Under the pieces are notes generated by a model. That model saw only the letters and a program-made list of their open reading frames with translations, searched no databases and was not told the DNA's origin. The position numbers and the translations under genes were made by a program. From Mytilus galloprovincialis (taxonomy: Eukaryota > Mollusca > Bivalvia > Mytilida > Mytilidae): DNA of 64,000 nucleotides. The stretch's first letter is position 1. Each line of letters begins with the position of its first letter. Positions 1 through 64,000 of the stretch are shown here, one piece after another. Location of the stretch: the NCBI RefSeq assembly GCF_965363235.1, contig NC_134851.1, positions 54,006,833 to 54,070,832 of the forward strand, read 5' to 3'.

Positions 1-785
1 AATAACTTCTAACCATGTTGCAATTAAGAATTTTGCAAACAAATCAACCAAATATATTTCAGTTTTATTGTATGATATCACTTATTTATTTATTGTGCGT
101 CTTGCTTGTAAATGTATAAGTCTATATGTAATTGTTAATGTATAATTGTTATCCTCTTGTAGCACCATACGTGTGCCTAAGTTGTAATAAATTGTATACT
201 ATTGTATTGTCTTGAGATACTATACATTGTAGGCTATGTTTGCTCATTTATATCTACCGAACAGCCAAACGGAAGCAGGTTAGAAACATGGGTCGTATTT
301 ACGAACAGAATAATCCTAGGTTTATACATGTAAGACTAAGAAGTTTGATTTGATTTTTTTTTTCATTCTAAAATGTTTTTGTACCACGTAATAATGATAC
401 ATACTTTTAATTCTTCTTTTTCTATATGACTGCTGTCGTTATTTAAAAAGCTTGCTAAAAAATGAGAATAGTATAGCTATAATAGCTTATCTTACACGTA
501 TATGCCTTCTGCAAGTATTTCACTTTTTACGTAACAGAACAGATTACAAAGGGTGAATTCCTGTTGTAGATATCCTTGACCTATTGTATTTATTTACGTA
601 AACCTGTATTTACATGTATTGAATTGCCACAAGGATGGATCAATCGCCGTATTACCTGTACGACCATATCAATATGGTCAAATATACTTTTATCAACGTT
701 GAAGGTAATCTGTTTCTGTTACATAAACTATTTCGACTGTATATTAGGGTGGTGTGTTGTGTATGAACGACAGAAAGTCAACACG
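1..785. other. Upstream flank of FAXC-like gene, no gene recognised
   Basis: AT-rich sequence with no recognisable coding segment. A reading frame runs open from 576 into the first FAXC-like exon, but its codons before 786 look nothing like the family. The segment could hold promoter or 5' UTR. An acceptor-like TATTAGG near 745-749 leaves open an earlier exon encoding an N-terminal extension. Confidence 0.4.
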
Positions 786-3700
786 ATGGCTGCTGCAAAA
801 ACATGGAAACCCGAATGGAAACAAGATGTTGTTTACCTGCATGTATTTCCTAGGATAATGTCAAAAGGAGTCCCTAATTTCTCTCCGTTTGCAGTAAAGT
901 TAGAAACGTGGTTAAGAATAAATAAAATCCCATTTGAAGTAAGTATATTTAACTAAATTATACTTAAAATTATTGCAAAAAAAATGCACATGTATTAAGT
1001 TGTTTGACAATATCAACGTACATTGTATGCACAATTTAAAAGATCGAGATTTAATAAATGTGAACGTGTCACGTGTTTTGGTCACACGTCTCTTCGGATA
1101 CATGTATCTGCACTCTTATTTGAAAAATCGGAAACAACGTCGGTAATAAGGAGCTTACAAATAAAAAGGTCCATCCTGAGTCGCTTTGGTCTGGAACATC
1201 TAAGTAAACAAAGTAAGGCCCGAAATGAATCTTACAAGGAACATATATTATAATAAAAAAATCGTCCTGAACATGCATGAAATATTTGCCACTGAACGTT
1301 AAGCAACCAACAATCAATCAATATAATAAATGATTTACCATTGAGTAAACGACAAAACTTCTAACAAAAATGCAGAACAATTTAAAATTATAGCAATACA
1401 AATGTTATATTATTTAAGAATTGAATGCTTCTTTTTGTAACTTCATTGGGGTGTAAAAGCGTTGACCGAAGTACATTTTGTATGAAGGCCCTATATTCAC
1501 ATCATTGTCAGTCCGTATTGGAAATATTGGCCCTATATTCACATTTAATGTATATAATACAGCATTCAGAACAAGTCTGTATTGAAAAATTTGGATTATT
1601 TAATAAAAGTGTTATGAACTGGCTGTTTCTGTATTGGCACTGGTATAGATTCTCGGTCAGCTGTATTGGCCCTCGACCATATTTACTCGGGTGATATTAA
1701 TGATTGTGTTGCTATATTCTGACTCACAGTAAATGACACAACAGTACAGGAATTCACGAATATTTAAAAACATGATCAAAATATCTATTGTAGGTGGTAG
1801 ATCACATGGGTATGTCGACAAAAGGTCAAAGTCCATTTATTGTATTTAACCAAAAGGAATACCCCGATTCCAACTTTATAATTGAATATCTGACAGATTA
1901 TTTCTCCGTTTCTATGGAGAACTGTTTATCAGATGTCGAGAAGGCAGTATCGAGGGCATTTCTCAAAATGATTGAGGAAGATATGACTTGGTAAGATGGT
2001 TAAACATGCATGTACACTTGTTTATAAAAAAAAGATATTATGTGGTTTGATTTCCAATGAGGCAAATACGACAAAGGCGTTGAAGTAGTGTCCATCAATT
2101 CTGTTGTGGATCGATAATCTACATGTAGCAGCATTCAACCATCAAGCAAGTTAGAATAGTCATTTTATATGAATATTGTCATTTCCCTTATCGCACACTT
2201 TTTATTTACTTGAAAAGTTACAATGTTTTTATATCTATTAAATATTAAAATAATAACAGGACAATTGATACAAGTACGTTGATGCTCAATTTGTATTTTT
2301 GATAAAGGCTATCTGAATTTTAAACTTTAGAGAGTAGAAGTGTTTCAAAATACATGTACTTTTTCCGTCTGAAACATTCAAAGCACGATGTATATAGTCG
2401 TTACATACAATTAGCGATGTTTCAAACGTGTAATTACATCAATAATTTCGTTTTCTGAGAAGCCGATATGGTTATTTTTTCAATACCTACATGCATAAAT
2501 CACTTCAACTTACCAACAGCATATATAAAAAAAAACCATACTTTGTGAATAATTCCGGTCAAATGTAAATTTGTAAATGTCATCCCGCTCCTGTCAATTT
2601 TAAAATCGTAACTTTCAATGAATTTCGAAACAACGATGTACAAAAGAAACCACAGTAAACTTTTATTGTGGTTTTTTTTCTACTAATCTCCTGTATATGC
2701 TATAAAATAGATAATCAACAAATAAATCAAACACAAATATGTTTTCTGTAAGTCTCATTTAGTTTGAAAGAATCATTTGCTTAAATTAGATATCGGTCCG
2801 CAATTCTTTTAAAACCATGGTTAAATATGGACTGGAAACTTTTTTTCGAGCCGTGAGTCCTTCTGCGTGATGTCAAATTTCTATTTTAGCAGTTTGATCG
2901 ATACTAAATTTATGATTTTGATAAAGGGTATGTCACAAATTTTCGGGACTTCGAGATTTATATTTTCGTTTATCATTTTTTCGAGTTAGATAAAATAGTG
3001 AACAATTGATCAACGGGTTAGAGCAGACTAACAGAAACCGTATATCAAATAGGTTAGGTCCTAGAAATCTCGACATCAACCACATTAATTACAGTTATTT
3101 AAAATGCATGTAACAATTGAGAAAAGAAAATGATCTTATGTTTCAGGTCTATATTTTGGTACAGATATGTTGATCACTTCGTCGATGAGTATTTAGAATA
3201 TTTAAAACCAAGTGATGATCCAGAAAAAGCGAAGGCATTTGCAGAACATCTTGGTAGTAGTGTAAGTAAGCTGGTTCACATTCGTGAGAACTTTTACAAT
3301 TGGAAATAATGAAACATTTTCACCCTTGCAAACACTGATAACTTGAACTCTTTTAAAAATTGTTGGACCTTCTCTGCAAGGATGTTATAGATATATAAGT
3401 TTACAGGGGAAAATCTAAAAAAAAAACCAACCAATTTGCCTTATGCATATGTAGTCACATCAAAATGGCTGATATGCAGCAAATAGGAACACTTTTGAAA
3501 ATTAGTCTGGAAGCAAATTCAAACTGACTGAATCAGATCCGAATTAAGCATTTTTGAATGAAAATACATCGAAAAGACCGCTCAGCTATTAAGCAGAGAA
3601 CAATAAAGGCTTTTTCTATACCAATGTCAAACTGTACATCGCTCCATTTAACATTCGTCCTGAACATGCACAAATATGAGCCACTAGACGTTTAAGCAAA

Positions 3701-4990
3701 CAACAATTAATCAACTATTCAATGCACCACTTTATTCTATCTTACAGGTAAAAAATAGAGCAGTTTCACATGGAATAGGTCGTCACAGCAACGAAGAAAT
3801 ATACAAAATCGGAAGTGACGATATCAGAGCCATATCAAAATATTTAGGCGACAAGACATTTATGATGGGAGATAACCCAACTCTGGTATTCGTTATTTTT
3901 AGTAGAGTGTTATACAGTGAAACCTGTATAAACCGAATCTTGTGTAAACCGAAAACCTGCATATAAACCAAACATGTTCGTAAGCACTGTCATATCAATT
4001 TTATGTGTTATGAACCTGATAAAACCGAACATCGACCAAAAGCGAACAAAATATTAAGTACTGAAGAGGTTCGATTTAAATAGGTTTCACTGTATGCTAT
4101 CAAATTATTTGCGCTTTGATATTTGCATTTAGGGAAATACGAAACAGCAATCCTACGATATATAAAATGTTTTGCTATTTACTGTCAATTCCAAGTTTTG
4201 ATCAAGTCAATATATAATATATCAGTGACTGCCGTGGAAAGTAAGCTTGGAATTTATAGTTAATATAAATACACTTTATTCATAGTATATACATGTATAT
4301 GTTCATAGTGTACAGAAAAACGCGAATATAATTGAAATTAACAGAAAAAAAATAAGGTACTTTGGAAAAAGGGGAAGGGTCAACAAAATTGTTCAGTTCC
4401 CAAGTACATATGACTTTTAATATCTTTCCTGAAATTCTCCAGTTATAAAATCTTTTACAAAAAAATCATCCTATAACAGTTAATATACTCTCAATCACGC
4501 TTTATATGCCCGCGATTTCGCGGCTGTGTTCTAGTTTGACTTTTAAAACACCAAACTTATCCCGAATTCAATTTCATGAACGGTCTTATTGTCTTTTCCT
4601 GTGTAGAATGGATTTGTTTATTCTTTTTGTTTTAATGAAACGCGGCAAATAACAGACATCATCTCGAGTAAAAACTCAAAACACGTTGAATCAAATGCTT
4701 CCTTATACATAATGATTTTTTCTTTAAGAAATTATTTCGATACTCTCCTTGTCTTTACATCTTGCTTGAATATTATTGGAAAAGAAAGGTTTTCAAAGAT
4801 ATTTGAAACTAATGTTGTTGTGTTTTTTCAGATTGACTGTTGCCTGTTTGGTTTTATTATCCAGATCACAGATGTTCAAATAAACTTTCCGATGAGAGAC
4901 GTTATTAAAAAAGAATGTCCAAATATATTACAATTTGTAAATAGAGTTAAAACAAAATACTGGTCGGACTGGGACAAACAATCTATATAA
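786..4990 (+). CDS. Failed axon connections (FAXC)/metaxin-like GST-fold protein, five exons
   Basis: Exons by GT-AG sites and matching phases: 786-938, 1794-1990, 3147-3261, 3748-3885, 4832-4990 (with stop), giving 762 bases and 253 residues. Exon 1 carries the thioredoxin-like start (VVYLHVFPR, then FSPFAVKLETWLRINKIPFE). Exon 2 has the substrate-loop region (GQSPFIVFN, then DSNFIIEYL). Exon 3 has WYRYVDHF. Exon 4 has the family signature GIGRHSNEEIYKIG followed by LGDKTFMMGDNPTL. Exon 5 closes the GST C-terminal helices and ends YWSDWDKQSI. Drosophila fax interacts genetically with Abl in axon guidance; bivalves carry many related copies. Vertebrate FAXC is longer (about 400 residues) with an N-terminal membrane anchor that is absent here, so this is either a soluble short paralogue or an upstream exon is missed. 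The ATG at 786 is the first just before the conserved domain. The donor after exon 4 (GTATTC) is weak. No catalytic glutathione site is claimed. Confidence 0.86.
3915..4092. mobile_element. Short TIR element (Tc1/mariner-like MITE) in intron 4
   Basis: The ends are inverted: CAGTGAAACCTGTATAAACC at the left and the near-complement AAATAGGTTTCACTG at the right, each flanked by TA (3913-3914 and 4093-4094). A 178-bp length, TA duplication and these ends fit non-autonomous Tc1/mariner elements. It lies only about 29 bases past the exon 4 donor of the FAXC-like gene. Confidence 0.7.
4093..4831. other. Intron 4 remainder, nothing recognised
   Basis: AT-rich intronic sequence without recognisable coding or repeat structure apart from short A and T runs. 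It ends in a good pyrimidine tract (TGTGTTTTTTCAG) before exon 5. Confidence 0.4.
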
Positions 4991-5001
4991 TAGAATAGAA
5001 T

Positions 5002-5007
5002 AATAAA
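5002..5007 (+). terminator. Poly(A) signal AATAAA of FAXC-like gene
   Basis: AATAAA lies 12 bases after the stop codon of the FAXC-like gene. It is very close to the stop, so a more distal signal may also be used. Confidence 0.45.
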
Positions 5008-5012
5008 TAAAA

Positions 5013-5905
5013 GGTGGAAATGAGGCTTACGATATTTTCTGCTTCGCTCAATGCGATATCGCCTAAAAAAGGGACGGAACCATTATTAAAACGGTATCAC
5101 CAAAGTTTAACTTGTCATGCTAGATTTGAAACACATTGTTGATATGGTGAATATTATTTATGATTTCTCAAATTGCTGGGTACCGTCTTCAAAATTTTCC
5201 CAACCAATAAGAAAAGAGAAGAAGTCGTGTTTTACGAGTAAAAAATTTAGTTAACTTTGATTAGAAATTGGATGTTTTATGAGTTTAATTGCACAATTGC
5301 AATTCATAGTTTTGTGACATCCTTGAGACTGCGTTATATACATGTAGCTACATTTGTATAACTCAAATGTAAAGAAATCTTATCAAAGTACGGGTTTTGC
5401 ATGTTCCTTTACTCCCTTTAAGTATCGCAAATAAAACATTTCAAATGTTTCCATCCAAATCAGTCATTAATTCCTCGGGTAATTGTTTCTGGGTTGATAT
5501 TTTTAGTTACAAAATGATGTTAAACTTGTCAGAAAATTTTATAACTTGTGCAAGGTTTAGGAATCTAAGCACTGTTCTAAAAATATAAATGATCTCTTGT
5601 GTAAGTGTAATCTTTAAAAAATGGAGTTATCTTTCTTTGATTTCAAGTACATTGATTATTACGAATTGTCAAGTCATCTGGAACACTAATGTTTTTGCTT
5701 ACCCTGAGTTTTTCAAATATTTCGATGTCATTGACGGATTACCAACATCTACTAGTTTTCGTTTGGTCGTCTTTAAAATGATTTGTAGCAATTTTCTCAC
5801 TTGCTTTTTTCATTCTGAGCTTATATTTCAGCAAATATATGGTTTCAAATACAAAATTGTAAGGATATCATCTCAACTTGTCAGAAATAAAACGATTGTG
5901 AATGT
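5013..5905. other. Intergenic, nothing recognised
   Basis: AT-rich. It contains one 120-codon open frame (5589-5951) whose composition looks like translated AT-rich noncoding DNA. No family was recognised on either strand. Confidence 0.35.
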
Positions 5906-6414
5906 TCTTTTTCTCAAACTCATAGTGAGGTGTTCATTTAGATATCGATAACGAGACATCTGTGAATTAATCTCAAGTCTGAGAGAAGATTAAATAGTTA
6001 GTAGCTGTAATAGATTTTGAATTAGGTTGAAGCAAAGACGAGTGTTTATTTTTTAGTAAGTGTTTTTTGTTTTTCTGTTAATGCCGATCTATTAACTTAA
6101 GTCATTCCAATTGACGTTTACAGTCTGCACAGCGATGTTAAGGCTGATCAAGGCTATTTCGATAAGATTTCGTCAGGGGCAGATAACCCCGTATGGACCT
6201 CATTATTTATTCATATATTCATTAATGGCGGAGCTGCGTCTATCGATGAAACAGTATGTACTTAATATGTTTTGCTGTTACACCATTGTACCATGTTAAG
6301 GGAGTGTTGAGCGCCAAGAGACATGCATGTTTAATCCCGCATCATTCTACAAATGTATATTAGTTGCCCCAAGACCAGAGCCTGTTACTCAGTCATTGGT
6401 TCATGCCTGTCATT

Positions 6415-6995
6415 TTTGTTGAGTCTTCGACTTCAGTCGAAAAAGCGAGACATAGCGATCCTACATTCCGTCGGCGTCGTCGGCGGCGTCCACAAATATT
6501 CACTGTGTGGTTCAAGTTTCTAAACTATCCAGAATTTTTACCAAACATGGATCGAAACTTGTTTGTGATCATAAGATAGTATCCAGAAGTAGATTTTGTA
6601 ATTTCGTATTTTAATTTTAAATGGACTTAGTTTTTCTGCCCGGAAACAACACATTCACTCTGTGGTTAAAGTTTCTGATACTATTTTGGATTTCTACCAA
6701 ACTTGGGCAGAAGCTTGTTCATGATCAAAAGCTAGTATCTAGAAGGAAATTTTGTTAAATTTATCACCTGTGTATCTGTATTTTACTTATTAATGGACTT
6801 AACAGTGTGCAGTTAAAGTTTTTAAATCATTTATTAGATTCATAAACTATCCTTGATTTTTTCCAAACTTGGACGGAAGGTTCTTACAATCAAAAGATAG
6901 TATCCAGAGGAAAACTTTAATTGTTTTTTTCTAATTTTTGTTGAGCTTGCGATTAACAGCAAAAGTAGGCGAGTCGCTGGGTTCCGCGGAACCCT
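6415..6995. repeat. Molluscan dispersed repeat with degenerate internal tandem units
   Basis: Three decayed tandem units of about 150-190 bp share the pattern CTAT..GATTTTTACCAAACTTGGA and ATCAAAAGATAGTATCCAGA, preceded by a CGTCGGCGTCGTCGGCGGCG tract and followed by GTTCCGCGGAACCC. From memory this type of repeat occurs through bivalve genomes. It accounts for the small open frame here. Confidence 0.6.
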
Positions 6996-6999
6996 TACA

Positions 7000-7600
7000 C
7001 ATTTTGTTGTTGTAAATGTTTTTATTTTAGATCAGGAGCCGGGTTGTACGAAAGTGGCATTAGCTTAATGAGTCATTAAGGCTTAATGATGCATTAAGTT
7101 CTTCATGTGACTGAGTCCATTAAAATATGTTGCACGAAGCACACTTTTGTTTCCTCTTAACTAATTAACATTTAATGAAGGATGCGTCATTAAACTATCA
7201 TTAAATATTGGTTTTCCTCTAAATATTTCCCACAATTCCCTAGGTTGTAAACATCCGTCGTCTGCAAAGTTATCATCAACACCTATGAAGATGCCTGTTA
7301 GTGCTTCTAAAACGCACAAAAACAGATCTTAATATTAAAATCAACTGAAATAACTTAATTTGATCACGGAACTGGTACAGCAAAACATCTCATTATTGAA
7401 TAACAAATTTAAGTCGAGTCACGGTACCAGTTCCGTGACAGATGAAAGAAGGTTTGGCATATGGGAGCACATTATCAAAAAGGGTAAACTCTTTAGGTGG
7501 GTGCCACAGACCAACAAACGAAATTAAAAAAATATGGTCCAACTTGCATCAAACGGCTAAAAAGACATTTTCAGAAAAGGCCCATGACAACTGGCGGTGT
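7000..7600. other. Intergenic with MITE-like fragment
   Basis: Segment 7030-7215 is rich in CATTAA/TTAATG words and has inverted GTTGTACGAA and TTGCACGAAG motifs, suggesting a worn transposon end. Nothing else is recognised. Confidence 0.3.
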
Positions 7601-7611
7601 TCCAATTAGTT

Positions 7612-7890
7612 ATCAAAGGTACCAGGATTATAATTTAATACGACAGACGCGCGTTTCGTCTACATAAGACTCATCTGTGACGCTCAGATCAAAATAGTTA
7701 TAAAGCCAAAAAAGTACAAATTTGAAGAGCATTGAGGACCCACAATTCTAAAAAGTTTTGCAGAATACGGCTAAGGTTATCTATTCCTGGGATAAGAAAA
7801 TCCTTAGTTTTTCGAAAAATTCAAAGTTTTGTAACTGGAAATTTATAAAAATCACCATATAATTGATATTCATGTCAACACCGAAGTCCA
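7612..7890 (+). repeat. Dispersed mussel repeat R1
   Basis: Starts near TACCAGGATTATAATTTAAT and carries the family core GACGCGCGTTTCGTCTACAT, then AAGAGCATTGAGGACCC, and ends near ATATAATTGATATTCATGTC. Other copies are at 47487, 51002, 51343, 57745 (minus) and 58918. Confidence 0.75.
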
Positions 7891-8039
7891 ACATTCAAAC
7901 CTTTGTCCGAAATACAAGAGAAAATCAGTAGTGGATCTACAAGGATTGCCCGAGTTAGGGGATGGAATCTGACTGAGGAGTGGAGTCACCAGTTGATGCA
8001 ATATTGACAAGGATTCCAGTCTTGCTACAACTATTTGTG

Positions 8040-8360
8040 CTAAAATGAGATAAGAATTAGAAACTCAATGAACGAAACGAAAACAAATAAAATTCATTTT
8101 TAACATGTAAAAAGGACAACACATATATGTATACATGTTTGCTAAAATAATAAACGAACTTAAATGACAGACAGCTACGATCAATAAGAACTGAGTTAAA
8201 AGCTCCTGATTAGGGACAAGCACACAAAGAATGTCACAGGGTTTGAAATATGTTTGCATAATTGTCCGATTTGCACAGCCGATTTAATTGTAAATTAAGA
8301 GAACGATCTGCATGCTTGTGTTTTTGGTAGGATCAGTCTTAAGCCACGTTTACACAGTTA
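8040..8360. other. Intergenic, nothing recognised
   Basis: Generic AT-rich sequence between repeats. No coding signal was seen on either strand. Confidence 0.3.
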
Positions 8361-8639
8361 GGCCGTTAATTTTCTCGTTAATACATTTGTCACGTCAAGG
8401 CATTTTAAAAAGCTCTGACTATACGGTATTGGTTTGCTCAACAATGAAGGCCATACGGTGTCATATAGTTACATCTCATCTGTAGATTTACGTCTTATGA
8501 CGCTGTTTTCTTTTTTGTGTTGAAAAATAACTATTATTATTCAACACAAAAAAGGGAAACGTATGTAACAATAGCCATTGAAACAAATATATACCTAACT
8601 TGAATGAACTAAATTATTAATATTTCAGAAAAATGAAAG

Positions 8640-9110
8640 AAACAAATGAATCTTTTACGTATCTAGTAAAAGTTCAGAGAGTCAAAGTTGTATTCAATTT
8701 TTTTTTGACATAGCCCATTTATTGTATTTTACATAGATATGTAAAGTAAAATTATCATAATATTTCAATAATTCGATATGGGTTTAAAGTAGAATAATAT
8801 ATTATAGCCACTCTATTTCTGACCAAAACAATTACTAACTACATTTCTCAGTGGAAATCTAGATACACTTTCATTTTATATGTATCCTGAAACTTTATCT
8901 TTATGTGCAAACTGAAATAAAGATATGTCATATAATTAACATACTTATATTTGACATAAAAAAAAGCAAAGACATTATATGACGATTTCTTATTGTTATC
9001 AAAACTGTTTTGATGAAACTTTATATTTGACCGAGAAAATAACTCTCACGTTTGAATGGTGGCGCGATTGCAGTTATTACTATTCGTTGAACTACACAGT
9101 ATCCGAACTT
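8640..9110. repeat. Locus-specific repeat, copy 1 of 3
   Basis: Copies at 13620-14150 and 19830-20560 share runs such as GAAATCTAGATACA, TTATCTTTATGTGCAAACTG, GACGATTTCTTATTG, ATATTTGACCGAGAAAATA and AACACGACCATGT. They are parts of the large TMEM121-like segmental duplication and show how many times the unit was copied. Confidence 0.75.
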
Positions 9111-9739
9111 CCGGGAGAAAAAAGTAAAAACTAATAAAACACGACCATGTATTATATTTACTCGTACAAAAATTTAAAAAATCTGAAATCTGAGCCTACT
9201 AATGTCCTTCAGAATTATATTAATATCTGGCTGATCATGGTCAACACATTCTATATAAGATATACACCACCAAAAACTAAATTAAATTTACATTTCCCAA
9301 CTTATTCGGTATTCAAGAGCTTGCAGCTGCTATTCAAACTTTGTAAAACGTCACCAGCGTCTGAGCAGAGAGTTAATGAACCAGGGGTATGTATGTCAAA
9401 GAACGTCTCGTCATTTTTCTAAAAACAATTCATCGGAAGGTACGAAGACATTGATGATAAATATTCCGTATCAACTTCTTGATCACAAATAATACACGAT
9501 GGTCTATCTTGAGTTAAAGATTCTGGGTACTGACGTTGTTTATCATAAAAACGTGTTATACGTTTCTTTTATTTGTTTTTATAAATATTACCTTTACTGT
9601 CGATGTGGCTCGGTACTTGTACATCCTGTCATTGTTTTATTGTACTATGGTAAATTTGTGTATTCTTGTCTTTAATAGTTGCTTAAATGTTTGGTCCATA
9701 TGCCATTTTGTGCTTATTTGTTACATATTTCTGTGTGTT

Positions 9740-10090
9740 TCTTATAGTGATTATGATTATAATACAATGTTGACTGCTGTACCCCTATTTGTATTTTTAC
9801 ATTTTTACCTATTATGTCTGTTTGTTTTGTTTACATATCGTTGTCAATAAAAAATAAACTTGGTGCAACTGTCATACAAGTGAGAGGTTTAGTTAGCTTT
9901 AAAACCAGGTTAAATCAACCATTTTCTACATAAGAAAATGTTTGTACCAAATCAGTAATATGACAGTTGTTATCCATTCGTTTGATATGTTTGAACTTTT
10001 GATTTAGCTAATTTCATTGGGGAATTTCCTTTCAGATTTTCATCGGGGTTCAGTATTTTTTAGATTTTACTTTTCGCTAAAGCACTTTCC
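9740..10090 (+). repeat. Dispersed mussel repeat R3
   Basis: Diagnostic words in order: GATTATGATTATAATACAATG, then TATCGTTGTCAATA, GTGAGAGGTTTAG, ATGACAGTTGTTATCCATTC and TTTCAGATTTTCATCGGGGT. Other copies are at 36940 and 58470 (plus) and 51515 and 57205 (minus). A 104-codon hydrophobic open frame at 9536-9850 overlaps it and is not a gene. Confidence 0.7.
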
Positions 10091-10199
10091 TAAATACATA
10101 TATAAAAATGAAATACGCTATAAACTTTATTTGTGTCTGATAAAATTCAGGAACCTGTTACTCAGTTGTTGTCGTCGGTAACTGTCTGTCATAAATATT

Positions 10200-12220
10200 T
10201 TTCCTTTTTTTTTGTCATCAATGACAAAAGGAAATCAAATCAGAGCGTTGATGGCTTTCTTGTTTGACATATCCCTTTATGACAGCGAATGACCATGAGG
10301 GTGTTATGTTGCCACATACATTTCTACCATCGTGACTTGCGTTTTTGACTGAAAACCGAACGTATTTCGCAGATATATTCGAGACAAGAAAACAAACTGC
10401 TTCGAAATCTGACAAATCTAATTTAGAAATCAGCATTCAGGCAATTTAGTTTTAAAACACATAAGGGAGGAATAAAAGTTTACAATCAATTCAGACTTGT
10501 GTTGTACCAAGGAACATTGACACACAGAGAGTTAATATTTCATAAGGTTCAAACAACTATTCCTAAATAATAACAACACTTGAAAGTTTCAAAAGAATCC
10601 ATTAATTTGATTGGCTGACGCCTATAACCACGAGGCACACCCATGCCATATTTTATTCCCGTATTAAATACTAAGGCAATGACTGCGCGTGCTATCGGTG
10701 ATAATTTTATATCAAAGCATTGGAAAACAAAAACAAATTATATTTCTCTTAATTTCACGGTTGTAAAATAGCAAAAGTTATTATAAGAATTGTGAAAGCT
10801 TCTTTTTACAACTTTTTAATGTTGTAAATACGTTGATTGTGCGCACATTTTCCATACTAAGCATACCTAAATATAATTTTCAATTTGCTTTGGTTATCAT
10901 ACCAAATCTTCTTATGAAAGCTGAAAATCCTGCATTTCCTTTAAATGAAACTACTAATACCATTTTGATATGTTCCAGTTATCATCTTGAATGAATAAAC
11001 AAGCGGTTCAATTGTTCTTGGGGGGAAATTAACCCCAGGATTAAAATATATGGATACTGAATCATTGTTCAATATTTTACGAGTTAAGATATAATTTATA
11101 CACTTTAAGATAGTCCGATAGGAAAATTCTTAATAATACAAGAGAACAAAACGTGTCCCATGTCGTACATTTTTCAAGGCACATTTTTGATGTTTATATT
11201 TTATTATTTGAATTAAGTTTTTTCGGGGAAGTTTCGGCAGTATGTTTAGAGAATTCTTGATTATTTAACGGAAAAAAATGGCATGAACATAATGGTGTGT
11301 TTAATTTATCGAATAAGTAAATTGGGTTCTTCTTCCATCTTGAAATAACAGATACATGCGACAAGCGGTTTAGATTTTTTATTGAAATGTGCACATTTTG
11401 AGAGTGATGTGTAATTCATATGCAAGACTTTTCATGTAAATATAGACGGTTATGTGTTTTGTCATAATTACGGCTGTACTTTACACCAAAAAATTAGAAT
11501 ATTTTTGTTTGAACCAACCCCACCCCCAACTTTATTATAAAAGGGGAGATAACTCAGATATAAGGAGAAAGAAATATGTTAAAGTAATTTATAAAAATAA
11601 TGTGTTGCTGAAACTAAATGTATAAAACTGGGCTCAAACCTAAATGTATGGAACCCATTTAAACAAATGTATGAAAACTATTTGAACTTGTGTTTTCGTA
11701 TGAAACTTTATTTAAATATATGTATACACCTGTTGGAATAATGGGTAGCACTAAGGCATGGTATATCAGCAAACACTCACTGCAATAGTGTGAGATGTGA
11801 GACGCAAAACCTAAGCACCAGCCCTGTTTTGACAATCTGTACCGAACCAACAGTCTTAGCCTTTTTATATTCTGTCCGCAGGTTCCAAGCATTTCACTTC
11901 ACTTAAACTAAACCTTCTGCCTGCTGTAAACTACTTCCTTTCCAACCTATACGATGTTCACTGTCTACCGTCTTCGGTAAAAATGACGACTTGAACAACA
12001 ACAAATGGAAGTTTTTTACGACCTTGATTGCCTATACAGCCCTTGCACGGTCGGTCCTGTCTTTCGCCTTTTTTGGGCATTAAATAATTTAGTTTTCACC
12101 ATATAGAAATTTCAAAGAGACATCGGATAATATATATAACTGTAGATATATTATTACATTCTTAAACTGTAAACTCGTAACCGTATCATATAAACATATC
12201 TCAGTTCAAATCAGTATGAC
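10200..12220. other. 3' flank of TMEM121-like copy 1, no gene recognised
   Basis: The segment 11405-11570 aligns with 20840-21020 of unit 2, and 10141-10200 aligns with 20610-20665. The rest is unique AT-rich DNA. Long open frames on the minus strand near 11659-11892 match no family I know. Confidence 0.4.
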
Positions 12221-12227
12221 TTGTAGT

Positions 12228-12262
12228 GGCGGATCCAGCAATTTTCATTTGGGTGATCCGCC
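12228..12262. repeat. Hairpin just after the stop of TMEM121-like copy 1
   Basis: Perfect 8-bp stem GGCGGATC...GATCCGCC with a 19-base loop, starting 10 bases past the stop codon in the transcript direction. The AGTGGCGGATCCA side equals the terminus of the short TIR element at 30743, so it may be a solo or shrunken MITE. Copy 2 has a 7-bp version at 25213-25245. Confidence 0.55.
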
Positions 12263-12271
12263 TATGACATG

Positions 12272-13231
12272 TTAATCCATGTAGTTAAACCTGTCTTCCA
12301 TTGCATACGATTCTACAGCTGGTCCGTCATGTCCAGATGATGCAACGCCATCATTATTATTCTGAGTTTGTTTGTTTTCCCCTCCTTCTAATGTTTCATA
12401 CAAGTCAACGGAGGTCATGCCAATCACTATGACATTTTTCAGTGAAAAAATGGATATTCCACGACTTAAACCATGCCATAAGATCATCCGGGTTATCAGT
12501 AACGGTAAATTGACGACGAATGCGAGTAACACTTTGTGAATCATAACAAGCTTATGTGAAAGTTTGGCTTCTCCATACTTAGTTTTAGAAAGAGTGATGA
12601 GCGGTATTGTTGGTAATATAAAATTAATAAGGGCGATAGCAATAATAGCATCATCCACTCCTGTTGGAAACGTGTCCCTTTCCTCTTTAAAAAACAACAT
12701 TTCCATACTGTCAACGCAATCAAGAATATCGAAGATTACAGTCCCAGTCAATTCGTCGATATATTTTCTTCTCGGGGAACCAGGCTTAGCATCATGATTT
12801 GTCGCTAACAACAATGCAAATACAATACCGCCCAGAGCAATAGTAGTTTTCAATGTATTTGGTCCGAAAAATATGTATTCACTTAGAAGAAAAGCAAAAT
12901 CCTTGAAGGCAATACCTACTTTGATCGCAAGTAATGTGGAGTAAGCAAACCACGATATTGGAACAAACAGCAGACTAGCCGACTCTGGATCAGCCTCCTT
13001 ATCTCCGTTTGGTTTCGCACGATTTAGATGTCTATACGAAAGAAAAAAGCACAAACATAGCACTATGGCAACCACTATATCTGCTCCGATAAACGCAAGC
13101 CACGCCTTCCCTTTATATGTCACTAAATAATAATCAAGTATTCCTGCTTGCAGAAAATGAAAACATAGACATAGAAATCTGCTAGGAAAATGTTTCACAG
13201 CTTTAAAACATTTTGTAAAAACGTTTGCCAT
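12272..13231 (-). CDS. TMEM121/CECR6-family multi-pass membrane protein, copy 1
   Basis: Uninterrupted 319-residue frame, the usual length of vertebrate TMEM121. Start chosen at ATG 13231 (MANVFTK). Hydrophobic segments lie near residues 17-36, 44-64, 84-105, 124-142, 184-205 and 222-245. Family-like signatures are YYLV before segment 2, IFDILDCVDSMEMLFF in the centre, LPTIPLITLSK, HKVLLAFVVNLPLLITRMIL and the ISIFSLKNVIVIG..LYETL block. The tail is Asn/Gly-rich and ends MEDRFNYMD. Vertebrate TMEM121 ('hole') is linked to heart development and MAPK signalling; its molecular activity is unclear. The whole CDS sits in one exon. A good acceptor (TCTCTTTGTAG) puts the exon start at 13279, so a 5' UTR exon probably lies upstream. 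It differs from copy 2 at about 17 of 319 residues. The family call is by pattern recognition. Confidence 0.85.
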   Translation of the reverse strand: MANVFTKCFKAVKHFPSRFLCLCFHFLQAGILDYYLVTYKGKAWLAFIGADIVVAIVLCLCFFLSYRHLNRAKPNGDKEADPESASLLFVPISWFAYSTLLAIKVGIAFKDFAFLLSEYIFFGPNTLKTTIALGGIVFALLLATNHDAKPGSPRRKYIDELTGTVIFDILDCVDSMEMLFFKEERDTFPTGVDDAIIAIALINFILPTIPLITLSKTKYGEAKLSHKLVMIHKVLLAFVVNLPLLITRMILWHGLSRGISIFSLKNVIVIGMTSVDLYETLEGGENKQTQNNNDGVASSGHDGPAVESYAMEDRFNYMD

Positions 13232-13236
13232 TTCTA

Positions 13237-13257
13237 TCAACGTGTCTGGTCAAACAT
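13237..13257 (-). promoter_or_regulatory. Upstream ORF in the 5' leader of TMEM121-like copy 1
   Basis: An ATG six bases' clearance upstream of the main start opens a six-codon frame (MFDQTR) that stops at TGA before the main ATG. In copy 2 the equivalent ATG reads ATA, so the uORF is absent there. It could reduce translation of copy 1 only. Confidence 0.5.
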
Positions 13258-13482
13258 GAGCTCTTCAGCTTGGAGATAACTACAAAGAGAAAACAATATT
13301 GATAATCATTTTAAGTGAAACATTTTGTCCAAATGACGCTGACTTAAATCTATAATATCATATTTCCATAATACACGTTTATTTGCTTGGTAACTTTTGC
13401 GTAGCAAAACATGACTTCTTAATTTGCAGTGATCAAGTTGAGTTTCTAAATTTACTTACGAATTTACGAGGAACGCAAATGC

Positions 13483-13619
13483 TAACTGTTTAGGTTGGAA
13501 AGTCAAATATACACAAGAAAATAATGACTCCCTAATGAACGTTTTCACAGAATGTAACTAATCAAAATATGGCATAAAATAAGATCTGAGATAAAATTTG
13601 TTACCCTTTAAATTAGGGA
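13483..13619. other. Junction between duplication unit 1 and remnant unit 3
   Basis: Similarity between units 1 and 2 fades after the shared run TTACGAATTTACGAGGAACGC (ends near 13482 and 26453). The remnant third unit starts about 140 bp further on. Confidence 0.4.
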
Positions 13620-14150
13620 AACTTTAATAACCAAAACTATTATTTACTACATTTATCATTAGAAATCTAGATACATTTTCATTTAATATATCCTGAAACT
13701 TATCTTTATGTGCAAACTGAACAAAGAAGACATAGGATGACGATTTCTTATTGTAATCAAACCTGTCTTTGATGAATCTGTATATTTGACCGAGAAAATA
13801 CATCTCACGTTTGAATGATTCCAGTTATTACTTTTCGTTGAACTACAACTTATCCAAACTTCCTGGTGAAAAATATAATAACTATTAAACACGACCATGT
13901 GTTATATTTAGTAGTACAAGTGTTAAAAAATCTGAAATCTAGAGAAAATGTCCAGCAGAAACATATATTCGTATACTGGCTGATATTCAAACACATTCTA
14001 TATAATATATACAACAACAACAGTACAAATAAATAGATATAGTTACGGTAATTTCCAGTATTTCACCAATGCGAGCATGTAGATTTTACAAGTAAATGAT
14101 TTCAGGGAGAAAATGGAAGGAGGTACGTCGCAGAAGGACTATCGTGAATA
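13620..14150. repeat. Locus-specific repeat, copy 2 of 3 (remnant unit)
   Basis: Aligns with 20000-20560 through GGTAATTTCCAGTATTTCACC and the preceding shared words. No TMEM121-like gene follows it, so it looks like the truncated start of a third unit of the segmental duplication. Confidence 0.7.
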
Positions 14151-14880
14151 CATATATTTGTACAAACCTTAATATGTAGGACAAACAGGACGGGATTTGT
14201 TTTATACGAACACAGGAACATATATACCGCTTCCGAAAACCTAAGAAATTCAAAAGTATAATTTATCAACACTTAGGTAAACACAACCACAATATTAAAT
14301 TTAATAGATTTCAATCACTCGAAATGATCCAGAAGAAACAAGGGCAATCGCATAAACAATTTGAAGATTCCCGTAAAATTATTGAACTGTTTTGGATTAA
14401 ACCGGCGTTTTGCATTTGCGCCGATCTGCATTTCATTTGCGCCGATTTTTCTTTTCATTTGCGCCGATTTTTTACAGGTAAACTACAGGTGAATGTTATT
14501 TTTCATTTATCCTTATAAACCTCTTCCGTTAGCCAGTTGTACAAATGATATGAATTGTCGTTCATTACATGTAAATTTTCCATTTTTAGATGGTGATGTT
14601 CCTTTGGCACCATCTTACGGTGTTTATATTTCACAGCTCATTCGCTACGCCCTTGTCTGTTGTGACGTTTATGATTTTAAAGAACGTAATCTATGTATTA
14701 TTGGGTAAATTATTAAGCCAGAGATTTCCTTACTATAAATTACTTAAAACCTTTACTATTTTTTTCCATACTTTTTGTATACTTAAACAAGTTTGGCGAA
14801 CGTTGTGTCGTAATTTTGGAAGTTCAACTCTTTTGCAATATCTCCAACTCCCACAAAGCTGCAAACTTGTGCCTTGAAAT
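14150..14880 (+). mobile_element. Broken Penelope-like retroelement, two pieces
   Basis: Piece one (about 14150-14402) encodes a GIY-YIG-endonuclease-like stretch, with YVGQTGRDL-type residues and a later RKIIELFWIK. Piece two (about 14516-14880) encodes the reverse-transcriptase-linked block FPFLDGDVPLAPSYGVYISQ followed by LIRYALV, found next to RT domains in bivalve retroelements. The order (endonuclease first) is opposite to a normal Penelope element, and a hAT-like element end lies between them, so the locus is rearranged. The element is clearly dead. Class assignment is tentative. Confidence 0.6.
14402..14490 (+). mobile_element. Solo left end of a hAT-like MITE
   Basis: Matches the left end of the complete element at 34026-34734: CGGCGTTTTGCATTTGCGCC, then repeated CATTTGCGCCGATTTT and a TTTTTTACAGGTAAACTACAGG stretch. 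No right end is seen nearby. Confidence 0.65.
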
Positions 14881-14899
14881 CTAATAAGGAGTCTGGGTA

Positions 14900-15460
14900 T
14901 TTTTCTAAAACGCATGTCGTCTTTTCTCTTTGGATAATTTTGCCATCGTTATGGGCATGTATTAAAATGTTAAGCTCCATTTCATTATTAACCGCTCATC
15001 AACTTTGCCATACTAGTGTAGATGTTTAAAATTATTTTGTAATTTAGTGTCAATAAAACAATTAACTGATTAAGAATATTAGTTACTATGTAGTGGAGGA
15101 CCATAAAGGGTTAAAATAAAACACAAAAAAAATATGCAGAGTATTTGGTTTCAAGTTCGAATAACCAAACGTTATTATCAAATTTTATTTCAAATATAAA
15201 TATTCAGAACTACAAGGGACCCACAACAATCATGCTTAGTAATAAAGATATAATAAACAATTATAAATGTACCTCAACAATAAACTCCTGCAACGCACCT
15301 CTTGATCTCTTGACTGGATAATGTTGTTCTATTATGATTATGAATCAATGTGAGGCGGGCATTTCGGAATACATAATATGCATAAACCAATTACGGTAGG
15401 CTGGTGATTCTAACCCGTACATAACATGACACACAAGTTTTGACGACAAATTTTAATTTC
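14900..15460. other. Intergenic, nothing recognised
   Basis: AT-rich DNA with A-runs and no coding signal or repeat family that I recognise. Confidence 0.3.
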
Positions 15461-15464
15461 ACGC

Positions 15465-15625
15465 TTAATAATATGATGATTTTCCCGAGTTCCCGGCTAA
15501 CTTTTAGGTAATTTCACGTGTCCCGTCAGACTTTGTTTCCCGTTTCACGTACAATAATTTGACTTACCCGTGTCACGCTTACAAAAAATCGTTAATCCCG
15601 CGTCACGCTTAGACCCCAATGAGAC
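15465..15625. repeat. Dispersed repeat with iterated CCCG(T)/CACG words
   Basis: A run of loosely repeated phrases (TTTCCCGAGTTCCCGG, TTTCACGTGTCCCGTC, CCGTGTCACGCTTA, CCGCGTCACGCTTA) spaced about 20-25 bases apart. This pattern is known to me from mussel intergenic DNA. Family unknown. Confidence 0.45.
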
Positions 15626-16079
15626 CCACAGTAGAGACAAAATGTGTACAAACCTGACAACTTACTATGTTGTGGATTATTTGATCATCAATTTATCCGA
15701 AATATATACGCAGAGAACAATATATTTCACAATATATATGCACTTATCCAAATTTACATCCATTCGTACGGTCTCAATAGAAGAATTTCCCGCGGAAATG
15801 TCATGTGATATAAACATGGAATTGACCACACCGATACAGGTGAAATACGTTGAATAACAATTGTGGACACAGCAATAAGATCAGATTATAAGACCCTCAT
15901 GAGCTCGGTGTAAAGTAAAAAAAGAGTAAAAATCCATTATTAAATAAATTTGCTCGATTAACCTTGAAGTTAAGACTAATAAAAGTTTGCGTCTATCGAG
16001 TGAACCCCCTAAATAAAATAATAATGTACGTGTTCTTGACGACTTCCGCGCGGGATGATATATTCTTATTTAGTATGTT

Positions 16080-16272
16080 AATTAGGCCGTTAGTTTTCTC
16101 GTTTGAGTTGTTTTACATTGTCATTTCGGTTCCTTATATAGATGACTATGCGATATGGGCTTTGCTTATTGTTAAAGGCCGTACGGTGACCTATAGTTGT
16201 TAATTTTTGTGTCATTTTGGTCTCTTGTGGAGAGTTGTCTCATTGGCAATCATACGAATCTTCTTTTTTATA
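16080..16272 (+). repeat. Dispersed mussel repeat R2 (SINE-like)
   Basis: Contains the R2 landmarks: AGGCCGTTAGTTTTCTCGTT, GCTTATTGTTAAAGGCCGTA, CGGTGACC, TGTCATTTTGGTCTCTTGTG and the tail GTCTCATTGGCAATCATAC before a TC/T-rich end. Close copies are at 26975 and 59363 (minus); more worn ones lie at 45000, 52560 and 38636. Confidence 0.75.
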
Positions 16273-16279
16273 TAAAATA

Positions 16280-16915
16280 ATTTTACAAACACATATGTAG
16301 TCAAATATATAATTTTTTAATATAATGTCAAAAAATTGTTTACGAATATCTATGACAAAAATGGCGTTCCATAGAAAATTTAATCGAAAAAAAGGGACAC
16401 TTTACAGAGCCAAAAATACAAATTTCAGAGGGCGATTTAGGCCAGATACTTACACAAAAAGGGATTAGACTACTATGAAATGTATTTAACTTGCTAAAAT
16501 GTACGAAAACTGATACAATGTAAGATTATCGAAATCAGTTATGTGCAAAGGCTTTTCATTGCAATCTTTAAATCGTCACAGAAATCATAATAAAACTAAA
16601 GATACATCTCAAAATATACATAATAATACAAAAATAGCATAACTTACAGGGTGGTGGACAATAATACAACAAACAATTATCTAAAGTTCTCAAACGAGCG
16701 CAAACATGCATTGTGTTGAAAAAGAGAGATAATCACATAAAAAGAATCTTTGGAAAGCATGTTAAAAATGTCTGGAACACTCCTCACCTAATATTAATAT
16801 ATAATATCACTATATTAAAAATATAATAAGCAAACAGTTATGAATAAAAAAAAATATATTCCCTAGCATATCTTGCAAATTGACACCAGAATAATGTTTA
16901 ATAAAGTCATTGTTC
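16280..16915. other. Intergenic, nothing recognised
   Basis: Very AT-rich. No gene or known repeat was identified. Confidence 0.3.
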
Positions 16916-16918
16916 AAA

Positions 16919-17457
16919 GTATACACTCTAAGCAACAGCACAATTTCAGAAATAGGTCTAGTGTAAGTTGAACCATTTCTAGCGACGCAAATATCTGCCT
17001 TTCTAACTCGTCCATCATTACCTGGTAGAGGATTAACAATAATTCCAGTTGGCCACTCATCTTTAAAAACATTTTGTCCTAAATAAGCACAATATCTCCT
17101 TCATTCAATTCGGAGAAGAATCTGTCCATTTTCGACGTGTTTGTATAGTTTGAAGATACTCTTTGTTCCGTCGTTGCCAGAAAATATCTGCCAAATATTG
17201 CACTCGTCTCCAAAGTGCATTATACAGATCCTTCGTATCAAATTTTCCAATAGTTGCAGGGTAACAACGGTTTTCTGAGTGAGTAACATCGCTGGACTGA
17301 GTATCAAAAGCGATTTCGGGTCAGACGATACTGGCACGATCGGTCTACCATTCACTATGGCATACACTTCTGCCAAAAAGGTGATTAACACTTCATGTGT
17401 TAGATTTGTCAATAGAGTTATTTTCATGTCGCATTTTTGCTTAAAAGTGTTGTTCAA
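16919..17457 (-). mobile_element. BEL/Pao-type LTR retrotransposon fossil (pol 3' part)
   Basis: The minus-strand reading shows the end of an integrase region and its C-terminal tail: a THEVLITFLAEVYAIVNGRP block followed by SSDPKSLLILSPAMLL, and nearer 16920-17040 a PLPGNDGRVRKADI/RPISEIVLLL-type tail typical of BEL/Pao polyproteins. LTRs, gag, protease and RT were not found around it. It is a broken fragment of an element several kilobases long. Age is unknown, but the protein motifs remain readable. Confidence 0.8.
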
Positions 17458-17459
17458 AA

Positions 17460-18830
17460 GACAACCGATAAATTGTTTTTAATAAAGATGCAACAAAGAA
17501 CAGAAAATAAAATAACTATATACAGAAAAAATCTAGTTTGTTGTGTAATGAATCTGCAATTACAAATGTTATTGCTTACTAGAAGTTACCTGCGAAATCG
17601 CGGTACCATTGGACAAGCGTTGAAATCACACACAGTAATAAGGTGGAAACTGTTAGGATTTTGACACGTTTAATACATTTAATAATATTTCATTAAAATA
17701 GATGAAAACGAGTAACATAATGCAAAAGAACACATTCTCCTCGGTTGGAAAATTAAAAAAAAATAGTTACCCTAAGAAAAGCGTATGAGCTACGTAAAAT
17801 CCATTGGCATACCGAAAGGGACGATCTATCAATATATGAATTGGACAATGCAATACGGTGAAAGAGCATGAGCAAAATAGTATATAAGACACGGATCGAT
17901 AACGGTCTTAGAATTTGGATAATTATAAAAAAAAATGCATTTTCTGTGGAAAAAAGATTGTTTCAAAGACAAATTTATGACGTACGAAACTCTATATTTA
18001 CACGACTTATCACAATATTTCCGACTTTGTACGTTTTCAGAGGAGTTGCGGCTAAATAAAATCAGTCTCTTCTTAGTAGCATAGATGTAAAACAGTACAT
18101 GAAAATGTATATTTGTACATGCCGGGTAGTTATTTGTTTGTCTAGTGTCCAATGGCAAACTTTTCATGACTATATTCAGTTCAAATTCATTCTGTCAGCA
18201 CATTTCATCCATTTTCATAGAAGTTTTAAAGTTTCCGTCTTTTTTGTATAGAAAAATTATCACCGGTTGGACAATTTCACTATTGATGTTATAAACTTTA
18301 ACTCGCCAATTTTTGACTGTATTCAATAAACAATTCGATACATAGCTCTTAGTTTCTTTTTAAGTTTTCGATCTTTAAGTTCGTCTGCAGTATAGATGAA
18401 TGGAAATAGTAATGTTTGGAAACAATAGTCCTTCTGTGTGGTAAAATGATACTTTTTACAGTTTTGACTGTATCCGAGCTCTAATTAATGACATGGACAT
18501 TATCCTTTATGATGAGAGATTGCACTGCTGATGACATTTCTATTTCAGAAGAATGTGTTCCCATGTAGAACACATATTGTATAAGTTTACTAAAACTTGT
18601 AAGGTTCCTGATTTCTCCTGTACTACCAGATAGGTGGTATTGTCTTATATTGTTTTACAAAATGTTTATTTTTAGAGCATCTTCTCTATTCTTTATACTT
18701 TTTGCCTTTTTTCTATTCATTATTTTTGGTCCATTTTTCTCTATATATTTTGACCAATATTCTCTGTTTTTTAAACCCTAATCAACACTCTCATGAAGTA
18801 GATTTTCTATTACGGCAGTTATCAACCTTT
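17460..18830. other. Intergenic, nothing recognised
   Basis: No gene, structural RNA or known repeat recognised. Short open frames on both strands around 17829-18167 overlap each other and look random. Confidence 0.35.
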
Positions 18831-18835
18831 GTCGG

Positions 18836-19041
18836 ATTATTTGGGTATCCGACCAGTGAAGTGTAGGACTAATGGGGTGTCAGACCAGTGGGGTGTCGGA
18901 CTAATGGGGTGTCGGACCAGTAGGGTGTAGGACTAATGGGGTGTCGGACCAGTGGGGTGTAGGACTAATGGGGTGTCGGACAAAATTAATGTGGTGTTGG
19001 AACAATCTGGTGTCGGACTAATGGGGTGTTGGAATATCGTG
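18836..19041. repeat. Minisatellite with a 16-bp unit
   Basis: About twelve tandem units alternate between GGGGTGTCGGACTAAT and GGGGTGTCGGACCAGT, with occasional GTAGGACT variants. The last units toward 19040 are more diverged. The two unit types alternate, so the higher-order period is about 32 bp. Confidence 0.9.
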
Positions 19042-19049
19042 GTGACCCC

Positions 19050-19163
19050 GCTGAGAGGGTATAGAGCAGATTGGTATTCCTCGAAAAAGCATTGATAATC
19101 TTGGCTTTGCCGTGGTTGACAATGTTTTCTCGAGGTAACAATCTGCTTTACTACCCTCTCAGC
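19050..19163. mobile_element. Short foldback element next to the minisatellite
   Basis: Inverted arms GCTGAGAGGGTATAGAGCAG at the left and CTGCTTTACTACCCTCTCAGC at the right, continuing inward (CTCGA...TCGAG, CATTG...CAATG). It is 114 bp long. Flanking duplications are not clear because the minisatellite abuts it. Confidence 0.65.
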
Positions 19164-19829
19164 TGTATGGTTATGTGTTATTTATATAATATTTGGGGAA
19201 ATGTATGAACTCAAGTATTAAATTGTCAGAAATAATAAGAAAGGCTGCGATGTTTTTACTCGGGACACAAAACGACCACACGAAAAAAATACAGCAGAGT
19301 AATGTCGCGTTTGTATAGCTGCTCTTCTCAAACTCAGAACAAGTTCTTGTTTTCATTTAGATATCAATGACGCGACATATGTGCATTAATCTAAAGTCTG
19401 GAAGAAGATGATAGTAGCTGCAATTTGTTTTGAACTAGCTTTCAGCAATTACGAGTACTTTGTGTTCATTTTGATGCATTTTTTTTTCATTTTACATGTT
19501 GTCACGGCCAGGTATTTAAAAGCTCTGACAATACGGTATTGGTTTTGCTCATTGTTGATGAATGTACAGTGACACAGAGTTGCATACGTGTACGTATTAC
19601 GACGATTTCGGACACACCGTATTATTATTTTACATTAATAAATGGAAAATTTATGTCTCAACAACATATATTTTTTAGAAAGACCTATGAATTTGAAATG
19701 GTTTAAAAATTTACGATGACTTAACAACAAATTCTAAAAGTGTATTTTCCAATTCTACGTGCTTAAATACAAATATATACATACATTGGACGAATTTAAT
19801 TGGTTATATATCAGGAAAAAAATATTTTA

Positions 19830-20560
19830 CGTATCCAGTAATAGTTCAGCGAATCGAAGTTGTATTCCAAATATTACAAAACTTTTTGACGTAGCCCATG
19901 TATTGTATCTTGACATGTATATGTAAAGTTTAAGTAACAGTATCCTAATATTTCAATATGGGTTAAAGTAAAATATATTATAGTCGCTCAATTTCTGACC
20001 AAAACAATTATTTACTACATTTATCAGTGGAAATCTAGATACACTTTCACTAAACATACATCCTGAAACTTTATCTTTATGTGCAAACTGAACTAAAGAG
20101 ATGTCACATTATTTACATATCTATTTAGCATGAAAAAAATCAAAAGTCATTAGGTGACGATTTCTTATTGTAATTAAAACTATTTTGATGAAAATTTTAT
20201 ATTTGACCGAGAAAATAATCTTACATTTAAATGATGTCGTGATTGCAGTTTTTAGTTTTTGTTGAACTACAAATTATCCGAACTTCCTCGTAAAGAAAAA
20301 AAAAAAAAAAAAACACGACCATGTATATTTACTGATGCTGATAATCTGAAAGTTGAGCCCATGTATAGGACACGTCCGGCATAATTATACCAGTATACTG
20401 TCTGATGGTCGAATACACCACTAACAACAGTACATTTTGTACATCTAATTTAATATACAGTGTGGTAATTTCCAGTATTTCACCAATGCGAGTATTTAGA
20501 TTTTAAAATTTAATGATATCAGTTGGAAAACATGGAATATAAGGAGGTATGTCGAATACA
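19830..20560. repeat. Locus-specific repeat, copy 3 of 3
   Basis: Matches 8640-9110 in its first two thirds and 13980-14150 in its last third (TTTCCAGTATTTCACCAATG). Confidence 0.75.
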
Positions 20561-20699
20561 TAGATGTAATGGAGTAATACGCTATCAACTGTATCTTTGT
20601 CTGTCCCAATACAGGAACCTTTAACTCAGTTGTTGTCGTCGGTAACTGTCTGTCATAAATGTTTTTTTTTCTTTAGCTCTTTCTTAGTCGTGAATAATT

Positions 20700-21545
20700 T
20701 ACAGCGCTAGTTTCCTCATTTGTATAATTTCACGTTGTCGTTATGTCGGCACAATTAAATTTTGACTGTACGGTAATGGATAAGTCATTTATCGCAGGTT
20801 CTGTTCGATGACCTACTGGTATTATAGTAACTTCGGGTAGTGTGTAATTTATATGCAAGACTTTTCATGTAAATATAGACAGTTACATAAAATTAAGAAT
20901 CATGTGTTTTGTCATATTTACTGCTGTACGCGTATTTACAACAACAAAAACCAGACCCCCCCCCCCCCAAAAAAAACCCAACTTTATTACATAAGGGGAG
21001 ATAACTCAGACATGAGGGGGGAAAACCATATGGCAAAATCAAGGGTACTTTATTCAAATGATTTGCACCACGTGACTTTGTCCCTTTTGATCAAATTACC
21101 TCCCTCAGCTCAAGATTGAAAATATAATTTATTTTGGATTTGCGGATAATCCAGTCCTTTTCCGTCATTTATCTAAAACTAGTGTATCTTTAAAGACTTC
21201 CATGGCGGAAATATACAAAAAATGCCGTGCAATTCTAAGGGGAAATGCTTAAAATTTGACTTTTTACGAAATGGGAAGGTTGAAATCATCATGTTTTTAA
21301 AAGAATTTGACCGAAAATTTTAGAAAGCAGGTAAGTTAAAAGATATTTAACTTTTAAATTCAACCTGCAAGGTGTTTCCCTGTATGCAAACAAATCATGA
21401 ACAATATCTTCTTGCATATGTATTTCTGTTTTGAATATGGCTATTTTACGATTTTCCGTCATTTTATATGATCTTATATAGCAATTATAGTATGGTTACG
21501 CCTCCGATTTTAAAACTAAAAAGGCCGAAAGATTTCAGAGTAGAC
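20700..21545. other. 3' flank of unit 2, no gene recognised
   Basis: Segment 20840-21020 aligns with 11405-11570. It contains a C-run followed by an A-run at about 20956-20979. Nothing coding was seen. Confidence 0.35.
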
Positions 21546-21546
21546 A

Positions 21547-21700
21547 ATAAAATTGGGAATGGAAATGGGGGATGTGTCAAAGAGACAACAACCCGACCAT
21601 AGGAAAAACACCAGCAGAAGGTCACCGCTTCAATGTAGCGAGAAATTCCCCCACCCGGAGGCGTCCTTCATGTCCATTTGTACACGGACAGAATCCTTAA
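21547..21700 (+). repeat. Dispersed mussel repeat R7
   Basis: Landmarks GGAATGGAAATGGGGGATGT, CAAAGAGACAACAACCCGAC, CAGCAGAAGGTCACC and CCCACCCGGAGGCGTCCTTC. A second, shorter copy lies at 61540-61680. Confidence 0.65.
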
Positions 21701-22908
21701 ACATGTACAATTCACCTATATGCGATCAAATTGTTCATTCGGCATTGGTATTGGCATATTGGCATTTTTATTTCAGGGGCTTATATAATCCTATTGTAAT
21801 GGCTGCCGTCATGCTAAGGAAAAATGACCGCTATGCAAATTAGCAAATTACCCCAAATTTTGCCATATGCTCAGATAAGTAATGCACATAAAATAATGTG
21901 TTGTGGATTAAGCTATTTTAATATGTAGCAAGAAAACGACGAGTCCGGTGACTCCATAATTTCCGTTTCTTGTCTGAAAGCATATTATTAGTCAGCTATC
22001 TTCTCATCTGTTATCTAAAAATTAAAAAGTTTTGTTTTCTTTTAGCACATGTAATTAGATTTCCCATGCATAGTCTATACAAAATCTGACAATTTTGCTA
22101 AGCATGTAGCTTGAAAACACTCCCGATGACTCATTCTTTTTGTTATATTTTGGAAAAGAGATACATGATTTGGACAAAATATCATATTATTCTATGGATT
22201 TTAATGTAGATCCTTCCTCTCACCATCACCTCAAATCTACCTATTAAATAAATGGAATTTGAGACGCGTTTTTGTTTTTTACCGATATTGGCTATAAACT
22301 ATGATTCGTAACAGAACATGTACATTTCTGATATTACAGGGTCGCAATTGGTACCCAGAGGAATTTGTCGATTAACTGTATTGCCGGAACATATATAAAT
22401 GTTGGAGAAAGTTAACAGCTATATTCATCTTATCGTGAATGTTGTCTGTTGTATACACTTATCTTTTGGTTATTTTTTGTTTTTTCCCATGCCATCGTTA
22501 GTTTAGTTTTGACTAACGACTTTGAATAACCCTTTTGTATCTTTTGTTTCTCTTTGATGTGTACAAGTTGTTTTTAATTATATGTCAGTTAGTCTCTGAC
22601 TCTGAGGGAGTGGTTTCTCCTTGGCAATCATTCCACATCTTCTTATTATCATAGTTTGTGCTACAGCTAAATAGAAGTTAAACACATTTTATTTCTTTGA
22701 ATTTTCTTTAATGTTAGACTTTTAGTGACTATTATTTTAAGTTCATATACCACTGAGGACACGTATGTATACATAATAACTCAACTGATATATTGTTTCT
22801 TATGAACAATATCCATTCCATCCGTTTACTATTAACTTTCTGTACAACTGGTTTACAAAAACAACAAACCAGCCATGTTCTTGTCTACTACGTATTTATC
22901 CACTTATT

Positions 22909-23318
22909 TTAAAGCTCCAGTCACACTGTCACGTTTCAAGAGCAACGTTTTACTACGTTTTGAAAGCGTAGCGAAACGGGAATAAACGTAACGAAGTGTA
23001 TCGAAACGTAGTGATCCTGGAAAACTGGACCTGCCCCGTATGTTTTTTTTTAAAATTCAACAACAAACGTATCAAAAATTGAATACGTATCAAGCTTAGC
23101 GGAACTCAACAAAATGTGCTAACTACGTATCGAAACGTATCAATGCGTGGTGGAAACGTGAGTCTACACGTACTAATACGTAGTAAAACGTGATAGGAAC
23201 GTAGCACAAACCTAGTAAAACCTAGCTTTCAAAATAACGGGACATTTTTATTCAAAACGTAGTTGAAACGTAGCATTTTAAAACGTAGTAAAACGTGACA
23301 GTGTGACCGGGGCTTTAA
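22909..23318. mobile_element. ACGT-rich foldback element with TTAA flanks (copy A)
   Basis: Bounded by TTAA at both sides (22909-22912, 23315-23318). The inverted ends read AAAGCTCCAGTCACACTGTC at the left, and AGCCCCGGTCACACTGTCAC as the complement of the right. The interior is packed with variants of AACGTAGTAAAACGT, i.e. dozens of ACGT words on both strands. No coding capacity. TTAA targets suggest piggyBac- or Kolobok-type mobilisation. Confidence 0.75.
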
Positions 23319-23513
23319 CCGGTTACACATCTAGTCCATCTATTTCAAATATAGATCGCTGATTTCGTTATACTTATATGACACTTTTAAAAATGTAGTC
23401 TGGTTTAAATTAGTCTCAGTAAATAAGTGTATCCTACAAGTATAAAACAGCTCAAGCAGTATGACTTGTAGTGGCGGATCCAACATTTTCATTAGATTGA
23501 TCCGCATAATATG

Positions 23514-23805
23514 TTAATCCATGTAGTTAAACCTGTCTTCCATTGCATACGATTCTACAGCTGGTCCGTCCTGTCCAGACGGTGAAACGCCATCATTATT
23601 ATTCTGAGTTTGTTCGTTTTCTCCTCCTTCTAATGTTTCATACAAGTCAAAAGAGATCATTCCAATCACTATGACATTTTTTAGTGAAAAAATGGATATT
23701 CCACGACTTAAACCATGCCATAAGATCATCCGGGTTATAAGTAAGGGTAAATTGACAACGAATGCGAGTAACACTTTGTGAATCATAACAAGCTTATGTG
23801 AAAGT
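23514..23805 (-). pseudogene. Orphan C-terminal fragment of TMEM121-like gene
   Basis: Encodes the last 96 residues of copy 2 (from about SHKLVMIHKVLLAF to MEDRFNYMD) identically, then breaks at 23805 into unrelated DNA that is the start of duplication unit B. It has no start region and no promoter of its own. It is a by-product of the tandem duplication rather than a gene. Confidence 0.9.
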
Positions 23806-24648
23806 ATGCATAGTCTATACAAAATCTGACAATTTTGCTAAGCATGTAGCTTGAAAACACTCCCGATGACTCATTCTTTTTGTTATATTTTGGAAAAGAG
23901 ATACATGATTTGGACAAAATATCATATTATTCTATGGATTTTAATGTAGATCCTTCCTCTCACCATCACCTCAAATCTACCTATTAAATAAATGGAATTT
24001 GAGACGCGTTTTTGTTTTTTACCGATATTGGCTATAAACTATGATTCGTAACAGAACATGTACATTTCTGATATTACAGGGTCGCAATTGGTACCCAGAG
24101 GAATTTGTCGATTAACTGTATTGCCGGAACATATATAAATGTTGGAGAAAGTTAACAGCTATATTCATCTTATCGTGAATGTTGTCTGTTGTATACACTT
24201 ATCTTTTGGTTATTTTTTGTTTTTTCCCATGCCATCGTTAGTTTAGTTTTGACTAACGACTTTGAATAACCCTTTTGTATCTTTTGTTTCTCTTTGATGT
24301 GTACAAGTTGTTTTTAATTATATGTCAGTTAGTCTCTGACTCTGAGGGAGTGGTTTCTCCTTGGCAATCATTCCACATCTTCTTATTATCATAGTTTGTG
24401 CTACAGCTAAATAGAAGTTAAACACATTTTATTTCTTTGAATTTTCTTTAATGTTAGACTTTTAGTGACTATTATTTTAAGTTCATATACCACTGAGGAC
24501 ACGTATGTATACATAATAACTCAACTGATATATTGTTTCTTATGAACAATATCCATTCCATCCGTTTACTATTAACTTTCTGTACAACTGGTTTACAAAA
24601 ACAACAAACCAGCCATGTTCTTGTCTACTACGTATTTATCCACTTATT

Positions 24649-25058
24649 TTAAAGCTCCAGTCACACTGTCACGTTTCAAGAGCAACGTTTTACTACGTTT
24701 TGAAAGCGTAGCGAAACGGGAATAAACGTAACGAAGTGTATCGAAACGTAGTGATCCTGGAAAACTGGACCTGCCCCGTATGTTTTTTTTTAAAATTCAA
24801 CAACAAACGTATCAAAAATTGAATACGTATCAAGCTTAGCGGAACTCAACAAAATGTGCTAACTACGTATCGAAACGTATCAATGCGTGGTGGAAACGTG
24901 AGTCTACACGTACTAATACGTAGTAAAACGTGATAGGAACGTAGCACAAACCTAGTAAAACCTAGCTTTCAAAATAACGGGACATTTTTATTCAAAACGT
25001 AGTTGAAACGTAGCATTTTAAAACGTAGTAAAACGTGACAGTGTGACCGGGGCTTTAA
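24649..25058. mobile_element. ACGT-rich foldback element with TTAA flanks (copy B)
   Basis: Identical to 22909-23318 because it lies within the tandem duplication. It was copied with the segment, not transposed independently. Confidence 0.75.
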
Positions 25059-25212
25059 CCGGTTACACATCTAGTCCATCTATTTCAAATATAGATCGCT
25101 GATTTCGTTATACTTATATGACACTTTTAAAAATGTAGTCTGGTTTAAATTAGTCTCAGTAAATAAGTGTATCCTACAAGTATAAAACAGCTCAAGCAGT
25201 ATGACTTGTAGT

Positions 25213-25245
25213 GGCGGATCCAACATTTTCATTAGATTGATCCGC
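25213..25245. repeat. Hairpin just after the stop of TMEM121-like copy 2
   Basis: Stem GGCGGATC/GATCCGC, the counterpart of 12228-12262 with one pair lost. The same motif is present in the orphan copy near 23473-23505. Confidence 0.5.
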
Positions 25246-25253
25246 ATAATATG

Positions 25254-26213
25254 TTAATCCATGTAGTTAAACCTGTCTTCCATTGCATACGATTCTACAG
25301 CTGGTCCGTCCTGTCCAGACGGTGAAACGCCATCATTATTATTCTGAGTTTGTTCGTTTTCTCCTCCTTCTAATGTTTCATACAAGTCAAAAGAGATCAT
25401 TCCAATCACTATGACATTTTTTAGTGAAAAAATGGATATTCCACGACTTAAACCATGCCATAAGATCATCCGGGTTATAAGTAAGGGTAAATTGACAACG
25501 AATGCGAGTAACACTTTGTGAATCATAACAAGCTTATGTGAAAGTTTGGCCTCTCCATACTTAGTTTTAGAAAGAGTGATTAGCGGTATTGTAGGTAATA
25601 TAAAATTAATAAGCGCAATACCAATAATAGCATCATCCATTCCTGTTGGAAAAGTGTCCCTTTCCTCTTTAAAAAACAGGATTTCCATACTGTCTACGCA
25701 GTCAAGAATGTCAAATATTACTGTTCCCGTCAATTCGTCGATATATTTTCTTCTTGGGGAACCAGGCTTAGCATCATGATTTGTCGCTAACAACAGTGCA
25801 AATATAACGCCGCCTAGAGCAATAGTAGTTTTCAATGTATTTGGTCCGAAAAAAATTTCTTCACTTAGAAGAAAAACAAAATCCTTGAAGGCAATTCCTA
25901 CTTTGATCGCAAGTAATGTGGAGTAAGCAAACCATGATATTGGAACGAACAGCAGACTAGCCGACTCTGGATCAGCCTCCTTATCTCCCTTTGGTTTCGC
26001 ACGATTTAGATGTCTGTACGAAAGAAAAAAGCACAAACATAGCACTATGGCAACCACTATATCTGCTGCAATACACGCAAGCCATGCCTTCCCTTTATAT
26101 GTCACTAAATAATAATCAAGTATTCCTGCTTGCAGAAAATGAAAACATAGACATAGAAATCTGCTAGGAAAATGTTTCACAGCTTTACAACATTTTGTAA
26201 AAACGTTTGCCAT
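25254..26213 (-). CDS. TMEM121/CECR6-family multi-pass membrane protein, copy 2
   Basis: Intact 319-residue frame from ATG 26213. Topology and motifs match copy 1. Substitutions include F to C at residue 9, F to C and G to A in hydrophobic segment 2, A to V and Y to E around DFVFLLSEEIFF, and several in the Asn-rich tail (EQTQNNNDGVSPSGQDGP). Most changes are conservative and the frame is open, so both copies are probably functional. The conserved acceptor (CTCTTTGTAG) places the exon start at 26261. The 3' 292 bases are part of the perfect tandem duplication, so this gene is followed by a second copy of its own 3' end. A plus-strand 77-codon frame at 25546-25779 is only its shadow. Confidence 0.86.
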   Translation of the reverse strand: MANVFTKCCKAVKHFPSRFLCLCFHFLQAGILDYYLVTYKGKAWLACIAADIVVAIVLCLCFFLSYRHLNRAKPKGDKEADPESASLLFVPISWFAYSTLLAIKVGIAFKDFVFLLSEEIFFGPNTLKTTIALGGVIFALLLATNHDAKPGSPRRKYIDELTGTVIFDILDCVDSMEILFFKEERDTFPTGMDDAIIGIALINFILPTIPLITLSKTKYGEAKLSHKLVMIHKVLLAFVVNLPLLITRMILWHGLSRGISIFSLKNVIVIGMISFDLYETLEGGENEQTQNNNDGVSPSGQDGPAVESYAMEDRFNYMD

Positions 26214-26654
26214 TTCTATCAACGTGTCTGTTCAAATATGTACTGTTCACCTTGGAGAAAGCTACAAAGAGAAAACAATATGATGATCATTTCAAGTGAC
26301 AAATGACGTTGAATTAAATCAATGATATAATATTTCCATGGTGAATTATATTTGGTTGCTTGGTAACTTTTGCGTAGCAAATCATGACTTTTGAATTTGC
26401 AGTGATCATGACGAGTTTCTGAATTTACTTACGAATTTACGAGGAACGCAAAAGCATAAAGATAAAGAGCGGGATAAAAGGTTCAAGACCATTAAATATA
26501 AGGTCAACAAATCAATATGCATTTTAGTTGTGCGTACATGTAATGAATAGCAGGAGTTCGAATCCTGGTGAGGGAAGAAATAAAAGTTACTTCCATAAAT
26601 TTTTACACTTAACATTGGTGTGCTGTTATTTAGAGTAATCACACAAATAATACA

Positions 26655-26760
26655 TATAATGATCAAAAACAAACTAAAAGAGGGACGAAAGATACTAGGG
26701 GGACATTCAAACTTATAGATTGAAAATAAACTGACAACACCATACCAGTATCACTTTTAA
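26655..26760 (-). repeat. Dispersed mussel repeat R6 fragment
   Basis: AGAGGGACGAAAGATACTAG, GGACATTCAAACTTATAGAT and AAATAAACTGACAAC are landmarks of a common mussel repeat. Related fragments lie at 50225-50320 (minus) and, in the other orientation, at about 22485-22560. Confidence 0.55.
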
Positions 26761-26974
26761 CAAACATTTTGCAAACTTGGTGTACTTAAAATTGGCATAC
26801 TAATGTTATGACCATTTGATGTTCCAATGTAACCAATTGCGTACAAAAGTACGAATGAAACAAAAGCATGCGTAGCAACCGATAGAAATAATTAGTCAAT
26901 CCGAAAAACAACAACCTCCCCCGGAATATCAAAAGGTCGTCTTGGTGAAAAAATCGTTCATATTTTGTACATAA

Positions 26975-27172
26975 ATAAGGCCGTTAGTTTTCTCGTTTGA
27001 ATTGTTTTACATTGTTATTTCGGGGTCTTTTATAGCTGATTATGCAGTATGGGCTTTGCTCATTGTTAAAGGCCGTACGGTGACCTACAGTTGTTAATGT
27101 CTGTGTCATTTTGGCCTCTGGTGGAGAGTTTTTTCAATGGCTATCATACCACATCTTCTTTTTTTATATTAA
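26975..27172 (+). repeat. Dispersed mussel repeat R2 (SINE-like)
   Basis: Near full-length: AGGCCGTTAGTTTTCTCGTT through AAAGGCCGTACGGTGACC to CATACCACATCTTC and a T-rich tail. Confidence 0.75.
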
Positions 27173-27204
27173 CAAATACCATATTAGTTTGAATACATGT
27201 ACAT

Positions 27205-27320
27205 CTGTAGATAAAAGTAGATGTAGTATGAGTGCCAATGAGACAACTCTCTCATAACGTAAACCTTTATAGGTCAAAGTACGGAGCCTTCAAGTTGTCT
27301 CACACCGAACATCTGTAAAC
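27205..27320 (-). repeat. Dispersed mussel repeat R4 fragment
   Basis: Carries TGAGTGCCAATGAGACAACT, CTTTATAGGTCAAAGTACGG and AGCCTTCAAGTTGTCTCACAC, the complement of the R4 repeat at 42000-42200. Confidence 0.55.
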
Positions 27321-27329
27321 ATCAAATCA

Positions 27330-30300
27330 TTTTGAATCATCAAAATTAAACAAATATTTGGACAGATCAAATGAACGCGTACACTTACTATTTAATTACA
27401 GTAAATTAATATTTACCCTTTCTAGTTTTATTAAAATTATGATCAAAGAATGAGTATAGAAAAACAGCTAATCGATCACAAATGTAGTTGAATTTTGTAT
27501 TTATTCTATCCACCTAGTATAATATTTGGTTTCTAATATTAACTATCTTTTATGGAGAGACAAAGACGACCAGATAAGTTTAACCGATCAATAATGTCTA
27601 CTTGAATTGAGTCAGGTATTTAGTGAAAGGATTTTTTTCATTTATATGTACTGATATCTATATTAGATTTTCAACTTGAAATATTTGCGAATACATGCAT
27701 AACTGTAAACTGTAAGAAGATATATTTGGAATCTGATATACTATGTAATTGTTACTAGCCTAGTTCTAGTAGCGAACAAAAAAGCGCAAATTGATAGGAA
27801 GTTAATAAATGATAGGGGTGGGATAGAGGGGATCGTATACCCTTTACGAAATGATATCCTTACGTATACAATTTCATTTGAAAAAAAACATTAGTACATA
27901 GATTTACATGTATATCACACAAAAATGCGACAAAGGTTGAAAATACTCGATAAACACGAAATAAATTCACCGACTCACTCAAATTAATGCAATGTTTTAT
28001 TATTTCGATCATTAATACATTTTCCTAAAATAATGTTACCATTGCAGTCATTCAAATAGGTAACTTGAAAATAGTACTGCAAAAAAGAAAAGAAAATATA
28101 TCTTGAAACTGACTCAGATTATACAGTAAATATTACAAAAGACTTGAGACATAAAAAAGTATCTTAATTTAAGGCATTTTATGTTAAAAAAATCAAAATA
28201 AGGTTGGACAACGTACTTACATCCGCATTCCTTGTTACTGTTGGTTTGTTGTCTCATTGGCACTTATACCACATCTCCTTTTTATATTGTATAAAAGATT
28301 ACAATCATGTAAAATATTTGATGGAACAAGATTAAACTTTCTTCATTCCTCCCCTTAGACATTTATCTATCGATTTTTCCTAAATGTTGTTGTCACCGAG
28401 AACTTTCTATTAATAAAAATATAGAAAAATAATACAAGCTACACAATATTTGAATAATTCTTGATACCCTACGGACGTATGGACAATATGAAATATGAAT
28501 AAATTATCACTGTACATTTCTTGCAATAACGAATTTGATTAAATGCAAAGAAAATAATTTAGTTAATAAAAGTTTGCAATTATAGAAAAAGCTTACAATA
28601 ATAACATTCACATTGATCATCATCGGCGAAAAAAAATTGTATAGGTTTATAATTCTTTAATAACGTAGTCACGTTTTATGAACTTGACTACTTGAAAATG
28701 TAAAAAATAAAAACCTAAAAGATTAAATAAGTGACATTTCTACCCTGACACTTGACGCACTAGTCCTCCTCGTATAGCTTTTGTTATGCAGGTTTTTAAA
28801 ATACAGTTAAACGCGATCAAATAAATGTACCCTTAGCCAAATAAAACAAACAACAGTTACTGTTAAACCAGTATAATATTCGGATCAGTACACACGAACT
28901 CTTGTGTGAAATACAAAATATAATTACATGTAGGTCCAATAGCTTTCAATAAATATCGCCTTGTACATTTCTTACATATGATAGAGTTATGATAAAGTTA
29001 AACGGGAAAAAAAATCACAAAACTGACAATAAATAAAAAACAAACATATAAGAGAGTAATAAACTATTGCACCGAGAACGTTAAAGTCTAATCAACGCTA
29101 ATATCTTTTGCCCAAAACGCTTACATTTAAACAGGTACATGACTTTTGTACCTAGCTCATTCAGTGGCTATTTTCAATTACACACCCTCCCCACCCAAGC
29201 AAGTCCATCTGATACATGGGTGATTTAACTTAATGATTCATGATCATTGACTTCTAGTGTACTCAAAATGCTATAACGAGGACATGATATTATACTTATA
29301 AATTTAAAGAATAAATGGAAAAAAATATGTCAAATGTCTTACCTTTTCTTTTTAAATATCCGTAGATCGATTGACTGTTCACGCATCAGTTGGGAAATCA
29401 CTGTATACGCCCATAGCCTTGTTAATACCATGGGAGGGGAAATAATTGGGCCACACGATAATGGGTTTGTCACTTAAAAGTAAATATACACGAAAATGTG
29501 TCACAAATTTAAAAAAAAAGTTGAAAATTTGGAGCGTGTTTAAAATACTTTTGTTGGTAAGATTGATGACGCGTTAATCCATGCAGATATAATGGTTTCG
29601 TTATTTAACAATTGAACCTGCAGACGATCTATAAAGCAATTAATTACCAATACATTAACAGATGAAAATCATCAGTTTTAATGGCTTTTTGAAATATCTC
29701 CTTATGTGCAATTGTTATGCATTCAAATAAAGTAAATCTGCATGTCAGCCGGAAACGTGAGAGTATGGGATGAAATCACCAAAGCTAGCACCTATTATAT
29801 AACAACTACTTATATTCATTTTTAAAATGTACAAAATAACTTGTATTTGTAATGAGGTCAAATGGTTGATTTAATTGGGGTTTATTTTTATTTTCAAAGA
29901 TTTAAGATCCTAGTGCCAATAGGGTTTTTACTGAGCATTTTCCCCTTAGCTGATCATGCTAATGGTGCCAAAGACAAAGAATATAAATTTTATATTTAAG
30001 GTAATTTATTTAATATAAATCGTGTTCGGATACATACAAAAAAATCTGTAAGCTATAAGAAAACATTTTCGCTTGGGTTAAATATTAAGAAAAAAAATTG
30101 TTTTTCAGACATGTAATACCAAGAAACTGCATTAATGCTGATAATCATCAGATTCACCATATTCTAGAATTTTACTGCTACATTCTATTCCAATGTATAT
30201 CTGACTGTTATTAACAAGTATACTTCAAAGGGTGTTAATCGACCTTGACTACTCACGACGAGCTCGCACGGGTTGTACTCTATATATCTAAATCTATGTT

Positions 30301-30540
30301 ACTGTTATAATGTCTTTACCACTGACTTAATAAACACGTATTTTGTATTCAATATTATAATATTTATACCATACCGTATTCCAAATATAAAAAAAAAACT
30401 GATCATAAACTACATTGTAATGTATTGTTAATCGGTTCGGATTATCTTCAATCCGATTGAGAATTAAATTAAGTAATCATATACTATGATCAAGGTTATT
30501 AGGTCAAGTAGAGGATAAACATAACGCAAAGATTACCTTA
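27330..30540. other. Intergenic, no gene recognised
   Basis: Over 3 kb of AT-rich DNA. The only recognisable item is a SINE-like tail at about 28240-28290 (TTGTCTCATTGGCACTTATACC). No coding exon with splice signals was found on either strand. Confidence 0.45.
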
Positions 30541-30742
30541 TAAAATTAAGGAGATGCGGTATGATGGCCGATCGAAAGATCTAGCAAGACTTCAATGCAT
30601 TGGATATAAGCAATTAAAGTCAACCGTATGGCCTTCATTAATGAGAAAAGCTCATACTGAATGGTCTGTATAGTATAGTAAAGTGAAGTTTTAGCTTTTA
30701 AATTAATAATGTAAGAGGAGTAAGTCAAGTTAAACAAACCAT

Positions 30743-30894
30743 CAGTGGCGGATCCAAGGGAGGGGGCCGGGGGTTGAAACCCCCTTTTGTTGGACGATCA
30801 ATGCATTTGAATGGGAGCATATAGTTGGAACCCCTCCCCCCCCTTTTACTCTGGGTTGGGAACCCCCTTTTTAAAATGGCTGGATCCGCCACTG
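30743..30894. mobile_element. 152-bp TIR element with 6-bp target duplication
   Basis: Ends CAGTGGCGGATCCA and TGGATCCGCCACTG are perfect inverted repeats, flanked by AACCAT at 30737-30742 and 30895-30900. The interior is G/C-run rich (GGGGGTTGAAACCCCC). Probably a hAT-type MITE, although the visible duplication is 6 rather than 8 bp. A 60-codon minus-strand frame across it is not a gene. Confidence 0.85.
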
Positions 30895-30959
30895 AACCAT
30901 GCACCATGTAGTCATTATGTCAATGAAAATGGAAATATGAACAAACACTCTTCATAATA

Positions 30960-31340
30960 TGCTGAGTTCCAGTTTAAAAAAATTGGCGAAATTTCTGTCA
31001 CTATGTACCCCTCACCCCCCCCCCCCCCCCCAAAAAAAAAAAAAAACCCCGCTTACCAAAAAACAACTTAAAGCAAAAACTAATCATTAAATTTCCGTAA
31101 AAAGATAAGGAAATCAAAATACCGAAAAATCCGCCTACCTATCGTACAAATGTATGTGAGACAATGTATATGTATACATATGCTTAATATTAAATTCCTA
31201 CCTTGAAAACTTGAGGATTGTTAGTAGGACGAAACATGCAGCTTTGTGTATATTAAGAACGGATGGACGGACGGGATTGAACAATATCAACTCCACGACA
31301 TTTTATCATGCAGTATATGGGCAAAAGCCATTAAACGAAA
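30960..31340. repeat. C/A homopolymer tract and low-complexity flank
   Basis: A run of C from about 31013 followed by a run of A to about 31046, then AT-rich sequence with a short GGATGGACGGACGG repeat at 31260-31275. Confidence 0.6.
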
Positions 31341-31349
31341 TACAAATTT

Positions 31350-31490
31350 GATATAATACAACAAAAGACAAGGACTGAATTACAGCCTTCTCACTAACGA
31401 CAGGCACATACAGCATGTGGCGGTTTGAACATGCGCCCTAGGGTGGACAGTGGTATAACAGCACAATATAAGAACAAACTTTTAAAAAAG
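31350..31490. repeat. Dispersed mussel repeat R5
   Basis: Landmarks CTGAATTACAGCCTTCTCAC, GACAGGCACATACAGCATGT and GGACAGTGGTATAACAGCAC. A better copy is at 59600-59760. Confidence 0.6.
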
Positions 31491-31499
31491 GATGGAAAA

Positions 31500-33300
31500 A
31501 ACACTCATTATATCAAAATATATATAAAGCACACAAAAATACATCTAACAACTAACTTACCATTCGGAAAGTACTCGCTGGTAATTACTGACACCTATAG
31601 TTTATAACCTAAACCAACTAATTAATGCATCGTCTATCCAAGAATAAAATATATAATTCTTTGTATCAGACATTGACCATCTGTAACACATGTTCATTGT
31701 ATGTGAGAAAGTTACCAACACATCTTGAAATGTTTTTATCATAAACGAAAGAAAATAAAGTATTTGCAAGTACATCAGTTACATGTACACATTATCCCTT
31801 GACAAAATGATAAGGATAAAAACAAAATTTATAATCAGCATGCAACATGCACAATAGTGCTAAGATTTCCATAAAATTCGTTAAGTTCTTAATTCACCAA
31901 TTAAACGTAACTCTTAATTTTAACAGTCTACAATCAAAACATGATTGCATGTACACATACTATATATTGATAACTTCTTTGGTATTTAAAGGATTGGGTC
32001 TATTAAAAACGCCTTGCTCATACAAACACGACAAAGTAAGGACAATACACTAAACACAAAGACTTATCATAGCATTCTTCTCTTCTTCTTCCAATAATTT
32101 AATGAAACTCATCAGAATAAAATATATGTGTAATTCCTATAATATTTTGGTATTCAACAGAATAAATATTTCAACTAAACTTGAGATTACCACAGTTTTA
32201 TTAGAATTTCTGTTGGTGAATGTTGAAATCCCCTTCGATAAATATTCTTTGTTAACCATTCCGATAGTGAGCCCTTTTTGTTGACATACTTGTAGCTAAA
32301 CAAGACAGTCACAGTGTAGAACACATATGTATTGGAAGAGCTACATGAAATGTTGTTAACTGATATTACTTATTTTAATGATACATTGTAATAGTATTCA
32401 AATTGTGGACGACATTTTCAAACGCAATTGCTGATATTGAGGACAATAAGGAAATATAAAACATAGCACAAGACCCCTTTATTCAATTAGAAACAATTTC
32501 AGGTGTGTAATAATGCTCACAAATGATGATTTTACCCTTGCTATAAACTTTCTATAATAGTAAACTACAGAATGGTTAGCTATTGATGTAAAAAGACATC
32601 ATAAAGAATAGATATACATGTAGTATGGTCTCAGGTTTATTCAAAATTTCAGAAAGCCTAATAGGTACCACTAATTCATTGCCCCATTGCTTTCTGTGTT
32701 AAATTCTGCAATTTAAAACATTAATGGCTACTTTGTTATAAATTCAAATAAAGTGGAAGTCATTTCATGTCAAAACTATACCTTATCCTGACTTAATAAA
32801 TTGTGCTGAAAAATGATAGTGGTACCTTTTAAATGCATATTAGAGCGTATTGGTTCCCGGAAGTTAGATACTAAAAACAACAGTTACTTCAGATTAAAAC
32901 AACAAGGCAAATGTGCTCGCCTTGTTACATTTTTTTTTTTATTATTTAAAAGAATCATTCAACAAGGGTTCTTTATATATCCTAAGTCCCAATTAAAATT
33001 AAGCTTTCAAATGATACCAAAACTATTTTAAAAAATATTTTACCAATTGACAAAGATACAGCTATGTGTAGGAACTAATTTGTTTAAAATATGTACTTGT
33101 TTCTTGTATGTTCTTTCCGTAACCACAACATAAATACGAGGGACAAATGTAAGGAAAATTTCATTCATAGCCATGTGTTAGAATAAACAGGAAACAGATG
33201 AGTGATTAATCATATAACCTGGAAGCTCTTATTTAAAGTTCCCGAGAAAAATGCAACCACAAAGCATTAGAAATACGAACGAAACGAAGAAATGATACCT
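31500..33300. other. Intergenic, no gene recognised
   Basis: AT-rich DNA with short overlapping open frames on both strands and no recognisable family. Confidence 0.4.
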
Positions 33301-33305
33301 CCTTT

Positions 33306-33534
33306 AGGGACGACATCAAAAGATCGATGTAGGATAAAAAAAAAACTTAAATCAAATAGTTTGGGGGTGGGGTCAACATTGCTGCAAGTTTTCTTAATCC
33401 AAAATCGATTTTACATATATCTATATATAGAAAAATCAATTTTTCCCAAATGAAGTTAAGAAGGGGTGGGGGTCAGTGAAAAAACTATGTGAATTACGTT
33501 TTTTATCCTTCATTGAACTTTTGATGTCGTTCCT
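33306..33534. mobile_element. Foldback element
   Basis: Arms start AGGGACGACATCAAAAGATC and, as complement of the right end, AGGAACGACATCAAAAGTTC; similarity continues through GGATAAAAAA and the G-rich GGGGGTGGGGTCA / complement of AAGGGGTGGGGGTCAGT. The centre is ATATATCTATATATAG. Length 229 bp. Target duplication unclear. Confidence 0.7.
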
Positions 33535-34025
33535 TATGTAGTAAGGTTATAAAATCCATATAAAATCATATGAATCAAAATTGATAAAAAAAATAATATT
33601 AAAGAAAAGACAGCCACTGACTAGGTTACTGAAATAGAGAGAGAGGACATGATAGCTAGTGTTATGATTGCCACCTCCCCCCCCCCCCCCACTTATCTGA
33701 GTCTCTGATTGACCCCATTAAAATAGGTAAGATAACTAAAGACACAAGTACGCCAAAAGACAATTTATTACTAGTGATCAACAATACCATATAAAAACAT
33801 GCTCGCAGTTACTGAAGGAAACTGTTTTGATTCGACCAAATCTGAAGAGTCTTGAGTTGATGAAACTCGTGTCTATTATTGGAATATGAGATGCGAAGAT
33901 ATAAATCTTTCTCTATGAATAAGAATAATATGTTATGAAATTGACATCTTATCTTCTATTTGAGGAATTTAAACCGGAGTAAACCATGAAAAAACGTTGA
34001 CGACGTCAAGGTGACATGACAAAAT

Positions 34026-34734
34026 CGGCGTTTTGCATTTGCGCCAATCTGCATTTCATTTGCGCCGATTTTTTCTTTCATTTGCGCCAATTTTTTTTTC
34101 ATTTGCGCCGATTTTTTTACAGGTAAGTTACAGGTTAATACAGGTGAATAGATATATAATAAGTTGTGTTATGAGTGTCAATGAGATAACTCTTCATCAC
34201 AGTCTTTACTGGCGCACTAGATACATCTCCAGACTTTTTCTTGGCCGTACCCGTAGTTCTTAAGCCTCGGTCTCTCGGTCAACAGCACCTAGCTGAGTAA
34301 GATATGTTATTTTTCAGGACATTCTCCTTCCGATATGTATGGCCGTCGATGATAAAAAAAAAAAAAAAAAAATTACTCCTCGGCCCGTTTAAGTGAACAA
34401 TATGGCCATCGTGTTACAACGAAGTTCCAGAACAATATGAATCAAAATAAACTTTCAAATGGTTTACTTTTATTAATAGTTACTTGGATGGAGAATTAAC
34501 TCATTGGCACTCCTACCACATCATCCTATATCTATTTAACATAAGTGAACAACGTTGATAACCAGATTTACCAATATACCCTCAAATTATACATGTTATA
34601 GTTCATGTAAAAGTATTAAAACTTACCTGTAAATCCAATTAGGGGAAATTATAAAATCGGCGCAAATGAAAAAATGAAATCGGCGCAAATGAAAGAATGA
34701 AAATTTTCAAAATCGGCGCAAATGTCATACGCCC
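34026..34734. mobile_element. hAT-like MITE with 8-bp target duplication
   Basis: Flanked by GACAAAAT at 34018-34025 and 34735-34742. The ends (CGGCGTTTTGCATTTGCGCC; complement of right GGGCGTATGACATTTGCGCC) are imperfect inverted repeats. Subterminal arrays of CATTTGCGCCGATTTT (four on the left, three inverted on the right) resemble transposase-binding repeats. The interior holds part of an R4-like repeat and a long A-run (34353-34370). No transposase. Confidence 0.85.
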
Positions 34735-34742
34735 GACAAAAT

Positions 34743-35520
34743 TATGTCTATGACCTGATAAACAAAACAACGATTAAGGATAGGTTCGCATTTTTTAATA
34801 AAGAAACAGAAGTAACAATACAATCTAAAACACAATCTAAACGATAAAACAAATTGAAAAAAAACAAGAACATAATAAGACATACATCTAAATATTAAAA
34901 CAGCAAATACTTTCTAAAATAATTTAGATTAATTTATATCAATTATGTTGATTATCAGTTTTATTTAACTTTTAAAAGTTTTAAAAGGCCTGAACCTACC
35001 TATTTAGGAGAGATTCGCATTTTAGCGAGCCAGCTCTAGTTCGAGCTTATACAGCAGTAGGCGCTGATGCTATGGTAACGCAATGATTTCGTTGAATTAT
35101 AGCCACATATCGAATTGTCCGAAAGTATGTCCAATTGTTAAGTTGTTTTAGAACAGATGTCTCTATTATGTCAAAAGTTATATAATAAATGTTGACCTGC
35201 TTGTGAAGTTAATTAGGTTCATATCTTATCAAAAGATTTGGTATATCAAGAAAAGGTTATTGATTCATTTGCATTATAAGAGTATTTATTCAGTATTGAC
35301 AATATTAAACTATAATTTGTAGTATTGCTATTGATTTTTAAAACAGGATTTCCATCTTCGTAACTGATTTGGTCTTCTAAACAGTTTGATTCTGGCGACA
35401 CTGATAACAAGAGTTATTTTTCTTTAAACATCAATAAGTTTTCGTTAGACAATCAATTTGTGCACAAGACTTTTTTAACAAATGCTTAAATTTGTGATTA
35501 TTCATTGTACATATGCATTT
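34743..35520. other. Intergenic, nothing recognised
   Basis: AT-rich DNA without a coding signal or a repeat family known to me. Confidence 0.35.
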
Positions 35521-35525
35521 AAAGT

Positions 35526-35571
35526 TAGCAGCCGGTTCGTTATTCGATATTCTATATCCAACCGGCTGCTA
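35526..35571. repeat. Perfect 12-bp-stem hairpin
   Basis: TAGCAGCCGGTT and AACCGGCTGCTA are perfect complements around a 22-base AT-rich loop. A related CTAGCAGTCGGTT phrase follows at once, so it may be the end of a degraded mobile element. No promoter or gene context. Confidence 0.6.
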
Positions 35572-35910
35572 GCAGTCGGTTTGATATTCAAAGTTTAGTT
35601 GAAAACCATTAAAAAAAAAATACTTTACAAAATTAAAAGCATGATTGTCATAGTTAAGAGGACTGATAAGATACGAAGGAAATCGTTAAATAACCTCTTC
35701 AAGCTGTTGTAAATTCTTGTTGACCTCGAATATAAACCCTTTTCTAAGTTGCATATTTGTCTATATGCAATATTGATTTTTATCATTAAAATGACATCAA
35801 AGATGTACTTTTATATATGATATTTCGTTTAAAAACAAAGATAACAACCAATAACTTTAGAAACATTTAGAAATATAAATAAAAATATTTATGGAAAGCC
35901 CCATAAAGAA

Positions 35911-36655
35911 ATATATAGTGAAAACCTACCTGAGACCGTTTAAACGAGGATGAGACCCCCTCCCTGGTCTTTCAATGTCCATAACATTCAACTAAAACAT
36001 AGACTCTATACATAAAAAGGTTGTAATAGAAGGATTTCTAAGAATAATGTCACCTTCGATATCTATGGAGGGCTTATATTGTCACTTTTCAGCTAATAAT
36101 TGTCAAAATTTTAGGACAAAGGCCACAAGGCAAAGAAGAGAGCCTCCTGATCTCTAAATCTTTTTTAATATTATGCAGACATAAATTCAATAGGTTGATA
36201 CAAACGTGTTTAAAAGGATTTTGGTTACACTTCCTGTCTTCTATGTTTACGGAGCGCCCAAAGTGCTAGTTGGACATTCAAAATATATAGTGAAAACCTA
36301 CCTGAAACCGCTTAAACGAGGGTGATACCCCCTGGTCTTTCAATGTCCATAAAATTCAACTAAATCATAGACTCTATATATATATATAAAGGTTGTAGTA
36401 GAAGGATTTCCAAGGATAACGTCATCTTCGATATCTACGGAGGGCTTAAATCGTCACTTTTCAGCTTACAATTGTCAAAATTTTGAGACAAAGGGCACAG
36501 GGCAATGGTGAAAGCCCTATGATCTCTCAATCATTATAATATTATGCAGAAATTAAGTCAATAGGTTGATACAAACGTGACTAAAAGAATTTTGGTTACA
36601 CTTCCTGTCTTATATGTTTACGGAGCGCCCAAAGTGCCAGTTGGACACAATACAA
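35911..36655. repeat. Tandem duplication of a ~370-bp unit
   Basis: The two units (35911-36282 and 36283-36655) share ATATATAGTGAAAACCTACC, GGTCTTTCAATGTCCATAA, TCTATGGAGGGCTTA/TCTACGGAGGGCTTA, GGTTGATACAAACGTG and TTTACGGAGCGCCCAAAGTG. They differ at perhaps one base in ten, so the duplication is old. No open frame is kept. Confidence 0.88.
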
Positions 36656-36939
36656 CCTTCATATATACAGAGTCTAGTATGATTTAGTTGAAGTTTATCT
36701 TATCTTATCTATATAGCAGATATTTGAATATTATATCAAACACCATACACATTGAATACATGTAAATTTAGATCTGGAAATATTATTGCATTTTTTCTTT
36801 TTTGACATAGTTTATTATTTTAAAAACTATATCATAGATTATTGTCAATAAACGCAAAACAATATCGGTTTTTGATACAAGTACATACGCATGTATAGAT
36901 GTAGTTAACTAAATGTTACTAATGTATAAATTGTTTGTT

Positions 36940-37262
36940 ATTATAGTGATTTAAAAATTCTATCCCAATGTGTTTGCTGAACCCCTTTATGAAATTTTTA
37001 TCTGTATTATCTGTTTGTTCTTCTCACATTATTGTCCATATAAATTTTGGCAACTGTTAAACAAGAGAGAGGCTTAGCTAGCTATAAAATCAAGTTTAAT
37101 CTACAATTTTCTGCATACGAAAATGCCTGTACCAATTCAGAGTTAATGATTTTGCATTCGTTTGATGAGTTTGAGCTTTTCGAATTTGTCAGTTGATAAG
37201 GGACTTTCCGTTTGATGTTCCGTATGTTTGTTCAAATGTTGTTATTTTACTTTTTTGTAACA
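36940..37262 (+). repeat. Dispersed mussel repeat R3
   Basis: Landmarks AACAAGAGAGAGGCTTAGCT, CTGCATACGAAAATGCCTGT, ACCAATTCAG, CATTCGTTTGATGAGTTTG and GGGACTTTCCGTTTGATGTT. Confidence 0.7.
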
Positions 37263-37394
37263 TGTATGCAGAACTGCAGTAGAGTCCTTGCAGTAATTTG
37301 AGGCAAAACTGATGCAAGAATAGATGGTACATTTTCTATTGAATGGACGTATAAAGATCCTTGTTATTTGACAAATTCACATCATTTCAGTTTA

Positions 37395-37965
37395 TTTAAT
37401 GTTCATCGATAAAGTTGTTCACCACCATATCACAGGATAAGTTAATACAGTTCAACAGTCAGTACGTGTTTGTCTTCCACATGTTCAATAAGCGTTGATT
37501 ACGGCCCATACATGTACATGTACCATAATGCTTGTACCTGCCGATATATCTCTTTCCATCATGCAGTTATCTGCATATCTTTCGCCCTGTCTTCTTTAAA
37601 TTGGCGATCTACCATCTGCATTTGAAATGCAGTAACGGCTTTCGTCTATAAAGATGATCGTCCTCCACTGTTGATGTAGTGAATTATGCCGATAGATGGT
37701 CCACTGTAGTCGTTCAACAAATATTCAAGGCGATGACTTAGTGTGAGAATAGGACCTCTAGATGGACGACGACAACTCAGACATGATAATTCAATCGACG
37801 CCAAACTGAATCATCACTAATTGGTCTCTTGTTAATGTCTATTGTCTGTTGAGCAGTATGCGTTGCGCAGAGGAACCGGTTCTTCAGATCATGTCGTAAG
37901 ATGTAACGATCCTTACGCAATGTTGATATTCTGGGGCGACTAGTGAGCGTACGCTCTTTTGTACT
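37395..37965 (-). pseudogene. Decayed Tc1-like transposase
   Basis: The minus strand shows, in order and in more than one frame, the family blocks LRKDRYILRHDLKNRFLCAT, TAQQTIDINKRPISDDSVWR, then RRPS, GPILTLSHRLEYLL-like and IIFIDESRYCISNADG with the first DDE-type aspartate, followed by GERYADNCMMERDIS/GRYKHYG. At least three frame changes or stops separate these blocks, and the second catalytic aspartate region is not recognisable. It is a dead copy of a Tc1/mariner DNA transposon of about 340 codons. Terminal inverted repeats were not located. Confidence 0.75.
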
Positions 37966-38049
37966 GTTTGATACATTATCTCAGATGGTGCCATTAGAAA
38001 AAAAACCATATATGGATTGGCGATAACTGGCCAAAGCTTTTATTCATAC

Positions 38050-38350
38050 TATATATCCATATGATATACACATATCGAGATAGATAGATGTATATGTAGA
38101 TAGATACATGGTTGATTACCTGAAGATAATATGGCAACCTTGCAGATATATATATATATGAAAATGTCAAGATGCACCGTGGGATACACTGGTGCTTTAA
38201 ATTTAGAATCTGTATTATCCAAAAAAAAATCAAATGTCATAGTTAACATTAAGATTATATGCAGCGAATTCTGCCATTACCGAGAATCTATTTATGATGC
38301 TTAAAGTTCAAATAAAAGCTTAAAATTCAAATAAAAGCTTAAAATTCAAC
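38050..38350. repeat. Microsatellite and short tandem repeat cluster
   Basis: AGATAGATAG/ATATAT runs at 38075-38158, and two to three tandem copies of an 18-bp unit (AAAGCTTAAAATTCAAAT) at 38303-38350. Confidence 0.7.
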
Positions 38351-38635
38351 ATACCGCATATTCAGCTATAAAAGGCCCCGAAAAGACAATGTAAAACAAT
38401 TCAAAGAAGAAAACTAATATAGTCTTGTCTTATATTATACAAACTATGTTAACAAGGAAACACAATAGCGCGTAGGCGTTTCAGACAAGAATAGGAAGAA
38501 GATAATATTACTACTTGATATTAGATAGCAAACAAAATATATATTCGAGGTTCCTCTATATTTTTGACTTTACTTTCTCTTAGATGATCACACAATTCTT
38601 CTACAGGTAAAAATGACCGTCAAGGCATTGTTTAT

Positions 38636-38750
38636 CAACTACATATGTCAATAAGTATTTGCTCATTGTTGAAGGTGACCTTTAATTGTTAATTTCTGTG
38701 TCATTTGGTCTCTTGTAAAGTTTTCTCAATGCTGTTAGGTTGACAACATC
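38636..38750 (+). repeat. Truncated R2-type repeat
   Basis: Retains GCTCATTGTTGAAGGTGACC, TTGTTAATTTCTGTGTCATT and TGGTCTCTTGT of R2, with the 5' part missing. Confidence 0.55.
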
Positions 38751-38759
38751 TATCTTAAC

Positions 38760-40380
38760 ATTTATCAATTTGAATTTACCGATTAGGCATTAATTACATA
38801 AATTGTCGGTATGCCAGAGTCTGGAATTGAATGATGTGGGTTCAGCGTGCAAAGCAGGAGGCGCTTACCATATGAACACATCTGATTTCACAAATTTTGG
38901 TGATTTGCATATTCAACATGGTTTTGCGAGATTTAAAAAAAGAACATATTTTATTGCCTCTGATTTTGTTATGTCACAATGTCTTACAATGTACTTACTG
39001 ACATGTAAATATTGATATTCTATCATTGAGTTCTGACACTTTTTGATATCAACAGCAAAAAGTTATCGTAGGCGAGGCAGTTATAAATGTTTTTGAAAGA
39101 GAACCAAACGATGAAACACACTGAAAACGTCAAATACTACTCCCGCAAAACGACTCTCTTCATTGATTATGTTGAATATCTGTTCCTCGCGTTTATCATA
39201 TTTGATAGGAAGAATCTATCACTATAGGTTGATCTGCAGAATATGTATAAGTACATGTAGAATAAATAATCAGTCTAATTCTATGAAGGAAATATGAAGT
39301 GCAAAGATATAAAGATATAAATCTTTATCTATGAAAAAGAATAACATAAATATATTGAAATTGGCAATTGGCATCTTATCTTGTATTTGGTAATGTTTGT
39401 GAAAGACTTGGTCTTCCCGATCTCCGCGTGGGTAACACCATTCGTTCTTCTTTTTCCTGAAATACATTCATATAAAATAAGCATATCAAAGATATAACCT
39501 GAACGTGCAACTCGGTACAAAAAACTATACCATGGTTTTATATAACTAACTGACTTTTACTGATCTGCTGTTATATTAAAAATTATTACACTAATAGTGC
39601 ACGTATTTCAAAAGATTTTGAAATTCCAATTTTTCATGATTCGATGTTTTATGACAAACTTATTAAGGATCACAGTTAATAAGTTACCATAACGAGATAC
39701 TAAGTCTGCGATTTTATGATAGATTTTTTTTTTATCGTTTCCATTAAATTTATTCCCAATTTTTATATAATTAGTTACGATTAAGACATTAACAACTTGT
39801 GTAATTTCAAATGATCGGTGTATGAAAAAATCATAACTAAAAGGGTTATTGAGTTTGGATTAATTGCTTTTGAATTTCTTTCCCTCAATGATATTCTTAG
39901 TGAAAGATGAACCGAGGAAGATGTTATATTACCTAAATTGAAAATGTTAAATAAACAGAAAACACATTTCTCATTCTAATATTTTACTCCTTCAACCTCA
40001 CAAATTTCTTTTTATCCACTGCATTAATTTTTAAGATACGTCCATCTAATTGAAGTCTGATTGATCTCAAGCTTATCCACCCTGTTTTGAAACTATCTTA
40101 AATATGATCCTCAATAAATTCGATCCAAAATTAGTCACTTTACAGGAATAGATATTCAAAAAGTCGTCATAAATTCCATTGACTCTAAAACTAATCCAAA
40201 TCAGATTCCTGTTATTCGGATATTCTAAGATACTTTTCTTTTTTGGCAGAAATATCCAAAAAATGTTTTAACTGTCTTTCTGACTTTAAAACACTGAATT
40301 AAGATTAACGTTGTACACAAATTATGATGAAATAGTTTATGTCCCAGCTATATAAAAAAAAGGAATGAGAGACCTTTCTT
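38760..40380. other. Intergenic, no gene recognised
   Basis: AT-rich sequence. Overlapping minus-strand frames at 39270-39520 share no family I know. Confidence 0.4.
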
Positions 40381-40439
40381 TTTTCCTGTTTTGAAACTAT
40401 GATGTTTGTACAAAGTTCAACTTTGTCGTTGTTTTAAGG

Positions 40440-40620
40440 CAGATGTCGGATTCAGGGATGGGGGCGAATATGTCGTTCACCCTTGGATTGGACAAAGTAT
40501 GGTGTTTTAGCATAATAATATAATAATATTGCTTTATTCTCGCTACACTCGCTGATATTTTCTTTTTAATTTTGTGGAATAACGCCCCTTTCAAAATCCC
40601 GGAACCGCCACTAAAGTTAA
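40440..40620 (-). mobile_element. Fragment of a GGCGG-ended TIR element
   Basis: On the minus strand it starts TTTAGTGGCGGTTCCGGGAT, close to the CAGTGGCGGATCC end of the 30743 element, followed by a G-rich stretch. The opposite end was not found. Confidence 0.4.
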
Positions 40621-40835
40621 AAATAGATTTGAACTGTGCAGTATATCTGAGGTAGTTAATGCACACCTTTGCTGTGCATTATCCAGATTATAGCATAGTA
40701 AGAACAAAAATATTTTACCCATTTCATGTGTTAATATTTTACATTACATCGGTGGGTTATATTTTATTTGTGTTTTTTGGAGGATTTGTTGTTGATTGAA
40801 GATTTTTGGTCGACATCGCCTGTAATCATATTGTC

Positions 40836-41424
40836 TTAAAAGGAGTAGGTCCGGTAAGGACCGATTTTGGCCTCAAATTTCAGGTTCATCTGACGAATGA
40901 TTTTGACCACTTTTTAAACACTTAAGTGTCTATTTTATTTGAATTTATTAGTTTATGTGAAAGATTTTAACAGATTTAGTCATTAAAAACGATCCGATTC
41001 AAGCTCAAATATGAAAAATCTACCTAATATGCCGAAAAATGTCACTTTTCAGATGGTTTTTGGTAAAAATGAAAGTGGCCGCATCCGTGTTCATCCTCAA
41101 CCTTCATATATGTTATGTATTATCATAAAATACAACTTACATTTCAATATAAAGGATGAACACGAATGCGGCCACTTTCGTTTTACACGAAAACCGTCTA
41201 AAATTTAACTAAAATGCTAGAATTATGAGGATTTCAGTAATTTAGCATGACTTAATGGTGCTAGTACCGGATATATGTGCATTGTATTGTCAAAAACAGT
41301 CCATATTTATGTAGCAGAAGCATTCTACTGTCCACTAAATAACTAAAGGTTTACATTTTAACAATTTTGTAAAACTGTTATATTTTGGGGCCAAAAAGGG
41401 GTCTTACTGAACCTACTCCTTTAA
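40836..41424. mobile_element. Foldback element with TTAA at both ends
   Basis: Left AAAGGAGTAGGTCCGGTAAG and, as complement of the right, AAAGGAGTAGGTTCAGTAAG give TIRs of about 38 bp (both reach TTTTGGCC), with TTAA at 40836-40839 and 41421-41424. A second strong inverted pair lies inside (GAAAGTGGCCGCATCCGTG at 41070 and the complement near 41160). The middle could fold as one long hairpin. Confidence 0.8.
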
Positions 41425-41999
41425 ATTTTAAACAGCAATGATTCTGATTTAGACGGTACCTCTTCCGTAGAAAATTCCGAATCATGACCACTGTCTTTAG
41501 ATCGTAAGCTGGAAAAGGTTGTAATTGATCCAATACTCCTTCTTCTCTGGTACATTTCCTTATAAAGAGAATAACGCAGTTTAGCTTAGAATCTTAATCA
41601 ACATCGTTTGAATGATGATCGTGAAATAAGTATTAATTGTCTTATAAGAAGTACTAAATGCATATAAGTACGAAATATTCGAAACTGATACATTTTTAGA
41701 ATTTCCCTTTTTGTCAATCTGCAGTATTGACGATTGGGGTTTACCTTATTTCCAATGTTCATTTATATAATGATGCTAATAACATATCATGTTCAGTCAT
41801 TGATTTTCATATTATACAAAATGAGATTTAAATAGCTGAGTTGATATTTATTCTCAGTGTCGTTCGACATTTACCTGCAGTGTAAGATATGTATTTGACA
41901 AAAGAAACCATACCATAATCCCGCTGCAATTGATAGCACCTGTCCTAAGTCAGGAATCAGGTTGTCGTCTGTTTATGAGGTACATAAGTGTTTCTCGAT

Positions 42000-42200
42000 T
42001 TTATATAGATTAGACCGTTGGTTTTTCGTTTGAATGGTTTAACACTAGTAATTGTGGGACCCTTTATAGCTTGCTTTATAGCTCGGTGTGAGCCAAGGCT
42101 CCGTGTTAGAGGCCGTAGCTTGACCTATAATGGTTTACTTTTATAAATTGTTACTTTGATGTATAGTTCTCATTCGCATTCATACCAAATCTTCCTATAT
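42000..42200 (+). repeat. Dispersed mussel repeat R4
   Basis: GTTTAACACTAGTAATTGTG, CTCGGTGTGAGCCAAGGCTC, CGTAGCTTGACCTATAATGG and the tail CATACCAAATCTTCCTATAT. It shares layout with R2, so the two may be related SINE-like families. Confidence 0.65.
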
Positions 42201-42209
42201 CTATATACA

Positions 42210-43070
42210 AGTCAGTAATTATGGTTCTAGAACGTTTACTTTACTAAGATAAAAATACTGCTAAACACAATATAAGAACATAACACCGACAGTGTATGTG
42301 AAACCTTCTGTAAATGGCAATTTTAAATCATCCATGTTTTTGTAACTATGAATTACTCTGTTCATAAAACAACACAATTGACTTCTTTTAAAAATTAGTC
42401 TACCGCAATGCGTAAGTGCTTAGGAAAAATGTGATCGAAAAAGTACAAACAGGCTTGGCGTTAGCTAGTAACAATCGTTTATGAAAGACATTTTAAAATC
42501 GTCCAAATATTCAATTGTTATGAGAAAGTCTGATTATCAAATGCCAGCGAATGGAAAATGAAAATGAAAAAAAAGATCGCTCTTTCGTCTTTATTTATCA
42601 TAAACGTGTCCACCTCAACGATCCCGATTTTGTATTCATTGTTACTGAGTCACACTGGGCAAACGTCTGCACCAAAGCCCGAAAGTAAATAACAGCAATA
42701 GGTTTTGAACAATAACCGAATGTATTGTCAATGAGAATTTGACATCTAGCCCCTAAATTTTGGTTCATTTTGTTTTTAATTACATATATATACATGTAGT
42801 TAAAAACATGATTGTTTTTAATCTTATCAACTACTTTTTTCTTTCAAAGTTTTTACTACATATATTAAAATTGTAGACCTAGAGAAAATTTGTCGAAGCC
42901 TTTTAGATATTAATTTAAATCATTTTTTTTAAAGTATGTTATTTTGAAACAGAGTAGCAAACATTTTAAACATTATACTCAATAGAAACTTGTTATAGAA
43001 AATTGTATGATGTCTGATGAATTGTATTCTCTAAATTCTGTGCTATTTTCACATTTCCTGACCGGTGTGA
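42210..43070. other. Intergenic, nothing recognised
   Basis: AT-rich; no coding exon or repeat identified. Confidence 0.35.
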
Positions 43071-43079
43071 GAAAAATAT

Positions 43080-43460
43080 TTCTCCTCACTAGTGAAAAAT
43101 CAAGTCTCGGCAAATGATTAGTTGAAATTTAATTGTGACGTTAAATTTTCTTGTTTTCTTCTGGCTTTTCTTATTGTGACGTCATTAAAAAAGGCGACAA
43201 TGCCTCATGACGTCACATCAAAAGTACACAACTTCCGTCAAATCTTTTAAAAGGAAAGATACAAATCATAAGAGAAACAGATTCCACCACCGTAATTCGT
43301 GCATTACGATATTTCTCCACTCTCAACAAGCAGAAGTGGAAATATAGATTCCACAACTACAACAAGTGTATAACGATATTTCTCCACTCTCAACAGTTAA
43401 ATTTTAATTTTAACTGTCCCGAAATCTATATTTCCACCTCCGCTTTTATAGACCACTGTT
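43080..43460. repeat. Dispersed repeat with two TGACGTCA sites
   Basis: Contains TGACGTCA at about 43168 and 43208 (CRE-like palindromes) and a duplicated phrase GATATTTCTCCACTCTCAACA (near 43308 and 43374). This block resembles a repeat I associate with mussel genomes. Whether the CRE-like sites are used is unknown. Confidence 0.5.
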
Positions 43461-43469
43461 TTTTTCATA

Positions 43470-44990
43470 TTTCGGTTCATGTATTTTTTTTATTTCAACA
43501 GTTGCTTTTCTCAACTTCTCAGCTCTTTTTATTTTTATTACAGCTGCATGGTTAATCAATACAATGGTAAACACAAAATATTTAGTTAATTTATCAAGTT
43601 TATCATGTATCATAGTTTTCATTCGTCTTTTAATAACGATGTATACTTACAGCTGATCTATGTATTTGAAATGGAAAGGACAGAGAAAAAATATCCAGTC
43701 CCCTGTAAATATAATCCTGTGGAGAAAGAGAAAATACTAAATATACTGCTTGTCTCAAATACCTGTTGCTGAAACTTTCAGAGTTCTGCCTTCATTATTA
43801 AAACATATAGATATTAGAAATTGTATATTCCACAACGTTTCCTTAACGATATTAAACAATTTAGTGACCAGAGCGTCACGTTAACTGGTAAGAGGGGTAA
43901 TTTTTACAACTATTTTCAAGATTTTGACTTCTAAAACTTCTGAACAAAATGATATCAAATTGACACGAGTTTTGGCATATATTTTTATTCGGGTATAACA
44001 TTCGAACTGGTTATGATTACACAAAAAAAACACAAAGAGGTAAAGTGCGAATAAAGTTCTTATTTAAAACTATATATATATAATAAATTCAGAAACTTTT
44101 ACAAGGATCCGGAATTACATTGGAAAGTCGAAATATTCTTTAAAATCCATTAAAACTGTCAGAATATTCTTTGTTTTGGGTTTTAATGATGATGGATATG
44201 ACATTAAAACGTTTTCGAAGAAAAAATATATTTGTATATAACAAACAAACACAAATGTCTGAGGAAGCAAATTGATATCTACTGATTTTATTGCTCATTT
44301 ATGTTATGAACAGAAACACTAGGTTTTGTGATGTTGTTGGAAGATCCTAAATAACGCTTTTTAGAAAAGAGACAGAAGTTAACAAAAGAATATTCGAATT
44401 CGTAAGACGAATACGGTCTGACAATGCCATGGCGGAACATAAGAAAATGAAAACCGACGAAAGACAATCATCAGTCTACAAACCACACAATATAAAACTT
44501 AAGACAGATCATTATAAACTGAAACGGGGGTGGGGGGGTCACAGGTGGTCCAGAATTATAAGCAGATCTTGCTGCGCATGCATATGAGGCAGAGGCCGAA
44601 TTACTCATATTAGTACAAACCCAGTAAAAAGTCTAGTTCAGTAGAAAACACACGAGGAAAACAGGTCTGAATAGCGGTAAAGACCATTAGTGATCTATGA
44701 AATATATTTCCATCAAGTTCTATCGACTAATGATGGCATGACATTTCAACCAGATAACTTCAATGAACTCACCATTTGGACTATTAGTTAAACAGTTTTC
44801 TTGTGATCAAAAATCATGAACCAAGGAAATCAATATAGGAGATGTTATCTCTGGAATATCTTACCAACCGGAACAAACATGTTAATAGGGTTCATGTGCG
44901 CTAATGGTATACGAGTTTGCTGTAAATATGAACACTTGCATATATGTTTGGCGTAAAAAGTTTTTATATCAAAAAGACAATTAGTTTTCT
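43470..44990. other. Intergenic, no gene recognised
   Basis: AT-rich DNA. A worn dispersed-repeat fragment with a G-run lies at about 44440-44600. No coding exon was seen. Confidence 0.35.
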
Positions 44991-44999
44991 TGTTTGAAT

Positions 45000-45600
45000 T
45001 GTTTCACATATGTCATGATAGGCGTTTTATAGCCGACTAATACACGTTATGGGTTAACTCATTGTTGAAGTCCGTACGGTACCTTAGAATCATATTCAAA
45101 ACAGTGTTGCTGTGGCTATTGATTGACAACCTTAAATTATCCCATTTACTGGGGCAGATTAGGTGAACGTGTGTCTGTAACGACAACTTCTCACTACTTA
45201 CTTATTATAGAATTTAAACTGTGGGGTCACCAAAGGTTCTTAACGCCTATACTATTAAAATAATTCGAAAAACTAATCAGGAATAACTTTATGTTTTGAT
45301 TTATATTATTGATATAAATCGAAACATTGTGTTATTCCTGATTAGTTTTTCTAATTTCTTTATTTAGGTGTTGAGAACCTTTTGTGACCCCACAGTATTA
45401 GTGCCTTTAACAAGTACATAGTGAGCAGCGGTTGTTGCAGACAAACGTTCACCTAATCTAACCCAGTCAATGGGATACTTTAAGGTTGTCAATCAATGGC
45501 CACAGCTACACTGTTTTGAATATGATTCTAAATTATTTATGCGTATGTCCATTGAATTCTGTGCGATAGTAATCTCATTGGAAATCATCAGACAGACCGC
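45000..45600 (+). repeat. R2 repeat split by a foldback element
   Basis: The left part (45000-45083) has TTAGTTTTCTTGTTTGAATT, TCATTGTTGAAG and CCGTACGGTACC. The right part (45532-45600) resumes at TTCTGTGCG and CTCATTGGAAATCATCAG. The 448-bp foldback sits exactly between, so it inserted into an existing R2 copy. Confidence 0.6.
45084..45531. mobile_element. 448-bp near-complete foldback (hairpin) element
   Basis: Arms of about 215 bp mirror each other from TTAGAATCATATTCAAAACA at the left to TGTTTTGAATATGATTCTAA at the right. Further mirrored blocks are GCAGATTAGGTGAACG, CTGTGGGGTCACCAAAGGTT and AAAAACTAATCAGGAATAAC. The centre is TTTATATTATTGATATAAA. The minus-strand AATAAA at 45359-45364, a possible poly(A) signal for the upstream HEPN gene, lies inside it. 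Confidence 0.9.
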
Positions 45601-45668
45601 ATCTCATTACTTTAACCTAACATCATGTTCTATAACAACATGGACAATATTTCCGATAATTTTGTCCA

Positions 45669-48600
45669 TCATAAAACAATAAAACCTACCGCGTATGTCC
45701 AGTAGTTCCAAAGATAGTCAAATCGACCTTCAAAGGTTTCGTCAAATTTCTTTTCAAAATACGCATCAAATAACCTTACAATTTCATTAGCCTCCGTAAG
45801 AAATAGAGTACGTTCATCCTCTTTTACTGATGAATTTTTCCTATAAAGCACGTCTTCTGATAAATTGAAGATTTTCAAAATATCTCCTGAGAGATTTTTG
45901 TCGCGATCACATGGAATTCCAGACCATCCTTGAAAAGGTTTTTCAATTGAATCAATACGTTCGATTATTTGACGTAAAACAATAAGTTCACAATCGCCCA
46001 ATGAACATCCAGTCTTTAAAAACTTCCTTATTCTTGGAAATTTTTTATAACGATACATCTGTGTTTTTATTTGCCCTTCTGTCATCTTGCTCTCTAATAA
46101 AATCCATTCACGGACAATATCTGTGAATATGTTTTGAACAATTTGTACCATGTGACCTATGGTTGGCAATATATCATCATTTTGCTCATCTACAGCTAGA
46201 GGCCTAGAGGTTGGTTTCGGAAGAAAATCCGATTCTAGAGTTTTCTGTCCATGAGTTGACTTTGTCTGTATAGTTTCCAAAGTTTGAATTCCAGTTTCTA
46301 ATACAACCGGTGATTGTACGGGCTCTTTCATATCCGGTTTTGGTTGAGCACTGGCTAAGAATAGTGATGGCTTTAATGAATGTTGTTTTGTATCTAAAAT
46401 ATGTATTTGCAACTAACAATTCAAGAGTCAGTGTTATAAAAAAAAGGAATAGAAATGTTTTTTGTAAAAGAAAGATATCTGAATTGGTTTAAGGTTGAAA
46501 GGAAATGTGCAACACGTTCGGATAGACTATTTAAATTGTAAAAACAAAGCGATACTTTAAACTCGAAGTAATTGTCAAAATTCAAACACAATACCAACAC
46601 AATTTAATGTTTATCAAATATACAATTTTTTATTATAGAACTGCCAGAAATAGATTTTTAGGGAAAGACCATTTATTTTTAAAAGGAGGGGAGAGGGGTT
46701 GTGCTTTTTTTTTCTTCTAAATATATATATTATAATCTCCAAATTGATGAAGAAAAAAAATACTTTGGTCAAGCAGATGACAATTTTTTTTTATTAACCA
46801 GATTTTCCCGATACCTTAAATTGTCTAATATCTAAAAAAATAAATAATTGACAGCATTGAAAAACTAATAACATTTATCGTTTTTAGGGCGAAAACAAAT
46901 TTCGGACTCCATAAGACAATTTTTGACGTTTGAATGAGTTTTTCATATCTAACGTTTTCGGCCTCGAGTCTTATTGAGACAAACATCAGCTGTTGAAAAG
47001 TGTATCTGGTGCAGTAAAATTGGTCCACTTGTTATTATTTCTGATAGAATGACAGAAAATATTGTACAAAACACTTCTATTTAAAGTTATTTATAGTTTT
47101 CTGTTGTAAGCTAAGAAAAATAATTTGACCATCTCAGTAGCTATTCACAAGCAAGTGAGGTATATTTTTAGTTACCATTCAGGAATATAAACCAATTAAA
47201 TACAGTTGTAAACAAATAAAGCATGCTTATATAGACCTTCCTACGCGTAGCAATATGAGAAAACCCAATATGTGTAATAAAAAAGTGAAATAATTAACCA
47301 TAGGACATTCAAATAGTCAAACAAAACAATAAATTAGTTTGGTTATAAAACATTATATTTGAAAAAAGGTCAACTTTTAAAACTCATTGTTGTACTCTTT
47401 TTTAAAACAAATTTACATTTGCTAACTTTGTAACTTTGTAAGCATTATTTGTTGTCCACCATTTTCTATCGAAATAAACTTATCATAGATACCAGGATTA
47501 AATTTTGTATTTACGTCAGACGCGTGATTCGTCTACAAAAGACTCATCAGTGACGCTTGAGTCCAAAAAAGTTTAAAAGGCTAAATGAAGTACAAAGTTG
47601 AAGAGCATTGAGGCTCGAAATAGAAATAACTGTTAGATAATTGTAACAAACAACGCTGTACAATTTTTGTCTCATTTGACCGAATTACTTGTACCAAGAA
47701 ATATATTCTTTGTGGGATCAAAATTTGGTAAAACCTTTTCCGTAGCGCTACATGTATATACTGGTTATTTTTCAATACCTTACAATAATTGTTTTCTTAT
47801 ATCTTGAAATAACTGATCCAAAAATTAACTGTTGCTATTTGTTCTATCAGTGTTGCGATTTTCTATGTGTTTCCCAAAACACATATTCTGGTTAGTATAA
47901 TAGAACTAGGATAAAACAATTATGCACAAACGTTGTCACGTTTTTAAGTCTTGTAACAGGTGATGGTTAAGTTATCAAATATTTCCAATTGTACAATTTA
48001 ATATTTTTTAAGTACGTCAAACATACCTGGCATGCCTTTTTTGTACGATTCCATCTGTAAGAAAACAAATGCAGGACGATTGATATCTATTTGTCCTGCT
48101 TCGCATATCATTCGAAGTAAAGAACGAATGGCATTGTGCAATTCAGAACTTTTTGTAAAAATCACTTTTTTCATTTCAAGATGAATGGTGATGCACTTTT
48201 CCTCAGAGTCTACAATACGGAAAGGGTCGTTCTCTTTTCGTTGATTTTCAGATATATTTGTTAATCTTTCTGAGATATCCTGTTCAGACCAGTTCTTCGG
48301 CAGATCAGCAGTGCATTTGATTTGCACATTTTCTGATTCTAGAAAACATAAGTAATGGAAATAAATTTTTATTTAGACAAGTTAATAAAATATGTAACGA
48401 TGCAATACCCTTTCCATGAAATGCAATGTCTTTGATATATCAGATATGTTTTTTGATACATGAAACTCGTCAGTTACGCTACTTTGAAAGTATATCGACT
48501 GCGGACGAAGTCGATAAGTTTTTAAATTCGACAAATCCTTGTATCAACATAATACGGTACAATTGAAAGATAAAATTATTATATCCTTATTGATATTAAT

Positions 48601-51600
48601 TATGCTGAAAAATAAGCAAATATTTATTTGATTGGCTGTTGCTTATTCCGTTAAACCATTTTTGCTATCAATAAAAGAGTATTTATAATGACCTGACGAC
48701 ATTCTTGTCAATATCATTTCCAATGTCAAACTATATTGTTGTTCTCTTTTTATTAAGTGTAGTCGTTACTATATTGTCGTTCCCGGTAATTATACGGTCA
48801 CAAAGATCTATATGCCGATGATTAATAGTCTCATCGTGGAAATGTCTTTGCTCTTTGTATTTTTGTATTGCCTATAATTATACTTCGACCACTGTTTGTG
48901 AAATCCGCACTATAAATCTTTTGAATGTGTTCTGGTTAAACCTATAGAATGTTCTACAGAAAACAAATCTCGATTGATGATAGTCTCTATGAAGTAGTTA
49001 TCTTAATTACCTTGTACGTTTATGTTGATATTTGTCTGTGAAATGACTTTTCCATAATTTTCCAAAAGTACTGCTGTAAATTCTATTCTCCAAGGTTTTT
49101 TGTGTTGCGTTTTGTGAAAGAAAAAGAGAAAAATATTATATTACAACCTAGAAGACATTTTTAGTTTCAGTGAATCAATTATCTTCGAAATAATGCCAAT
49201 CGTTTTTTTTAATCATTTGGACAGATCATGAATTCGATGTGTTATATACGCTGAAAATGATTCAAAATGCATGAATATAAATTATACAATATTATTTTTA
49301 GCGGACAAAACTGTTTATATATAAAAAGGAGAAACAAATGACACAGAAATTAACAACTTTAAGTCACCGTACGGCAAACCAAAAATGCATGAGCAAAATT
49401 TTGCTTTAAACAAAATAATTCATAATTAATACATACACTTGAAAATATACTATAAATAAAGATTTTATTTCAAATAAACGAATAAACAAATACATATGTA
49501 AATAAATGAAATCCTTGTTTCTACCTTACAATATCACAGGGGTAAATATTGAAAGAATTGTTTTTTAATTTGTATAAAATCGGTCTTTACGATCTACATA
49601 TTAGGCAGAATGCGTTATAATCAAAATCATTTTTTTAACATAATAATAAGATATAGACATTTATTGATTACACCAGTATCTTGCATGTACTAATTTTGTT
49701 TAACGTATATCTATCAATCCATTTTAAATGAAAACATACATACCTGTAAACATCGACCTTAATCTCTGTTCCTGACTGTTTTCTTTTTCTTGAACTTCTC
49801 CCATGAGCTTGCTTATTTTTGAATTGATAGTCTAAAATAAACCCAATGAAGTACGACTGAATCGGAGTTTAAATTGAACGCGAATCAAACATATTAATGT
49901 TAACATCAATGTTTTCCATAAAGTTCTTGGATGTACGACTACATTGTGCTCACATTAAATATTCTTATATTCCTAACATATTGGAATTGAAATGATTATT
50001 AAATATTAAATATCTAAATTTAACATTCAAGACACCAGTGATAGCCCTGCTAAGTAGACAATAGCATGAGAATGGATATAAAACTATAAGTAATGATGCA
50101 TAATTACTCTATTACATACATTAACAGTCAGTAGTACTACTGCAGATATACTTGTAATATGAAAAAGGCTAAATCAAGGTTATGCAATTTGAGCTTTCCT
50201 TTTGATTTTTTTTTCTCTCATACATACATCTGTCTAAGGATAAAAGAAGGCAAAAGATACCAACAAAACATCCAATCTCACAATTTGAAAATAAACTGAC
50301 AAGTCACGGCCAGAAAAAAAAACAATAATGTGTCCCAAGTACACCATCCGCACTATCATTTTCTATGTTCAGTAAAAATGGGATAAAATCTCAAATTTGG
50401 CATTAAAATTAGAAAGATTATATAATAGGGAACAGGTTTACTAAGTTCCAATTTGATTGGACTTCAACTTCATTAAAAACTACCTCTACCAAACACATAA
50501 CCTAAACGGGGACGAACGGAATAACGGATGAACGGACAGACGAACGGACGGACGAATGGACGCATAGACTAGAAAACATAATGCCCATAAATGGGGCATA
50601 AAAATTTCATCATTAAGTGGAGGTATTATGTACCAATAAAGACTATATTTTTTTTTAAATGGTGCCTTTTATTCGAGTTAGGTTCCGTTAACCTTGTATA
50701 AGTAAGTGCAAAATATCAACCATATGCTTAATTGGTTGTGTTTTCATTTTAGGTAGAATTCAATTTATTTTCATCACACCTACTGTTTCGTTTTGTTTAA
50801 AATTTATTAAAATAGTGCTCCTTATCATATTAAGCTGTGTTCTCATATAAATGTATTTTATAAATTAAACATGTTAAAGTTAATATAAATGCGAGAACTG
50901 TATTTCCTTTGATTGATGTTAGCTTCTGCATTTGCCATTTACCTTGTGACTTTACGTTTACAATTTTCCTCGGAGTTCGGTATTTCTGTTATTTGTAGTT
51001 AGTTATCAAAGGCACCAGGATTATAATTTAATACGCCAGACGCGCGTTTCTTCTACATTAGACTCATCAGTGACGCTCAGATTAAAATAGTTATAAAGAC
51101 AAACAGGTACAAAGTTGAAAAGCATTGAGGTCCCAAAATTCCAAAAAGTATTCCAAATACGGCTAAGGTAATCAATTTCTTGGATAAGGTAATCCAGTTT
51201 TTCGAAAAAAAAAACAGGAAATCTATTAAAATGACTATATAATTGATATTCATGTCAACACCGAAGTGCTGGCTACTGGGCTGGTGATTCCTTCGGGGCG
51301 AAACGTCCACCAGCAGTCGCATCGACCGAGTGGTGTAAATAGTCATCAAATTTACCAGGATTATAATTCACTACGCCAGTCGCGCGTTTTGTCTACATAA
51401 GACTCAACAGTGACGCTTAGATAAAAAAAGTTATAAATCCAAACAGGTACAAAGTTGAAGAGCATCGAGGAACCAAAATTCCTTTAAAAATGTGGCAAAA
51501 AGTAAAATCACCAAAAATATGAACTCAGAGGAAAATCTAATCGGAAAGTCCATAATCACATGGCAAAATCAAATGACAAAACACATAAAAAACGAATGGA

Positions 51601-54600
51601 CAAGAACTGTCATATTCCTGACTTGGTACAGGCATTTTCAAATGTAGAAACTACGTCTAAGGTAATCTATTCCTGGGATAAAAAAATCCTTAGCTTTTCG
51701 AAAACAAATTCTAAGTTTAGTAAACAGGAAATTTATAAAAATGACCGTATAATTGATATTCATGTATGACTACTTGACTGGTGATACCCTCGGGGACGAA
51801 ACGCTTAATTCATTTTTAAACCAACAACTGTCCTGATAAAAATGTTACACTCGAAACGACGTCCGGTCTCTAATTGACGTCCGTTCCTCAAATCGACGTC
51901 CGTTTCACAAATCGACGTCCAATATTATGATACTCTAATCGACGTATACTATGACGCCATGTATTGCCAAAACGACGTCCGATTGATTGTAGTTGTCTTA
52001 CATACATGTATCAGTAAACAACAAATTTCTGGACTTAATTTACACTCATACATGTACATGTTTTGTAGGGTTCTTATGACAAATAAATTTTCAAACATTT
52101 ATACAATAGTCACATACTTTCCATATAGATTTACAAAAATACAATGTAGGTAACATGCATATTAATGTTTATCTTGATAAAATGTTAATCCAATCGATCT
52201 ACATAATGGTGTCTTTCCTATTCCTATTCCTATTAATACATGACATGCATGTAAGTGTAGGTCAATGAGGAAGCAACCCAACGACAACGAAAACCAAACG
52301 ACATCTATGAGCATTATTCAGTCCGCAACAATAGACAAAATGTAGAAGTATATACAGCCAATTGTGTTGAGAGTACTATTATTTGTTTCTGCAAGGTATT
52401 TTCACCTGGAATAAAATATATACGCCAGAAATTGGCATTATGTTTTTATGCTCTGCTATTACACCACTGTGTTGGTTACGTTTAACCCCCACATATTCTT
52501 CATGAGCCTGTAATGCAGGGATTTTCGATGGTTTATGTCTGTCATATTTGTTTTTCGGAAGTGTTTTTTTTTAAATAAATAAGACCGTCAATTTTCTAAT
52601 TAACATTTTTTACATTATTCATCTCATGGCCTTTTATAGCCTTTGTGGTATATGTTTTTATCATTGTCGAAAGCCGTCCGGTTGCAGTGCAGTGGGTGTC
52701 GATGGTTTATGTCTGTCATATTAGTTTTTCGGAATTGTTTTTTATTTTATAAATAAGACCGTTAATTTTCTAATTTGAATTGTTTACATTATTCATGTCA
52801 TGTCTTTTGTGGTATATGTTTTTATTATTGTTGAAAGCCGTACGGTTGCCCATAATTGCGCTCAAATCTGTTGCATATATTGGAAATCGAATCACATCTT
52901 CTTATTTTTATGTATTCTCTAAAATTTCAAATTTGATACCACAACCTGTTTACATACTTAGTCTTGTGGACCAGAACATAAGATAGTTGTATTTTGAACC
53001 AGTTCATACGTAGATCGTTCTAAACTTTATCTTAAAATATTTAAATTTCGCAACGTTATGCATAGTTTTTTCTTTAAATTGAAATGATGTAATTACATAA
53101 ATTTCCGTTTGATTGATATAGTATAATTTAAGTGACCTAATACGAAATATATGGGGTCAGTGAATTCCATATTGGATGAGAGCGAAGGGGTAGTAACTCC
53201 TTACTAACCCCATATAGTGACTAACGATGTATGGTAACTAGCCCTACATTTTTTAGGACACCATATATCAAATATACATAGTCACCACGTGTGTTTCTTT
53301 AACCAATCATTTCTCTATAAATAATAATAGGTTTCGTTTAGATTGTTTTTAGCATGTTTAATAGACCATGTTTCTGTTTGACAGTCGTATTTTCCTGTCC
53401 GTACCGCCCATAGGTCATTAAATTATTACAGTGTTTATTAACAAAGATTTGACTCTCGATCTTTTCAATTCAATTTTATGGAAAAACGAGCGAAAATGCA
53501 TATGATTTTTTTGTTGACCTCTTGATAGATATATGTCTTTGGTTTCAGAAAAGGTTAATTTATGTAATATTCCGTGAAAATGTTGTAAACAAATTAAAGC
53601 TGAATATTTTTTGACTTGTATATCTACTGGAAATTATTAACTGATGGAATGTTAATCAATAGGAAGACAAAGATTATAGTTAATTCATCCATTACACTAT
53701 ATCAGTACACGCCCAGCAATACACACAAAAATTATAGCAGATGCGCCGTAAACAAGGATGTACTCATAAAATACTGGTAATCTTTTTTGCGACGAAAATA
53801 AATTATATGTGTTTCACTTACAGTTTCAAACTCTGATAGCCTACAATGTAGTGCTTCGGATTGATCTCTTGCAAAACTTCTGGATTTCAAGTTTTTAATT
53901 TCACGTTCCACTGAAAGGAGATAATGCTTTTTTGGACCAACTTGTCCTGCGAATTCTTTAATGACATGTTCCAGTGTCTTCCAAATATTCTCATACTCCG
54001 AATAAGTTAAGACAAATGTTCGAGGTAAATTGCATATCTTAATTCTTTGTTCTTGCAATTTGGTTAGAAAGTTGAGTTGATATGGCCTTAGTTCCCGGCA
54101 TTCTCGTAAAATAAAAGTAATTGTCGTTATGTCTAAAGTATCTACTTGTGAGTGTTTTGGTCTGAATTGGCAAATGCATTCCTGGATAATTCTTTGACTT
54201 GTTTCTCTGACATGACTCATGTTTCGCATTGTTTTATCACTCTCAAACAGTTTTAAAAAAACTTCACTATCCATAGCCTTTGTAACACAGAACCTTTCCT
54301 CTACACAATGACAACAATCTATTGGACTGCTCCATTTGTGAAAAAGATAATGTCTATAATGTTCTAGGAAGAAAACAAATGAGTTTTTATATCTTGGTAA
54401 AATGTTCGAATCGACAAAAGCAGCGAGTACTGCTGGAGCTGTATCTAAACTCAATTGTAGCAGCCTAGAGTAATCTTCGGTATCTATTCTATCCATATAA
54501 CCTGCGAAAAGAAGAAAAAATAAAGTAATATAGAATAGAAGCTTTATATATATTAATCTTAAGTCCTGTTATTGAAGCCATAATATTCGTCAAATCAACT

Positions 54601-55579
54601 TTTTTGTTTAAAACTACATTAAATTTAATTCAAACAAAAAATGAGATTTGACAACGTCATATTTTGAAAATTATGTATAACTGAATGATCGATAAATTAT
54701 TAGCGATGAACGCTTTTTTTTCAACAAATTCTGGCTGTGAAAACAGTTATGTAACATTTGTCCCTGCATTTACCCTTCGGACATTTTCGATGTAAGGGTG
54801 ATAGCTTATGAGGTATACGTCTTTGGACGTGAATGAAAATATTAAGACGAAGAATTCACGTCAAGTGGAAAGGTAGTCCAATCGAGATTTAAAGTTTATG
54901 AATTGACTCGAATTATAAAGGAGTGAAGAAAGATAAAGCCGAGATGAGTTCCGATCATCCTATTTCTTTATAAAATTCGGAATGATAATCAAAACAAGGT
55001 TAATAAAATCCATGGGGTTGAGGACGAAGTATTATGATGATAAACTTGACAAAGGATAGTTTATAAGTTCATTATCCTTACATAACCCGATTCATTATCA
55101 AACAATATCCAATTTTCATTTATTATGAAACCTTTAATTACCTCTTAAACAGTTCAAATATGTACATGTATGTTGCCAATTAATCTGATTATTCAATATT
55201 ATGTTATGCGTTGTCAGGTAATATTGAACTTAACTGATTAGCATAGTGGTTATTTAATTAAATATAGTACTCTATAATGAATTATAAGCTCTATTCTTTG
55301 AAGTCAACGAAATATATCAGGATAGTTTGAGCTCTGTATATCTTCAAAGACAAACAATTTATATCGAGTATTTTACGATTATTTTCAATCAATGATGACT
55401 TAACCAATCAGTGAACAGAGCTATGTATCTTTTCGTATACAATAATGTCATAAAAGGTATTGCTAATACAACTGTAGTTATGTATGTATGTTTGATGTAT
55501 TGTATTTGTTGTAATTCTTAAAAATAATAAAAACAAAACTAAAATTAAGAAAATTTAAACAATTACCGATCTCCGACAT
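45669..55579 (-). CDS. HEPN_DZIP3-like domain protein, six exons
   Basis: Model exons on the minus strand: 55579-55567, 54501-53822, 49831-49744, 49073-49011, 48338-48027, 46393-45669. GT-AG sites and phases all agree: 627 codons with stop. Residues about 10-215 form an all-helical HEPN domain as in E3 ligase DZIP3 and its bivalve relatives (DYSRLLQLSLDTAPAVLAAF, DITTITFILREC). Residues 230-258 are coiled coil. The 48338-48027 exon is beta-rich (CITIHLEMKK...AGQIDINRPAFVFL), like the TRADD-N-like segment seen in related molluscan proteins. After a Pro/Thr-rich linker, residues 440-620 look like a second, divergent HEPN fold (CELIVLRQIIERID, FQGWSGIPCDRDKNLSGDI). Neither fold shows the catalytic R-x4-6-H, and no RING is present. 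A scaffold role in immune signalling is inferred. The 13-base first exon is the weakest part. A GTAGGT near the end could splice onward to an unseen exon. Confidence 0.72.
46420..48000. other. Intron 5 of the HEPN gene
   Basis: AT-rich intron. The only recognisable item is a truncated R1 repeat at 47487-47612 (CGTCAGACGCGTGATTCGTC, AAGAGCATTGAGG). Confidence 0.6.
49320..49405 (-). repeat. R2 fragment in intron 3-4 region of the HEPN gene
   Basis: Sequence ATGACACAGAAATTAACAAC, then AAGTCACCGTACGGC, matches the complement of R2. It lies between exons 3 and 4 of the HEPN gene. Confidence 0.55.
50000..50920. other. Intron 2 of the HEPN gene, part
   Basis: Contains an R6 fragment at 50225-50320 and a short GGACGGACGAACGG repeat at 50505-50570. 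No exon seen. Confidence 0.4.
51002..51790 (+). repeat. Cluster of R1 and R3 repeats in HEPN intron 2
   Basis: R1 copies at 51002-51275 and 51343-51480 (each with CCAGA/CCAGT CGCGCGTTT). A minus-strand R3 fragment occupies 51515-51640 (GGAAAGTCCATAATCACATG, AACTGTCATATTCCTGACTT). The 3' part of another R1 follows to 51790. The 69-codon frame at 51560-51769 is entirely repeat-derived. Confidence 0.7.
51853..51982. repeat. Degenerate minisatellite with GACGTCCG motif
   Basis: Six units of about 17-30 bp, each centred on (AAT)CGACGTCCG, from GAAACGACGTCCGG to AAAACGACGTCCGATT. Each unit includes the palindrome GACGTC or a one-base variant. It lies in HEPN intron 2. Confidence 0.8.
52515..52900 (+). 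repeat. Two tandem R2-like copies
   Basis: The phrase CGATGGTTTATGTCTGTCAT is present at about 52528 and 52699, each followed by AATAAGACCGT(C/T)AATTTTCT and GAAAGCCGT(C/A)CGGTTGC. The segment was duplicated in tandem with a period of about 172 bp; only the second copy keeps the 3' tail (AATCACATCTTC). Confidence 0.7.
52990..53820. other. Intron 2 of the HEPN gene, 5' part
   Basis: AT-rich; no further exon recognised. The donor at 53821-53820 reads GTAAGTGAA, a strong match. Confidence 0.45.
54502..55566. other. Intron 1 of the HEPN gene (model)
   Basis: Bounded by donor GGTAATTG and a strong acceptor (TTTTTTCTTCTTTTCGCAG). No other exon or repeat was recognised inside. Confidence 0.45.
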
Positions 55580-55862
55580 GTTTTTCTGTGTCTTTGTTCA
55601 TTACAAACTAGTATAGTCATCTGATTTGTCGGCTGTGCGTTTTCCCGATTGTAAAGTTTGGCTGATCGTGGATTCGCATTTCGTGGTTCATGAAAAACCT
55701 GGACGATGACCATGTACACACACCAAGTATCACTGCTTTTGGAGGTCATCAGTTTTTCGTCGTTTTTCTGATGTATTGTTCCTCACCGATATATGTGAAT
55801 CAAAAATCGGATAAATATTGTCGTGTTAATGTATATCATATATTCAACGGTCATGTTTCAGG

Positions 55863-56041
55863 ATACTTATATAGAATTTAAACATGCTGGCCAAAAAGTT
55901 TTTCCAACCGTTGGTGCAGTATTCAATATTATGCCTCAAAACGCACCACGTCAAATGTCAAATTTACATGAAGATACTCTCAATAACTTACCTTTATTTA
56001 CAAACAAAAATCAAAGAGCTTTACAAATATTCCTTATGTAG
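55863..56041 (+). CDS. Possible terminal exon of an unknown gene
   Basis: A good acceptor (CGGTCATGTTTCAG) is followed by 59 codons (DTYIEFKHAGQKVFPTVGAV, then FNIMPQNAPRQMS) to a TAG stop. The residue composition looks more protein-like than neighbouring frames, but no family is recognised and no upstream exon was found. The segment lies upstream of the HEPN gene on the opposite strand. Confidence 0.2.
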
Positions 56042-56049
56042 ACATATTT

Positions 56050-57200
56050 AGTTTTTTAATACACCTTTTGATGAATATCAAGATGTACTGTGGTATTAAA
56101 CTGTGTCTGATATTGATCATTTATATAATGCAGTACAATTATAATTGACAAGTACTATTGTTTTGGAAAGACATTGTTTGCAAATGAGATATATAATTCC
56201 AATATGTCGTTTTAAATTATATAAAGTTTTAAATCAGATATTTAAACCCAACCCTTACTGATTTTAAAGATAGAAAATGTTGACAGTCAGAATATCATCT
56301 GATCTCGGCAAAACATTGATATTGATTTTGCTTTAGATATTCATATTTGAATAAAACGACAATAAAAAACATATCAATATCATGTAACATGTAATAATAG
56401 TAGTTTTTTCTGATTTTCTGAAAAATGAAATAAGATATAGTTTAAATTGTGCATTTCTTACAATTGTTTACAAAACCTAATGTTATAAGTGTTGTCTCTC
56501 TTTGAATCTTCTCATTTGTCATTATTTTCCTTCAACCTACATTGCACTCAATCAATTTATGCCGATGGTGTCAATAAAAAACTGATCTTATTGATATACT
56601 TTCAGGGCCAACATTATTATATAACATGTTATAATACATCAAAATGTTAGAGAAATTCAGGATGGTTTGATTGTTCTTCCAGTTATATACATTGAAACAA
56701 TATTGGTTTAAAAATGTGTGTCTTTTTACAAATGTAGGTTATGTCTCTATAAGAGCATTTATTAGCCATTTTGATGATTGATGTACATGTATATGAAAAT
56801 AAGGAAATTTGATATGAATCCCGTACTTTAAAACTGTTACAATGTACTTTTCATTGTGCAACGCTAAACGGTTGGTAAGTTTAGATTTGATTAATAAGTT
56901 AGCAAGATAGAACGGAACGGGAAATTAAGGGATTGTGCAACGTGTGCAGCATTCTTTTCAAGAAGACCGCTCTTGTAGATTTCTTCTTCGTACCAACAAA
57001 GGAACAAACCTACAAGAAAATGAGCATAATTAGTTCTTGTAGCAATGTCATCCAAACAAAACAAATATGTATCACCGAAAGACGTCAAACGTAATTTATT
57101 ATGAATTTGATTTTAAGAGAATGTTGTTGATGTACATCCATAAAGATATTAATTCTAAGATAACAAAAAAATTGGCCAATCGACTAAAAAGTAAAAAAAG
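56050..57200. other. Intergenic, no gene recognised
   Basis: AT-rich DNA without known repeats or coding signal. Confidence 0.35.
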
Positions 57201-57204
57201 AAAA

Positions 57205-57340
57205 ATACCAAACCAGGGGGAAAATTCCAAACGGAAAGTTCATAATCAAATTGCAAACTCAAAGGCTCATGCACGTAAAATTAATTGATAACAACTGTCA
57301 TATTTCTGAATTCGTATAGTCATTTTCTGATGGAGACGAA
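57205..57340 (-). repeat. Dispersed mussel repeat R3 fragment
   Basis: Complement of the R3 3' part (ATTCCAAACGGAAAGTTCAT, ACAACTGTCATATTTCTGAA). The 73-codon frame across it is repeat-derived. Confidence 0.6.
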
Positions 57341-57744
57341 ACGAAAGAACTTAAAAATTTGCACTACATTTGAATACTGTTAGTATTGTGATATCTTTAT
57401 ATTGTACAAATAATTTTGTTTTGCTGAAAATCTAATGGTACTGTTTTCATTTGAATACAATGCCATGTGAATTTTCATCTGTACTAAGTTACTGGATATT
57501 TACAATATGAATTTCACAACATAAATATGAAACGCGAACAACCTAACACATGCTAAGTAGGTAAACAATTGCCAATAAAGGAAACATTGAGTGGTCCCCG
57601 GTATTAGTACATGGAGAAATAATTTGAATTTTAGTCGGAGTTATGTAAAATATACATATAAAACATATTTATAAACGGTCAACGGCAATGTAAAAAAAAC
57701 CACTGTTTACAATTATGTTTGCGTTCATTTCGGTGTTTACATGA

Positions 57745-58005
57745 ATATCAATAATGTGGTAATTTTTACAAATTTCCTGTTAACAAAACTTTGAATATTT
57801 CGAAAAACTAAGCATTTTCTTATCCCAGGCATAGATTACCTTAGCCGTATTTGGCACAACTTTTTGGAATTGAATGCTCTTCAACTTTTTACTTGTTTGT
57901 CTTAATACATATTTTGATATGAGCGTCACTGATGAGTCTTATGTAGACGAAACGCGCGTCTGGCGTACTAAATTATAATCCTGGTACCTTTGATAACTAT
58001 TTGAA
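57745..58005 (-). repeat. Dispersed mussel repeat R1
   Basis: Near full-length minus-strand copy: ATGAATATCAATAATGTGG through CGAAACGCGCGTCTGGCGTA to TATAATCCTGGTACC. Confidence 0.75.
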
Positions 58006-58469
58006 CTGTGTTAAAAATCAGTCAATGGTTGTGAATTAAAGAAACCTGAAACTAGGTGCTATTGTTCTGAGAGAAAAAATCATATAAAGGCTTCAAACGT
58101 TAAGTATAGTGAAAAACAAGTATGTAGACATTGCTACGAAAAATAATAAATTAAACTTATCGATTATCGCTTTTCTTTCTGTTTCTACAAAAAAAAAAGT
58201 ATATTTTCCGACAATGTAAATATCTTATATTTATTACTTCGTCGAAAATATTTCATTGTCAATTTAGAGTTATGTTTCTTCTTATACTAGATGTATTGAT
58301 GCATCGATTCCTATTTTTCATTGGTTGATACGTATTATAAATTCAACGGTTTTTGTTTGTGCGAATTTGTATTTAAAGACAATTGTAATGAAAAAAGGAA
58401 TTGTGTGTGAAATAATTCTTGCGTTATTTTGCCAATTATCATTTACGTATTTTTTTCATGGTGATTATA

Positions 58470-58795
58470 ATTAAAACAAAATGTTGCCTAATGTTGTGTA
58501 CCTATTTTCGACATTTTACCTAATATATCTACTAGTATTTGTTTTGTTCACATGTCGTTGTTAATATAATGGAACTTTATACGACTGTCATACAAATGAG
58601 AGGTTTAGCTAGCTATAAAACCAGATTGAATCCACTATTTTCTTCTCTTAAAAAAAGTCTGTAAAAGATCAGGATTAGGACAGTTGTTTTCCGATCATTT
58701 GATGTGTTTGGGCTTCTGAGTTTGCCATTTGATTAGACAATTTTAGTTTTGAATTTGTCGTCGGATTTCACTAAATTTTTTTGTTTTACTTTTTA
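58470..58795 (+). repeat. Dispersed mussel repeat R3
   Basis: ATTAAAACAAAATGTTGCC, then CATGTCGTTGTTAATATAAT, ACAAATGAGAGGTTTAGC, GGACAGTTGTTTTCCGATC and the 3' end before a TATATA run. Confidence 0.7.
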
Positions 58796-58917
58796 TATAT
58801 ATAAAGGTAAATGGATTCGTGACGATATATGACTTAACATGTCTCGTGTTGAATAAAAAATGCTGTTCGGGTACAATTGTTGCAATCGTTAATTGAGATT
58901 TAAAATAAAGATATCAC

Positions 58918-59185
58918 AGATACCTGGAATAAAATTCAATACTCCTGACATGTGTTTTGTCTACAAAAGATTCACCAGCAAACCTTAAATCAAAGGAGTT
59001 AAAAAGACAAAAATATCAGAACTTGAAGAGCTTTGGGTCCCTAAATTCAGAAAACTTTTGACAAATACAGCTTATGCAATCTATTCTTGAGGTAGGACAA
59101 TTACTTTATATTAATGACAAAGATAATGAATGTCAATACCGAAACCGTCGGGGAGTAAACCTTCACCAGCATTGAAATCATTTTA
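58918..59185 (+). repeat. Dispersed mussel repeat R1 (diverged)
   Basis: TACCTGGAATAAAATTCAAT, then GTTTTGTCTACAAAAGATTC and AACTTGAAGAGC; more diverged than the other R1 copies. Confidence 0.6.
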
Positions 59186-59362
59186 TGCGTAAATGTTTGT
59201 GATAAATAAATCGTGGAATATACTCATACTTTACCTTTAGGGAGCTAACATTTGATTTTGTGGGGGGACCTGTATAAAAAATGTTGTCCTGTCTTTTTTC
59301 AGTTACAATCTCCGTCCTGTCTTTTTTTTATTTTTTACTCTTTTCGGTCCTGTCTTCTTTTT

Positions 59363-59572
59363 TGTGTTTATAAAAAAGAAGATGAGGTATGATTGACAAT
59401 GAGACAATTATCCGCATTAGACCAAAATGACACATAAATTAACAACTATAGGTCACCGTGCGGCCTCCAACAATGAGCAACGCCCATACCGCATAGTCAG
59501 CGCTATAAAAGGCCCCGAAATGACAATGTAAGACAATTCAAACGAGAAAACTAACGGCCTTATTTATATAAG
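59363..59572 (-). repeat. Dispersed mussel repeat R2
   Basis: Complement of the full R2: TAAAAAAGAAGATGAGGTAT, ATTGACAATGAGACAATTAT, GGTCACCGTGCGGCC and AGAAAACTAACGGCCTTATT. Confidence 0.75.
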
Positions 59573-59599
59573 AAAAAAAGATCGAAAAAAATGTGTAAC

Positions 59600-59760
59600 A
59601 CATAGGCAAACGACAACCACTGAATTACAGGCTCATTGGGACAGGCACATACATACATAATGTGGTGGAGTTAAACATGTTAGCGGGATCCCAACCCTCC
59701 CCCAACCTGGGACAGTGGTATAAAGTACAACATAAGAACTAACTAAAAAAATCAGTTGAA
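59600..59760. repeat. Dispersed mussel repeat R5
   Basis: GGCAAACGACAACCACTGAA, GGGACAGGCACATACATACA, AATGTGGTGGAGTTAAACATG (first 20 shared) and GGGACAGTGGTATAAAGTAC. Confidence 0.6.
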
Positions 59761-59769
59761 AAAGTCTTA

Positions 59770-60530
59770 ACTCATTAGATGAACAAAAAAACAAGTGGAC
59801 GTGGCCGGGAACATGTACATCCCGACAACATAAAGATTCTAAGAACAGATCTGAGAGAACTCACAGTTAACTGACAGCTAGTTCAAAGTCACTAACAACT
59901 AATAAAAAATCATGCATTTTTATCCTGTTTTTTTTTGCATAAATAGTCTTCCTGATTTAAAAAAAAAATTGCCAAAGTGTCTCATCCTGCCTTTTTCGAC
60001 TCAAAACTCCTGTCCTGCCTATTTTTCAAACTTCATCCTAGCACCTTCAACCGCCTTCCCAAATCAAAATCAAATAGCAGCTCCCGTACTCATTGTCACA
60101 TACCACATCTTCTTATTGTTATATGTATAACACCGTTGTGAGGGAAGACATCAGGAAGTCACTTAAAAACAAAAAGTCCAATAAAAACAAAAAACACAAT
60201 GACCAAAATAAACTGAACGAAAAGACAAACATGACACACAACAATTAAAAAATATTATTTAGAAAATTAACGATTGGTCAACACGTAAGCCCTGAAATAT
60301 CAACTGGGAAATATATAATTCATATGCAGGAGCTGTTTCAATACAAAAATGGAAAAAAAAAACACGAGGAAAAATTGATTGAAATCTGTCTTTTGTCGTA
60401 AAGTGTAGGTATATTTTTTTTTATTGTCAACTAAGTCTTGTTGAACATATTCCTTTTTTGTTATTTCCTATCTTCACGTCTCGCTAAATCGAGGCTATAA
60501 AATCATCAACAATCAAATTTCTTCACCGTA
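59770..60530. other. Intergenic, nothing recognised
   Basis: Low-complexity A and T runs. The phrase TCCTGTCTTTTTT/TCCTGCCTATTTTTC recurs at 59286-59360 and 60005-60030, suggesting a worn repeat. No gene. Confidence 0.35.
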
Positions 60531-61727
60531 TTTCCACACTGTGTCTAAACCACACCGGCAAAATTTGTTCGGACTCGATGGTATCTAACATCCGGCACAA
60601 TGACGGAACATTAATAGACAGAAGAAAGCTAGGTTTCTCCTTATTTTCTTATTTTTTTATGATATCGAAGAAAATATATACATATACAACTATTTTCTAT
60701 TGTAATATGCAATATTTTCTACAACCGTTTTATATTAACGGAGAAAAAAGTAAAAATGCATGTCAAAATGACGAATTGAGTGAACCTTGCCTCGAAAATG
60801 TTTAATTTCTCGTTAAATTGTTCACATTGTACGGAAAGAAAGGTACGAGAAGAAAGATACTGACACGGAGATTGCAAAACTTGTTTTTATGAACATCTCA
60901 ATACTTATATTTCTGAGTAGGGAACGAAAGAAATGGGTCATGTCAAAATGGAACTGGCCGGTTTCGTCAATGTTTACCATCCGGTTTGGTCATAGAATTC
61001 ACAATGCACAACCCGGTTTGGTCAAATATAACAAAAATCATAACCGCATTGCATTATAATTGATAATTTAACTTCAGTGTTAAAAAGGGGTTTTGTGACC
61101 GGGTCGTTGAAAAACAAGTTCTTTCACAGGACAACGGCTTATTATTCATATGATTAGTCTCAAATTCAAATAAATAATAAGCAAACACTAGATTTCCTAC
61201 TCTTATAGAACACAAATAATTTTAATTTTACTTTGCATTCAAAAATGTTTAACAGCAAAATACATTTAAATGAAGGTTATAACGCAAATTGAGGTTAAAG
61301 CTCTCAAATATGCGTTTTCTATATGAATTATGGAAAATATGTTGAAACTTGAAATTAGAGTTAAACTTTACGATCTTAAAAAATCGAAACACACGATTGA
61401 TATGTGATTTTCTCGTACAATAGGATGGACACCTTTATAAGTAATCTAATCATTCTATGTATGTAATCTTTTCTATGATTGTTAAAAGTAAATCTTCTTA
61501 AGGATAAACGTTGATGATAATACAAATGTTTATATAAAATAAAATTGAGAATGGAAATGGGGAATGTGCCAAAGAGACAACAACCCGACCATAGAAAAAA
61601 AAAACAACAGCAGAAGGTCACCATGGAAAAATGAATGGAAAAACAACAGCAGAAGGTCGACATGGAAAAATGAATGTTTATAGGAAGAAAAGGATTACAA
61701 CTACCATGCATCAAAGGTGGGGTCGAT

Positions 61728-61747
61728 TGGGGGGGGGGGGGGGGGGG
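61728..61747. repeat. Poly(G) tract
   Basis: About 19 consecutive G inside the long-TIR element; it follows CGATTG and precedes CTATC. Such runs are error-prone in assemblies. Confidence 0.85.
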
Positions 61748-62316
61748 CTATCTATACGTCTTCTAGATTCGCCACTTATAAAGTGTATATCGATTTAAAA
61801 TATTGTAAGAAATAAGAAAACAGGGATACCCGCGAAATCGGATTATGTGAGTCTGATTTTTTTATTATAAACATTCTCATTGATATTTTTAAACAAGTGA
61901 CACTAGGTGATTCGAAGTCATAGCGTTTTGAACTACATGTATTTGTATAAAGCTGCATATGTCAAAAGATAGAAGGTTTGACTGTAACATATACAAGTAT
62001 GGAACACAGATCTAACGATTTTTTTCCCTATTTGCCATATGTCCACTGCCCTTGCCCTTGACTTCATTTCTATATTATTTTTCCTTCTGCCACAGACATT
62101 CACCATAAATTGAATTGCGACCATTTAATCATTTGTGACAAGTCAGTGCGTTCACTTAAATATAAATAATATGTCTTTTTTTTTTTATTGAAAAAAAAAC
62201 GCCAGTGAAGTTGTTTGCTATGTCCGATCCGGTTCGTGAAATTTGAATTTTTCAGTTGTTAGACATTTTTTTAAATTCAAGAACGGTGTAATTTTGTTTG
62301 GAATTCATGATTGTTT

Positions 62317-62640
62317 TTAGCTCACTTGACCTAACAGGAAAAGTTTTTTTTTTTCATCACTTGGCACCGGTCGACCGTCGTTCATTATCTTTCAATACAA
62401 TTATTTACATAAATGTTCACATCTAAAATTATTAGGCTGCATTTAACAAACCTTATTTAAAATCATATGTCTTTTTTAATTATAATTAGGGTATCAAGTT
62501 TTTAAAAGTTTACTGTGACCCCGCTTGTCAACCAAGATGGCCTTCGTGGCTAAGAAATAAACAAAGGGGGCATGCAAGTGCATGATGTCAATTATTTAAA
62601 AACAGCCGTAGACATAGACAATTCGAAAGGGCCAGATGAT
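62317..62640. repeat. Common bivalve repeat, worn copy
   Basis: TAGCTCACTTGACCTAACAG, ATCACTTGGCACCGG, GACCGTCGTTC, and further on AAGATGGCCTTCGTGGCTAA and AAATAAACAAAGGGGGCATG match a repeat I know from many bivalve genomes, here nested in the long-TIR element. Confidence 0.55.
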
Positions 62641-62952
62641 TATCTTCAAAATCTTGAGCTCTACCATTTGTCCATTTACTATAAAATTCTCACATTAGTT
62701 CTTAAAGGAGTTATTGCATTGCCCTTAAATGACGAATTTGAAGTTCTTTTTATCAATTTCTATCTATTATTTTCAAACATATATATATAAGTCATATAGC
62801 AAAAATGACTTAGGAAGTCAAGAAGATATACAAATAAATCGACTTGGCCGATATCCTAATAAAACTTTTGACCTTTAATTAAGAGGTTTTTTTCATTTCA
62901 TTGCGTTTTAACACGCCCGTCAAAATTTTGACAGGACGTATTATTGTATACA

Positions 62953-63060
62953 TCCGTCCGTCCGTCTGTCCTTCCTTCCATACGTCCGTTCCTCCATCTA
63001 TCATGATCAGTCTTTCTGTCCGTCCGTCCGTCTATCCGTCCGTCTATACTTCCGTCCAGC
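62953..63060. repeat. GTCC/TCCG microsatellite
   Basis: Repeated CCGTCCGTCCGTCTGTCC-type units with interruptions, in the interior of the long-TIR element. Confidence 0.85.
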
Positions 63061-64000
63061 GTAAACATGTCGAACATGAGTACTGTAATTACCTATGTAA
63101 ATAAATGTAAACACGCCAAGTTTACTTTATAATAAATATATATTTAAATTCTTTCGAAAGAAAATGTTCAGATCCGTGTTAACGTTACTTTTTATAAATT
63201 GTCGGTTTTAAAAAAAATATAAAAAACCGGGTGATATATATAGACGAAACCTGGTGATTGTTAGTAAACAACAATGACAAAACCGGTGTATTTAATTTGA
63301 CATGACCCATTTCTTTCGTTCCATACACAGAAATACAAGAACTGAGATGCTCTAGTTTGCAATCTCCGTGTCAGTATCTATCTTTTCGTACCTTTCTTTC
63401 CGTGTAATGTGAACAATTTAACGAGAAATTAAACAATTTCGAGGCAAGGTTCACTCAATTTGTCATTTTGACATGCATTTTTACTTATTTCTCCGTTAAT
63501 ATAGAACGGTTGTAGAAAATATTCCATATCACAATAGAAAATAGTTGTATATGTATATATATTCTTTGATATCATTAAAAAAATAAGAAAATAAGGAGAA
63601 ACCTAGCTTTCTTCTGTCTATTAATGTTCCGTCATTGTGCCGGATGTTAGATACCATCGAGTCCGAACAAATTTTGCCGGTGTGGTTTAGACACAGTGTT
63701 CCAATGTGTATTTAAAATTCATTTTCACGTGAAACAAATGTTGTTTGTCATCCTTTAGACAAAAACTGTTCGACGCCGAAACTCTGTTCAAGGATTTGAA
63801 CCACCAAATTTTTTTTTCTTCATATTCTCGAAAAATCATGTGGAGAGAAAACGTTTACGATCAAAAGAAAAATAATATTAATTCTTTGAAAAAAAAACCA
63901 AAAAATTTTATTTTAGAATTCAAATAATAAAGTTTTAATAGTGCTCAAAAGCAACAACAAAATGTTTAGGACATTGCTGTAAAATCCAGTTTAGAAGATA

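Follow-up and report, generated by a model that had tools for sequence, protein, structure and literature searches.

A dispersed family of non-autonomous DNA transposons with long terminal inverted repeats, CAC ends and 5-bp target-site duplications in Mytilus galloprovincialis

The window, a 64,000-nucleotide stretch of the Mytilus galloprovincialis genome, contains one member of a genuine family of non-autonomous DNA transposons with well-defined boundaries. The reading that we favour, with a probability of about one in two, is that of a dispersed family with long terminal inverted repeats (TIRs) that has been moved in trans, most likely by an enzyme of the CMCT clade (EnSpm, Mirage, Chapaev, Transib and kin). 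The original prediction had linked the element to RAG-like or Transib transposases. This link is open but weakened: the CAC ends, the 5-bp target-site duplication (TSD) and a usable heptamer speak for it, whereas the AT-rich targets and an end that matches the protostome RAG-like (RAGL) consensus in CACT only speak against it.

The boundaries predicted for the element, which is located on contig C14, and its flanking TTCCA duplication of 5 bp were found to be correct on re-reading of the sequence (Table 1). Its arms, previously put at about 480 bp, are indeed long, although that length was slightly overstated. The outer 124 bp of the two arms, including one base outside the element, are 100% complementary, and the identity drops inward to 94% over the next 227-bp block, then to 89% and finally to 82%. 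An end located one base further out (ACACTGTG, with a 3-bp TCC TSD) was considered and discarded, since it fits the window copy only and is contradicted by other copies. The DNA fold of the element end is unremarkable (z -1.34), and a search of the window against Rfam at gathering thresholds returned no match. The inner DNA is a patchwork, as had been described, and it differs from copy to copy. The stretch at 61760-62720 recurs with 87-92% identity over its full, or nearly full, length in at least 17 other places among 40 candidates scored of 682, and the string GGAATGTGCCAAAGAGACAACAACCCGACCA (window 61556-61640), adjoining the 39-bp tandem pair, is what we take to be a common repeat of bivalve genomes.

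Table 1. Features of the transposon copy, in positions of the window
Feature	Positions	Strand	Basis
Whole non-autonomous element, 3,162 bp, CACTGTG...CACAGTG	60537..63698	.	Arm alignment and other copies
Left TSD, TTCCA	60532..60536	.	Sequence and other copies
Right TSD, TTCCA	63699..63703	.	Sequence and other copies
Left (A-side) TIR, 438 bp	60537..60974	+	Comparison with other copies
Right (B-side) TIR, 428 bp	63271..63698	-	Comparison with other copies
Outer 122-bp terminal cassette, left end; T,T,T,G,C at positions 32, 75, 76, 85, 93	60537..60658	+	
Outer terminal cassette, right end, type as left end	63577..63698	-	
A side, about 1 kb, common to most compared copies	60537..61534	.	
B side, about 0.6 kb, common to most compared copies	63099..63698	.	
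Variable interior	61535..63098	.	
39-bp tandem pair in variable interior	61600-61676		
G run in variable interior	near 61730		
Repeated stretch in variable interior	61760-62720		Genome search
TCCG-rich module in variable interior	about 62726-63075		
Motif CCGGTTTCGTC, A side	60958..60968	+	
Motif CCGGTTTGGTC, A side	60981..60991	+	
Motif CCGGTTTGGTC, A side	61013..61023	+	
Motif CCGGTTTTGTC, B side	63276..63286	-	
Motif CAGGTTTCGTC (one mismatch), B side	63243..63253	-	

The checks proposed with the original prediction include a search for the same terminus elsewhere and a tabulation of TSD lengths in the copies so found. In the genome searched (1.385 Gb, 331 contigs), the terminal 31-mer matched 578 places at up to three mismatches (286 in forward and 292 in reverse orientation), whereas the reversed pattern had no match at all. 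If paired, the 578 termini correspond to roughly 290 elements. The first 100 of the 578 termini listed, all of them exact matches located on contigs C1, C2 and part of C3, comprise 39 convergent pairs (78 places) and 22 termini without a listed partner. Flanks were compared in 42 elements, consisting of the 39 listed pairs, the window element and two long pairs chosen for their length. In the window copy, as in the other elements inspected, the boundary is marked by CACTGTG, and a perfect 5-bp TSD adjoins it in 40 of the 42, a length that leaves the prediction unrefuted on this count. The two exceptions are L056, in which four of five bases agree, and L079/L080, with a 4-base repeat. When the right flanks were shuffled among the elements 2,000 times, five-base matches averaged 1.3 and never exceeded 8. 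Two elements located about 250 kb apart on contig C1 (L052 and L053) share both their flanks and the duplication GATGT, and represent either an insertion copied by segmental duplication or one held twice in the assembly; being copies of one insertion site, they reduce the 40 to 39 distinct sites.

Twenty-two elements of 2,655-10,885 bp, i.e., the window copy, 19 others obtained from 20 regions (two of which cover one and the same element) and two further ones, were read whole. Their TIRs are about 438 bp long, and the patchwork between the A side and the B side varies by copy. Each 200-bp bin of the shortest element (L066) was found in at least 10 other copies. The heptamer alone carried no signal, CACTGTG near GGG occurring at 2,440 genome places against 7,439 for the reversed control. 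The sequence CACTGTGNNTAAACC with another continuation was found at 32 places, compared with 97 for its reversed control, and by eye these included no convergent pair; one repeated version of it, CACTGTGCTTAAACCTACAAAA, is part of long open frames with a LINE-like appearance in the one locus read (L067). The first 19 bp of the end with another continuation occurred at one genome place. A partner that shares the first 19 bp and continues differently at the two tested positions is therefore unlikely. A literature search over titles and the starts of abstracts returned no description of such a family, and the term "new family" used in the original prediction fits in its plain sense, although the family may already be listed in a transposon database.

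No DDE transposase was recognised by eye in the longest frames of the 22 whole elements (2.7-10.9 kb), the inspection covering the six longest frames of at least 90 aa in 20 elements and the eight longest of at least 80 aa in the other two; ten chosen frames yielded no Pfam match over the cut-off. Consequently, the family is regarded as non-autonomous and moved in trans, and the description of the window copy as a non-autonomous passenger holds. The members read in search of an autonomous copy included long ones of 6.9, 8.0, 8.25, 8.4 and 10.9 kb. The 10.9-kb element (L049) contains at 2364-8399 long frames that, judging by their motifs, are presumably of the Ty3/gypsy retroelement type, and a 4.9-kb element (L055) contains at 1797-3045 (-) two frames that we likewise take, on their motifs, to be reverse-transcriptase-like, neither having a Pfam match over the cut-off. 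The 8.25-kb element (L070) carries at 3076-6100 a tandem array of long direct-repeat units that are spaced about 1-2 kb apart and up to 86% alike. A common B-side frame of about 100 aa was also considered as a transposase remnant and rejected: the differences at codon positions 1, 2 and 3 number 73, 49 and 90, most rows contain frameshifts, and one copy gave no Pfam match, so that the frame is unconvincing as a gene. Longer coding members could lie beyond the 100 listed of the 578 termini.

When the window and an initial set of loci were searched with three RAG1/Transib queries, the best E was 1.0. Four genome searches for a Transib/RAG1-like protein, all conducted without a positive control, returned no match: the first look yielded 0 candidates for the Pfam RAG1 model and 0 for a BbRAG1L fragment, compared with 5 for a Transib sequence and 2 for a Helicoverpa Transib stretch. 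The same genome search scored 150 hAT matches, many of them in long open frames, and is thus able to find transposases here. Although an empty result of this kind is no proof of absence, it counts against the explanation that the family consists of genuine non-autonomous Transib or RAGL elements whose heptamer, of the recombination-signal-sequence (RSS) type, is cleaved by a RAG1-like transposase, an explanation that we consider unlikely. So does a survey of mollusc genomes that, in the part cited, found one Transib element (PMC10294476). Autonomous Transibs, on the other hand, are present in one or few copies at most, according to the passage cited (PMC4411706), and are so rare that an empty genome search is unsurprising. 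The CAC ends and the 5-bp TSD observed here are those of this group, as cited extracts describe protostome RAGL TIRs that start with CACT, TSDs that are invariably 5 bp long, and non-autonomous elements in pearl oyster (PMC7204232).

The terminal heptamer had been equated with the V(D)J recombination-signal heptamer. Read outside-in, it is CACTGTG, which differs at position 4 from the RSS consensus CACAGTG, the ProtoRAG heptamer being CACTATG in the cited excerpt (PMC8289069); CACTGTG and CACAGTG are mutually reverse complementary because CACNGTG is nearly palindromic. The identity therefore does not stand. In the passage cited from a high-throughput V(D)J recombination assay, CACTGTG was nonetheless one of the best RSS heptamers, ranking first when the spacer starts with TT and third when it starts with AT; the TC that follows CACTGTG here is a spacer start outside that passage (PMC9723617). 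The end CACTGTGTCTAAACC shows ungapped agreement with the protostome RAGL consensus CACTWMCAAACKTYKBB, as given in the cited section of PMC7204232, in CACT only.

The choice of target sites constitutes the main evidence against membership of the Transib/RAG group. In the 40 elements with a perfect TSD, the GC content of the TSD is 18.5%, compared with 33.4% in the flanks. Its first position is A in 21, T in 11, G in 7 and C in 1, and its fifth position T in 20, A in 15, C in 3 and G in 2. The preceding base is C or T in 31 of the 40 elements and the following base A or G in 28, which gives roughly symmetric target columns (Y|RWNWY|R). Single sites are no more self-complementary than shuffled ones (12 vs 12.1, 18 vs 14.9 and 14 vs 13.7, of 39); hence, we claim an AT-rich preference and not a strict palindrome. 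In contrast, the TSDs of ProtoRAG are described as GC-biased, like those of Transib and RAG (cited excerpt of PMC8289069), and the Drosophila Transibs hopper and transib2, with 5-bp TSDs, are reported in the section cited to prefer the motif CCANTGG (PMC3276498). The sites studied here match the six fixed positions of that motif at 25.6%, and their preference does not fit Transib. Target motifs are changeable within a superfamily, and for this reason the Transib/RAG idea is lowered rather than killed. The arms of about 435 bp are a further difference from Transib, RAGL and ProtoRAG, next to the shared CAC ends, RSS-like heptamer and 5-bp TSD.

We regard as improbable a non-autonomous element served by a hAT5-type transposase, i.e., a hAT enzyme that makes a 5-bp TSD. 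The TIRs of hAT elements, hAT5 included, are usually short and their ends are of another motif, features that differ from those of the present family. The elements contain no recognised hAT sequence, and visual comparison of the 150 hAT places with the part of the termini that is known showed no place adjoining a terminus. What this explanation can draw on is the abundance of hAT domains in the genome and the TSD itself, which is also 5 bp in hAT5 transposons, as stated in the part cited of PMC12730594.

Near the inner edge of each arm, the elements carry an array of the motif CCGGTTTNGTC, pointing inward. Allowing up to one mismatch, and counting from the respective end, three copies are situated on the A side (about +423, +446 and +478) and two on the B side (about -423 and -456). 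All 22 elements have at least two of the A-side copies, which an insertion has shifted in L058. The B-side array is present in 21 of the 22; it is out of place in L048 and L054 and missing from L049. The array accounts for 108 of the 113 matches in the 22 elements, compared with 2.0 in all for mononucleotide shuffles; the element copies being related, the matches are not independent. The motif columns are slightly more conserved than their neighbours, with values of 0.991 vs 0.975 on the A side (21 rows; a value reached in 215 of 5,000 random placements) and 0.988 vs 0.941 on the B side (19 rows; 168 of 5,000). From this arrangement we infer that the CCGGTTTNGTC sites may be bound by the transposase.

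The two ends of an element resemble each other most in their outer part. Over the outer 122 bp, they differ by 2.1%, whereas A and B ends compared across elements differ by 5.6%, and in 21 of the 22 elements an end is more similar to its partner in that element than to the median opposite end. An inward comparison of 18 elements, which leaves out L048, L049, L054 and L058, whose arms are broken by insertions, gave within- and between-element differences of 1.9% vs 5.6% over the outer 122 bp, 2.1% vs 3.6% at 123-250 and 7.3% vs 8.8% at 251-438; the end-to-end link in the inner arms is thus weak. At the five diagnostic positions (32, 75, 76, 85 and 93), both ends are alike in 19 of the 22 elements, and the other three have a single odd base or a gap at one end, none of them with a change of type. 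The window's end was found identical over 122-124 bp in 29 of 40 scored termini, a set chosen by that match and including the window's own two. Among 30 loci cut out, a mean identity to the window end of 99.97%, followed inward by 93.5%, 91.8% and 88.8%, was obtained for 26, the window's own two ends and the poorly aligned L018 and L022 being excluded.

The terminal type T,T,T,G,C is found on two interior backgrounds, one represented by the window copy, L047 and L069, and the other by L048, L055, L059, L062 and L070; the window copy, L069 and L070 were sampled for, or found through, this type, so that its frequency is not estimated. On the second background, each of the five A ends has the switch between positions 93 and 112, whereas three of the five B ends (L048, L059 and L062) have it beyond position 170. 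Matching ends alone are also expected from plain descent, but one type on two interiors requires exchange. Gene conversion between elements and between arms accounts for the shared outer cassette of about 100-170 bp; a requirement of the enzyme for matched ends would be a bolder alternative.

The family could also consist of long-TIR elements related to the P superfamily, like Galileo, or to the Mutator group, an explanation to which we give a small chance. The ends of Galileo begin with CACTG. As described in the cited sections, Galileo, a Drosophila element, combines long TIRs with interiors that vary strongly, and its target motifs are AT-rich and palindromic (PMC3573991, PMC4168063), and its chimeras combine both TIRs of one subfamily with the centre of another (PMC3573991). 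However, its TSDs are 7 or 8 bp long (cited part of PMC4168063), against 5 bp in 40 of 42 elements here, and its target motif, GTANTAC, is another one. For the Mutator side, MuDR/IS256 relatives have TSDs of 4-10 bp, a range that the extract of PMC10045372 gives.

Among the enzymes considered, those of the CMCT clade are the most likely source of the transposase of this family. As no autonomous partner was found, the class is read from the grammar of ends and TSD alone. Within CMCT, to our knowledge, only Transib makes 5-bp TSDs. The ends of EnSpm/CACTA and Chapaev are likewise of the CAC...GTG type, but TSDs of 2-4 bp are expected of these elements, that of Chapaev being 4 bp, whereas the TSD here is 5 bp. 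The passages cited from PMC12730594 give 3 bp for EnSpm families and, for the clade, mostly CA...TG ends with TSDs of 2-5 bp.

In the mechanism that we propose, the element ends would be bound by a DDE transposase whose gene lies elsewhere or has since disappeared. This enzyme might contact the repeated CCGGTTTNGTC sites together with the conserved outermost 30 bp or so, and would cut just outside CAC. The element would then be joined to its target with a 5-bp stagger, and host gap repair would make the TSD. Interiors would be altered by nested insertion and deletion, and the outer 100-170 bp or so would be swapped between elements and homogenised at both ends by gene conversion. There is a slim chance that the family represents instead an undescribed RAG/Transib-related (CMCT) lineage that kept the CAC cut and the 5-bp stagger, moved from GC-rich to AT-rich targets, reads its long arms via subterminal sites (three + two) and requires matching ends, which would place one terminal type at both ends of at least two interiors.

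If the enzyme were RAG1-like, the family would offer hundreds of natural substrates for studying how ends, spacing and target choice diverge in the transposons that were the ancestors of V(D)J recombination. If it were not, the family would serve as a clean warning that CAC ends and a 5-bp duplication are no proof of RAG ancestry, and as an example of long arms that let a family shift a terminal cassette from one interior to another. On present evidence, the family is a repeat of an ordinary kind with a presumed helper.

Outside the element, the window contains open frames of 247 and 254 aa at 45669-46412 (-) and 53732-54496 (-), respectively, with no Pfam match at E 0.01. It also contains, about 13 kb apart, two near-identical 322-aa frames of the CECR6/TMEM121 family at 12272-13240 (-) and 25254-26222 (-), which match PF14997 with E values of 2.9e-40 and 1.9e-39 and are likely to represent a segmental duplication.
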